From the NCBI RefSeq assembly GCF_030209445.1, contig NZ_JARVSD010000005.1, positions 1-64,000 on the forward strand: a DNA stretch of 64,000 nucleotides, in the 5' to 3' direction. The translations under genes and the position numbers were made by a program. Shown here one piece after another: positions 1-64,000 of this stretch. This stretch comes from Promicromonospora sp. MEB111 (lineage in GTDB: Bacteria > Actinomycetota > Actinomycetes > Actinomycetales > Cellulomonadaceae). The notes beneath the pieces were generated by a model. The model was not told the origin of the DNA, searched no databases, and was given only the letters and a program-made list of their open reading frames with translations. Position 1 is the first letter of the stretch; each line of letters begins with the position of its first letter.

Positions 1-82
1 GTACGCGTGCTGCGACGGAGCGCACGACGTTGGGCCGGTGCACCACCCAGTCGTCAATCCGCAGGTCACCTGTGGTCGTCAC
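1..82 (-). CDS. 5' end of an unidentified gene (cut by window edge)
   Basis: Only the first 27 codons are present, so no function can be given. The GTG start at 82 is chosen because AGAGGGGAG lies 9 nt before it and a good promoter lies upstream on the same strand: TTGCCG (133-128), a 17-nt spacer, then CACTAT (110-105). The visible peptide begins VTTTGDLRIDDWVVHRP. The same frame stays open back to an ATG at 271 that has GGAGG 12 nt upstream. A longer protein with a Pro/Ala-rich N-terminus is therefore possible, but that reading would place the promoter and a palindrome inside the coding region. Confidence 0.45.
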   Translation of the reverse strand, partial: MTTTGDLRIDDWVVHRPNVVRSVAARV

Positions 83-104
83 GCGAACCTGCTCCCCTCT
101 GCGC

Positions 105-162
105 ATAGTGTCCGGTTTCGACTCGCTCGGCAATGATCGCACCACAGATGCACGTTTGTGCA
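105..162 (-). promoter_or_regulatory. Promoter and dyad operator upstream of the gene at 82
   Basis: On the minus strand TTGCCG and CACTAT are separated by 17 nt (133-105). Just upstream, at 149-162, is a perfect inverted repeat TGCAC-GTTT-GTGCA. The local drop in GC and the position before the -35 hexamer suggest a regulator site of unknown identity. Confidence 0.4.
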
Positions 163-278
163 ACTTTCCGGCGTGATCGGACGGCGTGGCGGCGCCGCTG
201 GGGGGCGCGGCCGGCACGGCCTCCGACATGGCCCCGGGCGGGGTCTCGGGCGCGGGTCTGGTCGTCTCCATCAGGTGC

Positions 279-500
279 TCACCTCCGGGTGGTCGCGAAC
301 GTGGTCGATACGGCGTCGAGGCCCTGCGGTCCGGCGGTCGCGTGGATGATCGCGAGCGCGACCTCGCAGGTGGCGGCGATCAGGTCGCTCGCTCCCCACG
401 CGTCGGCCAGGCGATAGAGGTTGACGGCATCGCCCTCCGCGTACGCGCGCAGGTACTGGGCGCCCAGACGAACGAGTTCGGGGTGCTCGGTGTGTTCCAT
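279..500 (-). CDS. Small orphan protein, 73 aa
   Basis: An ATG at 500 opens a 73-residue, mostly helical protein beginning MEHTEHPELVRLG. No family is recognised. The start is supported by position: a promoter-like element (AAGTGCTGTGACATCCGGG at 540-522, then CGTCT) ends 12 nt upstream of the ATG, exactly as it does before the small gene at 18045. That implies a leaderless transcript. The stop codon is 8 nt upstream of the next ATG (271), so it may be cotranscribed with the cut-off gene. Third-position GC is as high as in neighbouring genes. The role is unknown; the shared promoter with the gene at 18045 is the best lead. Confidence 0.5.
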   Translation of the reverse strand: MEHTEHPELVRLGAQYLRAYAEGDAVNLYRLADAWGASDLIAATCEVALAIIHATAGPQGLDAVSTTFATTRR

Positions 501-540
501 GCAGCCCAGACGCGCGAGCTGCCCGGATGTCACAGCACTT
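501..540 (-). promoter_or_regulatory. ECF-like promoter, copy 1 (leftward)
   Basis: Read on the minus strand: AAGTGCTGTGACATCCGGG (540-522), then CGCGTCTGGG. TGTGACA is followed 15 nt later by CGTC, and the start codon of the 73-aa gene begins 12 nt after the first base of CGTC. The 19-mer is a perfect inverted copy of 685-703. ECF sigma promoters commonly have CGTC-type -10 boxes. The assignment to an ECF factor is inference. Confidence 0.5.
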
Positions 541-934
541 CTGGAAATTTCTTCGGATTGTTCTGTGACGTCCGGTTCGGACCGATGTCGGGGTCCGATA
601 TGGGTGCCCAGGGCACCGTTCGGCGCGCACGATCTCTTTTCATCCGGTAGGCCTGTGATCCAGGCCACATGTGAATGCATCGAAAAGTGCTGTGACATCC
701 GGGACGTGCCCGCGTCTTAGCTGCGACGCGGACGAAGTTCGGACCTCGCTGGGGGCGGGCCGAGCTCCGGCGCGTCGGGTGGGAGACCGTGGTTCGGAGT
801 GCGCTGGGGGCACGCCGAGCCACGATCTCCCGCTCTCCGGCGCGAGCGCCGGCTCGGACCTCGCTGGCGGCGGACCGAACCGGCGCTCGTGTCCCCGCGC
901 GGCCCTCGCCGTGGGCGGGGCACGCCGAACGTCC
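541..934. repeat. Non-coding stretch with dyad repeats before leuS
   Basis: No convincing gene lies between the 73-aa gene and the leuS leader. The stretch holds a degenerate 26-bp repeat at 738-763, 793-818 and 853-878, spaced 55 and 60 nt. Each copy starts TTCGG or CTCGG and ends in CCGA, so each is an imperfect dyad. A related dyad lies at 576-597 (TTCGGACC ... GGTCCGA). A GGTGCCCAGGGCACC palindrome lies near 604-618. The repeats may be binding sites for a regulator or structured RNA of a longer leuS transcript. Confidence 0.4.
685..716 (+). promoter_or_regulatory. ECF-like promoter, copy 2 (rightward, toward leuS)
   Basis: AAGTGCTGTGACATCCGGG at 685-703 is followed by CGTC at 713-716, with 15 nt between TGTGACA and CGTC, identical to the other two copies. 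At the expected start-codon position there is GAC, not ATG. If used, this promoter would give an RNA with a long leader running through the repeats into the leuS attenuator. Confidence 0.4.
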
Positions 935-970
935 TTTACCCGGCTCGGCCGGCCCGCGTACGGTGGAGGC
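935..970 (+). promoter_or_regulatory. leuS leader promoter
   Basis: TTTACC (935-940) and TACGGT (959-964) are separated by 18 nt and place transcription start at about 971, the A of the leader ATG. The leader would therefore be leaderless. The GGAGG at 965-969 is too close to the ATG to act as a ribosome site. Confidence 0.6.
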
Positions 971-1000
971 ATGCGCACGGCACGCTCGCTGCTTATGTAG
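971..1000 (+). CDS. Leucine attenuator leader peptide (MRTARSLLM)
   Basis: A nine-codon open frame, ATG to TAG, encodes MRTARSLLM. Two adjacent Leu codons, CTG and CTT, sit three codons before the stop; CTT is rare in such high-GC DNA, which would sharpen sensitivity to Leu-tRNA charging. It is followed at once by a pause-type hairpin and a terminator, and then by a leucyl-tRNA synthetase gene. This is the arrangement of ribosome-mediated attenuation of amino-acid genes. Translation from an RNA that begins at the ATG is inferred from promoter spacing. Confidence 0.75.
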   Translation: MRTARSLLM

Positions 1001-1066
1001 CCGCACCGGACTCGCCCTCGATCGGGCACGACCGGTGCGGCCGCCCCTCCTTGCGAGGGGCTTTTT
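1001..1066 (+). terminator. leuS attenuator: pause hairpin and terminator
   Basis: CCGCACCGG (1001-1009) pairs perfectly with CCGGTGCGG (1032-1040), starting right after the leader stop codon. The terminator stem is GCCCCTC (1043-1049) with GAGGGGC (1055-1061), loop CTTGC, followed by TTTTT (1062-1066). A ribosome stalled on the Leu codons would cover the left arm of the first hairpin and leave 1032-1040 free to interfere with the terminator. The exact antiterminator pairing is not obvious by eye. Confidence 0.75.
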
Positions 1067-1105
1067 CGTGCCCGGACCCGATCGACGCACCGGAGAGCGA
1101 GAACG

Positions 1106-3088
1106 ATGAGCGAGCAGCGCACCACCCCCGAACCTGCCGGCGACGGTCCGCCTGCGGCCCACCCGTTCGCGGCGTCCGACGACGGCGCACGGCCCCGCCG
1201 CTACCTGCTGACGATGTTCCCGTACCCCTCGGGGGACCTGCACATGGGTCACGCCGAGGTGTTCGCGATCACCGACGTCGTGGCGCGGTACTGGCGCGCC
1301 AAGGGCTTCGACGTGCTGAACCCGGTGGGCTGGGACTCGTTCGGCCTGCCGGCCGAGAACGCGGCGATCCGCCGTGGCGAGCACCCCGCCGTGTTCACGG
1401 AGGCCAACATCGCGACCCAGGCGGCGTCGATCGAGCGCTACGGCGTCTCGTTCGACTGGTCGCGGCGGCTGCACACCCACGAGCCGGGCTACTACCGCTG
1501 GACGCAGTGGCTGTTCGCCCGCCTGCACGAGCGGGGTCTGGCCTACCGTGCCGAGGCGGAGGTGAACTGGTGCCCGCACGACCGCACGGTCCTGGCGAAC
1601 GAGCAGGTGGTCGACGGCGCGTGCGAGCGCTGCGGTACCGCCGTCGTCGCGCGCAGCCTGACGCAGTGGTTCTTCCGGATCACCGCGTACGCGGACCGGC
1701 TGCTGGACGACATGACCCTGCTGGAGCCCGGCTGGCCCGCCCACGTCCTGACGATGCAGCGCAACTGGATCGGCCGCTCCGCGGGACCGGAGGGAGCGAC
1801 GACCTACCGCCTGCACGACTGGCTGGTCTCCCGGCAGCGCTACTGGGGCGCCCCGATCCCGGTGGTGCACTGCCCGGCCTGCGGGGAGGTGCTGGTGCCG
1901 GACGACCGGCTGCCCGTCGAGCTGCCGCACCTGGAGGGGGACCGCCTGGCCCCGGGCGACGTCTCGCCCCTGGCCGCCGCCCGCGACTGGGTGGAGACCA
2001 CCTGCCCGCGGTGCGGCGGCCCGGCCGAGCGGGACACGGACACGATGGACACGTTCGTGGACTCGTCCTGGTACTTCCTGCGGTACCTGTCGCCCGAGTA
2101 CGACGGCGGGCCGTTCCGGCCCGAGGACGCCGCCCGCTGGATGCCCGCCGCGCTGTACGTGGGCGGTGTCGAGCACGCGACGATGCACCTGCTGTACGCG
2201 CGGTTCGTCACCAAGGTGCTGTACGACATGGGCCTGGTGCCGTCGCCCGAGCCGTACGCCCGCCTGATGAACCAGGGGCAGGTGGTCAACCACGGCCGCG
2301 CGATGAGCAAGTCGCTGGGCAACGGCGTGGACCTGGCGGCCGAGCTGGACCGGCACGGCGTCGACGCCGTCCGGCTGGCGATGCTGTTTTCCGGGCCACC
2401 GGAGGACGACGTCGACTGGGCGGACGTCTCACCCGGGGCGATGCGCACGTTCCTGGCTCGCGTGCTGCGGCTGGCTCCGGCGGGGTCCGAGTCGGGCGCG
2501 CCAGGTTCGGGCGGGCCGGGCGTCCGCGCGTCGGACGCCCTGCGCCGCACGGTGCACCGGACCGTGCACGACGTCGACACCCTGGTCGAGGCCGGGCGGT
2601 TCAACGTCGCGATCGCGCGCCTGATGCAGCTGGTGGGTGAGGTGCGGCGGGCGTCGTCGCCGGCCGGCGGGGCGGACGACGGCGGGGCGGACGACGGCGG
2701 GACGCACGACGGCACGGCGATCTACCGCGAGGCCATCTCCGCCGTCGCGGTCCTGCTGAGCCTGTTCGCTCCGTTCACCGCCCAGGAGCTGTGGGAGCGG
2801 CTGGGGCGTACGACGCCGGTCGCGGCACAGCCGTGGCCCGAGGTGGACCCGGCGTACCTGGTGGTGTCCGAGGCCGAGGCGGTGGTCCAGGTGGACGGCA
2901 GGGTGCGGGACCGGATGGCGGTCCCGGCGGACGTCGTGCCGGCCGAGCTGGAGCGAGCCGCGCTGGCCCGGCCGGCGGTCACGCGTGCCGTGGGCGGACG
3001 GCCGGTGCGGCGGGTCGTGGTCCGCCCGCCGCACCTGGTCAACGTCGTGACCGGACCCGACGTCACATCCGACGTGACTCCCGGTTAG
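1106..3088 (+). CDS. leuS: Leucyl-tRNA synthetase lacking the CP1 editing domain
   Basis: Cytosolic class Ia synthetase that charges tRNA-Leu with leucine. It is 660 aa, whereas bacterial LeuRS is usually 800-950. Visible features: the HIGH-type motif HMGH (46-49); NWCP...CERCG zinc-type region; the NWIGRS strand (220-225), followed after only about eight residues by [15 protein letters not shown]; a second CPACG/CPRCG cluster; [16 protein letters not shown]; the KMSKS loop as AMSKS (399-403); then the anticodon-binding and C-terminal domains. The CP1 proofreading domain normally inserted after NWIGRS, with its threonine-rich and catalytic Asp regions, is absent with a clean join. An acidic Gly/Asp repeat (15-bp units near 2664-2693) lies in the anticodon domain. 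It is preceded by its own Leu attenuator. It is probably a second, inducible LeuRS; the housekeeping copy is not in the window. The stop overlaps the convergent channel gene. Confidence 0.9.
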
Positions 3089-3921
3089 GCGGCCGCGCCG
3101 TCGTTCTCGTCGAGCTTCGCGCGCAGGGCGCGGAGCTCGACGAGGATCTCGCGGTTCTGCTCGGCCAGGGCGTCGAGCCGCTCGTCCTTCTGCTCGTCGT
3201 CCTTGCGCTCCTCCTCGGAGATCTCCTCCATGCCGTTGACGATGACGGCGATGAACAGGTTCAGCACCGCGAAGCTGACCACCAGGATGTACAGCACGAA
3301 GAAGATCCACGCGGCGGGATGGGTCTCCATCACCGAGCGCGCGATGTCGGGCCAGGCCTCGCCCGTCATGGCCTGGAAGAGCGTGAACAGGGACGTCCAC
3401 AGGCTGCCGAAGTACTCGGGGGACGTCTTGCCGAACAGGCCGGTCGCGATGACCGCCGACACGTACATGACCAGCACCAGCAGCGCGCCCACGGCGCCCA
3501 TCCCGGGCACTGCCCGCAGCAGGCCGTCGACGACGCGGCGCAGCGCGGGCACCGCCGAGATGACCCGCAGCACGCGCAGCACCCGCAGGGCGCGCAGTGC
3601 GGACAGGGACTCGGTGGCCGGGAGCACGGCGACACCCACCACGAGCAGGTCGAACACGTTCCACGGGTCGCGGAAGAAGCGCCAGCCGTAGGCGATCAGG
3701 CGCAGGAGCAGCTCCAGCACGAAGAAGCCGAGCATGACGTGGTCGATGTTCTGCAGGACCTCGAACGCCTCGCCATGGACCATGGTCTCGGCGCCCAGGA
3801 CCAGGGCGTTCGCCAGGATCACCCCGAGCACGAGGTTGGTGACCCACCTCTGGTCGAGAAAGGCACGCAGTCGCTCTCGTCCGGTCCGCGGTGCGGCCCG
3901 TGTGCCGATCTCCTGGTTCAT
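3085..3921 (-). CDS. Voltage-gated ion channel, NaChBac-like
   Basis: A 278-aa six-TM channel subunit that should form a homotetrameric cation channel. S4 is clear (repeated LRVLRVLRV with Arg every third residue, then ALRRVV). The pore has [14 protein letters not shown], then S6 [25 protein letters not shown]. The C-terminus is an acidic/basic coiled coil ([21 protein letters not shown]), typical of bacterial Nav tetramerisation. The selectivity filter reads TGEAWPD where NaChBac-type channels have TLESW; the pore Glu is kept, but Leu to Gly and Ser to Ala may alter selectivity. The ATG at 3921 has GGAGGA 7 nt upstream. The TAA overlaps the leuS stop region by 4 nt, convergently. Confidence 0.88.
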
Positions 3922-4131
3922 CGAGTGTTCCTCCACTTTCGCGTGCCCGGAGCCCACGCCCCGGCCTTGCCTCAGGGCCCCTTGCCCGGGCGAACCTTAG
4001 CGCGGCGGTGTGTCCAGACTTGTCCGGGCGCAATGTCCCGATATGGGACTGATCGGCGGGTCCGGTGGCAACTGAACCAAATCAGTGCTGGAGTAGAGCA
4101 CAAGCAAGCCACACGACTGGAGGAAAATGCC

Positions 4132-4398
4132 ATGGGCAACTGGGCCTTTCTCATCCTCGGACTGATCGCCGGTGTCATCGCACGCATCGTCATCCCGGGC
4201 AAGCAGCCGGGCGGTTTCTGGGTCACCTTGCTTCTCGGCGTGCTCGGCGCCATGCTCGGCGGCTGGCTGGGCGGCCTCATCTTCAACGTCAGCTTCAGCG
4301 AGTTCTGGTCCTGGTCGACCTGGCTCTTCGCGGTGATCGGCGCGATCATCGTCATCCTGATCGCCCAGGCGATCTTCGGCCGGCGCAAGACCGCCTGA
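4132..4398 (+). CDS. GlsB/YeaQ/YmgE family membrane protein
   Basis: An 88-aa protein with three hydrophobic segments and Gly-rich helices: MGNWAFLILGLIAGVIARI, then IPGKQPGG, then LLGVLGAMLGGWLGG, ending in a long C-terminal helix and GRRKTA. This is the usual size and pattern of the transglycosylase-associated (GlsB/YeaQ) stress-response membrane family, whose biochemical role is unsettled. Start at 4132 has GGAGGA 7 nt upstream. The lipoprotein gene begins 6 nt after the stop, so the two are probably cotranscribed. Confidence 0.88.
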   Translation: MGNWAFLILGLIAGVIARIVIPGKQPGGFWVTLLLGVLGAMLGGWLGGLIFNVSFSEFWSWSTWLFAVIGAIIVILIAQAIFGRRKTA

Positions 4399-4403
4399 CC
4401 GCT

Positions 4404-5339
4404 GTGGCCCGCGGCCGCACCGCCCTCGTCGTCCTCCTGACGTCGCTGGTCGGGGCGGCCGCTGTCGCATGTTCGGGCGCGCCCGCGCCGTCGTCGACCC
4501 TGGGGCCCGTGCCCGACGACATCGCCGACCACCTCAGCGTCCAGGTGGACCAAGGGCGCACGCAGTACGCCGCCCGCGAGATCGTCCTCGCGGTCACCAA
4601 CGACTCGGACGAGACGATGACGTTGGTGTCGGGGGCCCTGGACGCGGACGGCTTCGGGCCCACCCACCCCACCAAGGAGAACCGCACCCCGGCGCTGCGG
4701 CCCGGCACCACGCGGGACGTCTATGTCGAGCTGGGCGAGGCGGAGTGCGCCGGCTTCCCGGCGGGCCCGGAGGAGCCGGTGCCGGACGCCGCGCCGTCGG
4801 CGACGATCACGCTGGCTCTGGGCGAGTTCGACGAGCTCGGGCCGGCCAGCGACCTCGTCGTCGAGGAGGTGGGCGATCCAGGCGGGCATCTCGCGCGGAA
4901 CCACGCGGTGGACTGTGCCACGGCCGCGGTAGCCGCGGGCGCGAGCCTCGCCGTCGACGCGGACATCCCCGTCGAGACGCGCGACGGCGAGCTGACCGCC
5001 CTGGTCACGCTGCGGATCGATCCGGTGGACGGCGGGCCCGAGGTCACGATCGACCGGATCGCCGGGACCACGATCATGAACAACCCCGACCCGGACGGCG
5101 AAGAGACCGGCTGGACCGGCTCCGCGCTCGACGGGCAGCGTTCCGGCAGCGTCACCCTGTCCGTGGTGCCCGCCCGCTGCGACGCCCACGCCGTGGGCGA
5201 GGACAAGCGCGGGACGTTCCTGCCCGTGTCGGCGAGCGTCGACGGGGTGGCGCAGCACGTGATCTACGTGCCCATGCCGGACTCGGCGCGCGCCGACCTG
5301 TTCGCCTTCATCGCGGACAGCTGCGACTGGCCGGAGTAG
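4404..5339 (+). CDS. Putative lipoprotein, 311 aa
   Basis: The GTG at 4404, 6 nt after the preceding stop, opens a protein with a short basic n-region, a hydrophobic core and AAAVAC-SG, a plausible lipobox with Cys near residue 23. The mature part is acidic and beta-rich, with conserved-looking Cys at CAGFP, DCATAA, RCDAH and DSCDWPE, and phrases such as REIVLAVTNDSDETMTLVSGAL that suggest an immunoglobulin-like fold. No named family is recognised. It is expected on the outer face of the membrane. Confidence 0.7.
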   Translation: MARGRTALVVLLTSLVGAAAVACSGAPAPSSTLGPVPDDIADHLSVQVDQGRTQYAAREIVLAVTNDSDETMTLVSGALDADGFGPTHPTKENRTPALRPGTTRDVYVELGEAECAGFPAGPEEPVPDAAPSATITLALGEFDELGPASDLVVEEVGDPGGHLARNHAVDCATAAVAAGASLAVDADIPVETRDGELTALVTLRIDPVDGGPEVTIDRIAGTTIMNNPDPDGEETGWTGSALDGQRSGSVTLSVVPARCDAHAVGEDKRGTFLPVSASVDGVAQHVIYVPMPDSARADLFAFIADSCDWPE

Positions 5340-5354
5340 CCCCGGGGCCGGGTA

Positions 5355-5409
5355 CGCGAGAGGCGCCGCGTCCGCTGCCGGATACCCGGCGCGGAGGCGG
5401 CGCCTCGCG
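5355..5409 (+). terminator. Hairpin after the lipoprotein gene
   Basis: CGCGAGAGGCGCCGC (5355-5369) can pair, with a small bulge, with GCGGCGCCTCGCG (5397-5409). It lies 15 nt after the stop and has no strong T-run. It lies between convergent genes. Confidence 0.5.
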
Positions 5410-5460
5410 AGACTCTGGTGTTGCGGCTGTCCAGGCCAGCGGCTCAGACTCTGCCTTTTT

Positions 5461-5493
5461 GTCGTCTGAGCCTGCGGCTCCGGCTCAGACGAC
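5461..5493. repeat. Perfect 12-bp inverted repeat over the NlpC stop codon
   Basis: GTCGTCTGAGCC (5461-5472) and GGCTCAGACGAC (5482-5493) form a perfect stem. The stop codon of the minus-strand NlpC gene (5487-5485) lies inside the right arm. A further GGCTCAGAC copy sits near 5441-5449 and a T5 tract at 5456-5460, so alternative hairpins are possible. Confidence 0.55.
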
Positions 5494-6219
5494 CCGGATG
5501 AAGGTCGGGCTGTTCTGCCACATCTCGGTGTAGCGGACCGGCATGCCGGCGGCCCAGGCCTCGATGATCATGCCGTTGCCGGCGTAGAGGGCCACGTGGC
5601 CGGGCGTCCAGACGATGTCGCCCGGCTCGGGGTACGTGACCTGGTAGCCGGAGCTGAGCATCGCGCTCGAGGAGTGCGGCAGGGAGACGCCGAGCTGCGC
5701 GTACACGTACTGGATCAGGCCCGAGCAGTCCATGCCCTCCGACGGCGAGTTACCGCCCAGCACGTAGGTGATGCCCAGGTAGTTGAAGGCGATGTTGACG
5801 GCCTGCTGGCCGACCGGCACGGGGTCCGGCGCGTCGACCGAGACGACGGCGGGGCCCTCGCCCTTCTCGCCGTCGGCGCCCGTGGAGGTGCCCAGGGCTT
5901 CCATCTCGATCGGCATCTTCGCGTCGGCCGGGACGGTCACGGTGGGGGCGGCGGCGACGGACTGCTTGGCCACCGCGGTGAGGGAGTTGAGGTCGACCGA
6001 GTTGAGCTTCGCGGTCTTGACGTCGGTCTTCAGGTCCATCGCCGGGGCCGCGTGGGCCGTCGTCGCGATGGTGGAGATCAGGACGCCACCGGCGGCTGCG
6101 GCGATCGCGCCGCGGCGGGCAACTGTGCCGGCGTTCTCGGTGGCGGTACGGGCGAGGATGGTCAGCGGTGTCTGGGCCGGGCGGCTGTCACGATGCCGTC
6201 CGCGGAGGGAGTTCGTCAC
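5485..6219 (-). CDS. Secreted NlpC/P60 peptidoglycan hydrolase (riboswitch-controlled)
   Basis: A 244-aa exported endopeptidase predicted to cut peptide stems in the wall. Residues 1-57 carry a basic N-terminus and a hydrophobic stretch (AIAAAAGGVLISTIATTAHA) with an Ala-rich cleavage site. Residues 60-135 are a low-complexity linker. The NlpC/P60 domain fills 136-244, with catalytic Cys165 in GMDCSGLIQYVYAQLG and His208 in TPGHVALYAG. The GTG start at 6219 has AGGAG about 8 nt upstream. The long 5' leader is a ydaO-type c-di-AMP riboswitch. The paralogue at 8803-9513 has the same catalytic layout but not the riboswitch. Confidence 0.92.
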   Translation of the reverse strand: MTNSLRGRHRDSRPAQTPLTILARTATENAGTVARRGAIAAAAGGVLISTIATTAHAAPAMDLKTDVKTAKLNSVDLNSLTAVAKQSVAAAPTVTVPADAKMPIEMEALGTSTGADGEKGEGPAVVSVDAPDPVPVGQQAVNIAFNYLGITYVLGGNSPSEGMDCSGLIQYVYAQLGVSLPHSSSAMLSSGYQVTYPEPGDIVWTPGHVALYAGNGMIIEAWAAGMPVRYTEMWQNSPTFIRVV

Positions 6220-6235
6220 CTAATGTCTCCTGTAC

Positions 6236-6425
6236 CGCCTGCGAGGTCAGCTGTCGGGTTCGGGTAGGAGTACAACCCGGCCGCACGGCTACTGGGGGGT
6301 TTCCGTCCGGCTTCACCCCGAGGACGACGATCCTGCTGTCGCCCGGGAATGGGTCCCCCGCTCCTGTCTTGAACGTCTGGTCACGAACCGGTGACAGGAC
6401 TCGGCGTCCGGCTCGCGACTCCACC
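6236..6425 (-). promoter_or_regulatory. c-di-AMP riboswitch (ydaO/yuaA class)
   Basis: Read on the minus strand, the leader contains GGGGGACCC, then GGGGTGAAGCC, then CTCCTACCCGAACCCGACAG directly followed by CTGACCTCGCAGGCGG. These are the core signatures of ydaO-type aptamers, and the last block ends about 15 nt before the start codon. Actinobacterial versions commonly control NlpC/P60 and other wall hydrolases, usually as OFF switches when c-di-AMP is high. The 5' boundary is approximate. A small hairpin CCACC-GTGC-GGTGG sits just upstream, at 6421-6434. Confidence 0.85.
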
Positions 6426-6578
6426 GTGCGGTGGAGCAGAAGTCAAAGTACACACGTTCACGGAAAAAGTCACGATCGGGTTACGCATTACGGTCTGACC
6501 CAACGAAGGCGCAGATTTGCGCCGTTCCGGGCTTCAGGGGTTATGACCGACATCACACATCCGCTACCGTTCGGCGGC

Positions 6579-7472
6579 ATGGGCGAATCGCACTCCCGTA
6601 TCTCCGCCTGGTGGGTGTTTCCCATCAGTGCGATCGTCTGGTGGATCTGCGGATTCCTGCCCTGGCTCGCGCAGCTGTCGTACCAGGTCACCGGCATCGC
6701 GGACGCTTCTGACGCCGCCCAGGCGGGCATCCTGCCGCTGCCCTTCACGGCCGACGGCGCGGTGGTCGGCCTCGTCGTCATGGCGCTGCTCGGTGGCGTG
6801 CTCGCCGGGACCACCGCCCGCCTTGCCGCCTCGGCCGGGGCGGGCGCCGCCGCCGCGATCGGCGGCACCCTGCTCGCGATGGCCGGAGCAGGTGGCGCCT
6901 CCTGGTGGCTCGCGGCCCGCGAGACGGTCCCGGGTGACGCCATGCCGCTCGGCATGCTCGTGGTGACCTGCGCCGCCGGGATCGTCGGCCTCGCGGCCGG
7001 GCTCCTGGCGGGCCTCGGGCCGGCCGCTCTGCGCGGTGTCGCCCTCGCCCTGCCGGTGGTGCTCCTCGACGGCTGGTTCTGGGGCTTCGTGCCCGGCAAC
7101 GCGGTGTCCCCCACGGGCACGTGGTGGGTGCTCGCCCTGGCGCTCGGTATCGCGTTCGGCCTCACCGTGGACAGCAAGCCGATGGAGCTGCTCGGCTGGC
7201 TGCCCGCCGCCGGCGCCGTGTGGGTGCTGCAGGCGGCTGGACCCGCCCTGCTGGCGGTGCAGGAGAACATCTGGCCGGGCTCGGCGCTCACCGAGGACCC
7301 GATGTCCGCCGTGGCCCTCGCCGCGGGCAAGATCGCCTCCGCCGCGATCGTTCCCGACGGGCACCAGCTCGGGGCCTGGGTGGTCGCCCTGCTGCTCGGT
7401 GCGGCCATCGCCGCGCTCCGGCTGTCCAGGGAAGCCGATGACGAGAGCGAGCTCTCCGAGGCCTGGGCCTGA
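6579..7472 (+). CDS. Polytopic membrane protein, 297 aa
   Basis: Around seven or eight hydrophobic segments are visible (ISAWWVFPISAIVWWICGF, VVGLVVMALLGGVLAG, AAAAIGGTLLAMAGAGGASWWLA, LGMLVVTCAAGIVGLAAGLLAG and further ones), with a short acidic C-tail (EADDESELSEAWA). No family is recognised. Two starts are possible: ATG 6543, with poor ribosome-site spacing, or ATG 6579, which lies 7 nt after TACCGT (6566-6571) and would be leaderless. The second is preferred. It diverges from the riboswitch-controlled NlpC gene. A transport or envelope role is possible but unproven. Confidence 0.72.
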   Translation: MGESHSRISAWWVFPISAIVWWICGFLPWLAQLSYQVTGIADASDAAQAGILPLPFTADGAVVGLVVMALLGGVLAGTTARLAASAGAGAAAAIGGTLLAMAGAGGASWWLAARETVPGDAMPLGMLVVTCAAGIVGLAAGLLAGLGPAALRGVALALPVVLLDGWFWGFVPGNAVSPTGTWWVLALALGIAFGLTVDSKPMELLGWLPAAGAVWVLQAAGPALLAVQENIWPGSALTEDPMSAVALAAGKIASAAIVPDGHQLGAWVVALLLGAAIAALRLSREADDESELSEAWA

Positions 7473-7572
7473 CATCCCGTGCCCTTACTGATTGCGATTG
7501 TGTAAATTTCACCCCCATCCGGGCGTGAGGCCTGTTCGGCGTCGACTCAGTCGCCCTAGGTTTGCCCCAGTT

Positions 7573-7591
7573 CAGGGGTAATCAGCCCCTG
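7573..7591 (+). promoter_or_regulatory. Hairpin in the leader of the subtilase gene
   Basis: CAGGGG-TAATCAG-CCCCTG forms a perfect 6-bp stem ending 20 nt before the ATG at 7612. It is close enough to the ribosome site to influence initiation or to act as an operator. Confidence 0.35.
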
Positions 7592-7611
7592 TGCGAATAA
7601 TGGGGGCATAT

Positions 7612-8673
7612 ATGAACAGGAAGTCACTCGTCGGCGCCGCCACCTCCGCGGCGCTCGTCGTGGCGACGCTGGTCGCGGTCGCGCCGGGCGCGCAGGCCGC
7701 GACCAACGATCCCCTCCGGGACAGGCAGTGGGGCCTGGACCAGATCAACGCCGAGGCGGCCTGGCCGGCCAGCACCGGCGAGGGCGTGGTGGTGGCCGTC
7801 GTCGACACAGGAGTCGACTTCGACCAGCCCGACCTGGCGGGGCAGCTCCTGCCGGGCGCCACCTTCACGGGCTGCGCGGACGTCCGTCCGTGCGGCGAAG
7901 GGGACTTCAGGGGGCCCGACGGCACCAACGACGGCGACGAGCACGGGACGCACGTGGCAGGCATCGTCGCCGCCGCGACGGACAACGGCATCGGCGTCGC
8001 GGGCGTGGCGCCGGACGCCAGGATCCTCCCGGTCAAGGTGCTCGAGGCCGGGTCTGGCTCGTCGCAGGACATCGCGGACGGCATCCGCTGGGCGGCCGAC
8101 CACGGTGCCGACGTCATCAACCTCTCCCTGGGCTCCGGCCTGGGTGGGCAGCTGCTGACGATCATCGGCGTCGACACCCTGATGCGGGACGCCATCGCGT
8201 ACGCGCGTGAGCGCGGTGTGCTCACGGTGGCGGCGGCTGGCAACTCGTCGACCCCGCTCTGCAGCGACCCGGCGTTCACCAGCGTCGCGATCTGCGTCGG
8301 GGCCACCGACTCGGCCGGGCTCCACTCCTACTACTCGGAGCTGCCGGTCAAGCTGGACCTGAAGAGCGTCTCGGCGCCCGGCGGGTCGGGCGGGCTGACC
8401 GGCTGCGACGGCGACGTCTGGTCGACGGTTCCCGTGGGCACGGGTTCCGACACCTGCTCGGGCGGCAGCTACGACTCCTACGCGGGCACGTCGATGGCGA
8501 CGCCGCACGTGGCCGGGGTCGCGGCGCTCCTGTTCGCGCAGGGGCGCTCGGTCGACGACGTGGAGAGCGCCATCCTCCGCACGGCTCACGACCCGCTGCT
8601 GGGTCTCACGGGGCTGTGGTCGCCGCTGTACGGGTACGGCGTCGTCGACGCGGCCGCGGCGGTCGCGTACTGA
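7612..8673 (+). CDS. Secreted S8 (subtilisin-like) serine protease
   Basis: A 353-aa exported protease. Signal peptide MNRKSLVGAATSAALVVATL...APGAQA, about 29 residues. There is no obvious inhibitor propeptide. The catalytic triad is visible as Asp65 (VVDTGVD), His111 (DEHGTHVAG) and Ser294 (AGTSMATPHVAG). Extra Cys pairs (FTGCADVRPCGEG, PLCSDP...ICVGA, TGCDGD...TCSGG) suggest disulphides. Start 7612 is preferred over the upstream GTG 7591 and ATG 7600 because it is followed by a complete signal peptide and preceded by GGGGG at 7602-7606. C-terminal membrane anchors are absent. Confidence 0.93.
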   Translation: MNRKSLVGAATSAALVVATLVAVAPGAQAATNDPLRDRQWGLDQINAEAAWPASTGEGVVVAVVDTGVDFDQPDLAGQLLPGATFTGCADVRPCGEGDFRGPDGTNDGDEHGTHVAGIVAAATDNGIGVAGVAPDARILPVKVLEAGSGSSQDIADGIRWAADHGADVINLSLGSGLGGQLLTIIGVDTLMRDAIAYARERGVLTVAAAGNSSTPLCSDPAFTSVAICVGATDSAGLHSYYSELPVKLDLKSVSAPGGSGGLTGCDGDVWSTVPVGTGSDTCSGGSYDSYAGTSMATPHVAGVAALLFAQGRSVDDVESAILRTAHDPLLGLTGLWSPLYGYGVVDAAAAVAY

Positions 8674-8733
8674 CGCCGCTCGCGGAGTGGCGCCGCTCGC
8701 GTACCGACGTCGGTCGCGACCGCCGGGACGAGC

Positions 8734-8773
8734 GCGAAGGAGCACCGCGGCGCGCGCCGCGGTGCTCCTTCGC
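8734..8773. terminator. Strong bidirectional terminator
   Basis: GCGAAGGAGCACCGCGGCGC and its perfect inverse abut each other in a 40-nt palindrome between the convergent subtilase and NlpC genes. It is flanked by TCTGGTTGTT on the plus side. Confidence 0.8.
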
Positions 8774-8802
8774 TCTGGTTGTTGACGGGTTGCCGGTGCG
8801 GA

Positions 8803-9513
8803 TCAGTACGGGCGGATGTAGACCGCGTAGTCCTGCCACTGCTCGGTGTAGCGCACAGGACTTCCGTAGTTGGCGGCCTCGACCACCATGCCGCCGCCGG
8901 CGTAGAGGGACACGTGCCCCTGGGTCCACACGATGTCGCCCGGGATCGGCGACGACACCTGGTACCCGGTGGCCACCATCGACGACGAGGAGTGGGGCAG
9001 CTCGACGCCGAGCTGCGCGTACACGTACTTGACCAGGCCCGAGCAGTCGAACCCGGTGGCGGGCGAGCTGCCGCCGTACGCGTAGGCGATGCCGATGTAC
9101 TGCATCGCGATCGAGACGGCCTGGGCTCCGATGGAACCGTCGGACGCGTAGTCCGGGGTGGCCGGCTCGGCTTCGGCGGCCGCGGTCGTCGCGGTCACCT
9201 GCTCTGTGGTGGTCTCCACGACCGGCTCCGGCTCGGGCTCGGGAGCGGGGGTGACCTTGACGGCCTTGCTCTCGATGTTGAGCCTCGCGTCGTTCGCGAC
9301 CTGCACCGCTGGTGCCGTCGCGACGTCCTTGGCCAGTCGGTTCGAACCGTCTCCCGCGATCGCGTGTGCGCTGGGTGCGAACGCCGTGGCGAGAAGTCCG
9401 GATGATGCCGCGATCACTGCGCCGGAACGTGCTGCGGTGCGTGTCACGGACATGAAGTGAGTGCTAGGAGCGTGATCGGCGCGGTGTCGACCGCGTCGGA
9501 CGGTGGTACTCAC
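8803..9513 (-). CDS. Secreted NlpC/P60 peptidoglycan hydrolase, paralogue 2
   Basis: A 236-aa exported hydrolase. The N-terminus is basic, with a hydrophobic core SGAVIAASSGLLATAFAPSAHA, cleaved near residue 51. A linker contains PAPEPEPEPVVE followed by Thr/Ala-rich sequence, likely wall-spanning. The NlpC/P60 domain occupies about 127-236 with Cys157 (GFDCSGLVKYVYAQLG) and His200 (TQGHVSLYAG). The C-terminal 110 residues closely resemble the enzyme at 5485-6219, so the two are recent paralogues. The GTG start at 9513 has GGAG 8-9 nt upstream. No ydaO signature was found in its leader. Confidence 0.92.
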   Translation of the reverse strand: MSTTVRRGRHRADHAPSTHFMSVTRTAARSGAVIAASSGLLATAFAPSAHAIAGDGSNRLAKDVATAPAVQVANDARLNIESKAVKVTPAPEPEPEPVVETTTEQVTATTAAAEAEPATPDYASDGSIGAQAVSIAMQYIGIAYAYGGSSPATGFDCSGLVKYVYAQLGVELPHSSSSMVATGYQVSSPIPGDIVWTQGHVSLYAGGGMVVEAANYGSPVRYTEQWQDYAVYIRPY

Positions 9514-9775
9514 CGAAGTTCTCCAGTCGCCGGTTGCGCGGGCCCGTACCGGTCTGGGGAATGGGGCCCGCGGCTGTGCCTCCGGTGGCGCAGCGAAACC
9601 GACGCTACATACGGGTATCGACCTTGTCTCGATCAGATAACAGTTGTCGTGAAGTATCGGACTGTCCGAAACGCGCGTAACTTTTCGACCAGATGCCTTT
9701 TCCCAGCGTAAGGGTTGTTTTTAACGCCGAAATGCGGTCCTGACGGGTATGAGGAAACAGCGGGGGAAATGTTGC
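9514..9775 (-). other. Leader of the second NlpC gene; no gene seen
   Basis: No convincing coding sequence is present. On the minus strand GGGCCC (9568-9563) and GGGCCC (9546-9541) flank a short loop and could form a hairpin about 25 nt before the ribosome site. The stretch 9603-9720 is AT-richer and presumably holds the promoter. I could not assign a known riboswitch. Confidence 0.35.
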
Positions 9776-9801
9776 GACACGCCGCTCTCCGGCGGCGTGT
9801 C
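9776..9801 (-). terminator. Hairpin at the end of the SRPBCC gene
   Basis: GACACGCCGC (9776-9785) and GCGGCGTGTC (9792-9801) form a perfect 10-bp stem overlapping the stop codon of the minus-strand gene. It is followed, in the minus direction, by AACATTTCCC. Confidence 0.6.
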
Positions 9802-10267
9802 AGCCCTTGTCCCGCACCCGGAGCTCCGCCTCGGCCTTGAGGTCGGCCAGCAGGGTGTCGGCCAGCTCGCGGGCTCTCGGACCCCCTGCCAGGTCGGTCA
9901 GCCCGGCCAGCATCCCGCTCCGGGCCACGGCCGTCGTGACCTCGCACGCGGCGTCCGCGCTCGGCGCGGCAGCGGCCTGCGGCGTGATCCGGTGCGCGAT
10001 CCCGGTCCGGACGCCGGGGGTGGAGCTGCTCGACCAGGAGAAGCCCTGCCCCTCGGCGAGGCCGTCCACCTCCCAGGTCGCGGCCGGCAGACCGGGCTGG
10101 TCGATCTCGACCCGGGAGCCCACGACGAGCGCTGTCTCCGGGCCGAGCAGCGTCACGCGGCTCATGGCGGTGGTCCACGCGGGCATGCGCTCGACGTCGG
10201 ACAGGATCTGCCAGACGACGTCGGCGGGCGCCTCGATCCTGGCGCCTGTGCGGTAGGCGTGAGCCAC
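9800..10267 (-). CDS. SRPBCC (START/Bet v1-like) family protein
   Basis: A 155-aa cytosolic protein with the polyketide-cyclase/SRPBCC opening: AHAYRTGARIEAPADVVWQILSDVERMPAWTTAMSRVTLLG, followed by VGSRVEIDQPGLPAATWEVDGLAEGQGFSW. These proteins form a helix-grip hydrophobic pocket; the ligand is unknown. Start is GTG 10267. It stands alone, 77 nt downstream of the PASTA protein gene on the same strand. Confidence 0.75.
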   Translation of the reverse strand: MAHAYRTGARIEAPADVVWQILSDVERMPAWTTAMSRVTLLGPETALVVGSRVEIDQPGLPAATWEVDGLAEGQGFSWSSSSTPGVRTGIAHRITPQAAAAPSADAACEVTTAVARSGMLAGLTDLAGGPRARELADTLLADLKAEAELRVRDKG

Positions 10268-10344
10268 GGGCCCCAGGCTACGCCGGGCTCGGGAGCATCC
10301 GGCGCAGCCCGGGGCCCGTGGCGGACCTCCGGGTGAGGGGCGGG

Positions 10345-11496
10345 TCAGGGGCCGGTGGAGAGCTCGACCGTGACCGGGGCACCCCAGCTGACGAGCGCAC
10401 TCCCCGCGGGGTCGGACGAGATGACTGTCCCCTCGGGGACGGTGTCGGACGCAGCTTCCTCGAAGGTGCATGCCAGGTGCTTCTGCAGGCAGGCCACCTC
10501 GGCGTCCTCACGGGTCATCGCGGTGAGGTCGGGAACCTCGATGACGCCGTCCGCGATCTCGTCGGGGAGGTCGGTGAACTCGGTCGTGAGGTAGATGTCC
10601 ATACCGTGCTTCGTGTCCTGCGTCTCGAGTGGTCGGTTCCGCAGCTCGTCGTAGATCACGGTCCGCATCCTGTCGTCGTCGGCGTACTGGTAGGTCGCCG
10701 CCGTGCCTCGGCGGCCCTCCGAGTCACGGGCGTCCTGCTCGACCTCGACGCCGGACAGGCTCGTGAGCAGCTCCCACGCCGCGGCCCGCAGCTCCGGCTC
10801 CGCCGGTGCCTGGGTGGCCAGGCGTGCCGCGGCGTCGCGCACCGCTTCCTCGGTCCAGCTGGCAGGCGCATCCGCGTCGTCGTAGTTGTCCACGAGGGCC
10901 TCGTGCAGGGGTTCCGGCTCGGTCGGCAACGCGGCCATGTCCGCCCACGTGTAGCTGAGGAGATGCCCCTCGAGGTTGATGTGGTCGCCGAGGGCCATCA
11001 GCGCGGGTCCGCCGGCGGTCAGCTCGAAGCTCACGCCCTCGCCGTACCAGCTCTCGCTGCCGAGGTCGCTGCCCAGCGGTGCCTCGGGCCCGGACTCGCC
11101 GCCCGTCTGGCTCGGTGTGCCCCGGGTCACGACGTGGAAATACGTCGCCTCCCGCCAGCCGTCCGGCGGTATGACGGGCTCCATGGCCGGGTAGCTGGGT
11201 GTCTCGGGCAGGGGGTCCCCCTCGCTCGACGTCAGGGGTGGCCCGGTCGGGCTCGGCGACGGCTCGACCGGCATCGTCGTCGAACCTCCCGGCACGACCG
11301 TGGTGGGCTCCAGCGTGGTGGCCGCCCAGGCCCCGCCCCCGAGGGCCAGGCCGAGCGCCAGGGTGACGCCGCCCGCCCGGGCGGCCCGCCGCCGTCGTGC
11401 GGCGGGGACTACGCGCGTGACGTCGACGTCGATCCTCGGTGCGACCCGGGTGACCTGGGCGCGCAGGGACTCGGCGAACTGCTCGTCGGGGTTCAT
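10345..11496 (-). CDS. Membrane protein with extracytoplasmic PASTA domain, partner of ECF sigma
   Basis: 383 aa. Residues 1-40 are cytoplasmic and Arg-rich at the end ([10 protein letters not shown]), followed by one TM helix (GGVTLALGLALGGGAWAATT, about 42-61), a Pro/Ser/Thr linker and a large outer domain. The last 65 residues form a PASTA domain (VIEVPDLTAMTREDAEVACLQ...PEGTVISSDPAGS...VTVELSTGP). It overlaps the sigma gene by 4 nt (ATGA), as anti-sigma factors often do. The N-terminus lacks a HxxxCxxC zinc anti-sigma motif. The topology suggests a wall or muropeptide sensor acting on the sigma factor; that function is inferred. Confidence 0.78.
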   Translation of the reverse strand: MNPDEQFAESLRAQVTRVAPRIDVDVTRVVPAARRRRAARAGGVTLALGLALGGGAWAATTLEPTTVVPGGSTTMPVEPSPSPTGPPLTSSEGDPLPETPSYPAMEPVIPPDGWREATYFHVVTRGTPSQTGGESGPEAPLGSDLGSESWYGEGVSFELTAGGPALMALGDHINLEGHLLSYTWADMAALPTEPEPLHEALVDNYDDADAPASWTEEAVRDAAARLATQAPAEPELRAAAWELLTSLSGVEVEQDARDSEGRRGTAATYQYADDDRMRTVIYDELRNRPLETQDTKHGMDIYLTTEFTDLPDEIADGVIEVPDLTAMTREDAEVACLQKHLACTFEEAASDTVPEGTVISSDPAGSALVSWGAPVTVELSTGP

Positions 11497-12113
11497 GACC
11501 CGCTCCTCTCGTTGTCGGTGGGCCGATCGGTCGCGTCGAAGCCCTGCAGGATCTCGCGCAGGCGCACGATGCCGCGGGACGCGGTGGACTTCACGGTCCC
11601 GACCGTGACGCCGAGCGCGTCGGCGACCTCACGCTCGGGGAGGCCCTCGAGGTGCCGGAGCACGACGATCCGGCGCTGCCTGGTGGGGAGCAGCCGGAGC
11701 GCACGGACCAGGCGGTCCCGCTCGGCGTGCAGGTCGGCGGTGTTCCCGGCGCCGTCCGGCCGGTCGGGCACGGCGTCGGAAGCCATGAGGACCTCCCGGC
11801 GCCGGCGCCGCCAGCCGTCGATCCGCAGGTTCGCCAGCACGCGCCGCGCATAGGCGAGCGGCTCGCCCTGACGGGCCTTCGGCCAGGCCAGGTACGTCTT
11901 CATCAGGGCCTGCTGCACCAGCTCCTCGGCCTGGTGCGTGTCCCCGCACAGCAACCAGGCGGTGCGGGCGAGGGCGGGGGCGGACCGCGCCATGAAGGAG
12001 GCGAACTCGGCCTCCTTGTCGCGCGCCACCGTGATGTCGACCGCGACGCCGCCGTCTGCGGCGTCGGCGGCGTGGACCGGGTCGGGGCTCGAGCGCCCCG
12101 CGACCATTGGCAT
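11493..12113 (-). CDS. ECF sigma factor (SigE-like)
   Basis: A 206-aa RNA polymerase sigma factor. Region 2 is ASFMARSAPALARTAWLLCGDTHQAEELVQQALMKTYLAWPKA...YARRVLANLRIDGWRRRRRE. Region 4 is LRLLPTRQRRIVVLRHLEGLPEREVADALGVTVGTVKSTASRGIVRLR. Several Met codons are available. ATG 12113 is preferred because GGAG lies 8 nt upstream; the ATG at 12119 would leave only 2 nt. The downstream gene overlaps by 4 nt and encodes the PASTA membrane protein. The three TGTGACAT/CGTC elements in the window are candidates for ECF-type promoters, but nothing links them to this factor. Confidence 0.9.
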   Translation of the reverse strand: MPMVAGRSSPDPVHAADAADGGVAVDITVARDKEAEFASFMARSAPALARTAWLLCGDTHQAEELVQQALMKTYLAWPKARQGEPLAYARRVLANLRIDGWRRRRREVLMASDAVPDRPDGAGNTADLHAERDRLVRALRLLPTRQRRIVVLRHLEGLPEREVADALGVTVGTVKSTASRGIVRLREILQGFDATDRPTDNERSGS

Positions 12114-12199
12114 GCTCATGTCTCCTTCACGGTTCGGCACGGCGAAAGGTTGAGCGGGGCGCGCGGGTGGCTGTCGGTGTGCTTCCGTATCCTCGCGGC

Positions 12200-13309
12200 A
12201 TGGCCACCCACCGGCTCACCGTGCAGCAGGCGCGCCGCATCGCGCTCCGCGCCCAGCTCCTCGACGCCCACCGGCCCGTCGACCTGGTGCACCTCGTGGA
12301 GGACCTCACGTTCCTCGCGGTGGACCCGACGTCGGCGGTCGCCCCGGCCGTGGACCTCGTCGCCTGGTCGCGGCTCGGGAACGAGTACTGGGTGGGCGCG
12401 GTCGACGACGCGATCACGGACCGCATGCTGTTCCAGCTCCGCGGCACCGTGCGGTCGATGGGCGACCTGCCGCTGTACCTGGAACAGATGGAGCAGTGGC
12501 CGCAGAACGAGACCATGCGGCAGTGGCTCGCCGACAACGCGGAGTTCGAGCGTGAGGTGCTGGCGCTGGTCGAGGCGGAGGGGCCGGTGCTGGCCAAGGA
12601 CGTGCCCGACACGGCCCGGGTCCCGTTCACCTGGGGTGCCGAGGGGTGGAGCAGCCGGCGCAGCGTGGCCGAGATGCTCGAGGCGCTGAACATGCAGGGC
12701 AAGCTCGCGATGGTGGGGCGCAAGGGCCGCCAGCGGCTGTGGGATCTCGCCGGCCGGGTCTATCCGCAGGTCGAGGCGGTGCCGCTCGCGGACGCGCTGC
12801 GCGAGCGGGTGGACCGGAGGCTGGCCGCGGAGGGCATCGCGCGCGAGCGGGCGCAGGGCCGCTCGGGCGACGGCGCGTGGTGGGTCGACCTGCCGGGCGA
12901 GGTCGTCGAGGTCGACGGCGTCGACGGCGAGTGGCGGGTGGACCCGGAGCTGCTGGACCACGTGGACGACGAGTTCGAGCCGCGCACCGCCCTGCTGTCC
13001 CCGTTCGACGCGATCGCCGCCGACCGCGCCCGGCTGCTCGACCTGTTCGGCTACGAGTACACGCTGGAGATGTACAAGCCGAAGGGGAAGCGGCGCTGGG
13101 GGTACTTCGCGCTGCCGATCCTGCACGGCGAGCGGTTCGTGGGAAAGCTCGACGCGAAGGCCGACCGCAAGGAGGGCGTGCTGAACGTCTTCGCGGTGCA
13201 CGAGGACCTGCCGTTCGACGGGGCCACGATGGACGCGGTGCACGCCGAGATCGAGCACCTCGCGACGTGGCTCGGGCTGGGTCGGGTCGACTACGCCAGA
13301 TCCGCCTAG
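12200..13309 (+). CDS. Winged-helix YcaQ/AlkZ-like DNA glycosylase family
   Basis: 369 aa, beginning THRLTVQQARRIALRAQLLDAHRPVDLVHLVEDLTFLAVDPTSAV. This tandem winged-helix architecture (HTH_42) is found in YcaQ and AlkZ, glycosylases that unhook interstrand crosslinks or remove bulky alkyl adducts. C-terminal LLSPFDAIAADRARLLDLFGYEYTLEMYKPKGKRRWGYFALPILHGERFVGKLDAKADRKEG is typical of the family. AlkZ homologues often sit with DNA-damaging antibiotic genes, but no such cluster is visible. The ATG at 12200 lies 6 nt after TATCCT, so it is probably leaderless. It diverges from the sigma operon. Confidence 0.85.
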   Translation: MATHRLTVQQARRIALRAQLLDAHRPVDLVHLVEDLTFLAVDPTSAVAPAVDLVAWSRLGNEYWVGAVDDAITDRMLFQLRGTVRSMGDLPLYLEQMEQWPQNETMRQWLADNAEFEREVLALVEAEGPVLAKDVPDTARVPFTWGAEGWSSRRSVAEMLEALNMQGKLAMVGRKGRQRLWDLAGRVYPQVEAVPLADALRERVDRRLAAEGIARERAQGRSGDGAWWVDLPGEVVEVDGVDGEWRVDPELLDHVDDEFEPRTALLSPFDAIAADRARLLDLFGYEYTLEMYKPKGKRRWGYFALPILHGERFVGKLDAKADRKEGVLNVFAVHEDLPFDGATMDAVHAEIEHLATWLGLGRVDYARSA

Positions 13310-13416
13310 CGGCACGCGCGGACCGTCCGGGGCGGATTCGGCAGGAGGAAAAACCACCCGCGCGGGCACCCGGCTGGACCTTCCGGACGGCCGGTGCCTG
13401 TGGTCGGATGGCGGCC

Positions 13417-14688
13417 ATGACACAGCGGACAATTCGGTACGAGACCGACTCGTTGACGAGTCTGACGGGGCTGGTGTCCCTGACGGCGTTGACCAGCAGC
13501 CCGGACCCGCAGGCGGCGTACGACGCGCTGCGGGCGCGCTGGGGTGCTGTCGCTCCGGTCGAGATCGAGGCCGGGGTGCCCGCGTGGCTGGTCATGGGCC
13601 ACCAGGAGAGCTGCCACGTGATGCGCTCCGAGGCCGCCTTCGCCAAGGACCCGCGCACCTGGCGGTGGAACTACGAGGGCCTGCTGCCGCCCGGCACGGC
13701 GATCGCGACGTTCGCGCCGGCCGACCCTCGGCCGTCGTCCTTCCACCACGACGGCGAGGAGCGCCGCCGGCTGCGCAAGCCGCTGGACGACGCCCTGGAG
13801 GCGCTCGACGAGCGGACGGTCCGGGACAGCATCACCGACCTGTGCCGGCGGATCATCGACCGGATGGGCCCGAGCGGCACCACCGACCTGGTCCGGGCGT
13901 TCTGTCAGCCCATGGGCTTCCTCGCGATGACGACGCTGCTCGGGTTCGACCTCGAGACCGGCGCGCAGCTCATGGCCGACTCCGCCAAGGTGGTGGTGGC
14001 CGACGGCGACGAGGTGGCCGCCGCGCAGGCCCGGGTCGCGGGCACGATCCTGCAGCACATCCAGCAGCGCAGGCAGGACGGCGGGCAGGACCTGATCTCC
14101 TTCCTCGCGGTCCACCAGAACTTCGCGCACGACGGCGAGATCGCCTCGACGGCCGTGGTCCCGATGCACGCCGCCGCGATCTTCCTCACCGCGTGGATCA
14201 CCCAGACGCTGCACCTGCGGCTGTCCGACCGGCAGCTCGCCTCCCGGGTGACCGGTGGCCGGGTCGGGCTGGACGACGCCCTCGACGAGGTGCTGTGGCG
14301 CCAGTCCCCGATCGCGCAGTCCCCGGCGCTGCGGTTCGCGCGCAACGACGTCGAGCTGGGTGGCCGGCTGATCAACAAGGGTGACGCCCTGGTGCTGTCG
14401 ATCGCCGCCGCGAACGGCGACCCGGCCGTGCACACCAGCGACCCGTGGGACGAGGTGGGCAACCGCGCCCACCTGTCCTGGGGCACCGGACCGCACGCGT
14501 GCCCGGCGCCGCGTCAGGCCCGCCTGATCGCGCGCATCGCGGTGGACCAGCTCCTGCGGCACATGGACGTGCAGCTGCACGTGCCGGAGGAGGGCCTGCC
14601 CTGGGCGCACTCGCCCTGGGTGCGGCACCCCGAGCGGATGCCCGTGACCTACCGGCGGGCCCCGGCGTTCGGCGACATCAACGCGTGA
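13417..14688 (+). CDS. Cytochrome P450, CYP157-like, without the ExxR arginine
   Basis: A 423-aa soluble haem monooxygenase-fold protein. The haem loop LSWGTGPHACPAP carries the thiolate ligand Cys362. The K-helix reads DEVLWRQSPIAQ, so against the usual ExxR the Glu (291) is kept and the Arg position (294) is Trp, with Arg displaced to 295. The I-helix (MHAAAIFLTAWITQTL) lacks the usual acid/alcohol pair. Loss of ExxR is a known hallmark of the CYP157 family of actinomycetes. The paralogue at 36105-37418 shares all these features. A GTG or ATG a few codons upstream (ATG 13408) is an alternative start. It converges on a canonical P450. Confidence 0.88.
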   Translation: MTQRTIRYETDSLTSLTGLVSLTALTSSPDPQAAYDALRARWGAVAPVEIEAGVPAWLVMGHQESCHVMRSEAAFAKDPRTWRWNYEGLLPPGTAIATFAPADPRPSSFHHDGEERRRLRKPLDDALEALDERTVRDSITDLCRRIIDRMGPSGTTDLVRAFCQPMGFLAMTTLLGFDLETGAQLMADSAKVVVADGDEVAAAQARVAGTILQHIQQRRQDGGQDLISFLAVHQNFAHDGEIASTAVVPMHAAAIFLTAWITQTLHLRLSDRQLASRVTGGRVGLDDALDEVLWRQSPIAQSPALRFARNDVELGGRLINKGDALVLSIAAANGDPAVHTSDPWDEVGNRAHLSWGTGPHACPAPRQARLIARIAVDQLLRHMDVQLHVPEEGLPWAHSPWVRHPERMPVTYRRAPAFGDINA

Positions 14689-14693
14689 CGGCA

Positions 14694-14721
14694 GGCCGGG
14701 CGTCAGGTCCGACGCCCGGCC
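14694..14721. terminator. Bidirectional terminator between two P450 genes
   Basis: GGCCGGGCGTC (14694-14704) and GACGCCCGGCC (14711-14721) form a perfect 11-bp stem with loop AGGTCC, placed between convergent genes. Confidence 0.75.
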
Positions 14722-14742
14722 GCCCGTCAGGCCAGGCGTGCG

Positions 14743-15933
14743 TCAGGACAGGCGCGCCGGCAGCCGGGCCGGGCCGTTCGCCACGAAGCCGGGCACCTGC
14801 CCGTGGTCGCCGTCCGGCTCGACGAGCCGGAGGTCGGGGAAGCGCTCGAACAGCGCCGGGAGCGCGATCTCTGCCTCCAGCCGCGCCAGCGGCTCGCCGG
14901 GGCAGTGGTGGGCGCCGCCGCCGAACGCGAGGTGCGTCCGGTCCGCCCGCGCGGGGTCGAACACCATGGGCTCCTGGTGCACGGCGGGGTCCCGGCCCGG
15001 GGCGCCGAACGCCGCGATGATCGGGTCGCCCTTGCGGATCTGCACGCCGCCGAGCTCCAGGTCCTCGACCGCGAAGCGCAGCGGGATGTAGACCACCGGC
15101 GGCGCGACCCGGAGGGTCTCGTCGACCACGGCCGACCAGGAGACCTCGCCCGCGCGGGCCGCGGCCAGCACACGGGGGTGGGTCAGCAGCAGGCGGGTGG
15201 CCGAGGCCAGCAGGTTCACGGTGGTCTCGTGGCCGGCGATCAGCATCAGCCGTACTGTCGAGACCGCCTCATCGTCCGTGAGCGCCTCGGCGACCGTGCT
15301 GGTCAGGTCCTCGCCGGGTGCCTCGCGCTTGGCCTGGACCAGCCCCGCGATGAGCTTGCCCAGCTCGATCTGGGTCGCCAGGGCCTCGGCCGCCGTCGTG
15401 CTCGTGTCCATCAGGGTGTCGGCGCACCGGCGCATGTCACCGCGCACCTCCGCGGGCACCCCGATCAGGTCGCAGATCACCTCGATCGGGATCGGGTAGG
15501 CGAACAGCTCGCGCAGGTCCACCACCCCGCCGTCGGCGCCCGCCACGGCGAGCCGGTCGAGCGTCGCGGCGGTCGCCGCCTCGACCTTCGGCCGCATCTC
15601 CCGGGTGCGCCGCGCGGTGAAGGCGCGTGCCACCGACTTGCGCAGCCGGCGGTGCTCGTCCCCGTAGGAGTTGAACATCGACTTGCTCGTGACCCACGTG
15701 TACAGCGGCCACTGCGGGGTGATCTCGCCGTCGGCGAGAGCGGTCCAGTGCTGGTGGGAGTCCTTGGAGATCCGCGGGTCGACCAGCATGGGGCGGAGCA
15801 GCGCCACGTCGGTCACCGTCCACGCCTCCACACCGCCGGGCAGCACGACGCGTGCGACCGGGCCCGTCGCGCGCAGGCGAGCGGCCTCTTCGAGCACGGC
15901 GCCGCCGGCGGGGTCAAGTACCACGGTCTCCAC
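14743..15933 (-). CDS. Cytochrome P450, canonical (CYP154/CYP105-like)
   Basis: A 396-aa class I bacterial P450 expected to need ferredoxin partners, none of which are in the window. All signatures are present: the I-helix LIAGHETT, K-helix DETLR, and haem loop FGGGAHHCPGEPLAR. B-C region MFNSYGDEHRRLRKSVARAFT is standard. The start GTG 15933 has GAGGA 6 nt upstream; a GTG two codons earlier is too close to it. CYP154 and CYP157 members are commonly neighbours in actinomycete conservons, but no conservon ATPase or GTPase genes are present. The substrate is unknown. Confidence 0.9.
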   Translation of the reverse strand: METVVLDPAGGAVLEEAARLRATGPVARVVLPGGVEAWTVTDVALLRPMLVDPRISKDSHQHWTALADGEITPQWPLYTWVTSKSMFNSYGDEHRRLRKSVARAFTARRTREMRPKVEAATAATLDRLAVAGADGGVVDLRELFAYPIPIEVICDLIGVPAEVRGDMRRCADTLMDTSTTAAEALATQIELGKLIAGLVQAKREAPGEDLTSTVAEALTDDEAVSTVRLMLIAGHETTVNLLASATRLLLTHPRVLAAARAGEVSWSAVVDETLRVAPPVVYIPLRFAVEDLELGGVQIRKGDPIIAAFGAPGRDPAVHQEPMVFDPARADRTHLAFGGGAHHCPGEPLARLEAEIALPALFERFPDLRLVEPDGDHGQVPGFVANGPARLPARLS

Positions 15934-16064
15934 GAGCACTCCTCAAGATCAGGTCCAGGAACGGTGGCCTCAGTCTTTTCCGAGATGCCCGCTTTGTCCA
16001 TACCGGAAGTGGTTGAATATTTCAGTAGCATCGGTTGCTACGAAATCGGACTATCATCCGCGAC

Positions 16065-16580
16065 GTGACATCACAGATGATGGTTGACCTCGTTCCGGTG
16101 GGCGAGGACGTGCTCGAAGACCTGCTCGCCCTGGCCGTGGCCGAGGCTCAGCCCGGCGAGGTGATGCCGCCCGCCTCCGGTGAGTCCGCCCACGAGGCGC
16201 GCACCACGTGGACCGAGCTGCGCAAGGGCGCGTTCCGCGACTACCACCGGCGGTGCCGGCTCAGCCGGACCGCTCCCGTCCCCGAGGTCACCTGGGCGGT
16301 CAAGGCCCGGGGCCGGATCGTCGGGGCGGCTCGTCTCGCCCTGGTCGACGGCGACCCGGGCGCGCGCGAGGTCGGACTCTGGCTCGGCGAGTCGTACCGC
16401 GGGCACGGCATCTCTGGTGAGGTGGCCTACTGGGCGCTCGCGGCGGCGCGGACCATGGACGCCCGGCGGCTGGTGGCGCGCACGGTGGCGAGCGCGCGGG
16501 CGCGGCGGTCGCTGGAGCGCATCGGCTTCGAGGTGGTCGAGCACGACGGCGGCCTGGTCGGCACCATCACGCTGCCCTGA
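16065..16580 (+). CDS. GNAT family N-acetyltransferase
   Basis: 171 aa, RimJ/RimL-like. The acetyl-CoA region reads EVGLWLGESYRGHGISGEVAYWALAAARTMDARRLVARTVASARARRSLERIGFEVVE, with the RGHGIS loop in place of the usual Q/RxxGxG/A. The GTG at 16065 lies 7 nt after TATCAT (16052-16057) and is probably leaderless; internal ATGs at 16077 and 16080 are alternatives. It diverges from the canonical P450 across about 130 nt. Substrate unknown. Confidence 0.78.
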   Translation: MTSQMMVDLVPVGEDVLEDLLALAVAEAQPGEVMPPASGESAHEARTTWTELRKGAFRDYHRRCRLSRTAPVPEVTWAVKARGRIVGAARLALVDGDPGAREVGLWLGESYRGHGISGEVAYWALAAARTMDARRLVARTVASARARRSLERIGFEVVEHDGGLVGTITLP

Positions 16581-16601
16581 CCGTCACCCGGGGGAGGGTG
16601 G

Positions 16602-17369
16602 TCACGGCAGCGTGAGGTCTGCCAGCTCGTCGCGCGTGCCCGCGAAGACGTTGAGGTCGATGTACGGCTCCTCGCCGTCGTACCCGGGCAGCCGGTCGCG
16701 GTTCGAGTACTGCCAGACGGTCCAGTCGCGACCGTCGGACAGCCGGGGCGTCCACACGACCGACCGGATCCAGACCGGCAGGTCGGGGTAGCGGTCCGCG
16801 AGGTAGAGGTCGTACGCCTCCTCGGTCGCGTACACGATCGGCGGCACGCCGTAGTGCTCCTCGATGCCCGCGACCAGGGGATCGAGGATCGCGCGCACCC
16901 GCTCCGGCGCCGGCGGGTCGTCGAAGTAGGCGCCGTAGAACTCGAGGTCGACGACGGGTGGGAGCGTGCCCGGGGTCGCGGGCACCGCGCTCGCGAGGTG
17001 CGCGGCCTGCTCCGCCCCCGGGCTCTCGAAGCTCATGAAGTGGTAGGCGCCCACGAGCAGGTCCGTCCGGGTCGCGGCCGCCCAGTTCTCCGCGAACCGG
17101 GGGTCGGTGTGCGACGCGCCCTCGGTGGCCTTGATCCACGCGAAGTCGAGGTCCTGCGCGGCGAGCACGTCCCAGTCGATCTCGCCCTGGTAGTGCGAGA
17201 CGTCCACGCCTCGCACCTCGTAGGCCGCGGCCGGGATCCGGTTGGGCCAGGCGGTCCCGGTCGCCACGAGCACGCCGAGGACGGCGACGACGGCCACCCC
17301 GGCCGCCGTCGTCCACAGGGCTGTGCGCAGTGCTGACCTGGACGGACGGCGTTCGGCGGGGATGCGCAT
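16602..17369 (-). CDS. Secreted or anchored GH25 muramidase
   Basis: A 255-aa N,O-diacetylmuramidase-type enzyme that cleaves the glycan strands of peptidoglycan. A single N-terminal hydrophobic segment (TALWTTAAGVAVVAVLGVLVATGTA) serves as signal anchor or signal peptide. The GH25 core begins VRGVDVSHYQGEIDWDVLAAQDLDFAWIKATEGASHTD and contains PPVVDLEFYGAYFDD, with the catalytic acidic pair in the DVSHYQG and DLEF motifs, and ends WTVWQYSNRDRLPGYDGEEPYIDLNVFAG. It lies 21 nt from the convergent acetyltransferase. Confidence 0.92.
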   Translation of the reverse strand: MRIPAERRPSRSALRTALWTTAAGVAVVAVLGVLVATGTAWPNRIPAAAYEVRGVDVSHYQGEIDWDVLAAQDLDFAWIKATEGASHTDPRFAENWAAATRTDLLVGAYHFMSFESPGAEQAAHLASAVPATPGTLPPVVDLEFYGAYFDDPPAPERVRAILDPLVAGIEEHYGVPPIVYATEEAYDLYLADRYPDLPVWIRSVVWTPRLSDGRDWTVWQYSNRDRLPGYDGEEPYIDLNVFAGTRDELADLTLP

Positions 17370-17434
17370 GTCCGGAGGCTAGTCGCGGGATGCGTGCGCC
17401 ACGGCGAACATCCGTGCAGGTCGTGTGCGGGCGG

Positions 17435-17953
17435 CTACTCGCCCGTCGCGCCACCCGCGATCTCGGCGGCGATGTCCAGGTGCCCCGCGTGGCGGGCGTA
17501 CTCCTGCAGCACGTGGAAGCAGATCCAGGCGAGCGTGGGCGGGTCCTCGGTGAACCGGCCGCCGAGCGCCCCGTGCTCCGCGAGGTCGTGGGTGGCGAGC
17601 ACCTCGCGCGTCGCCTCGCCCCCGGCGTGCAGCGCGGTGAGGAGCTCGTCCGGGCCCACGCCGTCGGGCACCGCCCACGGCCCGTGCGGGTCCTGGCCTG
17701 CGTGGTCGCCCCAGGGCCGGTCCACCTGCTCGCCCAGAAAACCCCACCGGAACCAGCGGCGCTCCATGTGCACCAGGTGGATCAGGAGCTCGAGCGGCGA
17801 CCAGCCGGACGGCAGCCGGGAGGTGCGCAGGTCGGCGTCGGACAGGCCGCGCACCTTCCGGTCCACGGCCTGCCGGTAGTAGTCCAGGTAGGCGGTGAAC
17901 AGGACCGGGGTGTCGGCGGAGTCGAGGCGGGGCTCGCGGTCGGAGAGGGGCAC
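17435..17953 (-). CDS. DinB/DUF664 family protein
   Basis: 172 aa. Four-helix DinB-like fold with the DUF664 pattern: AYLDYYRQAVDRKVRGLSDADLRTSRLPSGWSPLELLIHLVHMERRWFRWGFLG and a late EYARHAGHLDIAAE. Spaced histidines (HLVHMER, HVLQEYARHAGHLD) could form the metal site of the family. The GTG at 17953 follows TAACCT by 6 nt, suggesting a leaderless mRNA. It diverges from the 85-aa gene. A relative lies at 30574-31185. The function of the family in actinobacteria is thiol-transfer or detoxification in studied members, unproven here. Confidence 0.82.
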   Translation of the reverse strand: MPLSDREPRLDSADTPVLFTAYLDYYRQAVDRKVRGLSDADLRTSRLPSGWSPLELLIHLVHMERRWFRWGFLGEQVDRPWGDHAGQDPHGPWAVPDGVGPDELLTALHAGGEATREVLATHDLAEHGALGGRFTEDPPTLAWICFHVLQEYARHAGHLDIAAEIAGGATGE

Positions 17954-17989
17954 GTGGCGAGGTTACGTCGCCACGCCGGCAGACAGCTC

Positions 17990-18044
17990 CGAAGGAAGTT
18001 GCCGAAGTGCTGTGACATCGGCCGGGTCGCCGCGTCTGTAGGGC
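17990..18044 (+). promoter_or_regulatory. ECF-like promoter, copy 3
   Basis: CCGAAGGAAGTTGCC is followed by GAAGTGCTGTGACATC (18004-18019) and CGTC (18033-18036), 15 nt after TGTGACA. The ATG of the 85-aa gene comes 12 nt after the first base of CGTC, as in copy 1. Copy 1 also shares the upstream block (CCGAAGAAATTTCC), so the conserved element exceeds 45 bp. Confidence 0.5.
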
Positions 18045-18302
18045 ATGACCGCGACGAAGAGCAGGACCTACGGACTGGCCTCGAACCCCTCGGAGTGGGC
18101 CGCGCACCGCCGCGCCGTCGTCTTCTCCGTGCACCGGATGTTCCCCGGGGTGGACGCCGAGCGGGCGGCGACCGAGGGCCTGGGCGAGCTGTGCCGCCAG
18201 ATCGTGATGCGCGGCGCCGTCGACCGGCCCGCCGTCGTGTGGTGCGAGGCCGCGATAGCGGCCGCCGCACGCCTCCGGGCCGAGGACGGCGTGGCGGCGT
18301 GA
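18045..18302 (+). CDS. Small orphan protein, 85 aa
   Basis: Begins MTATKSRTYGLASNPSEWAA and is mainly helical, with one Cys in LCRQIVM and one in VVWCEAA. No family is recognised. The start follows promoter copy 3 with the same spacing as the 73-aa gene at 279-500 and would be leaderless. The two small proteins are not clearly homologous by eye, yet they share the unusual promoter, so they may belong to one response. Confidence 0.6.
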   Translation: MTATKSRTYGLASNPSEWAAHRRAVVFSVHRMFPGVDAERAATEGLGELCRQIVMRGAVDRPAVVWCEAAIAAAARLRAEDGVAA

Positions 18303-18398
18303 GCCGGCACAGGTGCGCCTGGGTCCGGGCGTCCCGGCAGCAGCACCCGCGGATGTCGGACGCACAGGCCCGCGGGACCTGTGCGCCCGACGCGAAGG

Positions 18399-18905
18399 TC
18401 AGCGCGTACTGCCGACCTCTGCCACGAACCGAGCGGCGCGTTCGCGCAGACCGGCGATGCGGCGGTCGGTGATCAGCTCACGCACGGCCGGGTCGTTGCC
18501 GGCCTCGGTGAACGTGGGCGTGCGCCGCACGTTGCGGGAGCAGGCGAACTCGGTGCAGATCAGCGTCCCGATCGTGTTGCCGTTGCGTCCGGACGCGCCG
18601 CCGCGGCGGGCGACGTACAGGGAGACGTCCTCGGTGACGACGACGTCCTCGCACCAGGCGCACACGCCCTTGGTGCGCTTGCCGCCCGCCTTGGCGTCGG
18701 CGGCGCGCAGCAGCACCCCGGTCGGTACGCCGTCGAGCTCGAGCACCACGTACGCGGACAGCGGCGCCTTGCGGTCGCGCCATCCGAGGTAGTCGAGGCG
18801 CTCCCAGTCGAGGGTGTCGAGGTCGGGGAGGGTCGCCTGCGCGGCCTCCCGCTTGCTCGCGTTCTGGAAGGACGCGCGGATCTGCTTCTCGGTCAGGGGG
18901 TTCAT
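18399..18905 (-). CDS. FBP-type treble-clef zinc-finger protein (FusB-like C-terminal fold)
   Basis: 168 aa. MNPLTEKQIRASFQNASKREAAQATLPDL opens the FBP domain. The Cys pairs CAWC and CTEFAC flank a VSLYVARRGGASGRNGNTIGTLIC segment, the treble-clef zinc site of the FBP_C family. The Gram-positive relatives FusB/FusC bind elongation factor G and release fusidic-acid-stalled ribosomes; the actinobacterial proteins are less studied. Start ATG 18905 has only a weak ribosome site. A 26-codon ORF with a good ribosome site lies about 210 nt upstream on the same strand and may be its leader. Confidence 0.75.
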   Translation of the reverse strand: MNPLTEKQIRASFQNASKREAAQATLPDLDTLDWERLDYLGWRDRKAPLSAYVVLELDGVPTGVLLRAADAKAGGKRTKGVCAWCEDVVVTEDVSLYVARRGGASGRNGNTIGTLICTEFACSRNVRRTPTFTEAGNDPAVRELITDRRIAGLRERAARFVAEVGSTR

Positions 18906-19330
18906 CAGGTTTCTCGGCTTCCGGTCGTGCGGAGGCCACCGGCCGGCGTTCACGGTCGCGCGAGTGCACGACGGCGCCACGGTCACCGAAGCGGATCGGT
19001 CACCGGGCCGGCGGGCGGCAGGGCAGGGGACGATGCCGCGCCCGCCCTCCGACGCCTGGCCGCAGCGCGCACTACCGCGCGAGCGGTCGGTGCGGTACGG
19101 CGTAGTGCCAGGTCAGCGAGCTTTAGCGCGGGTCAGGACGCCGCCCGAGCAGGCCGCGACGGCCGCCCCGCATCCCGCGGTGAATACCCGCATCTCTCGC
19201 TCCTCGTGGTGTCCGGTGCGCCGGCCGGGCGAGCTCGCCACACAGCCGACCGCTCGATGCTACGACAACGACCCGGTGTGCCACACGTGCTTTTCGACAC
19301 AGGCCGAGCCGTCAGGGCCCGTGCGCGGGG
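18906..19330 (-). other. Leader region with structured RNA; otherwise empty
   Basis: Apart from the 26-codon ORF at 19113-19193 nothing coding is evident. GCACTAC (about 19069-19075) and GTAGTGC (about 19102-19108) form an outer stem with an inner ACCGC/GCGGT hairpin, lying directly after that ORF's stop on the minus strand. GC-rich inverted repeats continue to about 19000. No terminator T-run was seen. Confidence 0.35.
19113..19193 (-). CDS. Possible 26-aa leader peptide upstream of the FBP gene
   Basis: ATG 19193 is preceded by GAGGAG with a 7-nt spacer, an unusually good ribosome site for this window. The peptide starts MRVFTAGCGAAVAACSGG and ends in basic residues before TGA at 19113. 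A stable-looking hairpin follows immediately. It may be a real small protein, a ribosome-stalling leader or chance. Confidence 0.35.
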   Translation of the reverse strand: MRVFTAGCGAAVAACSGGVLTRAKAR

Positions 19331-20149
19331 TCAGGCCCAGGTAGCGGTCGCCGGGTCGACGCCGTGGGCCCGGGCGTTCGCGTCGACCACGTCGCGGAGC
19401 CACTCGGCGAGACCCTGCTCGATGCCGTCGTAGAAGGACCGGAATCCCGGGTCCTCGACGTACGAGCGGGCCAGGCAGACCTGCATCGAGTGCGTGCAGT
19501 CGAAGTAGGCCCCCATCGAGGCCCGGTGCCGCTCGGCCAGGACGTTCGCCTGTTCGCTCCCGGGCCGGACGCCGCTGCGCACGGCCGCGGCGAGGTCCGC
19601 GTGCAGCGCCCCGAGGGCCTCGACGATCAGCCGCCAGTCCTCGGGACCACGCTCGGCCGACCGTTCGGCGTACTGCGCCCACTGCTCGCTGTCGCCCCAG
19701 CGTTCCCGTGCCTGAACCGGCCAGGACGGCTGCCAGGCCGCGCCGAAGATCGCCACCTGCTCCTCGGCGGAGAGCAGCACGCCGGACCGGCGCGCCTCGA
19801 TCATCCGGTCCAGCGCGTCCGCCGACCGCTGCAGGCGCGCGATGTGCTCGCGCACCTCGTCCCGTTGCCGACGCAGGGACTGCTCGGCGTCGTCGGTCGG
19901 CGCGTCCAGGAGCGCCGCGATGTCCGCCACCGGCAGGCCCAGCTCACGGTAGAGGCGCACCCGGTGCAGCCGGGCGACGTCGGCGGCGTCGTAGAGCCGG
20001 TGCCCGCCGGTCGTGCGCTGCGACGGGCGGGCGAGTCCCGTCTCGTCCCAGTGGTGCAGCGTCCGCACCGTGACGCCCACGACGGACGCGGCGCCGCCGA
20101 CGGTCAGCCCGTCCGGCGGCACCGCGTCGGTGGCGCTCGCGTACGTCAT
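19331..20149 (-). CDS. MerR family regulator with TipAS drug-binding domain
   Basis: 272 aa. The MerR winged helix is at about 15-85 (GLTVGGAASVVGVTVRTLHHWDETGLARPSQRTTGGHRLYDAADVARLHRVRLYRELGLPVADIAALLD), followed by a coiled-coil dimerisation helix. The C-terminal TipAS globin-like domain (WGDSEQWAQYAERSAERGPEDW...YFDCTHSMQVCLARSYVEDPGFRSFYDGIEQGLAEWLRDVVDANA) follows. TipA-type proteins bind thiopeptides covalently through the Cys in this domain and activate their own promoter. The site reads FDCTHSMQVC, so a candidate Cys is present. A GAGACT hexamer 7 nt before the ATG suggests a leaderless start. Confidence 0.92.
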   Translation of the reverse strand: MTYASATDAVPPDGLTVGGAASVVGVTVRTLHHWDETGLARPSQRTTGGHRLYDAADVARLHRVRLYRELGLPVADIAALLDAPTDDAEQSLRRQRDEVREHIARLQRSADALDRMIEARRSGVLLSAEEQVAIFGAAWQPSWPVQARERWGDSEQWAQYAERSAERGPEDWRLIVEALGALHADLAAAVRSGVRPGSEQANVLAERHRASMGAYFDCTHSMQVCLARSYVEDPGFRSFYDGIEQGLAEWLRDVVDANARAHGVDPATATWA

Positions 20150-20171
20150 CCCGCCCAGTCTCGCAGGCGGA

Positions 20172-20678
20172 TCACACCGCGGGTCCCTCGATCCCCATGT
20201 CCCGCAGGTTCTGGGCCACGGCGCTGTCCGGGTCGTACGGCCGGGCGGCCGTCATGACCACCCGCGCGTTCTCGGGCGTGACGACCTCCAGCTCGACCGA
20301 GCCCCAGGGCATCGTCCGCGGTCCGGTGGTGCTGCCGGGCAGCACCTTCTCGCAGGCCGCGGCGATCTCCTCGACCTGGTCGAGCACGCACGAGAAGCTC
20401 ACGCCCAGCGCGGGCGCCTCGCCCGGCCGGCCCGTCGGGACCAGCAGGACGTCCTGGAACGTCCAGCGGCGCAGGTGGACCACCTGGCCGGGGACGGAGA
20501 AGAGCTCGAAGAAGCCGAGCCCGCGCACCCAGAAGTCCGTGGACGCGGCCAGGTCGGCGGTGGGCACCGAGACGAACATAGGCATGCCGTAGATGCCGTG
20601 GAACGGCTCGGGAGCCCGGGCGTCCGGGCCGGGAACGGGGACGGGGCTGACGTCGAACGCGGGGTAGGTGTTGATCAT
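20172..20678 (-). CDS. VOC (glyoxalase/bleomycin-resistance fold) family protein
   Basis: 168 aa, with MPMFVSVPTADLAASTDFWVRGLGFFELFSVPGQVVHLRRWTFQDVLLVPTG as the first VOC half and a degenerate second half. An N-terminal extension of about 30 residues is Pro-rich. Metal ligands are not obvious, so it may be a binding protein, not an enzyme. Start 20678 (MINTYPAF) is chosen over an upstream codon at 20699 that has no ribosome site. It follows 23 nt before the MerR-TipAS gene on the same strand and could be cotranscribed with it. Confidence 0.75.
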   Translation of the reverse strand: MINTYPAFDVSPVPVPGPDARAPEPFHGIYGMPMFVSVPTADLAASTDFWVRGLGFFELFSVPGQVVHLRRWTFQDVLLVPTGRPGEAPALGVSFSCVLDQVEEIAAACEKVLPGSTTGPRTMPWGSVELEVVTPENARVVMTAARPYDPDSAVAQNLRDMGIEGPAV

Positions 20679-20721
20679 GACGCCAGGCTGGACCCTCACG
20701 CGACGTGAGGTTCAAGTGGCG

Positions 20722-21084
20722 TCACCGCGTGGGTTGCAGCTCCGCGTCCGGCGTCCGCACGGCCTTCCGCTCGGCGGGGTCGGCGAGGTGGCCCGTCCGC
20801 TTGAGCCACCACTCGGCGAGCAGCGTGGTCAGCGGCGGGACCGCCGAGGCCAGCGCCACGAGCGTCCGGAACCAGCCCCACCGCAGCCGCACGGCCGCGA
20901 TCAGCGTGACCACGACGAAGAGCACGAACGCCCCGCCGTGCAGGCGGCCGAACAGCCACACCCCGGCCTCGGTCGTCTCGGTGACGTACTTGAGGAACAT
21001 CCCGACCAGCAGTCCGGCCCAGGTGAACGCCTCGATCCAGGCGACGGCGGCGAACAGGCGGCCCAGACGGGACATCGGGGGCAT
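20722..21084 (-). CDS. DUF3817 integral membrane protein
   Basis: 120 aa with three TM helices and the family pattern LFAAVAWIEAFTWAGLLVGMFLKYVTETTEAGVWLFGRLHGGAFVLFVVVTLIAAVRLRWGW. The family is widespread in actinobacteria; its role is unknown, though members often sit near transporters. GGAAGGA lies 6 nt before the ATG at 21084. It follows the EamA gene on the same strand with a 64-nt gap. Confidence 0.88.
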   Translation of the reverse strand: MPPMSRLGRLFAAVAWIEAFTWAGLLVGMFLKYVTETTEAGVWLFGRLHGGAFVLFVVVTLIAAVRLRWGWFRTLVALASAVPPLTTLLAEWWLKRTGHLADPAERKAVRTPDAELQPTR

Positions 21085-21148
21085 GCGGGATCCTTCCGGA
21101 GGATGGTCGGGGTGTGCGCCCAGTCTGCCCGACGCCGGACGGTGCGCC

Positions 21149-22078
21149 TCAGCCGGGCTGGCGCAGGCGCGACCGGACGGCGACGCCGGCGCAGAGGATG
21201 ACGGCCGCCCCGCCGAGCGCCGTGGGCCAGCCGATCTGCTCGTGCAGGAGCAGCGCCGCCCAGGCGATGCCCAGCACGGGCTGGACCAGCTGCACCTGGC
21301 TGACCTGCGCCATCGGGCCGATCGCGAGGCCGCGGTACCAGGCGACGAAGCCCAGGAACATGCTCACGGCCCCCAGGTAGCCGAACAGCGCCCAGTCGAG
21401 CGGCGAGCCCGACGGCGGCTGCCGCACCACCGCGACCGTGGTGAGCAGCGCCATCGGCACCGCGGCGAGCACCAGGGCCCAGGAGATCGTCTGCCACGAA
21501 CCGAGCTCGCGCGAGAGCAGCCCGCCCTCCGCGTAGCCGAACCCGCACGCGGCCACGGCGGCGAGCAGGAGCAGGTCCGACCCGTGCAGGCCACCGAACC
21601 CGTCGCCCTGGACCGAGGCGAACGTGATCGCCGCGACCGCGCCCAGAGCGGCCATCACCCAGAACGACGCCCGGGGCCGCTCGTGCCCGCGCAGCACCAC
21701 CAGCGCCGCGGTGGCGGCGGGCAGCAGGGCGATCACGACGGCGGCGTGGCCGGCCGACGCGGTGGTCAGCGCGAACGAGGTCAGCACCGGGAAGCCGACG
21801 ACCACACCGGCCGCGACGACGGCGAGCCGCGCCCACTGGCGACCGCTGGGCCGGCGCTGCCGGGTGATCACGAGCGCGGCCGACGCCAGCACCGCGGCCA
21901 CGACCGCGCGCCCGCACGACACGAACAGCGGCGACATGGCGCCGTCGCCGACGACCACGCGGGTGAACGGGAGGGTGAACGAGAAGGCCAGCACCCCGAG
22001 GAGCCCCCACCAGAGTCCGGCGCGGGAGGCCGATAGCGGGCGGTCCGTCGTGAGGGTAGCGCTACTGTTGGCTGTCAT
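21149..22078 (-). CDS. EamA/DMT family transporter
   Basis: 309 aa with ten hydrophobic helices and two EamA repeats (about 18-150 and 165-300). The first begins GLWWGLLGVLAFSFTLPFTRVVVGDG, the second SDLLLLAAVAACGFGYAEGGLLSRELG. It is an inner-membrane drug/metabolite exporter of unknown substrate. Its ATG (22078-22076) overlaps the ATG of the divergent MocR gene by 2 nt (CATG). TATCGT lies 5 nt before the ATG on its own strand, inside the MocR coding region. MocR regulators frequently control an adjacent EamA exporter. Confidence 0.88.
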   Translation of the reverse strand: MTANSSATLTTDRPLSASRAGLWWGLLGVLAFSFTLPFTRVVVGDGAMSPLFVSCGRAVVAAVLASAALVITRQRRPSGRQWARLAVVAAGVVVGFPVLTSFALTTASAGHAAVVIALLPAATAALVVLRGHERPRASFWVMAALGAVAAITFASVQGDGFGGLHGSDLLLLAAVAACGFGYAEGGLLSRELGSWQTISWALVLAAVPMALLTTVAVVRQPPSGSPLDWALFGYLGAVSMFLGFVAWYRGLAIGPMAQVSQVQLVQPVLGIAWAALLLHEQIGWPTALGGAAVILCAGVAVRSRLRQPG

Positions 22079-22089
22079 GTATGACGATA
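22063..22089. promoter_or_regulatory. Back-to-back promoters with overlapping start codons
   Basis: TACTGT (22063-22068) stands 8 nt before the MocR ATG at 22077, and on the other strand TATCGT (22089-22084) stands 5 nt before the EamA ATG at 22078. Each -10 lies within the first codons of the other gene, so both mRNAs must begin at or inside their start codons. A MocR bound here could block or switch both promoters. Confidence 0.6.
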
Positions 22090-23489
22090 GCAGCGGACGG
22101 ATCGTCGCCGGCCTGCACGACTGGATCGCGGCGGCGGCCCCCGGCGCGCGGCTGCCGTCCAGCAGGGAGCTCGTGGCCCGCTACGGGGCGAGCCCGGTCA
22201 CGGTGCAGAAGGCGCTGCGCACCCTGGTGGCGCAGGGCGTGGTGGAGACCAGGCCGGGGATCGGCACGTTCGTCCGGGCCGTGCGCGTGGCCCGCCCCCA
22301 CGACTTCGGCTGGCAGACGGCGGCGCTCGGCCCCCGCCAGCAGCCCGCCCAGCAGCTGTCCCGGGCCCAGCACACCGTCCCGAACGACGTCATCGCGCTG
22401 CACTCGGGATACCCGGACCGCGAGTTGCTGCCCGAGCGTCTGGTCCGCGCCGCCTTCACCCGGGCGGCGCGCAGCGAGGCCGCCGTGACGCGGTCGCCCG
22501 CCGCCGGGGTCCCGGAGCTGCAGGCCTGGTTCGCGGCCGAGGTGGGTGCCGCGGCGCCCGTCGGCGTCGCGCCGCCCGCGCCGAGCGACGTCGTCGTCTT
22601 CCCCGGCAGCCAGAGCAGCCTCAGCATCACCTTCCGTGCCCTGGTCGGTGAGGGCCGGCCCCTGCTGGTGGAGTCGCCCACCTACTGGGGCGCCCTGCTC
22701 GCGGCCGACCAGGTCGGGGTGCGGGTCGTCCCCGTGCCCAGCGGTCCCGAGGGCCCGGACCCGGAGGCGCTCGCGCGCGCGTTCGAGCAGACCGGGGCGC
22801 GCGCCCTGTACGCGCAGCCCCACTTCGCCAACCCGAGCGGGGCCCGCTGGACGGCCGCGCTCTCCGACGAGGTGCTCCGGCTCGCGCGGCAGCACGGCGC
22901 GTACGTGATCGAGGACGACTGGGCACACGACTTCGGCATCGCCGAGGACGTGGTGCCGCTCGCGACCCGAGACGACAACGGCCACGTGGTCTACCTGCGT
23001 TCCCTGGCCAAGAGCGTCTCGCCGGCGGTGCGGGTCGCGGGGCTCGTCGCCCGGGGACCGGCCCGCGACCGCATCCTCGCCGGCGCCCAGGCCGAGTCCA
23101 TGTACGTGAGCGGCATGCTGCAGGCCGTCGCGCTCGACGTCGTGACCCAGCCCGCCTGGCGCACCCACCTGCGCGGGCTGCGCCAGCAGCTCGCGGGCCG
23201 GCGTGACCTGCTGCTCGGTGCGCTGCGGGAGCACGTCCCGGAGGCGCGCGTCGAGTCGGTGCCCCGGGGCGGCCTGAACCTCTGGGTGCGGTTCCCCGAC
23301 ACGACGGACGTCGCCCGCCTGGTCCGGGACTGCGAGGCGGCGGGCGTGATCATCGCGGCGGGCGACGAGTGGTTCCCGGCCGAGCCGACCGGCGCCTACC
23401 TGCGGCTCAACTACTCGGGGCCGAACCCGGGCGCGTTCCCGGAGGGCGCGCGCGTGATCGGCGAGATGCTGGCGCGGCAGCAGGGCTGA
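22077..23489 (+). CDS. MocR-type regulator: GntR winged helix plus aminotransferase domain
   Basis: 470 aa. The GntR winged helix (about 1-70) reads SGRIVAGLHDWIAAAAPGARLPSSRELVARYGASPVTVQKALRTLVAQGVVETRPGIGTFVRAV. The fold-type I aminotransferase domain (about 100-470) includes YAQPHFANPSGARWTAALS, VIEDDWAHDFG and the PLP lysine region YLRSLAKSVSPAVRVAGLVA. MocR proteins sense PLP or amino compounds and regulate divergent genes. The start overlaps that of the EamA gene, and no ribosome site exists, so translation is likely leaderless. Confidence 0.92.
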   Translation: MYDDSSGRIVAGLHDWIAAAAPGARLPSSRELVARYGASPVTVQKALRTLVAQGVVETRPGIGTFVRAVRVARPHDFGWQTAALGPRQQPAQQLSRAQHTVPNDVIALHSGYPDRELLPERLVRAAFTRAARSEAAVTRSPAAGVPELQAWFAAEVGAAAPVGVAPPAPSDVVVFPGSQSSLSITFRALVGEGRPLLVESPTYWGALLAADQVGVRVVPVPSGPEGPDPEALARAFEQTGARALYAQPHFANPSGARWTAALSDEVLRLARQHGAYVIEDDWAHDFGIAEDVVPLATRDDNGHVVYLRSLAKSVSPAVRVAGLVARGPARDRILAGAQAESMYVSGMLQAVALDVVTQPAWRTHLRGLRQQLAGRRDLLLGALREHVPEARVESVPRGGLNLWVRFPDTTDVARLVRDCEAAGVIIAAGDEWFPAEPTGAYLRLNYSGPNPGAFPEGARVIGEMLARQQG

Positions 23490-23497
23490 CGGAAGCG

Positions 23498-23827
23498 CTA
23501 ATTGGCCGGCAGCGTCCGGGCCCAGCTCACCCCACGCCGCACCCATGTGCCGAGCTCGGCCTCGGTCGCGACGGCGTCCGCCGGGACGTCCAGCCAGCCC
23601 GCCATCACGCGGGCGCCCATCACCGCGCGCTGGGCCGCCGTGGTGCGCGCCAGCTTCTCGGCGTCGTCGGCCCCGACCCGGACCAGCAGCCCGTCGCCGC
23701 GCACCGCCACGGCGAGGTTGCCGCCCACCAGGAACGACAGCCCGCCGAACATACGCCGCTCGGACAGCCCGTCCTCGCCGGCCAGGGCGTGCCGGATCTC
23801 GTCGGCCAGCTCCAGGTCGTAAGCCAT
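23498..23827 (-). CDS. TfoX/Sxy N-terminal domain protein
   Basis: 109 aa comprising a single TfoX_N domain: LADEIRHALAGEDGLSERRMFGGLSFLVGGNLAVAVRGDGLLVRVGADDAEKLA. Stand-alone TfoX_N proteins are common in actinobacteria and have no demonstrated competence role. Convergent with the MocR gene, 9 nt away, and 10 nt downstream of the deazaflavin enzyme gene on the same strand, with which it is probably cotranscribed. Confidence 0.88.
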   Translation of the reverse strand: MAYDLELADEIRHALAGEDGLSERRMFGGLSFLVGGNLAVAVRGDGLLVRVGADDAEKLARTTAAQRAVMGARVMAGWLDVPADAVATEAELGTWVRRGVSWARTLPAN

Positions 23828-23837
23828 GCCGACGAGG

Positions 23838-24329
23838 CTACGCCCGGTCCGGCCGCTCCAGCCGGAAGAGGCGTACCACCCGGCCGGACGCCCGCTCGTA
23901 CTGGCGGTAGCCCGGCCACTGCCTCTCGATCTGCGCCCAGACCGCGTCGCGCTCGCCGTCCTCCACGAGCGTCGCGCGCACCGGGATGCGGCGGCCGTGC
24001 ACGCTGATGCTCGCGTCCGGGTGGGCCAGCAGGTTGTACGTCCACGCGGGGTGCCGGCCCTGGGCGAACGCCGAGCCCGCGACGATTCCCCGGCCCCGCC
24101 CGTCGGGCGTGTACATGAGGTAGGTGTCGCGCCGCTTGCCCGACCGCGCCCCGGTCGAGTGCAGCACCAGGGACGGCACCAGCAACGCGCTGATCTGCAG
24201 CCGGCCGCCGGAGGCCCAGGCGAGCGCGCGCTCGGCGGGCGGCAGCACCACGGGGCCGGCGGCGCGGAAGAGCCGCGTGCGCGTCAGCGGTGCGACGAGG
24301 GAGCGGACGGCGTGCAGCAAGCTGGCCAT
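23838..24329 (-). CDS. Deazaflavin (F420)-dependent nitroreductase-fold oxidoreductase
   Basis: 163 aa of the FDOR-A/Ddn type. Split beta-barrel motifs: LVLHSTGARSGKRRDTYLMYTPDGRGRGIVAGSAFAQGRHPAWTYNLLAHPDASISVHGRRIPVRATLVEDGERDAVWAQIERQWPGYRQYERASGR. The SGKRR...PAWTYNLLAHP combination is characteristic of F420-dependent reductases of the mycobacterial Ddn family, which reduce quinones or activated double bonds. Start ATG 24329 is the first Met consistent with the family length. No F420 biosynthesis genes are in the window. Confidence 0.88.
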   Translation of the reverse strand: MASLLHAVRSLVAPLTRTRLFRAAGPVVLPPAERALAWASGGRLQISALLVPSLVLHSTGARSGKRRDTYLMYTPDGRGRGIVAGSAFAQGRHPAWTYNLLAHPDASISVHGRRIPVRATLVEDGERDAVWAQIERQWPGYRQYERASGRVVRLFRLERPDRA

Positions 24330-24339
24330 CTGTCCATGA

Positions 24340-27411
<3,072 letters not shown>

Positions 27412-27475
27412 GCCGTCCGGGGCGCCCTCCGGAGGCGCTCCGCGAACCATCCCGCCAACCACTCCGTGAGCATCG

Positions 27476-27502
27476 TGCCCGCCCCGCCCGCCGGGGCGGG
27501 CA
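27476..27502 (+). terminator. Hairpin between lacZ and uxuA
   Basis: TGCCCGCCCC (27476-27485) pairs with GGGGCGGGCA (27493-27502) in a perfect stem. No T-run follows, so it may be a terminator for lacZ or part of the uxuA control region. Confidence 0.5.
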
Positions 27503-27505
27503 TGA

Positions 27506-27513
27506 TGTATACA
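27506..27513 (+). promoter_or_regulatory. TGTATACA palindrome over the uxuA -10 box
   Basis: ATGTATACAA contains a perfect TGTATACA palindrome whose TATACA (27508-27513) is the best -10 hexamer before uxuA. Sites of the GTATAC type are bound by many GntR/FadR-class repressors of sugar-acid genes. No such repressor is encoded nearby. Confidence 0.5.
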
Positions 27514-27548
27514 AGAGCGGCTGGACAACGACGACGAGGAGAACCGCT

Positions 27549-28670
27549 GTGAAGATGGGCTTCCGCTGGTACGGCGAGGGCAACGACACCGTGACCCTGG
27601 ATCACGTGCGCCAGATCCCTGGCGTGGAGACCATCGTGTGGAGCCTGCACCACAAGCAGGCCGGTGAGGTGTGGGAGCAGGCGGAGATCGACGCCGAGAT
27701 CGCGAAGATCACGGGCCTGTCCGACGCGGCGCGCGCCCAGGGCATCACGAAGACCTTCGACGCCGAGGTGGTCGAGTCCGTCAACGTGCACGAGTCGATC
27801 AAGCTCGGCCGCACCGTGCTCGGGCTGAGCCGCGACGAGGCGATCGAGAACTACATCACGACGATCCGCCGCCTGGGGCAGTCGGGCGTGAAGGTGGTCT
27901 GCTACAACTTCATGCCGGTCTTCGACTGGCTGCGCACCGACCTGTGGCACCCGCTGCCCGACGGCTCGACCGCGCTGTTCTACGAGAAGGCCGTGGTCGA
28001 CAAGATGTCGCCCGAGAGCCTGATCGCCGACATGGAGGCCAACACCCACGGCCTGACCCTCCCGGGCTGGGAGCCGGAGCGGCTGGCGAGCTTCAGCGAG
28101 CTCAACGCCGCGTACGAGGGCGTGACGCACGACGACATGTACGCGAACTACAAGTACTTCCTCGACGCGGTGATCCCCACCTGCGAGGAGGTCGACGTGA
28201 AGCTCGGCGTGCACCCGGACGACCCGCCCTTCGACGTCTTCGGCTGGCCGCGCGTGGTCTCGACCAAGGAGGGCATCGCGCGCGTGCTCGACCTGAACCC
28301 GAGCCCGTACAACGGCCTGACGCTCTGCCTGGGCAGCTTCTCGGCCAACCCGGAGCAGGACCCCGTCGACGCGGTCAAGACGTTCATGGACCGCATCCAC
28401 TTCTCGCACGTGCGCAACATCAAGCACTTCGACAACGGGGACTTCACCGAGGTGGCGCACCGCGCGTGCGAGGGCAGCGTCGACACCACCGGCATCATGA
28501 AGGCGTACGCCGAGGCGAACTACCAGGGCTACATCCGGCCCGACCACGGCCGCCACCTGTGGGACGAGAACACCACGAACAAGCCTCGCCCCGGGTACGG
28601 GCTGTACGACCGGGCGCTGGGCATCCAGTACCTCCTCGGCGCCTGGGACGCGTACCGCTACCAGGCGTGA
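27549..28670 (+). CDS. uxuA: Mannonate dehydratase
   Basis: 373 aa. Converts D-mannonate to 2-keto-3-deoxygluconate in hexuronate breakdown; cytosolic, metal-dependent, TIM-barrel. Recognised from MGFRWYGEGNDTVTLDHVRQIPGVETIVWSLHH, VCYNFMPVFDWLRTDL, KLGVHPDDPPFDVFGWPRVV, HFSHVRNIKHFDNGDFTEVAHRACEG and YIRPDHGRHLWDE. Length is normal for the family. The GTG at 27549 has AGGAG 7 nt upstream, which decides the start over the ATG at 27555. Other hexuronate genes (uxaC, kdgK, mannonate reductase) are not in the window. Confidence 0.95.
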   Translation: MKMGFRWYGEGNDTVTLDHVRQIPGVETIVWSLHHKQAGEVWEQAEIDAEIAKITGLSDAARAQGITKTFDAEVVESVNVHESIKLGRTVLGLSRDEAIENYITTIRRLGQSGVKVVCYNFMPVFDWLRTDLWHPLPDGSTALFYEKAVVDKMSPESLIADMEANTHGLTLPGWEPERLASFSELNAAYEGVTHDDMYANYKYFLDAVIPTCEEVDVKLGVHPDDPPFDVFGWPRVVSTKEGIARVLDLNPSPYNGLTLCLGSFSANPEQDPVDAVKTFMDRIHFSHVRNIKHFDNGDFTEVAHRACEGSVDTTGIMKAYAEANYQGYIRPDHGRHLWDENTTNKPRPGYGLYDRALGIQYLLGAWDAYRYQA

Positions 28671-28709
28671 TTCCTGGCGGACGGGCACCCGCGCTGCCAT
28701 GATCCAGGG

Positions 28710-29864
28710 ATGGTGAGCAGCGCAGGGTCCAGGGCCGGCGACGGGTCCGCGTCCGGCGGCGGCGCGTCGCCGGACGCCGCGCCGTCGGGGGTGGCCGTCG
28801 CGCCGTCTGGGGTGGCCGTAGCGCCCGACGTCGCGCCCGGGCCGCCGACCGCCGTCGACGGGCCGGCGTATGCCTCGTGGGGACAGCGCGTCGTCGCGGC
28901 GATCCTCGACGACGCGATCCTGGCCGGTGTCACCTGGCTGGCGCTCGGCGTGGGGTTCGCTCCCGTCACGCTCACACCCGTGCTCGGCGCGGCCGGCACC
29001 GAGAGCTGGTCGAGCGGTCCCCTGGTCCTCGTTCCGGTCGCGGCCCTCGTGGCCCTGCTGGTGCTCCAGGCGCTGACGGGCTGGACCCCGGGCAGGCTCG
29101 TGACCGGCATCAGGGTGGTCCGCGAGGACGACCACCGGCCGGCCGGGCTGTGGCGGACGTCGGCGCGCTGGGTGCTGCACGTGCTCGACGCGATCCTCCT
29201 GATCGGCTACCTGCGACCCCTCTGGCACGCGAGGCGGCAGACCTTCGCCGACTCGATCGTGCGGACCGTCGTGGTGCGCGAGGTGCCCGACCTCCCGCGG
29301 CGGTCGCGCGTCGCCGTGCACGTGGCGGCGGCAGTCACCTGCGTGCTCGGGATCGGCTACTGCGTGCCGATCAGCAGCGGGAGCGGTGAGAGCCTGGTCG
29401 GCGAGCCCCTGTGCGAGCTGGAGCACGCCGGACCAGCCCTGACCGGCGGAGAGATCACGCCGGCCGCGTCCGTGTCGATCAACCGGGAGCGCCGGCTGTG
29501 GACCGTCCGGGAGACCCGTTCGGTGAGCCCGGGCGCGACGATCGCGTGGGCCAGCGACCCGTCGGCGCGCGACACCGGGTACCGGGTCGAGCTCGACGTC
29601 CGGCCGGGAGCCGGCGAGGAACCGATGGTCTCCCGGTCCTGGGACATCGGCACGGGCAGCGTCGACGCCCGGGAGGACGACGCCGGGTTCACGCACACCC
29701 GGACCATCTCGGCCGACGAGGACCGGCACGACGCCGAGGTCAACCTCACCGCACCGGGCTCCGACCTCGACGTCGCCGCCGGCACGTGGTTCGACGTGCG
29801 CGTCCTCGCCGACGGCGAGGAGCTCGCGGCGTGCGGCGGCGCGGCGGCCTGGACCGCGCCCTAG
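28710..29864 (+). CDS. RDD family membrane protein
   Basis: 384 aa. A Ser/Gly/Ala/Pro-rich N-terminus of about 45 residues includes a tandem APSGVAV repeat encoded by two 21-bp copies at 28781-28822. The RDD domain (about 48-190) has RVVAAILDDAILAGVTWLALG, a second helix at about 110-125, and TPGRLVTGIRVVREDDHRPAGLWRTSARWVLHVLDAILLIGYLRPLWHARRQTFADSIVRTVVV. A further TM helix (AVHVAAAVTCVLGIGYCVP) is followed by an extracytoplasmic beta-rich domain. CATGAT sits 6 nt before the ATG, suggesting a leaderless mRNA. The domain order, RDD plus outer domain, is uncommon. Function unknown. Confidence 0.78.
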   Translation: MVSSAGSRAGDGSASGGGASPDAAPSGVAVAPSGVAVAPDVAPGPPTAVDGPAYASWGQRVVAAILDDAILAGVTWLALGVGFAPVTLTPVLGAAGTESWSSGPLVLVPVAALVALLVLQALTGWTPGRLVTGIRVVREDDHRPAGLWRTSARWVLHVLDAILLIGYLRPLWHARRQTFADSIVRTVVVREVPDLPRRSRVAVHVAAAVTCVLGIGYCVPISSGSGESLVGEPLCELEHAGPALTGGEITPAASVSINRERRLWTVRETRSVSPGATIAWASDPSARDTGYRVELDVRPGAGEEPMVSRSWDIGTGSVDAREDDAGFTHTRTISADEDRHDAEVNLTAPGSDLDVAAGTWFDVRVLADGEELAACGGAAAWTAP

Positions 29865-29888
29865 CCGGGCGCCCTCTACCCTGGCCGC

Positions 29889-30512
29889 ATGACCGCGACG
29901 CAACCGCGTGAGATCGTCGTCCACCCCGCCAACGAGGTGTCGTGGGACGACCTCCAGGCGGTGTTCGGGGAGCGCGGCACCCCGCAGTGGTGCCAGTGCC
30001 AGTGGTTCAAGTTCACCAACGCGGAGTTCGACGCCCTCGGCGGCCCGGAACGGCAGCGCGCGCTCGCGGAGCAGACCGGGTGCGGGGACGCGCAGGCGGC
30101 GTCGACCACCGGACTCGTCGCCTACCTGGACGGTGAGCCCGTGGGCTGGTGCGCCGTCGAACCGCGGACCGCGTACCCGCGGCTGCGTACGTCCCGCCTG
30201 GTCTGGACCGGCCGGGACGAGGACCGCGACGACGCGACCGTGTGGTCCGTGACCTGCTTCGTCACCCGGAAAGGCCACCGTCGGCAAGGGATCGGGACCG
30301 CCCTGGCACGGGCCGCGCTCGGCTTCGCGCGGGACCGCGGCGCGACGGCGGTCGAGGGCTACCCGCTGCTGCCCCGTCCCGACGGGAAGGTGGGGAGCGG
30401 CGACCTCTACGTCGGAACCGTCGGCATGTTCGAGGCCGCCGGATTCGTCGAGGTCAGCCGGCCCACGGAGCGGCGGGCCGTGATGCGGGCATCGGCCGGG
30501 ACCGCGCCCTAG
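29889..30512 (+). CDS. GNAT family N-acetyltransferase
   Basis: 207 aa. It contains WCQCQWFK near the N-terminus, then VAYLDGEPVGWCAVEPRTAYPRL, and the acetyl-CoA loop RKGHRRQGIGTALARAALGFARDRGATAVEGYPL. This Cys-containing subtype occurs in many actinobacteria, often next to DinB proteins. TACCCT lies 6 nt before the ATG (leaderless). Substrate unknown. Confidence 0.82.
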   Translation: MTATQPREIVVHPANEVSWDDLQAVFGERGTPQWCQCQWFKFTNAEFDALGGPERQRALAEQTGCGDAQAASTTGLVAYLDGEPVGWCAVEPRTAYPRLRTSRLVWTGRDEDRDDATVWSVTCFVTRKGHRRQGIGTALARAALGFARDRGATAVEGYPLLPRPDGKVGSGDLYVGTVGMFEAAGFVEVSRPTERRAVMRASAGTAP

Positions 30513-30573
30513 CCGGGCGGCCCGGCGGAAAATCCCGTGGCCCGAGGCTCCGGCACGGTCCACCCTGGATCGT

Positions 30574-31185
30574 ATGGAACCCACGGAGCACGACGCCGAA
30601 GCGCCTCCAGCGACCCGGTGGACCGGGTCGACCGTCTTCCCCGACATGTGGGTGGACCCCGACGACGACCCCCGCGAGACCGACGTCCCGCCCGGCGACG
30701 AGCGCGCCATGCTGCTCGACTACCTCCGCTACTACCGGCTCACCCTGGAGCTCAAGTGCACGGGGCTCGACGCCGAGCAGCTCGCCCGCCGGTCCGCGCC
30801 GCCGTCCACCATGTCCCTGCTCGGGCTGGTGCGGCACCTCGCCGACGGGGAACGGCACCTGCGGCGGGTGATGGCCGGTGAGGACGCGCCGCCGCTCTAC
30901 CGGACCGACGACGACCGCGACGCCGACTGGAACGGCGCCGTCGCGGACCCGGCCGTCGCCCAGGACGCCTGGCGGCAGTGGCACACCGAGATGGCGGCCA
31001 CCGACCGCTACCTCGACACCGTCACCGACCTCGAGAGCTGGAACGTCGGCGCCTCCGACCTCGGGCCCGACGGCGGGGACCTCCAGCTCCGGGACGGCAT
31101 CGTGTCGCAGATCGTCGAGTACGCGCGGCACTGCGGGCACGCCGACATCCTGCGCGAACGCATCGACGGGCGCGTGGGCCAGTAG
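30574..31185 (+). CDS. DinB/DUF664 family protein, second copy
   Basis: 203 aa. LLDYLRYYRLTLELKCTGLDAEQLARRSAPPSTMSLLGLVRHLADGERHLRRVMAGED and VEYARHCGHADILRERIDGRVGQ match the DUF664 pattern, with the candidate metal histidines in RHLADGE and RHCGHAD. It is longer at the N-terminus than the copy at 17435-17953. CACCCT lies 7 nt before the ATG. It follows the acetyltransferase by 61 nt, across a gap GC-rich enough to hold its own promoter. Confidence 0.82.
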   Translation: MEPTEHDAEAPPATRWTGSTVFPDMWVDPDDDPRETDVPPGDERAMLLDYLRYYRLTLELKCTGLDAEQLARRSAPPSTMSLLGLVRHLADGERHLRRVMAGEDAPPLYRTDDDRDADWNGAVADPAVAQDAWRQWHTEMAATDRYLDTVTDLESWNVGASDLGPDGGDLQLRDGIVSQIVEYARHCGHADILRERIDGRVGQ

Positions 31186-31370
31186 GCGCCGTCGGTCCCG
31201 ACCTGGCGCCCGGTCCGGCTACAGGCCACGCCCGCCCGCGGGTGATGTCCGGGCCGACCCCCGTCGGCCGCTTGCGCCCGCGCACCACGGTGGCAGTGTG
31301 GAAAGGGTCCGGTGCTCCCGACGGGAACCCGCCGTGCGGTTGCCGGTGATCACGAAGGAGTGAGACAGCC

Positions 31371-31787
31371 ATGGTCAACGTACGAAATGTGTTGCCGACG
31401 TTCGCGGCGAACGACATCGACGCGGCGCGCGCGTTCTACGCCGACACGCTCGGGCTGAGCGTGTCGACCCTGGACGAGGGGGCCGGCATCGTGCTCGACC
31501 TCGGCGACGGCGCCGCCGTCTTCGTCTACCAGAAGGACGACCACGTCCCCGCGCCGTTCACCGTCATGCACCTGACGGTCGACGACGTCGACGAGGTGGT
31601 CGACGAGCTCGCCGCCCAGGGCGTGACCTTCCAGCACTACGAGGGTTTCGACCAGGACGAGAAGGGCATCGTGCGCGGGTTCATGGAGGGCGGCGACGGC
31701 GCCTGGTTCACCGACCCGGCGGGCAACATCATCGGGCTCGCGGACGGCGGCGGGATGGAGGCCTTCCTCGAAAATCCCGGCGGCTGA
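31371..31787 (+). CDS. VOC/glyoxalase family protein
   Basis: 138 aa. Pattern VLPTFAANDIDAARAFYADTLGLSVSTLDEGAGIVLDLGDGAAVFVYQKDDHVPAPFTVMHLTVDDVDEVVDELAAQGVTFQHYEGFDQDEKGIVRGF...GAWFTDPAGNIIGL is a complete two-half VOC fold. The usual His ligand at the first strand is replaced, and HLTV and the late Asp region are present. Ligand and reaction unknown. AAGGAG lies 11 nt before the ATG. Confidence 0.85.
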   Translation: MVNVRNVLPTFAANDIDAARAFYADTLGLSVSTLDEGAGIVLDLGDGAAVFVYQKDDHVPAPFTVMHLTVDDVDEVVDELAAQGVTFQHYEGFDQDEKGIVRGFMEGGDGAWFTDPAGNIIGLADGGGMEAFLENPGG

Positions 31788-31815
31788 CCGCGCCGCCTGG
31801 GTAGCATCTGGCGCC

Positions 31816-32688
31816 ATGTCACCCACGTTCGTGCTGGTCCACGGCGCCTTCGCCAACTCGTTCTCGTTCGCGCCGCTGCAGGCCGAGCTCGCCCTGCACG
31901 GGCACCGCTCCGCGGCGGTCGACCTGCCCGGCCACGGGTTCGAGGCCACCTACCCGGCCGCGTACCAGGCGCCGCAGGACCTGGCCGGCCTCGCCACCAC
32001 GCCCGGCGCCATCAAGGGCGTGACCCTCGCCGACAACGCGGCACGCGTCATCGAGGTCCTCGAACGTGCCAGGAAGAACGGCCCGGTGATCCTGGTCGGC
32101 CACAGCAGGGGCGGCATCACCGTGACCGCCGTCGCCAACGCCCGCCCCGACCTGGTCGACCGCATCGTCTACGTCTCCGCCTGGGCACCCGTCGACCTGG
32201 AGGTGGGCGCCTACTACGCCCAGCCCGAGATGGCCGACGTCGACGCGGGGGCGCTCGCGGCCGTCGTCGCCGGCGACCCGGCCGCGCTGGGCCTGCTGCG
32301 TGCGAACTTCCGCACGGCCGACCCGGCGGTGCTGGCCGGCCTGAAGGAGGCGTTCCTCGCCGACGGTACTGACGACGAGCTCCGTACGTTCCTCACCACG
32401 TTCCAGCCGGACGAGAACCTCGACGTGGGCACGTCGGAGGACCGCGCCCAGGCGGAGACCTGGGGCACGATCCCCCGCTCGTACGTGCGGCTGGACGCGG
32501 ACACGAGCATCCCGCCCGCGATGCAGGACCGGATGATCCGGGAGGGCGACGCGCTCACGCCCGGCAACCCGTACGACGTGCACACCCTCGCGTCCAGCCA
32601 CCTGTCGTGGCTGGTCCGGCCGCGCGCGGCGGCCGAGGTGCTGGCCGGCTTGGCGGCCGGGCTCAGCGAGACGCCCGCAGCAGGCTGA
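31816..32688 (+). CDS. Alpha/beta hydrolase
   Basis: 290 aa. FVLVHGAFANSFSFAPLQAELALHGHRSAAVDLPGHGFEATYP gives the oxyanion region. GHSRGGIT holds the nucleophile Ser. A late HLSWLVRP holds the candidate His, with an acid in between. It is close to the plant methylesterase/hydroxynitrile-lyase-like hydrolases of actinobacteria. TAGCAT precedes the ATG by 9 nt. Its 3' end overlaps the convergent TetR gene by 26 bp. Confidence 0.87.
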   Translation: MSPTFVLVHGAFANSFSFAPLQAELALHGHRSAAVDLPGHGFEATYPAAYQAPQDLAGLATTPGAIKGVTLADNAARVIEVLERARKNGPVILVGHSRGGITVTAVANARPDLVDRIVYVSAWAPVDLEVGAYYAQPEMADVDAGALAAVVAGDPAALGLLRANFRTADPAVLAGLKEAFLADGTDDELRTFLTTFQPDENLDVGTSEDRAQAETWGTIPRSYVRLDADTSIPPAMQDRMIREGDALTPGNPYDVHTLASSHLSWLVRPRAAAEVLAGLAAGLSETPAAG

Positions 32689-33253
32689 GCTGGAGTGCGA
32701 CGGCCCCGGTGACCCGGGGCTCGTCGTCGGTGGCGAGCAGGTCGAGCAGGGCGCCCCGGAGCACGGCGAGGGCGAGCGTGCGGCGCGCCGCTCCGTCAGG
32801 GGCGTCCCGCTCGGGCGCGGGCTGGCGAGCGGCCAGGACCCCGAGCCAGTCGTCCACCGTGGTGCGTGCGAACCCGGCCCACGGCCCGTCGGGTTCCACG
32901 AGCGAGCGGGCATAGGCCTCGGCCCACAGGCGCAGCAGCGGCCGGCGCTCGGCGGCGGCCAGCCAGGACCAGACCAGCTCGACCGCTCCGGCCAGGTCCG
33001 CGGGCGCCCTGCCGTCGGCCCGGTCCAGGCGGGCCAGGAACCCGAGCTCGTCCTCGCGCGCCCGGCGCAGGAGCGCCTTGATCAGGCCGTCCTTGCTGCC
33101 CCACAGGAACATCAGCACGCGCGGGCTCGACCCGATGGCCGTGGCCAGGGGGCGCAGGGACAGGTCGGCCAGGCCGTTGGCCAGCGCGTACGCGTACGCA
33201 GCCTCCAGCAGCTCGACCTGGCGTGCGGACGGGCCTGGTTCGGCGTCGGGCAT
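32663..33253 (-). CDS. TetR family transcriptional regulator
   Basis: 196 aa. The N-terminal helix-turn-helix reads QVELLEAAYAYALANGLADLSLRPLATAIGSSPRVLMFLWGSKDGLIKALLRRAREDELGFL. The C-terminal domain is Leu-rich and variable. TAGGCT stands 6 nt before the ATG at 33253, so the mRNA is probably leaderless. Upstream, between it and the divergent acetyltransferase, ACTGA and TCAGT arms 10 nt apart (near 33270-33289) could be its operator. The target is likely the divergent acetyltransferase gene and/or itself. Confidence 0.87.
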   Translation of the reverse strand: MPDAEPGPSARQVELLEAAYAYALANGLADLSLRPLATAIGSSPRVLMFLWGSKDGLIKALLRRAREDELGFLARLDRADGRAPADLAGAVELVWSWLAAAERRPLLRLWAEAYARSLVEPDGPWAGFARTTVDDWLGVLAARQPAPERDAPDGAARRTLALAVLRGALLDLLATDDEPRVTGAVALQLSLLRASR

Positions 33254-33308
33254 GCGGTTAGCCTAGTGCCACTGAAACAGTCGTGTCAGTAGCCAGCGGG
33301 AGGACAGC

Positions 33309-33827
33309 ATGCAGCAGCAAGACCGGCGGCCCGAGGTGCACGTGCGTCGCGCCGACCAGCCCGGCGACCTGGGCTGGGTGGTGATGGCGCACGGCGAGAC
33401 CTACCACCGCCAGTTCGGCTGGGACACGGCCTTCGAGGCCCTCGTCGCCCGGATCGTCGCCGACTATGCCGCGGACCACGACCCCCGCACCGAGGCGGGG
33501 TGGATCGCCGAGGTGGACGGCGAGCGCGCCGGCTGCGTCTTCCTGGTGACGGGCGACGAGCCGGGTACCGCCAAGCTTCGGATCCTGCTGGTCGCGCCCG
33601 AGGCCCGCGGGCTGGGACTGGGCCGGAGCCTGGTCGAGGAGTGCCTCGCGTTCGCGCGGGCTGCCGGCTACGAGCGCGTGACCCTGTGGACCAACGACGT
33701 GCTCGCCTCGGCGCGGCACATCTATGAGGCCGTGGGCTTCACGCTCGCCGACGAGGAACCGCACCACAGCTTCGGCCACGACCTGCTGGGCCAGAACTGG
33801 GTGCTGGACCTGGCGCGGGCGGGGTGA
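33309..33827 (+). CDS. GNAT family N-acetyltransferase
   Basis: 172 aa. MarR-linked type acetyltransferase domain: VHVRRADQPGDLGWVVMAHGETYHRQFGWDTAFEALVARIVADY, then AGCVFLVTGDEPGTAKLRILLVAPEARGLGLGRSLVEECLAFARAAGYERVTLWTNDVLASARHIYEAVGF. This domain is often found fused behind MarR regulators; here it is free and diverges from a TetR gene. GGGAGG lies 6 nt before the ATG at 33309. Confidence 0.88.
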   Translation: MQQQDRRPEVHVRRADQPGDLGWVVMAHGETYHRQFGWDTAFEALVARIVADYAADHDPRTEAGWIAEVDGERAGCVFLVTGDEPGTAKLRILLVAPEARGLGLGRSLVEECLAFARAAGYERVTLWTNDVLASARHIYEAVGFTLADEEPHHSFGHDLLGQNWVLDLARAG

Positions 33828-33867
33828 GGCGCCGGTCTCCGGCGGGGGTGTGGCCCGACCGGAGTCG

Positions 33868-34230
33868 TCACGCCGGAGAGATGCGCAGGGTCGCGGCGCG
33901 GGCTGTCCGGCCGACGGCGAAGGAGGCGGGCGCCCCGTACCTGCTCCGGTACGCCGCGTCCACCGCTGGCGCGGCCTCTGGCGCCGCGGGCTCGAAGCGG
34001 ACCGCGACGGTCTCGCCGGCCACGCGCACGCGTCCCTCGCCGTGGCGGATCGCGGCGCGATACCACTGCGACGTCGTGCCCCGCTGCGACCGGACGTAGA
34101 GCTCGCCGTCGACGAGCACCATGCCGACCTCGACCTCAAGGGCGTCCGGGCCGGCGGGGCCGGCCGAGAGGTGCAGGGAGAACGCGTCGCGGAGCACCGC
34201 CTGCGTGGCTGCGGTCCAGGGCGCCGTCAC
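33868..34230 (-). CDS. DUF2255-like protein
   Basis: 120 aa. EVEVGMVLVDGELYVRSQRGTTSQWYRAAIRHGEGRVRVAGETVAVRFEPA is typical of DUF2255, a small family related to flavin-reductase or nitroreductase-associated split barrels. The GTG start at 34230 overlaps the stop of the upstream XRE regulator gene by 4 nt (GTGA), so the two are translationally coupled. Function unknown. Confidence 0.7.
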   Translation of the reverse strand: MTAPWTAATQAVLRDAFSLHLSAGPAGPDALEVEVGMVLVDGELYVRSQRGTTSQWYRAAIRHGEGRVRVAGETVAVRFEPAAPEAAPAVDAAYRSRYGAPASFAVGRTARAATLRISPA

Positions 34231-35102
34231 GCCGACTCCGTGGCCGCGCTCGTTGCCTCCGCGGACGCTGTCCACGAGGCCAGGATGCGCAGCGCCTCGT
34301 CGGACGGCGACCCCGCCTCGGCGGTGAGCACCATCAGCCGCTGCCCGCTGCCGTCCGGGCTGGACCAGGTGTCGCAGTCGAGCGTCAGGTCGCCGACCAC
34401 GCGGTGCCGGTACTGCTTGGTGCCGTACGTGGCACTGTTCACGCGGTGCTCGGCCCACCAGCGGCGGAAGTCGGGGTCGGCCACGGCGAGCTCGCCGACG
34501 AGCCGGGCGAGCTCGGGGTCGTCGGGGTCGGCGGCGGCTTCCATGCGCAGCGCGGCGACGGCGTCCCGCGCGTCGTGCTCCCACCGGACGTTGAGCGCGC
34601 GAACGGTCGGGTCGGTGAAGAGCAGGCGGACGTAGTTGCGCCGCGGCGCGGGGATCTCGCCGAAGTCGACGAAGAGGGCGACCGCCGCGGCGTTCCAGGC
34701 GAGGACGTCCATGCGCTTGCCGAGCACGATCGCCGGCGTGTCGGTGAGCTGGTCGAGCAGCCGCCGCATCGCCGGGCGCAGGGCCTGCCGGGCACGGCGG
34801 CGACGGGGCCGGGCATCGGCCTTGCCGGCGACCTCGTAGAGGTAGCGCTGCTGGTCCTCGTCGAGGCGGAGGGCCGACGAGAGCGTGGCGAGCACCGAGG
34901 CGGACGCGGCGACGCGACCCTGTTCGAGGCGGGTGTAGTAGTCCACGCTGATCGCCGCGAGCTGGGCCACCTCCTCACGGCGCAGCCCGGGCACCTTGCG
35001 CCGGGACAGGGTCTCGGGGAGGCCGGCGGCGTGGGGATCGAGCTCGGCCCGGCGGGCCTTGAGGAACGCACCGAGCTCTTCCGGATCGACGGGTGGGGTC
35101 AT
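34227..35102 (-). CDS. XRE family regulator with MmyB ligand-binding domain
   Basis: 291 aa. HTH at about 10-80: LGAFLKARRAELDPHAAGLPETLSRRKVPGLRREEVAQLAAISVDYYTRLEQGRVAASASVLATLSSALRLDEDQQRYLYEVAG. A PAS-like MmyB domain follows (RLLDQLTDTPAIVLGKRMDVLAWNAAAVALFVDF...NYVRLLFTDP). Such regulators commonly repress a divergent oxidoreductase or hydrolase gene; here an alpha/beta hydrolase diverges 104 nt away. CAGAAT 7 nt before ATG 35102 suggests a leaderless start. The DUF2255-like gene is coupled behind it. Confidence 0.9.
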   Translation of the reverse strand: MTPPVDPEELGAFLKARRAELDPHAAGLPETLSRRKVPGLRREEVAQLAAISVDYYTRLEQGRVAASASVLATLSSALRLDEDQQRYLYEVAGKADARPRRRRARQALRPAMRRLLDQLTDTPAIVLGKRMDVLAWNAAAVALFVDFGEIPAPRRNYVRLLFTDPTVRALNVRWEHDARDAVAALRMEAAADPDDPELARLVGELAVADPDFRRWWAEHRVNSATYGTKQYRHRVVGDLTLDCDTWSSPDGSGQRLMVLTAEAGSPSDEALRILASWTASAEATSAATESA

Positions 35103-35206
35103 ACGGACCATTCTGCGAGCGTGCGGGACGGCGTGGGAGGGCAGGATCCTTCCCCGGGAGGAACCCGACGCTGTTGCGGAGCGAGCGAGCGGCACAACCT
35201 GGTCGC

Positions 35207-36130
35207 ATGAACCGAACAGACGTCATCTTCGACAGCGCCGGCATCTCCCTCGCCGGCCACCTCTACCTTCCGTCGTCCGACGCCGCCGCCCCGGTCCCCG
35301 CGGTTGTGGTCGGACACCCCGGGACCGGCGTCAAGGAGCAGACCGCCGGGACGTACGCGGCGCGTCTGGCCGAGCAGGGCTTCGTCACCCTCGCCTTCGA
35401 TGCCGCCTACCAGGGCGAGAGCGGTGGGCTGCCGCGCGGGCTCGAGGATCCCGCCCACCGCGTCGAGGACCTCAAGGCGGCGGTCTCGTACCTCGCCACC
35501 CGCCCCGAGGTGGACGCCGGGCGGATCGGGATGCTCGGCATCTGCGCCTCGGGCGGCTACGGCATCGCGGCGACGGCGGGCGACCACCGGGTGCGAGCAC
35601 TGGCCACCGTGAGCGGCGTCGACGTCGGGCGCCAGTTCCGCGAGGGTGCCGACGGGTCCCAGCCCTCGACCGTCGTCCAGGGGATGCTCGACGCCGCCGC
35701 GGTCGCCCGTACCGCCGAGGCGCGCGGCGAGGGCACGGGCATGTTCCCGGTCTTCCCGGGAACCGCGGAGGAGGCCCGGGCGCTCGGCGGCCGGCACGGC
35801 TTCGAGGGCTTCGAGTACTACCGCACGGAGCGAGGCGCGCACCCGCGTTCCGCCACGGAGTTCACCTGGTCGAGCGTCGACCGCATCGCGACCTCCGACC
35901 AGTTCCGGTTCGTCGGCCTGATCGCGCCGCGACCGCTGCTCGTCGTCCAGGGGACGGAGGCGGTGACCAAGCACATGGGCACCCTCGCCTTCGCCGAGGC
36001 GCACGAGCCCAAGGAGCTCCACTGGATCGAGGGCGCCAGCCACGTCGACCTCTACGACAGGCCCGGGTTCGTCGGACCGGTCGTCGAGAAGCTGACCGGG
36101 TTCTTCACCCAGGGGCTCGCTGCGGCGTAG
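35207..36130 (+). CDS. Alpha/beta hydrolase (YcjY/DLH-like)
   Basis: 307 aa. VIFDSAGISLAGHLYLPSSDAAAPVPAVVVGHPGTGVKEQTAGTYAARLAEQGFVTLAFDAAYQGESGG is the usual opening. The nucleophile motif GICASGGY contains the Ser. The Asp/His candidates lie in LLVVQGTEAVT and EGASHVDLYD. Likely controlled by the divergent XRE-MmyB regulator. The stop lies within the last 26 bp of the convergent P450 gene. Confidence 0.9.
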   Translation: MNRTDVIFDSAGISLAGHLYLPSSDAAAPVPAVVVGHPGTGVKEQTAGTYAARLAEQGFVTLAFDAAYQGESGGLPRGLEDPAHRVEDLKAAVSYLATRPEVDAGRIGMLGICASGGYGIAATAGDHRVRALATVSGVDVGRQFREGADGSQPSTVVQGMLDAAAVARTAEARGEGTGMFPVFPGTAEEARALGGRHGFEGFEYYRTERGAHPRSATEFTWSSVDRIATSDQFRFVGLIAPRPLLVVQGTEAVTKHMGTLAFAEAHEPKELHWIEGASHVDLYDRPGFVGPVVEKLTGFFTQGLAAA

Positions 36131-37418
36131 CCGCAGCGTCTCCCACGCCGTGGTCGGCGGCCCGCCAGGTCACGGGGAGCCGCTCGGCGTGCCGCACCCA
36201 CGCCGAGGACGCCCAGGGCAGGTCACCGGGTGACCCGGTCAGCTGCACGTCCATGTGCCGCAGGAGCTGGTCGACGGCGGTGCGGGCGATCAGCCGGGCC
36301 AGCCGGGGTGCCGGGCAGGCGTGCGGCCCGGTGCCCCAGGACAGGTGGGAGCGGTTGTCGACCTCGTCCCACACGTCGCCGGTGTGCACGGCCGGATCCC
36401 GGTTCGCCGCGGCGATCGCCAGGACCAGGGCGTCGCCCTTGCGGATCCGGTGCCCGCCGAGCTCCATGTCCGTGAGGGCGAACCGCGGCGCGGGCGACTG
36501 GGCGATGGGGGACCTGCGCCACAGGACCTCGTCGAGCGTGCCGTCGAGCGTGAGGCGGCCGCCGGCGACCCGGGCGGCGAGGCTCCGGTCCGCCAGGATC
36601 TGGTGCAGCGTCTGCGTGATCCACGCGGTGAGGAAGATGGCCGCCGCGCTGACGGGCACGATCGCGCTGCTGGCGATCTCGCCGTCGTGCGCGAAGTTCT
36701 TGTGGACCGCGAGGTACGAGACCAGGTCCTGCCCGCCGTCCTCCCGCCGCTGGCGGATGTGCTCCAGGACGATCGCCGCGGTGTTCGCCTGGGCCTGGGC
36801 GACCTGGTCGCCGTCGCCGCTCACCAGGGCCGCGGCGTCGGCCATGAGCATGGCCCCGGTCTCCAGGTCGAACCCGAGCGTGGTGGTCATCGCGAGGAAC
36901 CCGATGGGCCGGCAGTAGGCCTTGACCAGGTCACCGCTCCCGGACGGGCCCATCCGGTCGATGACGCGCTCGCACATGTCCGTGGTCCGCTCGCGGACCA
37001 CCCGCTCGTCGAGGGCGGCCAGGGCGTCGTCCAGCGGCTCGCGCAGCCGCTTCCGCTCGTCGCCGTCGTGGTAGAAAGCCGTCGGGCGCGGCTCCGCCGG
37101 GGTGTAGGTGCCGATCGCCGTGCCGGCGGGCAGCAGGTTCTCGGCGTTCCACCGCCAGTTGGCCGCGTTCCTGCTGAAGTCGAACTCGGAGCGCATCACG
37201 TGACAGTTCTCGGAGTGCCCCAGGACCAGCCACGCCGGGATCACGACGTCGTCCTTGCGCTCGATCTCGATCGGCGCCACCGGGCCCCACTGCGCACGCA
37301 ACCGGGCGTAGTGCTCCTGGGGGTCCGGGCTGCTGGTGATCTCGGTCAGGGAGGTGAGCCCGGTGTGGCTCTCCAGCGAGGCCGTGCTCCGGGTCGTCTG
37401 CGGGATCATGGGCGACAT
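36105..37418 (-). CDS. Cytochrome P450, CYP157-like, second copy without ExxR
   Basis: 437 aa. Clearly paralogous to the enzyme at 13417-14688 throughout (SLTEITSSPDPQEHYARLRAQWGPVAPIEIE; SHLSWGTGPHACPAPR). Haem Cys368. K-helix DEVLWRRSPIAQ, with Glu297 kept and Trp300 in the Arg position. I-helix SAAAIFLTAWITQTL without the acid/Thr pair. Conservation of ExxW in both copies argues against a sequencing or mutational accident. Start 37418 follows GATCGT by 6 nt; ATG 37409 is an alternative. Substrate and redox partners unknown. It overlaps the hydrolase gene by 26 bp. Confidence 0.88.
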   Translation of the reverse strand: MSPMIPQTTRSTASLESHTGLTSLTEITSSPDPQEHYARLRAQWGPVAPIEIERKDDVVIPAWLVLGHSENCHVMRSEFDFSRNAANWRWNAENLLPAGTAIGTYTPAEPRPTAFYHDGDERKRLREPLDDALAALDERVVRERTTDMCERVIDRMGPSGSGDLVKAYCRPIGFLAMTTTLGFDLETGAMLMADAAALVSGDGDQVAQAQANTAAIVLEHIRQRREDGGQDLVSYLAVHKNFAHDGEIASSAIVPVSAAAIFLTAWITQTLHQILADRSLAARVAGGRLTLDGTLDEVLWRRSPIAQSPAPRFALTDMELGGHRIRKGDALVLAIAAANRDPAVHTGDVWDEVDNRSHLSWGTGPHACPAPRLARLIARTAVDQLLRHMDVQLTGSPGDLPWASSAWVRHAERLPVTWRAADHGVGDAAATPQRAPG

Positions 37419-37450
37419 CTGACCACGATCGTCGGGCGCGCCGGAAGGCC

Positions 37451-38632
37451 TCAGGATTTCTCATCTCGAACACTGGTCACCGTCTCGGGCCGCTTCTGCC
37501 GGGCGAAGCGGGCCGGCAGGTCGGGCCCGTCCCACACCTGGATGGCACGCCAGATCGACGCTGCGACCGGCACGGCGAGGACGGCGCCGGTGATGCCGGC
37601 GAGCACCGTGCCCGCGGTCAGGGCGAACAGGATGACGAGCGGGTGCAGGCGCAGGGTCCGGCCCATCACGATCGGCTGGAGGAAGTCGCCCTCGAGCTGG
37701 TTCACGGCGATGACGATCGCGACCACGACGAGTGCCTCGACCGGCCCGACGGCGACGAGCGTGACCAGGGCCGCGAGGATGCCGGCCACCGTGGCGCCGA
37801 CCAGGGGGATGAACGCGAGCAGGAAGACGAGCACGGACAGCGGGACGACGAGCGGCACGCCCACGATCGCGAGGCCGATCCCGATGCCGATCGCGTCGAC
37901 CAGCGCCACGATCGCCGTGCCGCGCACGTAGCCGCCGAGCGTGCTGACGGTTGCGCTGCCCACGCGCTGCCCGCGTTCGTAGCGATGGCCCTCGAAGGGT
38001 CGCAGCAGGAACTCCCACATCGCCGGCCCGTCCTTCAGGAAGAAGAACAGGACGACGATCATGATGAAGAAGCCCGCGATGAAGTCGGCGGTCTGGGAGA
38101 CGCCCGCGATGGCGCCGGAACCCACGGCGTCGGACTGCAGCAGGTTCAACGCGGACTCCCGCACCGACGCGATCTGCTCGTCGGTGATGTCGAAGGGCAG
38201 GTCCTGGACGTAGGCCTCGAGGGAGTCGAAGCCGTCGAGCGCCTGCCGGACCAGCTCGTCCCACTGGTCCACGACGGCCCGCACCACGAGCCACACGATC
38301 GCGGACAGCAGCGCGACCAGGGCCAGGAGCGCGACCCACGTCGCCAGCAGCGAGGGCCACCCGCGGCGGCGCAGGAACGACACCAGCGGGGAGATGGCTG
38401 CCGCCAGCACGAGCGCGATGAGCACGGGGATGACGACGAGGGTCAGGCGGGTGCCCACGTACCCGAAGACGACGACGACCGCGACGACCGCGAGGATCTG
38501 CAGCGACCGGGTGCCGACGCGGCCGAACCCGTCGGACCACAGCCGGGACGCCGGGCTCCGGGCGGGCTCGGCAGACTGCTCCAGGGTGACTGGGCGGGCG
38601 GGGGGCGGTGTACGTCGGCCGAAGAGACCCAT
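37451..38632 (-). CDS. AI-2E/PerM family transporter
   Basis: 393 aa. Eight TM helices in the AI-2E (TqsA/PerM) pattern: two N-terminal helices (LQILAVVAVVVVFGYVGTRLTLVVIPVLIALVLAAAISPLVSFL), the long periplasmic-type amphipathic segment, FFIMIVVLFFFLKDGPAMWEFLLRPF, and a C-terminal block with IAVNQLEGDFLQPIVMGRTLRLHPLVILFALTAG. Substrates vary between quorum signals and ions. GGAGG sits 8 nt before the ATG at 38632. It is followed 33 nt later by the CYP157-like P450 on the same strand. Confidence 0.93.
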   Translation of the reverse strand: MGLFGRRTPPPARPVTLEQSAEPARSPASRLWSDGFGRVGTRSLQILAVVAVVVVFGYVGTRLTLVVIPVLIALVLAAAISPLVSFLRRRGWPSLLATWVALLALVALLSAIVWLVVRAVVDQWDELVRQALDGFDSLEAYVQDLPFDITDEQIASVRESALNLLQSDAVGSGAIAGVSQTADFIAGFFIMIVVLFFFLKDGPAMWEFLLRPFEGHRYERGQRVGSATVSTLGGYVRGTAIVALVDAIGIGIGLAIVGVPLVVPLSVLVFLLAFIPLVGATVAGILAALVTLVAVGPVEALVVVAIVIAVNQLEGDFLQPIVMGRTLRLHPLVILFALTAGTVLAGITGAVLAVPVAASIWRAIQVWDGPDLPARFARQKRPETVTSVRDEKS

Positions 38633-38782
38633 CGCCTGTCCTCCTTGTGCGGCTGGTACCGACCGTGCCGACGCTAGTGCGGTCGCGCCCAGGTCGCGAG
38701 ACGTGACCGATGAATCTCCTGGTCGAACCAGGTCTACGGATGGTCTCGTTCTCGTCCGACCCTCGTCCACCCAGGAGCTGTC

Positions 38783-39454
38783 ATGCGACTGCTGCTCACC
38801 TCGGCAGGCATCAGGAACTCGACCATCCGCGACGCGCTGCTCGGTCTTCTCGGCCGGCCGGTCGCCGAGTGCCGCGCCCTCTGCATCCCGACGGCGATGT
38901 ACGGGCACCCCCAGGTGGGACCAGGAACCGGGGCGTGGAGGTTCATCGCCGGCCGGTCGGACGAGCCCATGACCGAGCTGGGCTGGAAGTCCGTGGGCGT
39001 CCTGGAGCTCACCGCGCTGCCCTCGATCGACGAGCAGCACTGGGTGCCGCTGGTCCGGGACGCCGACGTCCTGCTCGTGTCGGGCGGCGACGCCCTGTAC
39101 CTGAGCCACTGGATGCGAGAGTCCGGCTTCGCCGGGCTCCTGCCGTCGTTGACCGAGACGGTGTACGTGGGGATGAGCGCGGGCAGCATGGTGCTGACAC
39201 CGCGCATCGGTCAGGACTTCGTCGAGTGGACGCCCCCGTCGGGCGACGACACCACGCTCGGGGTCGTCGACTTCTCGATCTTCCCGCACGTCGACCACCC
39301 GATGCTGCCGGAGAACACGATGGCGGCCGCGGAGAAGTGGGCGGCCGGGCTCGGCGGTCCGGCTTACGCGATCGACGACGACACCGCCATCGCGGTGGTC
39401 GACGGCGCGGTCGAGGTCGCTTCGGAGGGGCAGTGGAGGTACCTCAACGGCTGA
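38783..39454 (+). CDS. Peptidase E-like protein (type 1 glutamine amidotransferase fold, S51)
   Basis: 223 aa. MRLLLTSAGIRNSTIRDALLGLLG, DADVLLVSGGDALYLSHWM, and the nucleophile elbow VGMSAGSMVL with Ser, then DFSIFPHVDHPMLPEN with the candidate His. S51 enzymes cleave Asp-X dipeptides or cyanophycin fragments; this subtype is generally uncharacterised. AGGAG lies 6 nt before the ATG. It diverges from the AI-2E gene over 150 nt. Confidence 0.88.
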   Translation: MRLLLTSAGIRNSTIRDALLGLLGRPVAECRALCIPTAMYGHPQVGPGTGAWRFIAGRSDEPMTELGWKSVGVLELTALPSIDEQHWVPLVRDADVLLVSGGDALYLSHWMRESGFAGLLPSLTETVYVGMSAGSMVLTPRIGQDFVEWTPPSGDDTTLGVVDFSIFPHVDHPMLPENTMAAAEKWAAGLGGPAYAIDDDTAIAVVDGAVEVASEGQWRYLNG

Positions 39455-39457
39455 GCC

Positions 39458-39496
39458 GGCGGGGACGGCCCGGCTCGGGCCCGGTCCGTCCCCGCC
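39458..39496. terminator. Bidirectional terminator
   Basis: GGCGGGGACGG (39458-39468) and CCGTCCCCGCC (39486-39496) pair perfectly; the loop contains a further GGGCCC. It separates two convergent genes. Confidence 0.7.
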
Positions 39497-39518
39497 TCGC
39501 CCAGCCCCTGACCTCGGC

Positions 39519-39953
39519 CTACTCGGCGAGCTGGGCCTGCAGCGCGACGCCGTCCATGAGGTACCACATGTGCTTGAACCGGCCGTCGACGACCTCGTAG
39601 AACGCGGTCTCGGCGAAGGTCACGGTCGCTCCGGTCGGTGCGAGACCGTTCCACTCCGCCACCGGGGTCCCGGTGTCGACGAGGCGGGCCGCCACATGGG
39701 TGCCGTCGACCAGGAGCTCCTGGAGCTCCCAGGACAGGTCGGGGACGGCATCGGTGTGCCGGCGGAACTCGGCCACCATGTCGTCCCGGGAGACCGGTGT
39801 GCCGTTCATGATGACCTCGTCGTGCGCGAACTCGTCCATGCGGTCGAAGTCGCGGTTGTTCGCCAGCTCGATGTAGCGGCGGTAGAAGTCGCGGAGCTCG
39901 TCGGGGGTCATCCCTGCGGTCTGCGGCGCCGTTCCTGTCGTGTCAGTGCTCAT
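39519..39953 (-). CDS. SnoaL/ester cyclase-like NTF2 fold protein
   Basis: 144 aa. MTPDELRDFYRRYIELANNRDFDRMDEFAHDEVIMNGTPVSRDDMVAEFRRHTDAVPDLSWELQELLVDGTHVAARLVDTGTPVAEWNGLAPTGATVTFAETAFYEVVDGRFKHMWYLMDGVALQAQL matches the SnoaL-like polyketide cyclase/ester cyclase group. Members bind small hydrophobic ligands. Start 39953 follows the family; a further upstream Met has no support. It diverges from an XRE regulator gene (103 nt), which probably controls it. Confidence 0.85.
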   Translation of the reverse strand: MSTDTTGTAPQTAGMTPDELRDFYRRYIELANNRDFDRMDEFAHDEVIMNGTPVSRDDMVAEFRRHTDAVPDLSWELQELLVDGTHVAARLVDTGTPVAEWNGLAPTGATVTFAETAFYEVVDGRFKHMWYLMDGVALQAQLAE

Positions 39954-40056
39954 GCCGACAAGTCTTGCTGCGCGTCCGCCGCGGCATAAGGGACCGGGCG
40001 AGGGGCGTACTGGCAGGGCCACCCTCCGCCTCGCGGGCCCGTGATACGACTGGGAC

Positions 40057-40899
40057 GTGGTCGTGAACTCCCGAGAGCTCGCCGGCAGCCTGCGCGTGTG
40101 GCGCGACAGGGTGTCGCCCGCCGACGCGGGACTGTCCGCGGGCCCGCGGCGGCGCGTTCCGGGCCTGCGCCGTCAGGAGGTCGCGGAGCTCGCGGGTCTC
40201 TCGGTCGAGTACCTCGCCCGCCTGGAGCAGGGTCGGGCCGGGCAGCCGTCGAGCTCGGTGCTGATGTCGCTGGCCCGGGTGCTCCGGCTGTCCGACCAGG
40301 AGCGGAGGCACCTGTTCCGGCTGGCGGACCAGGCCGAGCCGCTGCCGGGCCAGATCAAGCGCCACATCACACCCAGCGTCCAGCGCATCCTGGACCGTCT
40401 GACCGACACGCCCGTCACGGTCGTCGACGCGTCGTGGCAGTGTGTGCTCTCCAACGCCATGGGCTACGCGCTGACCGGTGACACGACGGCGCTGCCGCAG
40501 CGGGAGCAGAACCTCGCGTGGACCACGTTCATGAACACGCCGACCCGGTACGTGCGCACCGACGAGGAGGAACGGCTCCTACGCCTGGAGGTTGTCGCCG
40601 ACCTCCGCGAGGCGTGGGTGCGCTACCCGCAGGACACCCTGCTGCGTGGGCTCATCGCGGAGCTCCAGGACGTGAGTCCCGACTTCGCGGAGCTGTGGGC
40701 GAGGCGGGTGCCGCCGCAGCCCGCCCCGGTGAGCAGGACTTTCCTGCACCCCGACATCGGGCCGATCACCCTCGACTGCGACATCCTCACCGTCCGGGAC
40801 AGCGACCTGCGCCTGCTCGTCTACACGGCCGGACCCGGCACCGAGGCCGCAGGGCAGATCGAGCTCCTCGCGACGATCGGCGTCCAGCGGTTCGGCTGA
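40057..40899 (+). CDS. XRE family regulator with MmyB domain, second copy
   Basis: 280 aa. HTH: LAGSLRVWRDRVSPADAGLSAGPRRRVPGLRRQEVAELAGLSVEYLARLEQGRAGQPSSSVLMSLARVLRLSDQERRHLFRLAD. The MmyB domain follows (RILDRLTDTPVTVVDASWQCVLSNAMGYAL...NLAWTTFMNTPTRYVR). Same architecture as 34227-35102. The GTG at 40057 is preceded by TACGAC 6 nt upstream, giving a leaderless start. Divergent partner: the SnoaL-like gene. Confidence 0.9.
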   Translation: MVVNSRELAGSLRVWRDRVSPADAGLSAGPRRRVPGLRRQEVAELAGLSVEYLARLEQGRAGQPSSSVLMSLARVLRLSDQERRHLFRLADQAEPLPGQIKRHITPSVQRILDRLTDTPVTVVDASWQCVLSNAMGYALTGDTTALPQREQNLAWTTFMNTPTRYVRTDEEERLLRLEVVADLREAWVRYPQDTLLRGLIAELQDVSPDFAELWARRVPPQPAPVSRTFLHPDIGPITLDCDILTVRDSDLRLLVYTAGPGTEAAGQIELLATIGVQRFG

Positions 40900-40916
40900 C
40901 CGGTACGGGTCTCGTC

Positions 40917-40994
40917 GTGAGCGACGAGCAGTGGAACGACATCTTCCGCTCGGTGCGAGACGCGGGCCACGGTCCCTGGATCTGTCCGGTGTGA
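40917..40994 (+). CDS. Possible 25-aa small protein
   Basis: GTG at 40917 to TGA at 40994 encodes a 25-residue acidic-to-aromatic peptide beginning VSDEQWNDIFRSVRD and ending in WICPV. It lies in the gap between the XRE regulator and dnaB, with good codon use but no clear ribosome site. It could be chance or the remnant of a longer gene. Confidence 0.3.
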   Translation: MSDEQWNDIFRSVRDAGHGPWICPV

Positions 40995-41039
40995 CCTCCG
41001 GCGTCCCAGGTCAGCCCAGCGCCTCGTCGACACCAGGGC

Positions 41040-42404
41040 TCACACCTGCATGTCCACGAAGCGCTGGTAGTGGCCCTGGAACGCGACCGTGATCACGTCG
41101 GTGGGGCCGTTACGGTGCTTGGCCACGATCAGGTCGGCCTCGCCGGCGCGCGGCGACTCCTTCTCGTAGGCGTCCTCGCGGTGCAGCAGGATCACGACGT
41201 CGGCGTCCTGCTCGATGGAGCCCGACTCACGGAGGTCCGACATCTGCGGCTTCTTGTCGCTGCGCTGCTCGGCGCCACGGTTGAGCTGCGAGATGGCGAT
41301 GACGGGCACCTCGAGCTCCTTCGCGAGCAGCTTGAGCGACCGCGAGAACTCGGAGACCTCCTGCTGACGCGACTCGACGCGCTTGCCGGACGACATGAGC
41401 TGGAGATAGTCGATGACCACGAGCTTGAGGTCGTGCTTCTGCTTGAGGCGCCGGCACTTGGCCCGGATCTCCATCAGCGACATGTTGGGCGAGTCGTCGA
41501 TGAACAGCGGCGCGTCGGAGACCTTGCCCATGGTGGCGGCGAGCTTCTGCCAGTCCCCGTCGTCCATGTTGCCGCTGCGCATCTTGGTCAGCGGCACGCG
41601 GGCCTCGGCGGCGAGCATTCGCATGACGATCTCGTTGCGGCTCATCTCCAGGGAGAAGATGACGGAGGCCATGTCGTGGTGGATGGCCGCATGAGAAGCG
41701 ACGTTAATTCCCAAAACGGACTTTCCCACGGCCGGCCGGGCCGCGACGACGATCATCTGACCGCCGTGCAGGCCGTTGGTCAGCCGGTCGAAGTCGGAGT
41801 ACCCCGTCGGCACACCGGTGAGCCCCTCGCCGCGGCCCTGCGCGGCGTCGATCTCGTCGAAGGTCGGCCCGATGATCTCGGCGAGCGGCAGGTAGTCCTC
41901 GGACGCGCGCCGCTCGGTCACGGCGTAGACCTCGGCCTGCGCGTTGTTGACGACGTCGTCCACCTCGCCGCCGTCGGTGGCGTAGCCCATCTGCACGATG
42001 CGGGTGCCGGCCTCCACCAGGCGGCGCATGATGGCGCGCTCGCGCACGATCTTGGCGTAGTACCCGGCGTTGGCGGCCGTGGGCACGCCCGCCATGAGGT
42101 CGTGGATGTACGGGGCGCCGCCCACGCGGGCGTGCTCACCCCGACGCTGCAGCTCGGCGACCACGGTGATGGCGTCGGCGGGCTCGCCGCGACCGTAGAG
42201 GTCGATGATCGCGTCGTAGATCGCCTCGTGCGCGGGGCGGTAGAAGTCGTTGCCGCGGATCTGCTCGATCACGTCGGCGATCGCGTCCTTGGACAGCAGC
42301 ATGCCGCCCAGCACGCTCATCTCGGCGGGGACGTCCTGCGGCGGCGTCCGGTCGAGGCCGGGGCTCCCGCCGGAGTAGCTCGACTCGAGCTCCTCGATCG
42401 ACAT
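41040..42404 (-). CDS. dnaB: Replicative DNA helicase
   Basis: 454 aa. Hexameric 5'-3' helicase of the replisome. N-terminal domain from about 20 (PPQDVPAEMSVLGGMLLSKDAIADVIEQIRGNDFYRPAHEAIYDAIIDLYGRGEPADAITV). RecA-like motor with Walker A VVAARPAVGKSVLG, SLEMSRNEIVMRM, Walker B LVVIDYLQLM, ISQLNRGAEQR and ESGSIEQDADVVILLHRED. No intein interrupts it. ATG 42404 gives the normal family length. In many actinobacteria dnaB lies directly behind rplI; here it is 16 kb away in the opposite orientation. Confidence 0.97.
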   Translation of the reverse strand: MSIEELESSYSGGSPGLDRTPPQDVPAEMSVLGGMLLSKDAIADVIEQIRGNDFYRPAHEAIYDAIIDLYGRGEPADAITVVAELQRRGEHARVGGAPYIHDLMAGVPTAANAGYYAKIVRERAIMRRLVEAGTRIVQMGYATDGGEVDDVVNNAQAEVYAVTERRASEDYLPLAEIIGPTFDEIDAAQGRGEGLTGVPTGYSDFDRLTNGLHGGQMIVVAARPAVGKSVLGINVASHAAIHHDMASVIFSLEMSRNEIVMRMLAAEARVPLTKMRSGNMDDGDWQKLAATMGKVSDAPLFIDDSPNMSLMEIRAKCRRLKQKHDLKLVVIDYLQLMSSGKRVESRQQEVSEFSRSLKLLAKELEVPVIAISQLNRGAEQRSDKKPQMSDLRESGSIEQDADVVILLHREDAYEKESPRAGEADLIVAKHRNGPTDVITVAFQGHYQRFVDMQV

Positions 42405-42786
42405 CCGCGCCTCCAGCCTTCCTGATCTCGTGACATCCCGTGACGCCCGGGCACACGCTACGCGTGCGTCCGGTCGATGTCCTACACCTGTTCTACTCCT
42501 CGCCACCGACACTCTCGGGACATCGGCACCGACACGCCTTTGTGTCGTGCACGACAGTCCCCGGACATCAGACCAGCAAGCTAGCTCCGCTGACGCTAGG
42601 CCCCCGCGCACCCGAGCGCAACGAGACCTGTGGACAAGCCTGTGCACATCCATGTGGAAAGGTGGCCCAGGGCTGTGCACAGCGGGTGGACAACCCTGTC
42701 CCCAGTTGTGGATAACCCCTGTGTAAAACATCGACATGCCCTCTGACCTGCGTTGACGCAACCCCCAGCCTGTGGAGGAAAGAAAG
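42405..42786. other. dnaB-MATE intergenic region
   Basis: A divergent control region of 382 nt with no supported gene. It contains the DnaA-box-like array at 42629-42715, a GTCGTGCACGAC palindrome near 42546-42557 and a locally AT-richer stretch from 42706 to 42745. Promoters for dnaB (minus) and the MATE gene (plus) must lie here. Confidence 0.6.
42629..42715 (+). other. Array of DnaA-box-like 9-mers between dnaB and the MATE gene
   Basis: TGTGGACAA (42629), TGTGCACAT (42641), TGTGGAAAG (42653), TGTGCACAG (42674), GGTGGACAA (42685) and TGTGGATAA (42707) all face the same way. Start-to-start distances of 12, 12, 21, 11 and 22 nt keep them on one face of the helix. The first and last match the DnaA consensus exactly (TTGTCCACA and TTATCCACA complements); the others are degenerate. 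The array covers the promoter region of the divergent dnaB and MATE genes. Confidence 0.65.
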
Positions 42787-44130
42787 TTGGGCGAGCCTCG
42801 CCACACCCCCGGTTCATCGCGGTCCATCGACCGGGAGATCCTCGCCCTCGCGGTACCCGCCCTCGGGGCCCTGATCGCCGAACCCGTCTTCGTGCTCGTG
42901 GACAGCGCGGTCGTGGGCCACCTCGGCACGGCCCAGCTCGCGGGGCTCTCGCTCGCGAGCAACGTGCTGCTCACGCTCGTCGGGCTGTGCGTCTTCCTCG
43001 CGTACACCACCACCGCCTCGGTGGCCCGGCTGACCGGTGCGGGCCGGGAACGCCAGGCCCTGCAGTCCGGCATCGACGGCATGTGGCTGGCGCTCGGGAT
43101 CGGCGCGGTCCTCGTCGTCGTCCTGCTGCTCGCCGCCCCGCTGACGGTGGCCGCGCTGGGTGCTCACGGCGACGTCGCGCACCATGCCGTGACGTACCTG
43201 CGGTGGTCCGCGCCGGGGCTCGCCGGGATGCTCGTGGTCCAGGCCGCGACCGGTGTGCTGCGCGGCCTGCGCGACACGCGCACGCCCCTGGTCGTCGCCG
43301 CCGCGGGGGCCGTGCTCAACACGGTGCTGAACATCGCGCTCGTGTACGGCGTGGGCATGGGGATCGCCGGGTCGGGCCTCGGGACCGCGATCACCCAGCT
43401 GCTCATGGCCGTCGTGCTGGGCGTGATCGTGGTGCGCGGCGCTCGGCGGCGCGGCGCGAGCCTGCGCCCGCACCGCGCGGGCATCCTGTCCGGCGCGCGG
43501 GCCGGCGCGCCCCTGGTGGTCCGCACCCTCAGCCTGCGCGCCGCCATCCTGCTCACCGTGGTCGTCGCGACGGGTCTCGGCGACGTCGCGCTCGCCGGGC
43601 ACCAGGTGGTCAGCTCGCTGTGGGGCCTCGCGGCATTCGCGCTCGACGCGCTCGCCATCGCGGCACAGGCCCTGGTGGGGCACGGGCTCGGGGCCGGCGA
43701 CGTCGCCCACGTCCGGGGCGTGCTGCGCCGGTGCCTGCAGTGGGGCGTCGGCGCGGGGGCCGTGATCGGCCTGCTCCTCGCGGCGGCCGGCTGGTGGATC
43801 GCGCCCCTCTTCTCGCCCGACCCCGACGTGCGCGTCGCCATCGCGCTCGGCATCGCAGTCTGCGGTGTGCTCATGCCGATGGCGGGCTGGGTCTTCGTGC
43901 TCGACGGCGTCCTCATCGGCGCCGGCGACGGCCGCTACCTCGCCTGGGCGGGCATGGCGACGCTCGTGGCCTACCTCCCGTTCGCGCTCGCGGTCGCCGC
44001 CTGGGCGCCCGACGGCGCACGCGGGCTCGCCTGGCTCTGGCTCGCGTTCGCCGGTGTGTTCATGGCCGCGCGCGCCGTGACCACCGGCTGGCGCGCCCGC
44101 GGCGACCGCTGGCTGGTGACGGGGGCGTGA
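42787..44130 (+). CDS. MATE family efflux transporter (DinF-like)
   Basis: 447 aa, twelve TM helices in two MatE halves. IDREILALAVPALGALIAEPVFVLVDSAVVGHLGTAQLAGLSLASNVLLTLVGLCVFLAYTTTASVARLTGAG opens the first half and GARAGAPLVVRTLSLRAAILLTVVVATGLGDVALAGHQVVSSLWGLAAFALDALAIAAQALVG the second. A Na+ or H+-coupled multidrug exporter is expected. TTG 42787 is chosen because GGAGGAAAG (42774-42782) gives ideal spacing; the GTG at 42772 lies inside that ribosome site. Confidence 0.92.
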   Translation: MGEPRHTPGSSRSIDREILALAVPALGALIAEPVFVLVDSAVVGHLGTAQLAGLSLASNVLLTLVGLCVFLAYTTTASVARLTGAGRERQALQSGIDGMWLALGIGAVLVVVLLLAAPLTVAALGAHGDVAHHAVTYLRWSAPGLAGMLVVQAATGVLRGLRDTRTPLVVAAAGAVLNTVLNIALVYGVGMGIAGSGLGTAITQLLMAVVLGVIVVRGARRRGASLRPHRAGILSGARAGAPLVVRTLSLRAAILLTVVVATGLGDVALAGHQVVSSLWGLAAFALDALAIAAQALVGHGLGAGDVAHVRGVLRRCLQWGVGAGAVIGLLLAAAGWWIAPLFSPDPDVRVAIALGIAVCGVLMPMAGWVFVLDGVLIGAGDGRYLAWAGMATLVAYLPFALAVAAWAPDGARGLAWLWLAFAGVFMAARAVTTGWRARGDRWLVTGA

Positions 44131-44136
44131 GGCAGG

Positions 44137-44940
44137 TCAGGCCCACACCTTGAGCCGGTAGCCCACGCCCCGCACCGACGCGACCTCCACGTCGCGCACG
44201 GGCGCGAGCCGCTTGCGCAGCCGCTTCACCGCGGACGTCACCGGGTCGGAGTCGCCGAGGTAGGGCAGCTGCCACACCCGCGCCGTGAGCTCGGCGAACG
44301 ACCACACCCGCCCGGCCTCCAGGGCGAGCGTCGCGAGCAGGTCGAACTCCCGCGCCGACAGGTACACGCGCCGGCCCAGCGCCGTGACCTCCCGGGCGGC
44401 GAGGTCCACGAGCAGCGGCCCGGCCACGAGCGGTTCGAGCACGGGCGGCGCGACCATCGGGACGGCGCCCGTGACGGCAGGAACCGGACCCGTGACCGGA
44501 CGCATCGCCTCGGTGACGGCCGACAGCGCGCCCGTCGCCGACCGGGCCGGCGCGGGGATCGTCGCCACGGGCAGCACGGGGGACGCCGTCCACTGCGCGG
44601 GCAGGTACTCCGGGGCGGGGTGTACCGCCTGGTCGGTGAGGTTGTCCGGGAGCCGGTCGGTCGGGTGCCCGGAGAGGTGCCGGCCGTAGGCCCGCTCGTC
44701 CGCCGGGCCGGGGTTGTCGAAGCGTTCGGGCTGCGTGCCGAGGCCACGCCAGGGCGCGTCGCCGGTGCGCCGCGGCGCGGTCTGGGGGGTGAGCACGGCG
44801 CGCGCCCCGTCGGCGTCGGGCGTGGCGAGCACCGTGGCCTGGCCGCGCAGGAGCCGGGCGATCTCGATGATCTGGTCGGAGGGGAGGCCCACGCAGACGA
44901 CGAGGCCGGGGGTGGTTCCTGGTGCGGGGTCGTGCGTCAT
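44137..44940 (-). CDS. Winged-helix (OmpR-type) transcriptional regulator without receiver
   Basis: 267 aa. The C-terminal 95 residues are an OmpR/PhoB winged helix: LVDLAAREVTALGRRVYLSAREFDLLATLALEAGRVWSFAELTARVWQLPYLGDSDPVTSAVKRLRKRLAPVRDVEVASVRGVGYRLKVWA. Residues 1-60 (GLVVCVGLPSDQIIEIARLLRGQATVLATPDADGARAVL) resemble a degenerate receiver-like segment without a clear phospho-Asp. A long Pro/Ala/Val-rich linker with repeated TG/VP motifs joins them. ATG 44940 has GGAGGG 7 nt upstream. It converges on the MATE gene and diverges from the large protease; its target may be the latter. Confidence 0.82.
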   Translation of the reverse strand: MTHDPAPGTTPGLVVCVGLPSDQIIEIARLLRGQATVLATPDADGARAVLTPQTAPRRTGDAPWRGLGTQPERFDNPGPADERAYGRHLSGHPTDRLPDNLTDQAVHPAPEYLPAQWTASPVLPVATIPAPARSATGALSAVTEAMRPVTGPVPAVTGAVPMVAPPVLEPLVAGPLLVDLAAREVTALGRRVYLSAREFDLLATLALEAGRVWSFAELTARVWQLPYLGDSDPVTSAVKRLRKRLAPVRDVEVASVRGVGYRLKVWA

Positions 44941-45341
44941 TGACTCGCCCTCCATGGTCGACCGTTCAGGCGCGGACCGGGTTAAACCTGGCCGGCGCGC
45001 GCCAGTTTGCCCCCGAGTCGTACCGCTTGGGTCAATTTTTCGTTACCTACCCGTTGCGTGCGGGATATGGCGCATTCCCGCCCGGATGACGGTATTGCGT
45101 CACTTGACCCCGTATGGGGTGAACTTTGCGGCTCTTGGGGTGAAATTGATTCTGGACTCTTGACAAGGGCGACCGCCGGGCTCGGTCCGTGTCTTGACCG
45201 GAAACTGACCTTCGCTCGACCGTGAACCGACCTTGTTCCCAGGAGGCGTCCAGCCGACGGTAGGACGCGGTCCACAGCAAGTGGATCGCCGTCGCGCGCT
45301 CCCGCGGAACTGCAGCGGGTGCGCCCGAGCATGGAGGCCCC
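44941..45341 (+). promoter_or_regulatory. Upstream region of the large protease gene
   Basis: A 401-nt stretch without a supported gene. TGGGGTGAACTT (45115-45126) and TGGGGTGAAATT (45136-45147) are direct repeats 21 nt apart, two helical turns, and lie just upstream of a TTGACA (45160-45165). A second TTGACC is at 45194-45199, followed by two GACCTT-containing repeats. The 12-mers look like sites for an activator such as the neighbouring winged-helix regulator. No good -10 hexamer is fixed. Confidence 0.45.
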
Positions 45342-48300
45342 ATGTACCGTCGCAGGAAAATTGCAGGGAGGGCGACGACCGCCGTCACAACGGCGCTCGC
45401 GCTCCTGGCAACCTCAGCGGTGACCGTTGCTCCGGCAGCGCTCGCCCAGACCGTCCCGACGACCACCCTTGCCGCCGCCGACGAGCCCGAGGAGAAGCTC
45501 AGCGCCAAGGTCCTTGCCCAGCTGGAGGACAAGAAGACCGCGGACTTCTGGATCCAGTTCACGGACAAGGCGGACCTGGCACCGGCCGAGGACATCGCCG
45601 ACTGGGACGAGCGCGGCCAGTTCGTCTACGACGCGCTGCACGCCACGGCCAAGAAGTCCCAGGCCTCGGTGGCCAAGGAGCTGACGGCGGCCGGCGCGAA
45701 CTTCCAGAGCTACTGGATCAACAACGCGATCTTCGTCGACGACGGCTCGCTCGCGCTCGCCGAGAGCCTCGCGACCAGCAGCACGGTCGCCGGGATCCAC
45801 GAGCAGATCACCATGCAGAACGAGCAGCCGGTCGAGAAGAAGGCGTCCGGCGAGAAGTCTGCGGCCGCCGTCGAGTGGGGCCTCGACGCGATCAACGCAC
45901 CCGAGGTGTGGGAGCAGGGCTACACCGGCGCGGGCATCGTGGTGGCGAACTTCGACACCGGTGTGGACGCCACGCACCCGGCGCTGCAGAGCAAGTACCG
46001 CGGGTACAACGCCGACGGCACGTACGACAACGACTACAACTACTTCGACATCCCCGACACCTGTGGTGGCGGCGCACCCTGCGACTCCGGCGAGCACGGC
46101 ACCCACACCATGGGCACCATCGTCGGCGGCACGGGCGCCAACCAGATCGGCGTCGCGCCCGACGCCACCTGGATCGCGTCGAACTGCATCGACAACGCCG
46201 GCTGCGAGTGGGACGACTACCTCGCGAACGCGCAGTGGTTCCTCGCTCCGACCCGTGCGGACGGCAGCGACGCGGACCCGTCGAAGCGGCCGCACGTGGT
46301 CAGCAACTCGTGGGGCATCCCGCCGGGCGTCAACCTGCCCGAGGACTGGATGAGCGCCGAGACGCAGGCCTGGAACGCCGCGGGCATCTTCGGTGCCTGG
46401 GCCGGCGGCAACGAGGGTCCGGCGTGTGAGTCGGGCCGCTTCCCCGGTGAGTTCACGCACACCTACTCGGTCGGCGCGTTCGACGTGAACGGCGCCATCG
46501 CGTCGTTCTCGGCGCGTGGTCCGGGGCGTGAGGGCACCCTGCTGCCGAACATCGCCGCCCCTGGCGTGAACGTGCGCTCCTCCATCCCTGGCGGTGGCTA
46601 CGCGAGCTTCAGCGGCACCTCCATGGCCACCCCGCACCTCGCGGGCGCCATCGCGCTGCTGTGGAGCGCCGCTCCGTCGCTGGTCGGCGACATCGAGGGC
46701 ACCATCGCGCTCCTCGACGAGACCGCCATCGACACCGAGGACCTCTCGTGCGGCGGTACCCCGGAGCGCAACAACGTCTGGGGCGAGGGCAAGCTCGACG
46801 TCGCCGCGCTCGTGGACGCCGCTCCGACGGCCGGCACCGGCACCCTCTCGGGCACCGTCGCGGACGCCTCCGGCACGCCGATCGCCAACGCGTCGGTCGT
46901 CGTCGACGGCGAGCGGGACCGGACCGTCTCCACGGACGAGACCGGCGCCTGGTCGGCAGCGGTCCTCGCCGGCGACTACAGCGTGTCTGCCTCGGCCTTC
47001 GGCTACCTCACCTCGGCGCCCGCCGCCGTGACGGTGGACGTGGACGAGACCGAGACGGTCGCCATCACCCTGGAGTCGGCCCCGCGGCACACCGTCACGG
47101 GTACGGTCCAGCTCGAGGGGTCCGGTGAGCCGGTCGCCGGCACGCCGGTCACGCTCCGCGGATCACCGTTCGAGCCGGCCACGACCGGTGCGGACGGCAC
47201 GTTCGAGTTCGCCGACGTGCCCGAGGGCACCTACTCGCTGGCCGTCCAGCTGGGCGGTTGCGCCGCTCCGTACGACGGCGAGCTCGTGGTCGACGGCGCG
47301 GAGGACGTGGACATCGACATCGTCCCGAACGTCGACGCCGGCGGCTACTCGTGCTCGGTCACGACCGCCGACTACCGCCAGGGCGACACCCGCGTGACCC
47401 TGTCGGGCGACGACGCGTCGACGTCCGTGAACCTGCCGTTCTCCTTCCCGTTCTACGGCGAGGAGTACTCGCGGGCGTTCGTGACGACCAACGGCCACAT
47501 CAACTTCCTGGCCGCCACCAACACGTACGCCAACACGACGATCCCGTCGACGAGCGTGCCCAACGCGGCGCTCTACCCGTTCTGGGACGACCTCAACCTC
47601 GACTCGGCCGCCGGCCTGTACTCGGGGACGACCACCGTCGACGGCGTGGACGCCTACGTGCTGGAGTGGCGCAACATCCGGAAGTACGACGCCGAGTCCG
47701 ACCGGCTGAACTTCTCGGTGACGCTGCTGGCCAACGGTGACGTGACCTTCGGGTACGGCGCCGTGACCGACTCCGCCGGCGCGAAGGGCAACTCGGCCAC
47801 GATCGGTGTGGAGAACGCGAGCGGTACCGTCGCCACGCAGTTCTCGTACAACTCCGCGGTGCTGTCCGAGGGCCTGTCGATCGCGTTCGACGCCCCGCCT
47901 GTCGCCACGGTGGCGGGCGTGGTCGAGGACTACAACACCCAGGAGCCGATCGAGGGCGCCGACGTCACCCTGACCTCGGCGGACGGCACGGAGGTCACCG
48001 CGACCACCGCGGCGGACGGTACCTACTCCACCCTGGTGAGCCTGGGCGACTACTCGGTCGAGATCGCGGCGGACGACTTCCAGTCGGCCACCAGGACCGC
48101 GGCCGTCACCGAGGAGGGTTCCGACGTCACCGTGAGCGCCCAGCTCAAGGCCGGCAAGCTGACGGTCTCGAAGACCGCCATCGACGCCAGCCTGGCGATC
48201 GGCGGCTCCGCGTCGCGCAACATCAAGATCACCAACACCGGCTCCGCGCCGGCCGAGGTGGACCTGGCTGCGCGCGGCGGCGGGTACGTCGTCCTCGGTG

Positions 48301-49430
48301 GTGACACGGCCTCCACGAGCGGCGTGGTGAAGGGCGTCCAGGGCAAGGCGACGGCGGCCAAGCTGCCGTTCTCGTCCGGCGGCGGCAAGATCAGCGGTCT
48401 GCGCAGCAGCGCCTCCGCCGGCGTCGCCACCGGTCAGGTCGCCGCGGCGGCCTACCCGGACGTGGCCGCGGACGAGGTCGTCCTCTCGCACTCGACCTCG
48501 CACGAGATCGTCGCGGCGAGCTCGGTGGCCTGCCCGTCGGGCATCACCAAGCTGCTGCGCACTTACACCCCGGGCGACTTCGGCATCACGGCCGGCTTCC
48601 AGCCGACCAGTGTCACGTTCGGTATCCAGGAGGTGGCCACGCCGTCGACCACGGCCACGGTCACCCTCTACACGCTGTCGGGTGCGTTCACGTACGCCAA
48701 CCTGACCCCGATCGGGTCGGGCCAGGTCACCGTGACCGACGACTTCGGCTCCTGGTACACGGTGCCGATCGACGCCGAGGCGACCATCGCCCCGGACGAC
48801 ATCCTGGTGGTCGAGGTCGCGGGCGCGGCCATCTACGTGGGCGGCAACCCCGCCGCGGAGACCAGCCCGACCTACCTCGCCTCGGACGGCTGCGGTACCC
48901 CGGAGCCGACGACCGCCGACAGCCTGGGCTTCCCGGACTCCAACCTGGTCATCGACGTGACCGGTGAGGTGGCCGGCAGCGGTGGTGGCGTCGAGTGGCT
49001 GGACGTCCAGCCGCCGTCGTTCACCCTGGCGCCGGGCAAGAGCGTGACCGCGGTGGCGACCATCACGGCCGCCGTCGACCAGCCGGGCACCTACACGGCG
49101 TCCATCAACATCGGGAACAACACGCCGTACGACGTCACCCCCGTGGCGGCGACCATGTCGGTGAAGGCGCCCGCGGGCTGGGGCAAGATCACGGGCACGG
49201 TGAGCGGCGGCGGTGCGCCGATCGAGGACGCGGTCGTGGCCCTCGACGGCGTCTCGTACGACGTCGTGCTGCGGACGGACGCCGAGGGTACGTACTCGTA
49301 CTGGATGCAGAAGTCCAACGCCCCGCTGCAGGTGACCGTCTCGGCCGACGGGTTCGTCCCGGCGACCAAGAAGGCCCAGATCATCGCGGGCCAGACGACG
49401 GTCTACAACTTCGGGCTGACCGCGCTGTAA
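45342..49430 (+). CDS. Large secreted S8 serine protease with carboxypeptidase-regulatory-like repeats
   Basis: 1362 aa. Signal peptide about 1-35 (TTAVTTALALLATSAVTVAPAALA). Residues 55-180 are an inhibitor-type propeptide (KTADFWIQFTDKADLAPAEDI...). The catalytic domain has Asp205 (ANFDTGVDATHP), His252 (GEHGTHTMGT) and Ser427 (FSGTSMATPHLAG), as in bacillopeptidase F. At least four CarboxypepD_reg/Cna-B-like modules follow (GTLSGTVADASGTPIANASVVVDG; TVTGTVQLEGSGEPVAGTPVTL; ATVAGVVEDYNTQEPIEGADVTL; GKITGTVSGGGAPIEDAVVALDG), with a nidogen-like region (SLPFSFPFYGEEYSRAFVTTNGHINFL type, 690-830) and an Ig-like ITNTGSAPAEVDL module. No sortase motif. GGAGG is 4 nt before the ATG. Probably an abundant extracellular protease or adhesin. 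Confidence 0.93.
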   Translation: MYRRRKIAGRATTAVTTALALLATSAVTVAPAALAQTVPTTTLAAADEPEEKLSAKVLAQLEDKKTADFWIQFTDKADLAPAEDIADWDERGQFVYDALHATAKKSQASVAKELTAAGANFQSYWINNAIFVDDGSLALAESLATSSTVAGIHEQITMQNEQPVEKKASGEKSAAAVEWGLDAINAPEVWEQGYTGAGIVVANFDTGVDATHPALQSKYRGYNADGTYDNDYNYFDIPDTCGGGAPCDSGEHGTHTMGTIVGGTGANQIGVAPDATWIASNCIDNAGCEWDDYLANAQWFLAPTRADGSDADPSKRPHVVSNSWGIPPGVNLPEDWMSAETQAWNAAGIFGAWAGGNEGPACESGRFPGEFTHTYSVGAFDVNGAIASFSARGPGREGTLLPNIAAPGVNVRSSIPGGGYASFSGTSMATPHLAGAIALLWSAAPSLVGDIEGTIALLDETAIDTEDLSCGGTPERNNVWGEGKLDVAALVDAAPTAGTGTLSGTVADASGTPIANASVVVDGERDRTVSTDETGAWSAAVLAGDYSVSASAFGYLTSAPAAVTVDVDETETVAITLESAPRHTVTGTVQLEGSGEPVAGTPVTLRGSPFEPATTGADGTFEFADVPEGTYSLAVQLGGCAAPYDGELVVDGAEDVDIDIVPNVDAGGYSCSVTTADYRQGDTRVTLSGDDASTSVNLPFSFPFYGEEYSRAFVTTNGHINFLAATNTYANTTIPSTSVPNAALYPFWDDLNLDSAAGLYSGTTTVDGVDAYVLEWRNIRKYDAESDRLNFSVTLLANGDVTFGYGAVTDSAGAKGNSATIGVENASGTVATQFSYNSAVLSEGLSIAFDAPPVATVAGVVEDYNTQEPIEGADVTLTSADGTEVTATTAADGTYSTLVSLGDYSVEIAADDFQSATRTAAVTEEGSDVTVSAQLKAGKLTVSKTAIDASLAIGGSASRNIKITNTGSAPAEVDLAARGGGYVVLGGDTASTSGVVKGVQGKATAAKLPFSSGGGKISGLRSSASAGVATGQVAAAAYPDVAADEVVLSHSTSHEIVAASSVACPSGITKLLRTYTPGDFGITAGFQPTSVTFGIQEVATPSTTATVTLYTLSGAFTYANLTPIGSGQVTVTDDFGSWYTVPIDAEATIAPDDILVVEVAGAAIYVGGNPAAETSPTYLASDGCGTPEPTTADSLGFPDSNLVIDVTGEVAGSGGGVEWLDVQPPSFTLAPGKSVTAVATITAAVDQPGTYTASINIGNNTPYDVTPVAATMSVKAPAGWGKITGTVSGGGAPIEDAVVALDGVSYDVVLRTDAEGTYSYWMQKSNAPLQVTVSADGFVPATKKAQIIAGQTTVYNFGLTAL

Positions 49431-49466
49431 CAGGCGGTCCCACGAAGTAGGTCGCCTGTCCGGCGG

Positions 49467-49500
49467 CCGCCCTGCCGAGGTCTGGGTCTCGGCAGGGCGG
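49467..49500. terminator. Terminator after the large protease
   Basis: CCGCCCTGCCGAG (49467-49479) and CTCGGCAGGGCGG (49488-49500) form a perfect 13-bp stem with an 8-nt loop, between convergent genes. Confidence 0.8.
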
Positions 49501-49519
49501 ACGACCGGGCAGGCGTCCG

Positions 49520-49640
49520 GCGCGTCAGCTGCTCCGCGTCAGCGCTCGATTTCCGCTGACCGCTTCCGCTGCGCTCCGCTTCGGCCGGATGCCTCGTACC
49601 TCGGCCTCCAACCTCCGCTGCGCTCCGCGTCAGCGCTCGA
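49520..49640. repeat. Direct repeats beside the ino1 stop
   Basis: GCGTCAGCGCTCGAT occurs at about 49536-49550 and again at 49627-49641, the second covering the ino1 stop codon. CGCTGCGCTCCGC also occurs twice between them. The arrangement looks like a short tandem duplication of the ino1 3' end. Confidence 0.5.
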
Positions 49641-50721
49641 TGTCACCGCGGATGAAGGCCTCCAGCTGCGCCCGCCCCGCGGTGTCCTCCATCTGCACGG
49701 GCGGGGACTTCATGAAGTAGGTCGCCGCCGACAGGATCGGGCCGCCCACGCCGCGGTCCTTCGCGATCTTGGCCGCCCGCACCGCGTCGATGATGATGCC
49801 CGCGGAGTTGGGGGAGTCCCACACCTCGAGCTTGTACTCCAGGCTGAGCGGCACCTCGCCGAACGCGCGGCCCTCGAGTCGCACGTACGCCCACTTGCGG
49901 TCGTCGAGCCAGGCGACGTAGTCCGACGGCCCGATGTGGACGTTGCGGTCCTCCTTCTTGCCGGCCAGGGGGCCGGTGAGGTTGGACGTCACGGCCTGCG
50001 TCTTGGACAGCTTCTTCGACTCCAGCCGGTCACGCTGCAGCATGTTCTTGAAGTCCATGTTGCCGCCCACGTTGAGCTGGTAGGTGCGGTCGAGGACGAC
50101 GCCACGCTCCTCGAACAGCTTGGCCAGCACGCGGTGCGTGATGGTCGCGCCGACCTGCGACTTGATGTCGTCGCCGACGATCGGCACGCCGGCCTCCTCG
50201 AACTTGGCGGCCCACTCCGGGTCGGAGGCGATGAACACCGGCAGGGCGTTCACGAACGCGACGCCGGCCTCGATCGCGCACTGCGCGTAGAACTTGGCGG
50301 CCTCCTCGGAGCCCACCGGCAGGTAGCAGACGAGCACGTCGACCTCGGCGGCGCGCAGCGCGGCGACGACGTCGACGGCCTCCTTCGTGGACTCGTCGAT
50401 CGTGGCGCGGTAGTAGTCGCCGAGACCGTCGAGGGTCGGGCCCCGCTGGACCGTCACGCCGGTCGGCGGGACGTCGGCGATCTTGATCGTGTTGTTCTCG
50501 GACGCGTTGATGGCCTCGGCCAGGTCGAACCCGACCTTCTTCGCGTCGACGTCGAACGCCGCGACGAACTCGAGGTCCGACACGTGGTAGTCGCCGAACT
50601 GCACGTGCATGAGGCCCGGGACGGTGCTCGCCGGGTCGGCGTCACGGTAGTAGTGCACGCCCTGGACCAGGGACGAGGCGCAGTTGCCTACGCCGACGAT
50701 GCCCACGCGGATGGAGGTCAT
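49630..50721 (-). CDS. ino1: Inositol-3-phosphate synthase
   Basis: 363 aa. NAD-dependent conversion of glucose 6-phosphate to myo-inositol 1-phosphate, the entry to phosphatidylinositol and mycothiol in actinobacteria. Rossmann motif [90 protein letters not shown] and [19 protein letters not shown] are diagnostic. The length is that of the bacterial/archaeal type. ATG 50721 overlaps the padR stop region by 4 nt, so the two are one operon with padR first. Confidence 0.97.
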
Positions 50722-51365
50722 CCTCGCTCCTTCTTCGTTTGTTCCTGCTGCGGTGCGGGGCCCTGCGCCGCGGCGCGTCCCCGCTCGGTGGAGATGAGGC
50801 TGTCGAGCCAGTGCACTTCGCGCTCGACCTTCTCGAGCCCGAAGCGCCGGAGCTCGAGCGCATATTCGTCGAGCCTCGAACGCGGGTGCGTCGTGGACTC
50901 GCGGAAGGCCTCCAGGCGCTCGGTCAGCCGGGTGCGCCGGCCCTCGAGCACGCGGAGGCGGGTCTCGGCGTCGGTCTGCCCGAAGAGCGCGAACCGCACG
51001 TCGAAGTTGTCGTCCTCCCAGGCCGCGGGCCCGGCGGTGGCCAGGACGGACTGGAGGTGCTCCTTGCCCTCGGCGGTCAGCTCGTAGACCACACGACGTC
51101 GTCCGAGGGGCATGGGCTTGGTGGTCCGGCCGGGGATCCCGGCCTTCCCCTTGCGGGGTGACGACGGCGTGGGTTCGCTCTCGGTGGTCTCGATCAGACC
51201 CCGCGTGACCAGGCCCTTCAGGGCCGGGTAGAGCGTGCCGTAAGAGAAGGCACGGAACGAGCCCAGCACCAGGTTGAGGCGCTTGCGGAGCTCGTAGCCG
51301 TGCAACGGGGACTCGTTGAGCAGGCCGAGGACGGCGGTCTCCAGCACGTCGGACCGACTACGCAC
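50718..51365 (-). CDS. PadR family transcriptional regulator
   Basis: 215 aa. PadR winged helix: [62 protein letters not shown], then [18 protein letters not shown]. The C-terminal Vir-type helical domain completes it ([37 protein letters not shown]). It forms an operon with ino1. This PadR-ino1 pairing is common in actinobacteria. GTG 51365 has GGAGG 6 nt upstream. A perfect palindrome of PadR type stands in its promoter, so autoregulation is likely. Confidence 0.93.
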
Positions 51366-51417
51366 GGCGACCTCCTTCCCGGAAGAACCCGGCGGGCCGG
51401 GTCAACTTCTTCGACAC

Positions 51418-51438
51418 GATGTATCGAGTCGATACATC
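51418..51438 (-). promoter_or_regulatory. PadR-type operator palindrome
   Basis: GATGTATCGA and TCGATACATC are perfect inverse halves around a single central G. The ATGT-N11-ACAT frame matches PadR boxes. It lies about 55 nt upstream of the padR start, where it can cover the padR-ino1 promoter. Confidence 0.75.
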
Positions 51439-51606
51439 GAGAGAATAAGCACGGCGCCGTCGGCGCGCAATCCGCCGCGGCCGGCCGGGGTTCCATCGCG
51501 GAGGTGAGGGAACTGTGAAATGAGGGCAGACGGACTGGGTTGACCATGCGGTGAAATGTCCCGCGTGGGGGGATGTGGACGGATCCGGCTACTGCGCTAG
51601 AGGGTG

Positions 51607-51625
51607 AATCCCCTATGGTTTCGGG
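51607..51625 (+). promoter_or_regulatory. Promoter of the first PBP gene
   Basis: TCCCCTATGGTTTCG contains the -10 hexamer TATGGT (51614-51619). The second PBP gene has an almost identical TCCTCTATCGTTTCG at 54343-54357, so the promoter was duplicated with the gene. Confidence 0.55.
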
Positions 51626-51693
51626 TGGTCCGCCGTGGCGGGTGCGTCAAAGCACATCGGTGGGCCCCGAGTCCGAACGAGGAAGAGGCTGTT

Positions 51694-54198
51694 GTGTCGA
51701 ACTGGAGTCCCCCTCCGATCTGGCCGCAGACACCCCGGCGCCGGGAGGGGATCTGGAACTATCCCCGGCCGTACCGCACCGGGATCCGCGCGTGGATCCC
51801 GTCGTGGCGGTTCGTCGTGGGAACGCTGCTGACCGGTACGTCGCTCGTCGCCGGCGTCCTGCTGGCTGCCTGGGTCAGCGTGCCCGTCCCCGGCGAGCTG
51901 GACACGGTGCGCTCCGAGACCACGACGGTGTACTACTCCGACGGCAAGCCGCTCGGGAAATTCGCCGCGCAGGACCGCACGATCGTGGCGCTGGCCGACC
52001 TCCCGCCCCAGGTGACGCAGGCGATCATCTCGTCGGAGGACCAGAGCTTCCGCACCCACATCGGCATCAACCCCCTGGGCATCGTCCGTGCGGCGCTCAA
52101 CAACGTGACCGGCGGCGACCGGCAGGGCGCGTCGACGCTGACGCAGCAGTACGTCGAGAACTACTACGTGGGCGTGGAGTACGCGACCTACTCGACCAAG
52201 CTCAAGGAAGCGATCATCGCCCTCAAGGTGACGCAGCAGCAGTCCAAGGACCAGGTGCTGGAGGGATACGTCAACACCATCTACCTGGGGCGTGGTGCGT
52301 ACGGCGTCGAGGCCGCGTCCCAGGCGTACTTCGGGCACTCGGCCAAGGAGATGACCATCTCCGAGTCCGCGTTCCTCGCGGGCATCATCCCGAACCCGAC
52401 CTACTGGGACCCGCGGCAGGGCGAGGGCGCCGAGGCGCAGGCGAGGGCGCGCTGGGAGCGCACGCTCAACCTGATGGTGGAGCAGGGTTACATCACCCAG
52501 GACGACCGGAACGCCGCCGAGTACCCCAAGCTCGTCAAGTACACCCAGGGGTCCGGCGACAACCGCACCGCCTACCTGCTGGAGCAGGTGGCCAACGAGC
52601 TCGACCGGAAGGGCATCGCGGCCGATCAGCTCACCAAGATGGGCTACGAGATCCACACGTCCATCGACCGCAAGATGCAGGCCGCCGCGGCCGAGACCAT
52701 GAAGCTGCCCGAGGACGCGAGCAAGTTCGCCCGCGCGTCGCTGACGTCGATCGACCCGGCGACGGGCGAGATCAAGGCGATGTACGGCGGCCCGGACTAC
52801 TCGATCTACCCGACCAACGCCGCGACGTTCGAGGCGCAGGGCGCGTCGACCTTCAAGCCGTTCACGCTCATCGGCGCGCTGACGGAGGGCTTCCAGCTCA
52901 ACAAGAGGTACAGCGCGGTGGACGGGACGGTGATCGAGGGCTGGAAGCAGACGCCGGACGGCCCCGACGTGCCGCTGTACAACTTCAACAACGACTCGTG
53001 GAACAGCCTCGACCTGGTCGACGCCACCGCGAACTCGGTGAACGTGGTCTACGGCCAACTCAACAAGGACATCGGCCCGGAGACGACGGCGCAGGTCGGC
53101 TACGACCTCGGCATCCCGCAGGCCGACGACGACCCGGACACCCGCGACTGCTGCGCCATCGGCGGCAACCTGGCCAACGTGCTCGGCACCGCCTACGTGA
53201 CCAACGTGGACCTCGCGCACGCCTACTCCACGATCGCCGCCCAGGGTTACCGCACCACGCCGCACATGGTGGTCGAGGTGAAGAACGGCGACGAGCTCGT
53301 CTACGAGGGGAAGAGCACCAGCGAGCAGATGTTCGACCCCGAGGTCATGGCCGCGGCGACGTACGCGATGAGCAAGGTCGTCGAGGAAGGGTCCGGCATG
53401 CCGGCGCTGGAGCTCGAGCGGCCAGCCGCCGGAAAGACCGGCTCCTCGAACGACAACATGTCGGCGTGGTTCGCCGGCTTCGTGCCGCAGCTCACCACCG
53501 TCGTCGGCCTCTACGAGTACAACACCGACGCGAACAGGTACGAGCAGATCAAGCCGTTCGGCGGCTACGAGCAGATCACCGGTGGTACCTGGCCGGTCAC
53601 GGCGTGGACCGCCTACATGCTGAAGGCCACCGAGGGCATGGACGTCGAGCCTCTCCCGGACTACGTCCCGCCGGCCCCCGAACCGTCGGAGTCGCCGTCG
53701 CCGTCCACGAGCCCCTCCGAGGAGCCCGAGGAGACGGTCGTGGTGCCCGACAACCTGGTGGGCCAGCAGTTCGCGGCCGTCGCGGCGGTGCTCGGCGGGC
53801 TGCAGCTCGTGCCCGTGCAGGTGGACGTGGACAGCGCCGAGCCCCCGGGCACGGTGCTCGCCGTCGAGCACGCGGGTGAGGAGATCGACCGGAACTCGGA
53901 GATCGAGGTCCAGGTGTCCAACGGGTCCCAGGCCGAGGTGGAGACCACCACGGTGCCGTGGGGCCTGACCAACCGGGAGCAGGGCGACGCCGAGCAGCAG
54001 CTCCAGGACGCGGAGCTCACGCCGGTGATCCAGGAGGCGCCGTCGGACACCGTGCCCGAGGGCTCGGTGATCTCGGTGGACCCGGGCGAGGGCTCGGAGG
54101 TGCCGAAGGGCAGCGAGGTGACCCTCGTGATCTCCACCGGATCGGGCGACGACCCGACCGACGACCCGTCCGGGGACGGCGGGGGCATCTTCGGGTAG
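51694..54198 (+). CDS. Class A penicillin-binding protein with two PASTA domains (first tandem copy)
   Basis: 834 aa. Bifunctional peptidoglycan synthase. A short cytoplasmic tail (SNWSPPPIWPQTPRRREG) precedes a TM helix (FVVGTLLTGTSLVAGVLLAAWV, about 48-69). The GT51 glycosyltransferase has Glu115 in SSEDQSF and GASTLTQQYVENYYVG. The transpeptidase has Ser385/Lys388 (STFK), SVN448-450 and KTG581-583. Two PASTA domains (about 685-750 and 752-820) follow an acidic Pro/Ser linker. The GTG at 51694 is the only start that keeps the N-terminus aligned with the paralogue. Paired with the next gene by duplication. Substrate for PknB-type signalling is possible via PASTA. Confidence 0.94.
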   Translation: MSNWSPPPIWPQTPRRREGIWNYPRPYRTGIRAWIPSWRFVVGTLLTGTSLVAGVLLAAWVSVPVPGELDTVRSETTTVYYSDGKPLGKFAAQDRTIVALADLPPQVTQAIISSEDQSFRTHIGINPLGIVRAALNNVTGGDRQGASTLTQQYVENYYVGVEYATYSTKLKEAIIALKVTQQQSKDQVLEGYVNTIYLGRGAYGVEAASQAYFGHSAKEMTISESAFLAGIIPNPTYWDPRQGEGAEAQARARWERTLNLMVEQGYITQDDRNAAEYPKLVKYTQGSGDNRTAYLLEQVANELDRKGIAADQLTKMGYEIHTSIDRKMQAAAAETMKLPEDASKFARASLTSIDPATGEIKAMYGGPDYSIYPTNAATFEAQGASTFKPFTLIGALTEGFQLNKRYSAVDGTVIEGWKQTPDGPDVPLYNFNNDSWNSLDLVDATANSVNVVYGQLNKDIGPETTAQVGYDLGIPQADDDPDTRDCCAIGGNLANVLGTAYVTNVDLAHAYSTIAAQGYRTTPHMVVEVKNGDELVYEGKSTSEQMFDPEVMAAATYAMSKVVEEGSGMPALELERPAAGKTGSSNDNMSAWFAGFVPQLTTVVGLYEYNTDANRYEQIKPFGGYEQITGGTWPVTAWTAYMLKATEGMDVEPLPDYVPPAPEPSESPSPSTSPSEEPEETVVVPDNLVGQQFAAVAAVLGGLQLVPVQVDVDSAEPPGTVLAVEHAGEEIDRNSEIEVQVSNGSQAEVETTTVPWGLTNREQGDAEQQLQDAELTPVIQEAPSDTVPEGSVISVDPGEGSEVPKGSEVTLVISTGSGDDPTDDPSGDGGGIFG

Positions 54199-54342
54199 GT
54201 CGGCAGGCGGGCTCTGCCGGCGTCGGGTGAAGTACCGGGTGAAAAGGCCCGAAAGGCGCTGGTAGAGCCCGTTGAGACCTGCGTCTCGGACACGGGGCGT
54301 ACACAGAGAAACCGCGTTTGTGCTACTTGCTGCCAACATCGA

Positions 54343-54357
54343 TCCTCTATCGTTTCG
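54343..54357 (+). promoter_or_regulatory. Promoter of the second PBP gene
   Basis: TCCTCTATCGTTTCG contains TATCGT (54348-54353) about 50 nt before the GTG and matches the promoter of the first copy. Confidence 0.55.
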
Positions 54358-54402
54358 ACGGTTCAGTGCGCCCACTGGACTGAATCGAGGAACGAGGAAG
54401 AC

Positions 54403-56958
54403 GTGGCGAACTGGAGTCCTTCTCCGATCTGGCCGCAGACGCCCCGACGCCGGCGTGGCATCTGGAACTACCCCCGGCCGCACCGCACGGGTCTGCGCGC
54501 ATGGATCCCGTCGTGGCGCGTCGTCGTCGGAACGGCGCTGACCCTGGTCTCACTCGGTGTCGGTGTCTTCACCGCCGGGTGGATCGGCTGGGCCGTACCG
54601 GACGAGAACAAGCAGATCGGCTCGGAGACCACCACCGTGTACTACGAGGACGGCAAGGTCCTCGGTAGGTTCGCGGCGGTCGACCGGACGATCCGCTCGC
54701 TGGACGAGCTGCCCCCGTACATCGGGCAGGCCGTGCTGGCGTCCGAGGACCAGAACTTCGAGAACCACATGGGCGTCGACCCGCTGGGCATCGTCCGTGC
54801 GTTCATCAGCAACGTGACCGGTGGCGGCCGGCAGGGTGCGTCCACACTGACGCAGCAGTACGTCGAGAACACGTACTTCCAGCCGGGCCAGTCGTCCTAC
54901 GCGGACAAGTTCCGCGAGATCATCCTGGCCCTCAAGGTGGACCAGGAGAAGTCGAAGGACGAGATCCTCGAGGGTTACGTCAACAGCATCTACCTCGGCC
55001 GGGGTGCCTACGGGTTCGAGGCCGCGGCGAAGGCCTACTTCAACAAGCCCGCGGCCGAGCTCACCGTCTCGGAGACCGCGATGCTGGTGGGCATCATCCC
55101 GTCGCCGTCGTACTGGGACCCCCGGTTCGGCGAGGAGTCGCGCGCCGTGGCGGAGGAGAAGTGGGCCCGCGTGCTGCGCAACATGGCAGAGATGGGCGTC
55201 ATCACCCAGGAGGAGCGCAACTCCGCGACCTTCCCCGAGCCCATCGAGTACAAGCCGGCCTCGCGCGCCGGCCAGGTGGGCTACCTGCTCGAGGAGGTGC
55301 GCAAGGAGCTCGCCGACGAGGGCATCGGTGAGGAGGACCTCATGAACAACGGTTATGAGATCCGCACCACCATCAACTCGAAGTTCCAGAAGGCGGCGGT
55401 CGACGCGGCGAAGACCATCCCGTACGAGGGCGAGGGTGCCGCGTCCAAGCGGCTCGGTGTGTCGATCGTGTCGATCGACCCCAAGGACGGTGCCATTCGA
55501 GCCCTCTACGGCGGCAAGAACTACGAGGAGGTCCAGTACAACGCTGCGACCGACGGCTCGGCGCAGGGCGGCTCCACGTTCAAGCCGTTCACCCTCATCG
55601 GCGCGCTCGAGAAGGGCCACGAGCTCAACGAGTACTACACCGGCAACAGCCCGATGCAGATCCCGGGCTGGTCGGTGAAGAACGACGCGGGCGTCGAGGA
55701 AGAGGTGGAGCTCACCAACTTCGGCCCCGAGGGGTCGGGCGGTGAGTCGTACGGCGACATCGACCTGGTCGACGCCACGGCGGACTCCGTGAACACGGTG
55801 TACGCGCAGCTGAACGTCGAGATCGGGGCGAAGACGTCGCAGGACGTCGCCATCCGGGCCGGCATCCCCGAGAAGTCCACGAACGCTGAGCTCTCCAACG
55901 TGCTGGGCACGTCCACCGTGCACGCCGTCGACCTGGCGGGCGCGTACGCGACGTTCGCCGCGCAGGGCACGCGGCACGAGACGCACATGGTGACGTCGGT
56001 GAAGAACGGCGAGCAGCTCATCTACGAGTTCAGCGGCGAGACGACGGAGGCCATCGACCCCGAGGTGATGACCAAGGCCACCTACGCGATGGAACAGGTG
56101 GTCGAGCGCGGCTCCGGTACGCCCGCCAAGGAGCTCGGGCGCCCCGTCGCAGGCAAGACGGGATCCACCAACGGCAACAAGTCGGCGTGGTTCGCCGGCT
56201 ACATCCCGCAGCTCGCCACGGTGGTCGGTCTCTACCAGACGGCGGAGGACGGCGTCGGCCAGGCAGAGATCACGCCCTTCGGCCAGTGGGCCGGCGGCAG
56301 CATGACCGGTGGTACGTGGCCGGTGACCGCCTGGACCCAGTACATGAAGGTCGTGACCGAGGGGATGGAGGTCGAGCAGTTCCCGGAGTACACGCCGCCG
56401 GCCCCGCCGCCCTCGCCCACCCCGACGCCGTCCCCGACGCCGACGGTGTCCGACGACCCGAACGAGAAGGTGATGGTCCCGACAGGGCTCGTCGGCCAGC
56501 AGTTCCCGGCGGCCGCCGCGGTGCTCTCCGGGGCCGGCGTCCGGCCCCAGCTCGTCGAGGTCCCGAGCGACCAGCCCCCGGGCACCGTGCTCTCCGTGGA
56601 GAAGGAGGGCCAGGAGGTCAAGCGGGACAGCACCATCCGGGTCGAGGTCTCGACCGGGCCGGACGAGGACACCGTCACCGTGCCGGGCGGCCTGGTCGGC
56701 GGTGACGAGAACAACGCTCGCGGGCAGCTCCGGGCCGCGGGGCTCGATCCACAGGTCGAGTACCAGCCGTCCGAGGACGTGGCCCAGGGCACCGTCATCT
56801 CCGTGAACCCGAACGAGGGCACCCAGGTGCCGGTGGGGACGCGGGTGCAGGTGATCGTCTCGTCGGGTCCGGGCGACATCGGGCTCCCGACCGACGAGCC
56901 GACCGGCGGGGGCGGAGGCGGAGGGGGCGGTAACGGCAACGGGAACGGCAGCCCGTAA
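54403..56958 (+). CDS. Class A penicillin-binding protein with two PASTA domains (second tandem copy)
   Basis: 851 aa. Same layout as its neighbour: ANWSPSPIWPQTPRRRRG tail, TM helix about 48-70, GT51 domain with Glu115 (ASEDQNF) and STLTQQYVENTYFQ, transpeptidase with Ser391/Lys394 (STFK), SVN462-464 and KTG585-587, two PASTA domains, then a Gly/Asn-rich tail (GGGGGGGGGNGNGNGSP). The tails, TM loops and linkers differ more than the catalytic cores, so both are probably active and not recently redundant. GTG 54403 has GAGGAAGA 4-5 nt upstream. Strong terminator after it. Confidence 0.94.
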   Translation: MANWSPSPIWPQTPRRRRGIWNYPRPHRTGLRAWIPSWRVVVGTALTLVSLGVGVFTAGWIGWAVPDENKQIGSETTTVYYEDGKVLGRFAAVDRTIRSLDELPPYIGQAVLASEDQNFENHMGVDPLGIVRAFISNVTGGGRQGASTLTQQYVENTYFQPGQSSYADKFREIILALKVDQEKSKDEILEGYVNSIYLGRGAYGFEAAAKAYFNKPAAELTVSETAMLVGIIPSPSYWDPRFGEESRAVAEEKWARVLRNMAEMGVITQEERNSATFPEPIEYKPASRAGQVGYLLEEVRKELADEGIGEEDLMNNGYEIRTTINSKFQKAAVDAAKTIPYEGEGAASKRLGVSIVSIDPKDGAIRALYGGKNYEEVQYNAATDGSAQGGSTFKPFTLIGALEKGHELNEYYTGNSPMQIPGWSVKNDAGVEEEVELTNFGPEGSGGESYGDIDLVDATADSVNTVYAQLNVEIGAKTSQDVAIRAGIPEKSTNAELSNVLGTSTVHAVDLAGAYATFAAQGTRHETHMVTSVKNGEQLIYEFSGETTEAIDPEVMTKATYAMEQVVERGSGTPAKELGRPVAGKTGSTNGNKSAWFAGYIPQLATVVGLYQTAEDGVGQAEITPFGQWAGGSMTGGTWPVTAWTQYMKVVTEGMEVEQFPEYTPPAPPPSPTPTPSPTPTVSDDPNEKVMVPTGLVGQQFPAAAAVLSGAGVRPQLVEVPSDQPPGTVLSVEKEGQEVKRDSTIRVEVSTGPDEDTVTVPGGLVGGDENNARGQLRAAGLDPQVEYQPSEDVAQGTVISVNPNEGTQVPVGTRVQVIVSSGPGDIGLPTDEPTGGGGGGGGGNGNGNGSP

Positions 56959-56976
56959 CCGTCGTTCTGACACGCA

Positions 56977-57018
56977 CGGCCGAGGGGCCGCCTCCTGCGG
57001 GAGGCGGCCCCTCGGCCG
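56977..57018 (+). terminator. Terminator after the second PBP gene
   Basis: CGGCCGAGGGGCCGCCTC (56977-56994) and its perfect inverse (57001-57018) form an 18-bp stem with loop CTGCGG, followed by TTCTGCT. Confidence 0.8.
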
Positions 57019-57106
57019 TTCTGCTGCCCGGGCCTGCCTGGCCCGGCTCTGCTGCCATGGGTGCCGTGGACGGTGTGAGAGGGGTCTCGCGTGCTCGATT
57101 CCGCGG

Positions 57107-57128
57107 TTGTCCACAGGGCGGGTAGGCT
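57107..57128 (+). promoter_or_regulatory. Perfect DnaA box in the rpsF-ssb promoter
   Basis: TTGTCCACA (57107-57115) is an exact DnaA consensus box lying immediately before the hexamer TAGGCT (57123-57128), the likely -10 for rpsF. DnaA bound here would cover the promoter. Confidence 0.6.
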
Positions 57129-57199
57129 TGGCCCTTGCTGTGAACCCTCCTGTCACGGAACGACCGTGACCGCTGAGACCAGAGGAGGTGGGTATACAC

Positions 57200-57490
57200 A
57201 TGCGTCAGTACGAACTGATGGTGATCCTGGACCCGGAGGTCGAGGAGCGCACCGTTGCCCCGTCGCTCGACAAGTACCTGTCGGTCATCACGACCGAGGG
57301 TGGATCCGTCGACAAGGTGGACATCTGGGGTCGCCGCCGCCTGGCGTTCGACATCTCGAAGAAGTCCGAGGGCATCTACGCCGTTGTCGACTTCACCGCG
57401 ACGTCGGACACCGCCAAGGAGCTGGACCGCCAGCTCGGCCTCAACGAGGTCGTGCTCCGGACCAAGATCCTGCGCACCGGCGACAAGTAA
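57200..57490 (+). CDS. rpsF: 30S ribosomal protein S6
   Basis: 96 aa. [92 protein letters not shown] is the complete S6 fold, a primary-platform protein that pairs with S18. ATG 57200 is the family start; the GTG at 57188 lies within the AGGAGGTG ribosome site. First gene of the rpsF-ssb-rpsR-rplI operon. Confidence 0.97.
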
Positions 57491-57600
57491 GTCGTCGGAC
57501 CTGAACCTCCTACGCCCGCGCGAGTGTCAGTGGTTCGTGGTTGCATTCACCGCGAGCACGGACAACGCGTACGGAACGTCGACTGAATCGAGGAATTGGC

Positions 57601-58146
57601 ATGGCTGGTGAAACTGTCATCACAGTGATCGGGAACCTGACCGGGGACCCTGAGCTGCGCTTCACCCCTTCCGGTGCGGCGGTCGCCAACTTCACGGTGG
57701 CGTCGACCCCGCGGACCTTCGACCGCCAGAGCAACGAGTGGAAGGACGGGGAGACCCTGTTCATGCGCTGCTCGATCTGGCGCGAGGCCGCGGAGAGCGT
57801 CGCGGAGTCGCTGACCAAGGGCACGCGCGTCATCGCGCAGGGTCGCCTGGTCCAGCGCTCCTACGAGACCCGTGAGGGCGAGAAGCGCACCGTCGTGGAG
57901 CTGCAGGTGGACGAGATCGGTCCGTCCCTGCGCTACGCCACGGCCAAGGTCACCCGGGCCCAGCGGTCCGGTGGCGGCGGCTTCGGTGGCGGCGGCGGTG
58001 GCTACAACGGAGGCGGCGGCCAGCAGGGCGGCGGCTCCGGTGGAGGATTCAGCTCTTCCGGTGGCGGTCAGAGCAATGACGACCCGTGGGCCACGGCAGG
58101 CCCGGCGTCGTCGGGCGGCTCGTTCTCGGACGACCCGCCGTTCTAA
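57601..58146 (+). CDS. ssb: Single-stranded DNA-binding protein
   Basis: 181 aa. The OB-fold at 1-115 ([117 protein letters not shown]) is complete. A Gly-rich linker ([17 protein letters not shown]) and the acidic tip FSDDPPF, which recruits replication and repair proteins, follow. It is 110 nt behind rpsF; the gap may hold an extra promoter. Confidence 0.97.
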
Positions 58147-58224
58147 CCGCTACCCCCAGTTCACCTTTTTTGCTCGCGCGGCCTGCCAGGCCTCGCGAGC
58201 AGCACCTGACGAAGGAGCAACACC

Positions 58225-58461
58225 ATGGCGAAGCCTGTGGTGCGCAAGCCCAAGAAGAAGATCAACCCGCTGAAGTCCGCGAAGATCGCCAACATCGACT
58301 ACAAGGACACGGCGCTGCTGCGCAAGTTCATCTCCGACCGCGGAAAGATCCGCGCCCGTCGCGTCACCGGCGTCTCCGTCCAGGAGCAGCGTCAGATCGC
58401 GAAGGCCGTGAAGAACGCCCGCGAGATGGCCCTGCTGCCGTACACGTCGACGGCTCGCTGA
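58225..58461 (+). CDS. rpsR: 30S ribosomal protein S18 (Cys-free type)
   Basis: 78 aa. [54 protein letters not shown] is diagnostic. The N-terminal segment [15 protein letters not shown] lacks the Cys residues of zinc-binding S18, so this is the zinc-independent (C-minus) form. AAGGAG lies 8 nt before the ATG. Confidence 0.97.
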
Positions 58462-58478
58462 GGAAGGGATCGAGAACA

Positions 58479-58928
58479 ATGGCAAAGCTGATCCTGACTC
58501 ACGAGGTGACCGGCCTGGGCGAGCCCGGCGACGTGGTCGAGGTGAAGGACGGGTACGCCCGTAACTTCCTCATCCCGCGTTCGCTGGCGACCCCGTGGAC
58601 CAAGGGCGCCGAGTCCGACATCAACGCGATCCGCAAGGCTCGCAAGACCCGCGAGATCGCCTCGCTGGACGACGCGAAGGCCCTGGCCTCCTCACTGTCC
58701 GCGAAGCCGGTCGTCGTCGCGGCGAACGCCGGCCCCGGTGGCCGTCTGTTCGGCGCGGTGACCACGGCGGACATCGCCGGGGCGGTCGCCGCTGCCGGTG
58801 GCCCGTCGGTCGACAAGCGCAAGATCGAGATCGGTCAGTCCATCAAGACGACCGGTGACTACACCGTGTCGATCCGCCTGCACCCCGAGGTGTCGGCCAA
58901 GATCGGCGTCCAGGTCGTCGCCGGCTGA
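58479..58928 (+). CDS. rplI: 50S ribosomal protein L9
   Basis: 149 aa. [73 protein letters not shown] is the N-terminal domain and connecting helix. [16 protein letters not shown]...[35 protein letters not shown] is the C-terminal domain. It starts 17 nt after rpsR. Last gene of the operon; dnaB, its usual next neighbour, is elsewhere. Confidence 0.97.
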
Positions 58929-58960
58929 GCTCCGCTCAGCTGATCGCCTGATCGTCAGCA

Positions 58961-58990
58961 GGCCCCGGTTCCCCTGTGGGAGCCGGGGCC
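58961..58990 (+). terminator. Terminator after rplI
   Basis: GGCCCCGG (58961-58968) pairs with CCGGGGCC (58983-58990), extended by inner TTCCC/GGGAG pairing, and is followed by TTCTGCTGT. Confidence 0.75.
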
Positions 58991-59090
58991 TTCTGCTGTG
59001 TCGGGGGACCGGCGCTGCATAGGTGCCGAATCTGAACGGGGCGTTCTGGCCTGCGGAGAGGGTGGCCGGATGGCGTGAGAAGGTGATGCC

Positions 59091-59510
59091 GTGGTGCGCA
59101 ACCGCAGAACACGACTCGGCTGGCCTGCATCGGCCATCGTGGTGCTCCTTTCGCTCGCCCTGCTGAGCGCTCTGGGGGTGGTTCTCTTCCTACGCCTCAT
59201 GCCCGGTTCGGGGCTCATGGACCCCAGCGGTGGCGTCAACGTGCAGTACTACGAGCACCAGGTCGACACGTTCGAGCACGAGCTGGAGGAACGTGCGGGA
59301 CAAGGCCGTCTGGACCGATCGGAGATAGACGCGATATTCGGCGATACGTTGTCGGTCGAGTGGGGAGGGGAGTTCGGCGAGGGGTACCGGATCGTCGCCC
59401 ATGTCGAGGCGCCCGGCGGGTACGAGCCGTGCCACACCTACGAGCTGTCTCCGTTCGGAGGTGCCTCGCCCGACTCGCTGGAGATTCCCGAGGCGTGCCG
59501 CGACCAGTGA
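59091..59510 (+). CDS. Membrane-anchored hypothetical protein, 139 aa
   Basis: GTG 59091 (or the next codon, also GTG) opens a protein with a basic N-terminus and one TM helix (WPASAIVVLLSLALLSALGVVLFL, about 11-34). An acidic outer part of about 100 residues follows, including QVDTFEHELEERAGQGRLDRSEIDAIFGDTLSVEW and two Cys (PCHTYEL, EACRDQ). GAAGG stands 8 nt upstream. No family is recognised. It lies between rplI and a convergent GH63-like gene. Confidence 0.6.
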   Translation: MVRNRRTRLGWPASAIVVLLSLALLSALGVVLFLRLMPGSGLMDPSGGVNVQYYEHQVDTFEHELEERAGQGRLDRSEIDAIFGDTLSVEWGGEFGEGYRIVAHVEAPGGYEPCHTYELSPFGGASPDSLEIPEACRDQ

Positions 59511-59547
59511 GGTAGCGGTCCGGCGACGCCGTGCCCCCTGCGACGAA

Positions 59548-60963
59548 TCAGCATCCCGGCCCCGGGAGCACAGCCGACTCGTCCGAGAGCAGCACGTCCA
59601 GGGCCAATGCCGCGGTCCAGGAGAACTGGCGCGTCCCGCGGCCGGCTCCCGTGTCGGGATCCACGTACTCAGGAAACTGCTCCGGCGAGGCCACGGCGAA
59701 GTGCTTGCGCAGGCGGGCTGCCGGCTCGTCCTGGCCCAGAGCCCGCACGGCGCGCAGGAGCAGCCACGACGTGTTGAACCACGCCGGCCCCCGCCAGTAC
59801 AGGACGGGGTCGAACGCGGGGTCCTCGCGCGAGGTGCTCGGGAGGTATGGCCCGCCTCCGAGGAACCCCGGACCGGCGAGCGTCGCGAGCAGCCGCTCGG
59901 TGCGGCCCGGCGCCAGGCCCGCCCGTCCGCCCGCGGCAGTGCCCGCCGTCTTGTCCGCATTTGGACCTGTCGTCGTGCTGGTACCGGTGCGCGTCGAAAC
60001 GCCGGCGAGAAGCAGCGGGACCAGGCCGTTGACGGTCGCCCGCCGGACCGTCCGCCCCGTCGTGTCGTCGAGCGCGACGTACAGTCCCAGGTCGTCGTCC
60101 CAGAGGTGCTCGTCCATGGCGACGGTCACGCGGGCGGCGGCCGCCTCGTGTGCGCCGGACGCCCCGTGCGCCGCGCCCCCCTCGTCCACGCCGGCCCCAC
60201 GCCCGCCGTCGGGCAGCGCCTCCGCCATCCGGGCCAGGGCGACCTCCGAGACCGCCAGCACCGTGCTGAACAGGGGGCACGCCATGGCGAACCCGATCGC
60301 GACGTCGTCGGCGCAGCCGGCGTCGCGATACGCCTCGGCGAGCCGGTAGTAGCGGCGGTAGTCGCGGCTGCCCGGTCGTTCGCCGGCGCCCGCGTGCCGC
60401 AGGTCGGGCCGTCGGATGGCGGTGCGCGCCTCCGGCGGCACCCGGTCGAGGGCGGCGTCCCACAGGGGTGAGTTGTCCGTACCGGTCTCCCACGGATGCT
60501 TGGTCACCGGCAGGCCGACGCCGCCCGCGCGCGGCCCGTGCAGGTACCCGTGCCAGCTGGCGAGGCGGGGATACACGCGTGCGAGGAAGTTCTCCCGCGC
60601 GGACCCGGCCGGGTCCGCGCAGTGCACCAGCCATGCTGCCCAGGCGTGCATCGGCGGCTGCACGAGTCCGGAGGTCGCCGCACCCCAGAACCCGGCCCCG
60701 GGGGCGTAGTCGTCGTCGCGTTCGACGTCGTACACGATCTGCGGCACCCGCCCGTCGGGCCACTGGGCGTCGAGGAGCGCGACCAGCTCCGCCCGGGCGC
60801 GCGCCGGTGCGCGGTGCCGGGTGCCGATCGCGACGAACGCCGAGTCCCAGCTCCACTGGTGGGGGTACAGGCCCGTGGCCGGGACGGTGTGCCGGCCGGT
60901 CCAGTTGGTGTCCAGGACGCGAGCCGCGGCGTCGGCGGGATCTTCCTCAAAGTCCTTGTGCAT
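59548..60963 (-). CDS. GH63-like (MGH1/trehalase-clan) glycoside hydrolase
   Basis: 471 aa, cytosolic (no signal peptide). An (alpha/alpha)6 barrel of clan GH-G: RVLDTNWTGRHTVPATGLYPHQWSWDSAFVAIGTRH at the front, VTKHPWETGTDNSPLWDAALDRV (the Asp in TDNSPLWD is the usual general acid), YWRGPAWFNTSWLLLRAVRALG and EQFPEYVDPDTGAGRGTRQFSWTAALALDVL with the likely base Glu. This subtype resembles mannosylglycerate or glucosylglycerate hydrolases and other mannosyl/glucosyl-oligosaccharide hydrolases. An Ala/Gly/Thr-rich insertion (about 340-360) interrupts the barrel. TACTGT 6 nt before the ATG suggests a leaderless mRNA. It diverges from the ABC importer genes, which probably deliver its substrate. 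Confidence 0.82.
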   Translation of the reverse strand: MHKDFEEDPADAAARVLDTNWTGRHTVPATGLYPHQWSWDSAFVAIGTRHRAPARARAELVALLDAQWPDGRVPQIVYDVERDDDYAPGAGFWGAATSGLVQPPMHAWAAWLVHCADPAGSARENFLARVYPRLASWHGYLHGPRAGGVGLPVTKHPWETGTDNSPLWDAALDRVPPEARTAIRRPDLRHAGAGERPGSRDYRRYYRLAEAYRDAGCADDVAIGFAMACPLFSTVLAVSEVALARMAEALPDGGRGAGVDEGGAAHGASGAHEAAAARVTVAMDEHLWDDDLGLYVALDDTTGRTVRRATVNGLVPLLLAGVSTRTGTSTTTGPNADKTAGTAAGGRAGLAPGRTERLLATLAGPGFLGGGPYLPSTSREDPAFDPVLYWRGPAWFNTSWLLLRAVRALGQDEPAARLRKHFAVASPEQFPEYVDPDTGAGRGTRQFSWTAALALDVLLSDESAVLPGPGC

Positions 60964-61023
60964 CTTTCGACAGTAGGCTAGACATAAGTGCCAGATCTAC
61001 TCACTCGACGACGAGGAGAAGTC

Positions 61024-62436
61024 ATGCTCCGGCACCACCGCGCGGCCACTGCCCGCCTGACGATCGCGGCGTCGACTGCCGCGGCGGCGATCCTCACGCT
61101 CACCGCCTGCGGCAGCGGCGGTCCCGAGTCCGACGGGACGATCACCGTCTGGACGGTGGAGACCCAGCCCGAGCGCCTCGCGATCCAGCAGGCCGCGATG
61201 GACGCCTGGGCCGAGGAGGCCGGCCTGGAGACGGACCTGGTGCCGGTCGAGGAGGACCAGGTCTCGCAGCTCCTGTCCGCCGCGGCCCTCTCCGGCGAGG
61301 ACATGCCGGACGTGGTCAACGCGATCAGCCCGGGGCTGGTCCGCTCCTTCGACCGGGACGGCTACCTCGACCGGGACGCCGCCGCCGAGGTGGTCGACGC
61401 GCTCGGCGCCGACACCTTCACCCCGCAGGCGCTGGAGCTGACCAGCGACGGCGACGAGCTGCTCGCCGTCCCCTCGGACGCCTGGCCGATGATGGTCTAC
61501 TACCGCACCGACCTCTTCGAGGAGGCGGGCCTGGAGCCGCCCAGCACCTACGACGACCTGCGCGCGGCCGCCGAGGAGCTCACGACCAGCGGGCGGTACG
61601 GGATCACGCTTTCGACCGACGCGGCCGACCCGTTCACCCAGCAGACGCTGGAGTTCCTGGCCCAGGGCAACGGCTGCGAGCTCGTGGACGACGCCGGGGA
61701 GGCGACCCTCGACAGCCCTGCCTGCACCGAGACCATCGGGCTGTACGGCGACCTGGCGAGCGAGTTCTCGCCCGAGGGCTCGCAGGGTGTCGAGTCCACG
61801 CGCGCGTCGTACTTCGCCGGGCAGGCCGCGATGACCGTCTGGTCGTCGTTCCTGCTGGACGAGATGGCCGGCCTGCGGGAGGAGTTCACGCCCTCGTGCG
61901 ACGAGTGCGCCGACGACCCGGGCTGGCTCGCCGACAACACCGGCGTCGTGCCCGTGGTGGAGGGGCCGTCCGCGGGCGGCGACGGCGGGGACGCGGCCGG
62001 CTACGTCGAGTTCGTGTCCTGGGGCATCACCGACGGCGCGGACCCCGAGACGACGGACTTCGTGGAGTACATGATGTCCGACGCGTACGAGGACTGGCTG
62101 GCCATGGCGCCTGAGGGCAAGGTGCCCGTGCGCACCGGCACGGCGGAGAGCCCCACCGAGTACACCGACGCCTGGTCCGGGCTGGAGATCGGCATCGACA
62201 GCAGGGAGACGTTCTCCGACGTCTGGCCCGCCGAGGTGACCGACACCCTGGCCGCCGCCCCCGAGTCCGCGGACCGCTGGGCGCTGCCGCAGGGCCAGGG
62301 CGCGATCCTGGGTCCGATCACGAGCGAGCTGCCGCTCGCCAAGGCGGCGGCCGACCTCGGGTCGGGCAGCGTCGACGCCGCCGAGGCGCAGGCGACGATG
62401 CAGGAGGCCGTGGCCGAGATCGCCGGCCGCGACTGA
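61024..62436 (+). CDS. Carbohydrate ABC transporter substrate-binding lipoprotein
   Basis: 470 aa. Signal with lipobox LTAC (Cys near residue 29, in AILTLTAC-GSGG). The extracellular SBP_bac_1 fold follows: TITVWTVETQPERLAIQQAAMDAWAEEAGLETDLVPVEEDQVSQLLSAAALSGEDMPDVV, WPMMVYYRTDLFEEAGLEPPSTYDDLRAAAEEL and FAGQAAMTVWSSFLLDEMAG. It belongs to the CUT1 group binding oligosaccharides. Unusual for the class are four Cys (NGCEL, PACTET, CDEC) that could make disulphides. GAGGAGA is 5 nt before ATG 61024. First gene of an operon with two permeases; no ATPase is visible, as expected for MsiK-type shared ATPases. Confidence 0.92.
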   Translation: MLRHHRAATARLTIAASTAAAAILTLTACGSGGPESDGTITVWTVETQPERLAIQQAAMDAWAEEAGLETDLVPVEEDQVSQLLSAAALSGEDMPDVVNAISPGLVRSFDRDGYLDRDAAAEVVDALGADTFTPQALELTSDGDELLAVPSDAWPMMVYYRTDLFEEAGLEPPSTYDDLRAAAEELTTSGRYGITLSTDAADPFTQQTLEFLAQGNGCELVDDAGEATLDSPACTETIGLYGDLASEFSPEGSQGVESTRASYFAGQAAMTVWSSFLLDEMAGLREEFTPSCDECADDPGWLADNTGVVPVVEGPSAGGDGGDAAGYVEFVSWGITDGADPETTDFVEYMMSDAYEDWLAMAPEGKVPVRTGTAESPTEYTDAWSGLEIGIDSRETFSDVWPAEVTDTLAAAPESADRWALPQGQGAILGPITSELPLAKAAADLGSGSVDAAEAQATMQEAVAEIAGRD

Positions 62437-62455
62437 CCGGGCCGGGGTAGAGACC

Positions 62456-63388
62456 GTGGACAGGGGTCGTGTGCGGAGGGGGCGGCGCAGGACGTCGAAG
62501 CTGCGCGGCCGCGAGAGCCGCGACGGGATCACGCTCGTCGCACCCGTCGTGCTGGTGGTCGCCGCGATCATCGTGGTCCCCATCGTGTGGACGGTGGTGC
62601 TCTCGTTCCAGGACGCGCGCTACGTGGACGTGGCCCGCAACGGCCTGTTCAACGAGCTCACGCTCGACAACTACGCCGACGTGCTCACGTCGCCGGCGTT
62701 CTGGCAGGCGCTGGTGACCACGGTCCAGTACTCGGTGGCGACCACGGTGGGCTCCATCACCGTGGGTCTCGTGGCGGCGCTCGCGTTCCGGGACAGGTTC
62801 CGGTTCCGTGCGCCGCTGCGGGCCGTGATGCTGCTCCCCTACGTGGCGCCGGTCGTGGCCACCACGTTCGTGTGGCAGGTCGCGCTGAACCCGCAGTACG
62901 GCGTGGTGAACGCGTTCGGCACGCAGGTGCTCGGCTGGGAGCACCCGGTCAACTTCCTCTCGGCCGCACCCACGGCGCTCGGCACCGTCATCGTCTACGA
63001 CATCTGGCGGTACTTCCCGTTCGCGTTCCTCTTCCTGGGGGCGGCCCTGACGGGCCTCAGCAAGGAGATCGAGGAGGCAGCCGTGGTCGACGGCGCCACA
63101 CCGCTGCAGAAGTTCTGGTTCGTGGTGCTGCCGCAGCTGTTGCCCACGGTGGCCCTGCTGGTGCTGTTCCGCATGGTCATGGCCTTCAACGAGTTCGACG
63201 ACGTCTACCTGCTCACGGGCGGCGCCGCGGGCACGCAGGTGGCCTCGGTGCGGGTGTTCGAGCAGCTCACCGGGTCGAGCGACATCGGCGGCGCCAGCGC
63301 GACCGCCGCGGTGATGGCCGTGTTCCTGGGGGTCGCGCTGGCGATCTACCTGCGGCTCACGGCCCGGCAGCGGGAGGAGAACCGATGA
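62456..63388 (+). CDS. Carbohydrate ABC transporter permease (MalF type)
   Basis: 310 aa, six TM helices after a strongly basic N-terminal tail (RGRVRRGRRRTSKLRGRESR). The EAA loop reads EIEEAAVVDGATPLQKFWFVVLPQLLPTV. CUT1 MalF-like. The GTG at 62456 is 20 nt behind the binding-protein gene. Its stop overlaps the next permease start (ATGA). Confidence 0.94.
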   Translation: MDRGRVRRGRRRTSKLRGRESRDGITLVAPVVLVVAAIIVVPIVWTVVLSFQDARYVDVARNGLFNELTLDNYADVLTSPAFWQALVTTVQYSVATTVGSITVGLVAALAFRDRFRFRAPLRAVMLLPYVAPVVATTFVWQVALNPQYGVVNAFGTQVLGWEHPVNFLSAAPTALGTVIVYDIWRYFPFAFLFLGAALTGLSKEIEEAAVVDGATPLQKFWFVVLPQLLPTVALLVLFRMVMAFNEFDDVYLLTGGAAGTQVASVRVFEQLTGSSDIGGASATAAVMAVFLGVALAIYLRLTARQREENR

Positions 63389-64000
63389 GCGCCGTGTCCG
63401 TCCAGAGCAGCGTGCTGCGGGTGCTGCGCGTCGTCGTCATCGTGGCCCTCGTCGCGGCGACCGTGCTGCCGTTCGTCTACATGCTGAGCCTGAGCTTCGT
63501 GCGCATCGACGACCTGCTGCGCGACCCGTTGCGGGTGCTGCCGCAGCTCGACCGGATCACCACCGAGACCTACCGCGCCGTGCTGGCCTCCGAGGAGGAC
63601 GGCGGGTACGGGTTCGCGCGGTTCATGCGCAACTCCGCGGTCGTCGCGGTCGCGGCGTCGGCGCTGACGGTCGCGCTCGTGGTGCCGGCGTCGTACGCGC
63701 TGACGCGCCTGCGGTTCGCCGGGCGCTCGCAGGTCTCGTGGCTCTTCCTGGCCGTCTACCTGTTCCCGACCATCATCATCGCGGTGCCGGTGTTCGTCGG
63801 GTTCCAGGTGCTGGGGCTCGGGTCGTCCCTGGTGGGGCTGGTGATCGCGTACGTGGCGCTGACCGTGCCCGTCTCGGTGCACATGCTGCGCAACTACCTC
63901 GCAGGCATCCCCGAGTCGATCGACGAGGCCGCGGTGATCGACGGCGCCTCCCGGTTCCAGATCATGACCCGCATCACAGTGCCGCTCGCGATGCCGACCA
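63385..64000 (+). CDS. Carbohydrate ABC transporter permease (MalG type), cut by window end
   Basis: The first 205 codons are present. The N-terminal TM helix LRVVVIVALVAATVLPFVYMLSLSFV, the central SAVVAVAASALTVALVVPASYALTRLRFAG and the EAA loop SIDEAAVIDGASRFQIMTRITVPLAM place it in the MalG family. ATG 63385 overlaps the preceding stop by 4 nt, so the two permeases are translationally coupled. Confidence 0.94.
   Translation, partial: MSAVSVQSSVLRVLRVVVIVALVAATVLPFVYMLSLSFVRIDDLLRDPLRVLPQLDRITTETYRAVLASEEDGGYGFARFMRNSAVVAVAASALTVALVVPASYALTRLRFAGRSQVSWLFLAVYLFPTIIIAVPVFVGFQVLGLGSSLVGLVIAYVALTVPVSVHMLRNYLAGIPESIDEAAVIDGASRFQIMTRITVPLAMPT

Follow-up and report, generated by a model that had tools for sequence, protein, structure and literature searches.

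In a stretch of 64,000 nucleotides from Promicromonospora sp. MEB111 (the whole of it referred to below as the window), an open reading frame of 660 amino acids with an ATG start (1106..3088, forward strand) encodes a leucyl-tRNA synthetase (LeuRS) without a CP1 editing domain. A profile search identifies the product as a bacterial LeuRS (TIGR00396, leuS_bact, 673 bits, with a cut-off of 548), the match being split into two stretches, the better of which begins at profile position 406. Reading of the sequence locates the motifs HMGH (residues 46–49), NWIGRS (220–225) and AMSKS (399–403). A first-pass annotation of this DNA had claimed that the editing domain is deleted, and this is indeed what is found: NWIGRS is joined to YRLHDWL by a linker of just eight residues, AGPEGATT (residues 226–233; 1781..1804, forward strand). 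The spacing between WIG/WIA and (Y)RLxDWL, measurable in 100 of 112 proteins (the other 12 did not fit the anchors), is 1–16 residues in 16 CP1-less enzymes, compared with 159–216 in 84 other LeuRS. The deletion is real and an artefact of reads or assembly is excluded, because the same kind of in-frame junction is present in 12 of 13 Promicromonospora genomes and in Antribacter gilvus. The catalytic motifs, the zinc-ribbon cysteines and the anticodon-binding region (PF08264) are retained, as is a C-terminal region that can be aligned to those of other LeuRS. About 58 residues that precede KMSKS in the Thermus thermophilus enzyme are absent (likewise in alignment rows L016, L035 and L037); we take these to be the leucine-specific domain. 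With its synthetic site and tRNA-binding regions kept, the enzyme should charge tRNA-Leu, and immunity to benzoxaboroles may fairly be inferred from the absence of an editing site.

The nearest named relatives of the window enzyme are the LeuRS of P. iranensis and P. sukumoe (83% and 87%). An AlphaFold model built from a 29-row alignment (pLDDT 84, pTM 0.81) had LeuRS as all of its best 50 PDB matches listed, and among these the highest TM-score belonged to the enzyme of Mycoplasma mobile (MmLeuRS, PDB 3ziu; by target length, 0.84 for chain B with an rmsd of 3.4, and 0.80 for chain A with an rmsd of 8.2). By E-value, the 3ziu chains rank 45th and 50th among the same 50, and by sequence they trail the LeuRS of T. 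thermophilus, Neisseria gonorrhoeae and Escherichia coli as a match. CP1 is missing from both MmLeuRS and the window enzyme, in which the eight residues bridge the gap, and the likeness is one of a missing domain, not of descent. MmLeuRS is, as far as is known, the only LeuRS of M. mobile's reduced genome, whereas the window enzyme is a spare in a genome of 6.2 Mb and lies behind a leucine leader.

That leader, which the first-pass annotation had placed ahead of the gene, is present as anatomy: a leader peptide, a hairpin and a terminator, all on the forward strand. The peptide, MRTARSLLM (971..1000, including the stop codon), has adjacent leucine codons, CTG CTT, at 989–994. A hairpin of ten pairs (A:C; 1000–1009 with 1032–1041) follows, and then an intrinsic terminator, GCCCCTC/GAGGGGC with TTTTT after it (1043..1066). 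A segment of the hairpin loop, GGGCAC (1024–1029), is complementary to GTGCCC (1068–1073), beyond the T-run (the pair spanning 1024..1073). In the Shine–Dalgarno region GGAGAGCGAG (1092..1101), AGCGAG (1096–1101) is complementary to CTCGCT of the leader (985–990). Ahead of the leader, a promoter-like arrangement recognized by eye (935..964) consists of TTTACC (935–940), 18 nt and TACGGT (959–964), and ends six bases before the leader ATG; a like arrangement is visible upstream of relatives' genes, and the leader peptide is probably read from a leaderless transcript start. Further upstream are three exact, partly palindromic copies of CGGANNNCGCTGGNGGCNNNCCGA on the forward strand (740–763, 795–818 and 855–878), about 55–60 bp apart, with no other exact copy in the window. 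Their chance figure of 2.5 allows up to three mismatches and uses a pattern drawn from the same copies, and hence is no test. Exact CGGANNNCGCTGGNGGCNNNCCGA occurs in 21 of 241 fetched loci, several of which are copies of one another, and in every case the locus is this one in Promicromonospora or Antribacter. The repeats are possible operators or RNA hairpins. At gathering cut-offs, no Rfam leader family was found within the window.

The first-pass annotation had supposed that a second, full-length LeuRS would be encoded in the same genome (6.23 Mb, 99.4% complete), and one was found on contig C14: an ORF of 1003 amino acids in which the editing motifs are present as TTRPDT and GGDERD. The LeuRS editing domain (PF13603) has a single match in the genome, at C14:30087-30719, inside this full-length LeuRS; the same search across the 6.23 Mb found no free-standing editing domain, and so no separate protein of the kind that might have supplied the missing function. 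Nor is the CP1-less gene strain-specific, as had been implied. It is a core chromosomal gene of Promicromonospora, present in 12 of the 13 genomes (the exception, G005, being 99% complete), with 85–91% identity between its products within the genus, and a full-length LeuRS is present in all 13. A plasmid origin was considered and rejected: 78 plasmid records were matched, the 15 listed all gave two-piece matches, as expected for a CP1-bearing LeuRS, and the top match is a chromosome-sized record of 11.85 Mb.

How widely is such a second LeuRS distributed? Strong matches were obtained in 36 of 150 genomes of the family. Thirteen of them are CP1-less (12 Promicromonospora and A. gilvus; the other Antribacter genome sampled, G038, lacks the CP1-less junction), and 22 are second copies labelled full-length on the basis of their match pattern, 16 of these having been placed in a quick tree (15 of the 22 are in genus g7, two in g21 and five in g23). 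The remaining one, in G033 (L158), was rejected as a second copy, as it groups with ordinary LeuRS in the tree. A housekeeping-type match is also present in all 36 genomes except G033 and G149 (75% complete). The CP1-less set forms a single clade (support 99 in the quick tree and 100/100 in a more careful one), sister to the g7 and g21 copies, with the g23 copies outside. Among the measured second copies, CP1 is 201 residues long in g23, 159–162 in g21 and 167–193 in g7, and the residue before the glycine of TTRPDTxxG is proline in all 13 measured g7 and g21 copies, and phenylalanine, tyrosine or histidine in the other measured enzymes. From this shortening of CP1 and the changed motif in the sister genera, it appears that the domain was eroded before it disappeared. 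In three family genomes, one of them 83% complete, the reading frame of the sister copy stops early or the copy is spread over different frames.

Outside the family, further CP1-less LeuRS were found in Rhizocola hellebori, G550 and G170, each of which has another LeuRS (that of G550 seen only in part); two other genomes of the class to which G170 belongs gave no strong match. Leaving aside the window's own genome, surveys detected one CP1-less enzyme in a phylum sample (n=396), one in a class sample (n=394) and none in an order sample (n=396), these samples partly overlapping and each including the window's genome. Such enzymes are rare among the sampled Actinomycetota, and distant ones could have been missed in the surveys because strict E-values were used. 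One survey candidate, G617, was rejected, its protein being 796 amino acids long with CP1 present. The first-pass annotation had known natural CP1 loss from M. mobile and this window alone, and here the picture has changed: the careful tree suggests three separate losses in Actinomycetota (in Promicromonospora/Antribacter, in Rhizocola/G550 and in G170). A single origin was rejected, as the Promicromonospora/Antribacter (100/100) and Rhizocola/G550 (100/99) groups are separate in that tree and an approximately unbiased (AU) test that forced seven CP1-less rows (without G170) together gave p 1e-4. The count of three is to be read with the long branches of G170 (2.83) and Rhizocola (0.59) in mind: G170 was placed next to the full-length LeuRS of its own genome, a placement flagged for long branches, and in the earlier quick tree Rhizocola was the first branch of the second-copy clade.

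The leader and its hairpin occur in five genera of the family (Promicromonospora, Antribacter, g7, g21 and g23), with the T-run terminator in all except g7. A leader with adjacent leucine codons stands ahead of 11 of the 13 genes of the CP1-less clade, and of all 19 full-length second copies examined (out of 22, G137, G141 and G149 being left aside), the search pattern itself demanding such codons. The two clade genes without it are L092, in which one leucine is changed to proline, and L094, where the upstream region has been replaced by what looks like the end of an insertion element. A leader, with a T-run terminator, also precedes the CP1-less genes of G550 and G170; with the adjacent-codon pattern, none was found ahead of the Rhizocola gene. 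The adjacent leucine codons number two in the window leader and at least three in g7, g21 and g23. All 29 leaders have CCG at a distance of exactly six nucleotides downstream of a CTT leucine codon, and CTT accounts for 1.2% of the leucine codons in the other window ORFs; the last leucine codon of the G550 leader is CTC.

The region from hairpin to terminator (995–1068) folds at a z-score of -5.0. Half of the hairpin's ten pairs are changed on both sides across 18 sequences (L092, L094 and L097 not being counted), a figure partly biased at positions 2–6, where pairing is favoured by the way in which the 3' arm was located; the same arms are visible in an alignment not fitted to the structure. 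The loop segment and its downstream partner are present in all 29 leaders (as five bases, GGCAC, in g23), and an alternative fold with this pairing appears in the fold analysis; it has no covariation support, because the segments are nearly invariant. A match of six bases, as between leader and Shine–Dalgarno region here, often arises by chance (for loci with six as their longest match, in 93–164 of 500 shuffles), and the best complementary match of the window leader, 7 bp (reached in 40 of 500 shuffles), lies inside the ORF and not at the Shine–Dalgarno region. Complementarity of leader and Shine–Dalgarno region reaches 8 bp in 10 of 12 g7 leaders. The leuA gene of the window's own genome has a leader of similar style (MRLTVILLLRCRDEA, then a stop codon), followed by an inverted repeat.

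The leucine codons of the CP1-less ORF itself are CTG without exception (53 of 53; P ~1e-15 against background). In 41 other gene-like window ORFs, picked mechanically to provide this background, 52% of the 1296 leucine codons are CTG and 44.5% are CTC. The next-highest window ORF with at least eight leucines has 73% CTG, and one ORF with only seven leucines is also all CTG. For seven other amino acids, codon use in the CP1-less ORF is at background (P 0.13 to 0.43). The share of CTG is 86–100% in the 12 Promicromonospora CP1-less genes and 48–70% across the 13 Promicromonospora genomes in the frame of the housekeeping leuS (taken in some cases from stop to stop); in the CP1-less genes elsewhere it is 95% (G170), 79% (G550), 74% (Antribacter) and 54% (Rhizocola). 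Among the full-length second copies, CTG accounts for 54–76%, compared with 30–46% in their own neighbours (16 loci), and overall leuS exceeds its neighbours at 37 of 38 loci, the Rhizocola gene being level with them (stop-to-stop frames, some loci coming from the same genome). As 11 of a further 76 actinobacterial LeuRS genes, probably of the housekeeping type, have at least 97% CTG, the bias may mark leuS genes that need to be translated in a shortage, rather than the loss of CP1. Theory and data on the selective charging of isoacceptors indicate that leaders use codons whose tRNA loses its charge first (PMC1183508). We infer that genes needed in a shortage should avoid those same codons.

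Leader and codon choice both point to use in a shortage of charged tRNA-Leu, lending support to the conditional use that the first-pass annotation had envisaged. On these grounds, we think it likely that the CP1-less enzyme is an auxiliary LeuRS called upon in such a shortage, probably as a reserve for emergencies that keeps protein synthesis going at the cost of accuracy. With ample charged tRNA-Leu, the ribosome would complete the leader, the hairpin and terminator would form, and little leuS mRNA would be made. If charged tRNA-Leu ran short, through scarcity of leucine or inhibition of the housekeeping LeuRS, the anatomy suggests that the ribosome would stall on the leucine codons just before the hairpin, disrupting the leader structure and permitting expression of the gene. 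An mRNA with CTG as its only leucine codon could then presumably be translated even with the tRNA that reads CTC and CTT uncharged. Lacking CP1, the enzyme would have no post-transfer editing, and its mischarging errors might be tolerated briefly or cleared in trans by the housekeeping LeuRS; CP1 itself may have been removed by relaxed selection on a rarely used enzyme, or by selection against a site at which inhibitors could trap tRNA. Against such an auxiliary role, the window leader itself uses one CTG, G005 lacks the gene, and the Rhizocola gene has neither a detected leader nor a shift towards CTG. Simple survival of starvation does not predict the loss of editing either, because an editing-less LeuRS should err most in leucine shortage.

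The switch might alternatively operate at the level of translation. A classical antiterminator was sought in the leader and not found; removing most of the hairpin's 5' arm does not prevent the terminator from folding; and the conserved bases that partner the loop are transcribed only after the T-run. Control of this kind is suggested for the LEU element upstream of actinobacterial leuA, described together with candidate attenuators that precede the leuS genes of two Streptomyces (Seliverstov et al., 2005; PMC1262725). In that paper, changes to leader codons are said to have had no effect in S. coelicolor ilvB, and those in leuA to have had effects unlike classical attenuation. These elements share with the present leader an ORF with a leucine run and, possibly, the pairing of a loop with a downstream segment and of the leader with the Shine–Dalgarno region, complementarity of the last kind being clearest here in g7. 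The present leader differs in preceding a second leuS, editing-less in Promicromonospora, and in having an intrinsic terminator in most genera.

Whichever switch is used, the auxiliary role that we favour has one serious competitor, less probable in our view and still a real possibility: that the enzyme is dedicated to resistance against a natural LeuRS inhibitor made by neighbouring organisms or by the producer itself. Resistance would then come from the loss of CP1 itself, which deprives inhibitors of an editing site at which to trap tRNA. A leader that would react when LeuRS is inhibited, placed ahead of a second copy, suits such a role, as does the finding that CP1, over its three apparent losses, has always been lost in a genome with another LeuRS. 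To our knowledge, natural LeuRS inhibitors act at the synthetic site, which counts against resistance through CP1 loss, and so does the retention of CP1 in sister genera with the same kind of leader. The self-immunity role suggested in the first-pass annotation has gained no support so far from the surroundings of the gene. No biosynthetic cluster was recognized among ten neighbours scanned, seven of which have a Pfam match (an ion channel, an NlpC/P60 protein, a subtilase, two zf-HC2 proteins, one of them with a weak sigma-70 region, and tRNA-methyltransferase-like and VanY-like proteins) and three of which have none; and its presence in 12 of the 13 Promicromonospora genomes is not what would be expected of an immunity gene tied to a cluster. 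Precedents exist, in that spare SerRS, IleRS and TrpRS confer antibiotic resistance (PMC9437257), and AgnB2 of Agrobacterium radiobacter K84 (PDB 5ah5) is a self-immunity LeuRS against agrocin 84. Like the window enzyme, AgnB2 is a second LeuRS in its cell and has no leucine-specific domain, but it is plasmid-borne and keeps its editing domain (PMC5059758). General protection from LeuRS inhibitors by the CP1-less enzyme is possible.

It is improbable, we think, that mistranslation is the purpose of the enzyme, with norvaline, isoleucine or methionine being loaded onto tRNA-Leu in leucine shortage so that translation continues. Nevertheless, 12 of the 13 Promicromonospora genomes have retained an enzyme without an editing domain, and the CP1-less MmLeuRS is said to give rise to proteome ambiguity; yet the same source describes a remaining tRNA-independent pre-transfer editing in MmLeuRS (PMC3834818), the synthetic site may discriminate unaided, and the housekeeping LeuRS retains editing motifs and could clear mischarged tRNA. 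Slightly less probable again is a role outside translation, in which leucyl-adenylate or leucyl-tRNA would be supplied to another pathway, as has been proposed for archaeal LeuRS-I and LeuRS2, paralogues with a disrupted CP1 or weak charging (PMC9437257). Against this, the enzyme has kept its anticodon-binding region and its C-terminal region, the leader is in keeping with a role in charging, and the neighbours common to Promicromonospora and Antribacter (a small ORF, an ion channel and an NlpC/P60-type gene) suggest no such pathway. Very unlikely is a decaying relic of an acquired LeuRS, drifting to loss: the shortened CP1 and the broken frames among sister copies, and the one Promicromonospora genome without the gene, would fit, but the CP1-less clade has open frames, catalytic motifs and high identity within the genus, a conserved leader and an extreme bias in leucine codons.

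The auxiliary LeuRS that we favour has several partial counterparts. In S. coelicolor, the auxiliary TrpRS1 is reportedly under ribosome-mediated attenuation (Vecchione and Sello, 2010); it is likewise an additional synthetase whose gene follows a leader for the amino acid that it charges, and differs in that the amino acid is tryptophan and no editing domain is involved. The ThrRS T2 of Anabaena (PMC4787780) is likewise a stress-induced duplicate with impaired editing, differing in being a ThrRS, in its induction by low zinc, and in having an editing domain that is degenerate rather than deleted. A literature search by title and opening lines of the abstract, from which most subscription journals were absent, turned up no published CP1-less spare LeuRS in these bacteria. 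Spare synthetases controlled by attenuators, and one CP1-less LeuRS (that of M. mobile), were already known, and it is their recurrent combination that is new.

More tentatively, a wider proposal can be put forward. Three or more actinobacterial lineages may independently have shed the editing domain of a spare LeuRS, and in two of these lineages, as well as in a single member of the two that make up the third, the spare LeuRS would stand behind a switch for leucine shortage. A non-proofreading enzyme would thus be turned on, in Promicromonospora from a gene whose leucine codons are almost all CTG, the one that would still be readable, either offering no site to undiscovered natural inhibitors that trap tRNA, or giving a leucine-ambiguous proteome that is tolerated temporarily.

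LeuRS editing is generally treated as essential quality control, and, apart from the present cases, the only complete loss of CP1 known to us is that of a parasite whose genome is reduced. The bacteria considered here have large genomes and hold on to a full-length LeuRS while also carrying an editing-less one, apparently in reserve. The theory of selective tRNA charging finds a clean example in a gene whose leucine codons are all CTG and whose leader ends on the rare CTT. Taken in order, the enzymes with a full CP1, those with a shortened one and an altered editing motif, and those from which it is deleted form a natural record of the way in which an editing domain may vanish. If the loss of CP1 does protect against inhibitors, natural compounds that trap the editing site would be predicted; and the pair of enzymes allows a direct test of when accuracy is worth giving up.

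Three spaced copies of CGGANNNCGCTGGNGGCNNNCCGA lie at 740-878 of the window, upstream of the promoter-like sequence that precedes the leader peptide of the leuS lacking the CP1 editing domain. Among the fetched loci, this repeat is confined to this leuS locus in Promicromonospora and Antribacter, and it is possible that the copies are operators for some regulator. The leuA gene of the window's genome (locus L204, 1281-1328) has a leader peptide, MRLTVILLLRCRDEA*, and an inverted repeat, CCGCGACGAGG/CCTCGTCGCGG, both of them read by eye.

At one locus near a contig end (L094, G003:C12), the place of the leader ahead of the CP1-less leuS is taken by sequence that, on visual inspection, resembles the terminal part of an insertion-element gene; the hairpin and terminator are still present. 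In three genomes of the family (G145, G081 and G092; loci L155, L156 and L157, respectively), a full-length second leuS is split over two frames or its frame stops early, which may reflect either decay or sequencing error. The CP1-less LeuRS frame of Rhizocola hellebori (L012) comprises 557 codons, and its product also lacks residues matching c. 280-297 of the window's enzyme; no leader was found upstream of this gene, which shows no preference for CTG among its leucine codons.

Elsewhere in the window, a c-di-AMP riboswitch of the ydaO/yuaA type (6221-6403, minus strand; 56.7 bits) lies directly upstream of an NlpC/P60 gene (5485-6219, minus strand), and a second gene, judged NlpC-like by eye (8803-9513, minus strand), is found a short distance away.

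In leuS of Actinomadura and relatives (L024, L029, L050, L072 and L054), CTG accounts for 97-100% of leucines, compared with 55-69% in the adjoining ORFs. There may be a broader codon rule for leuS genes.
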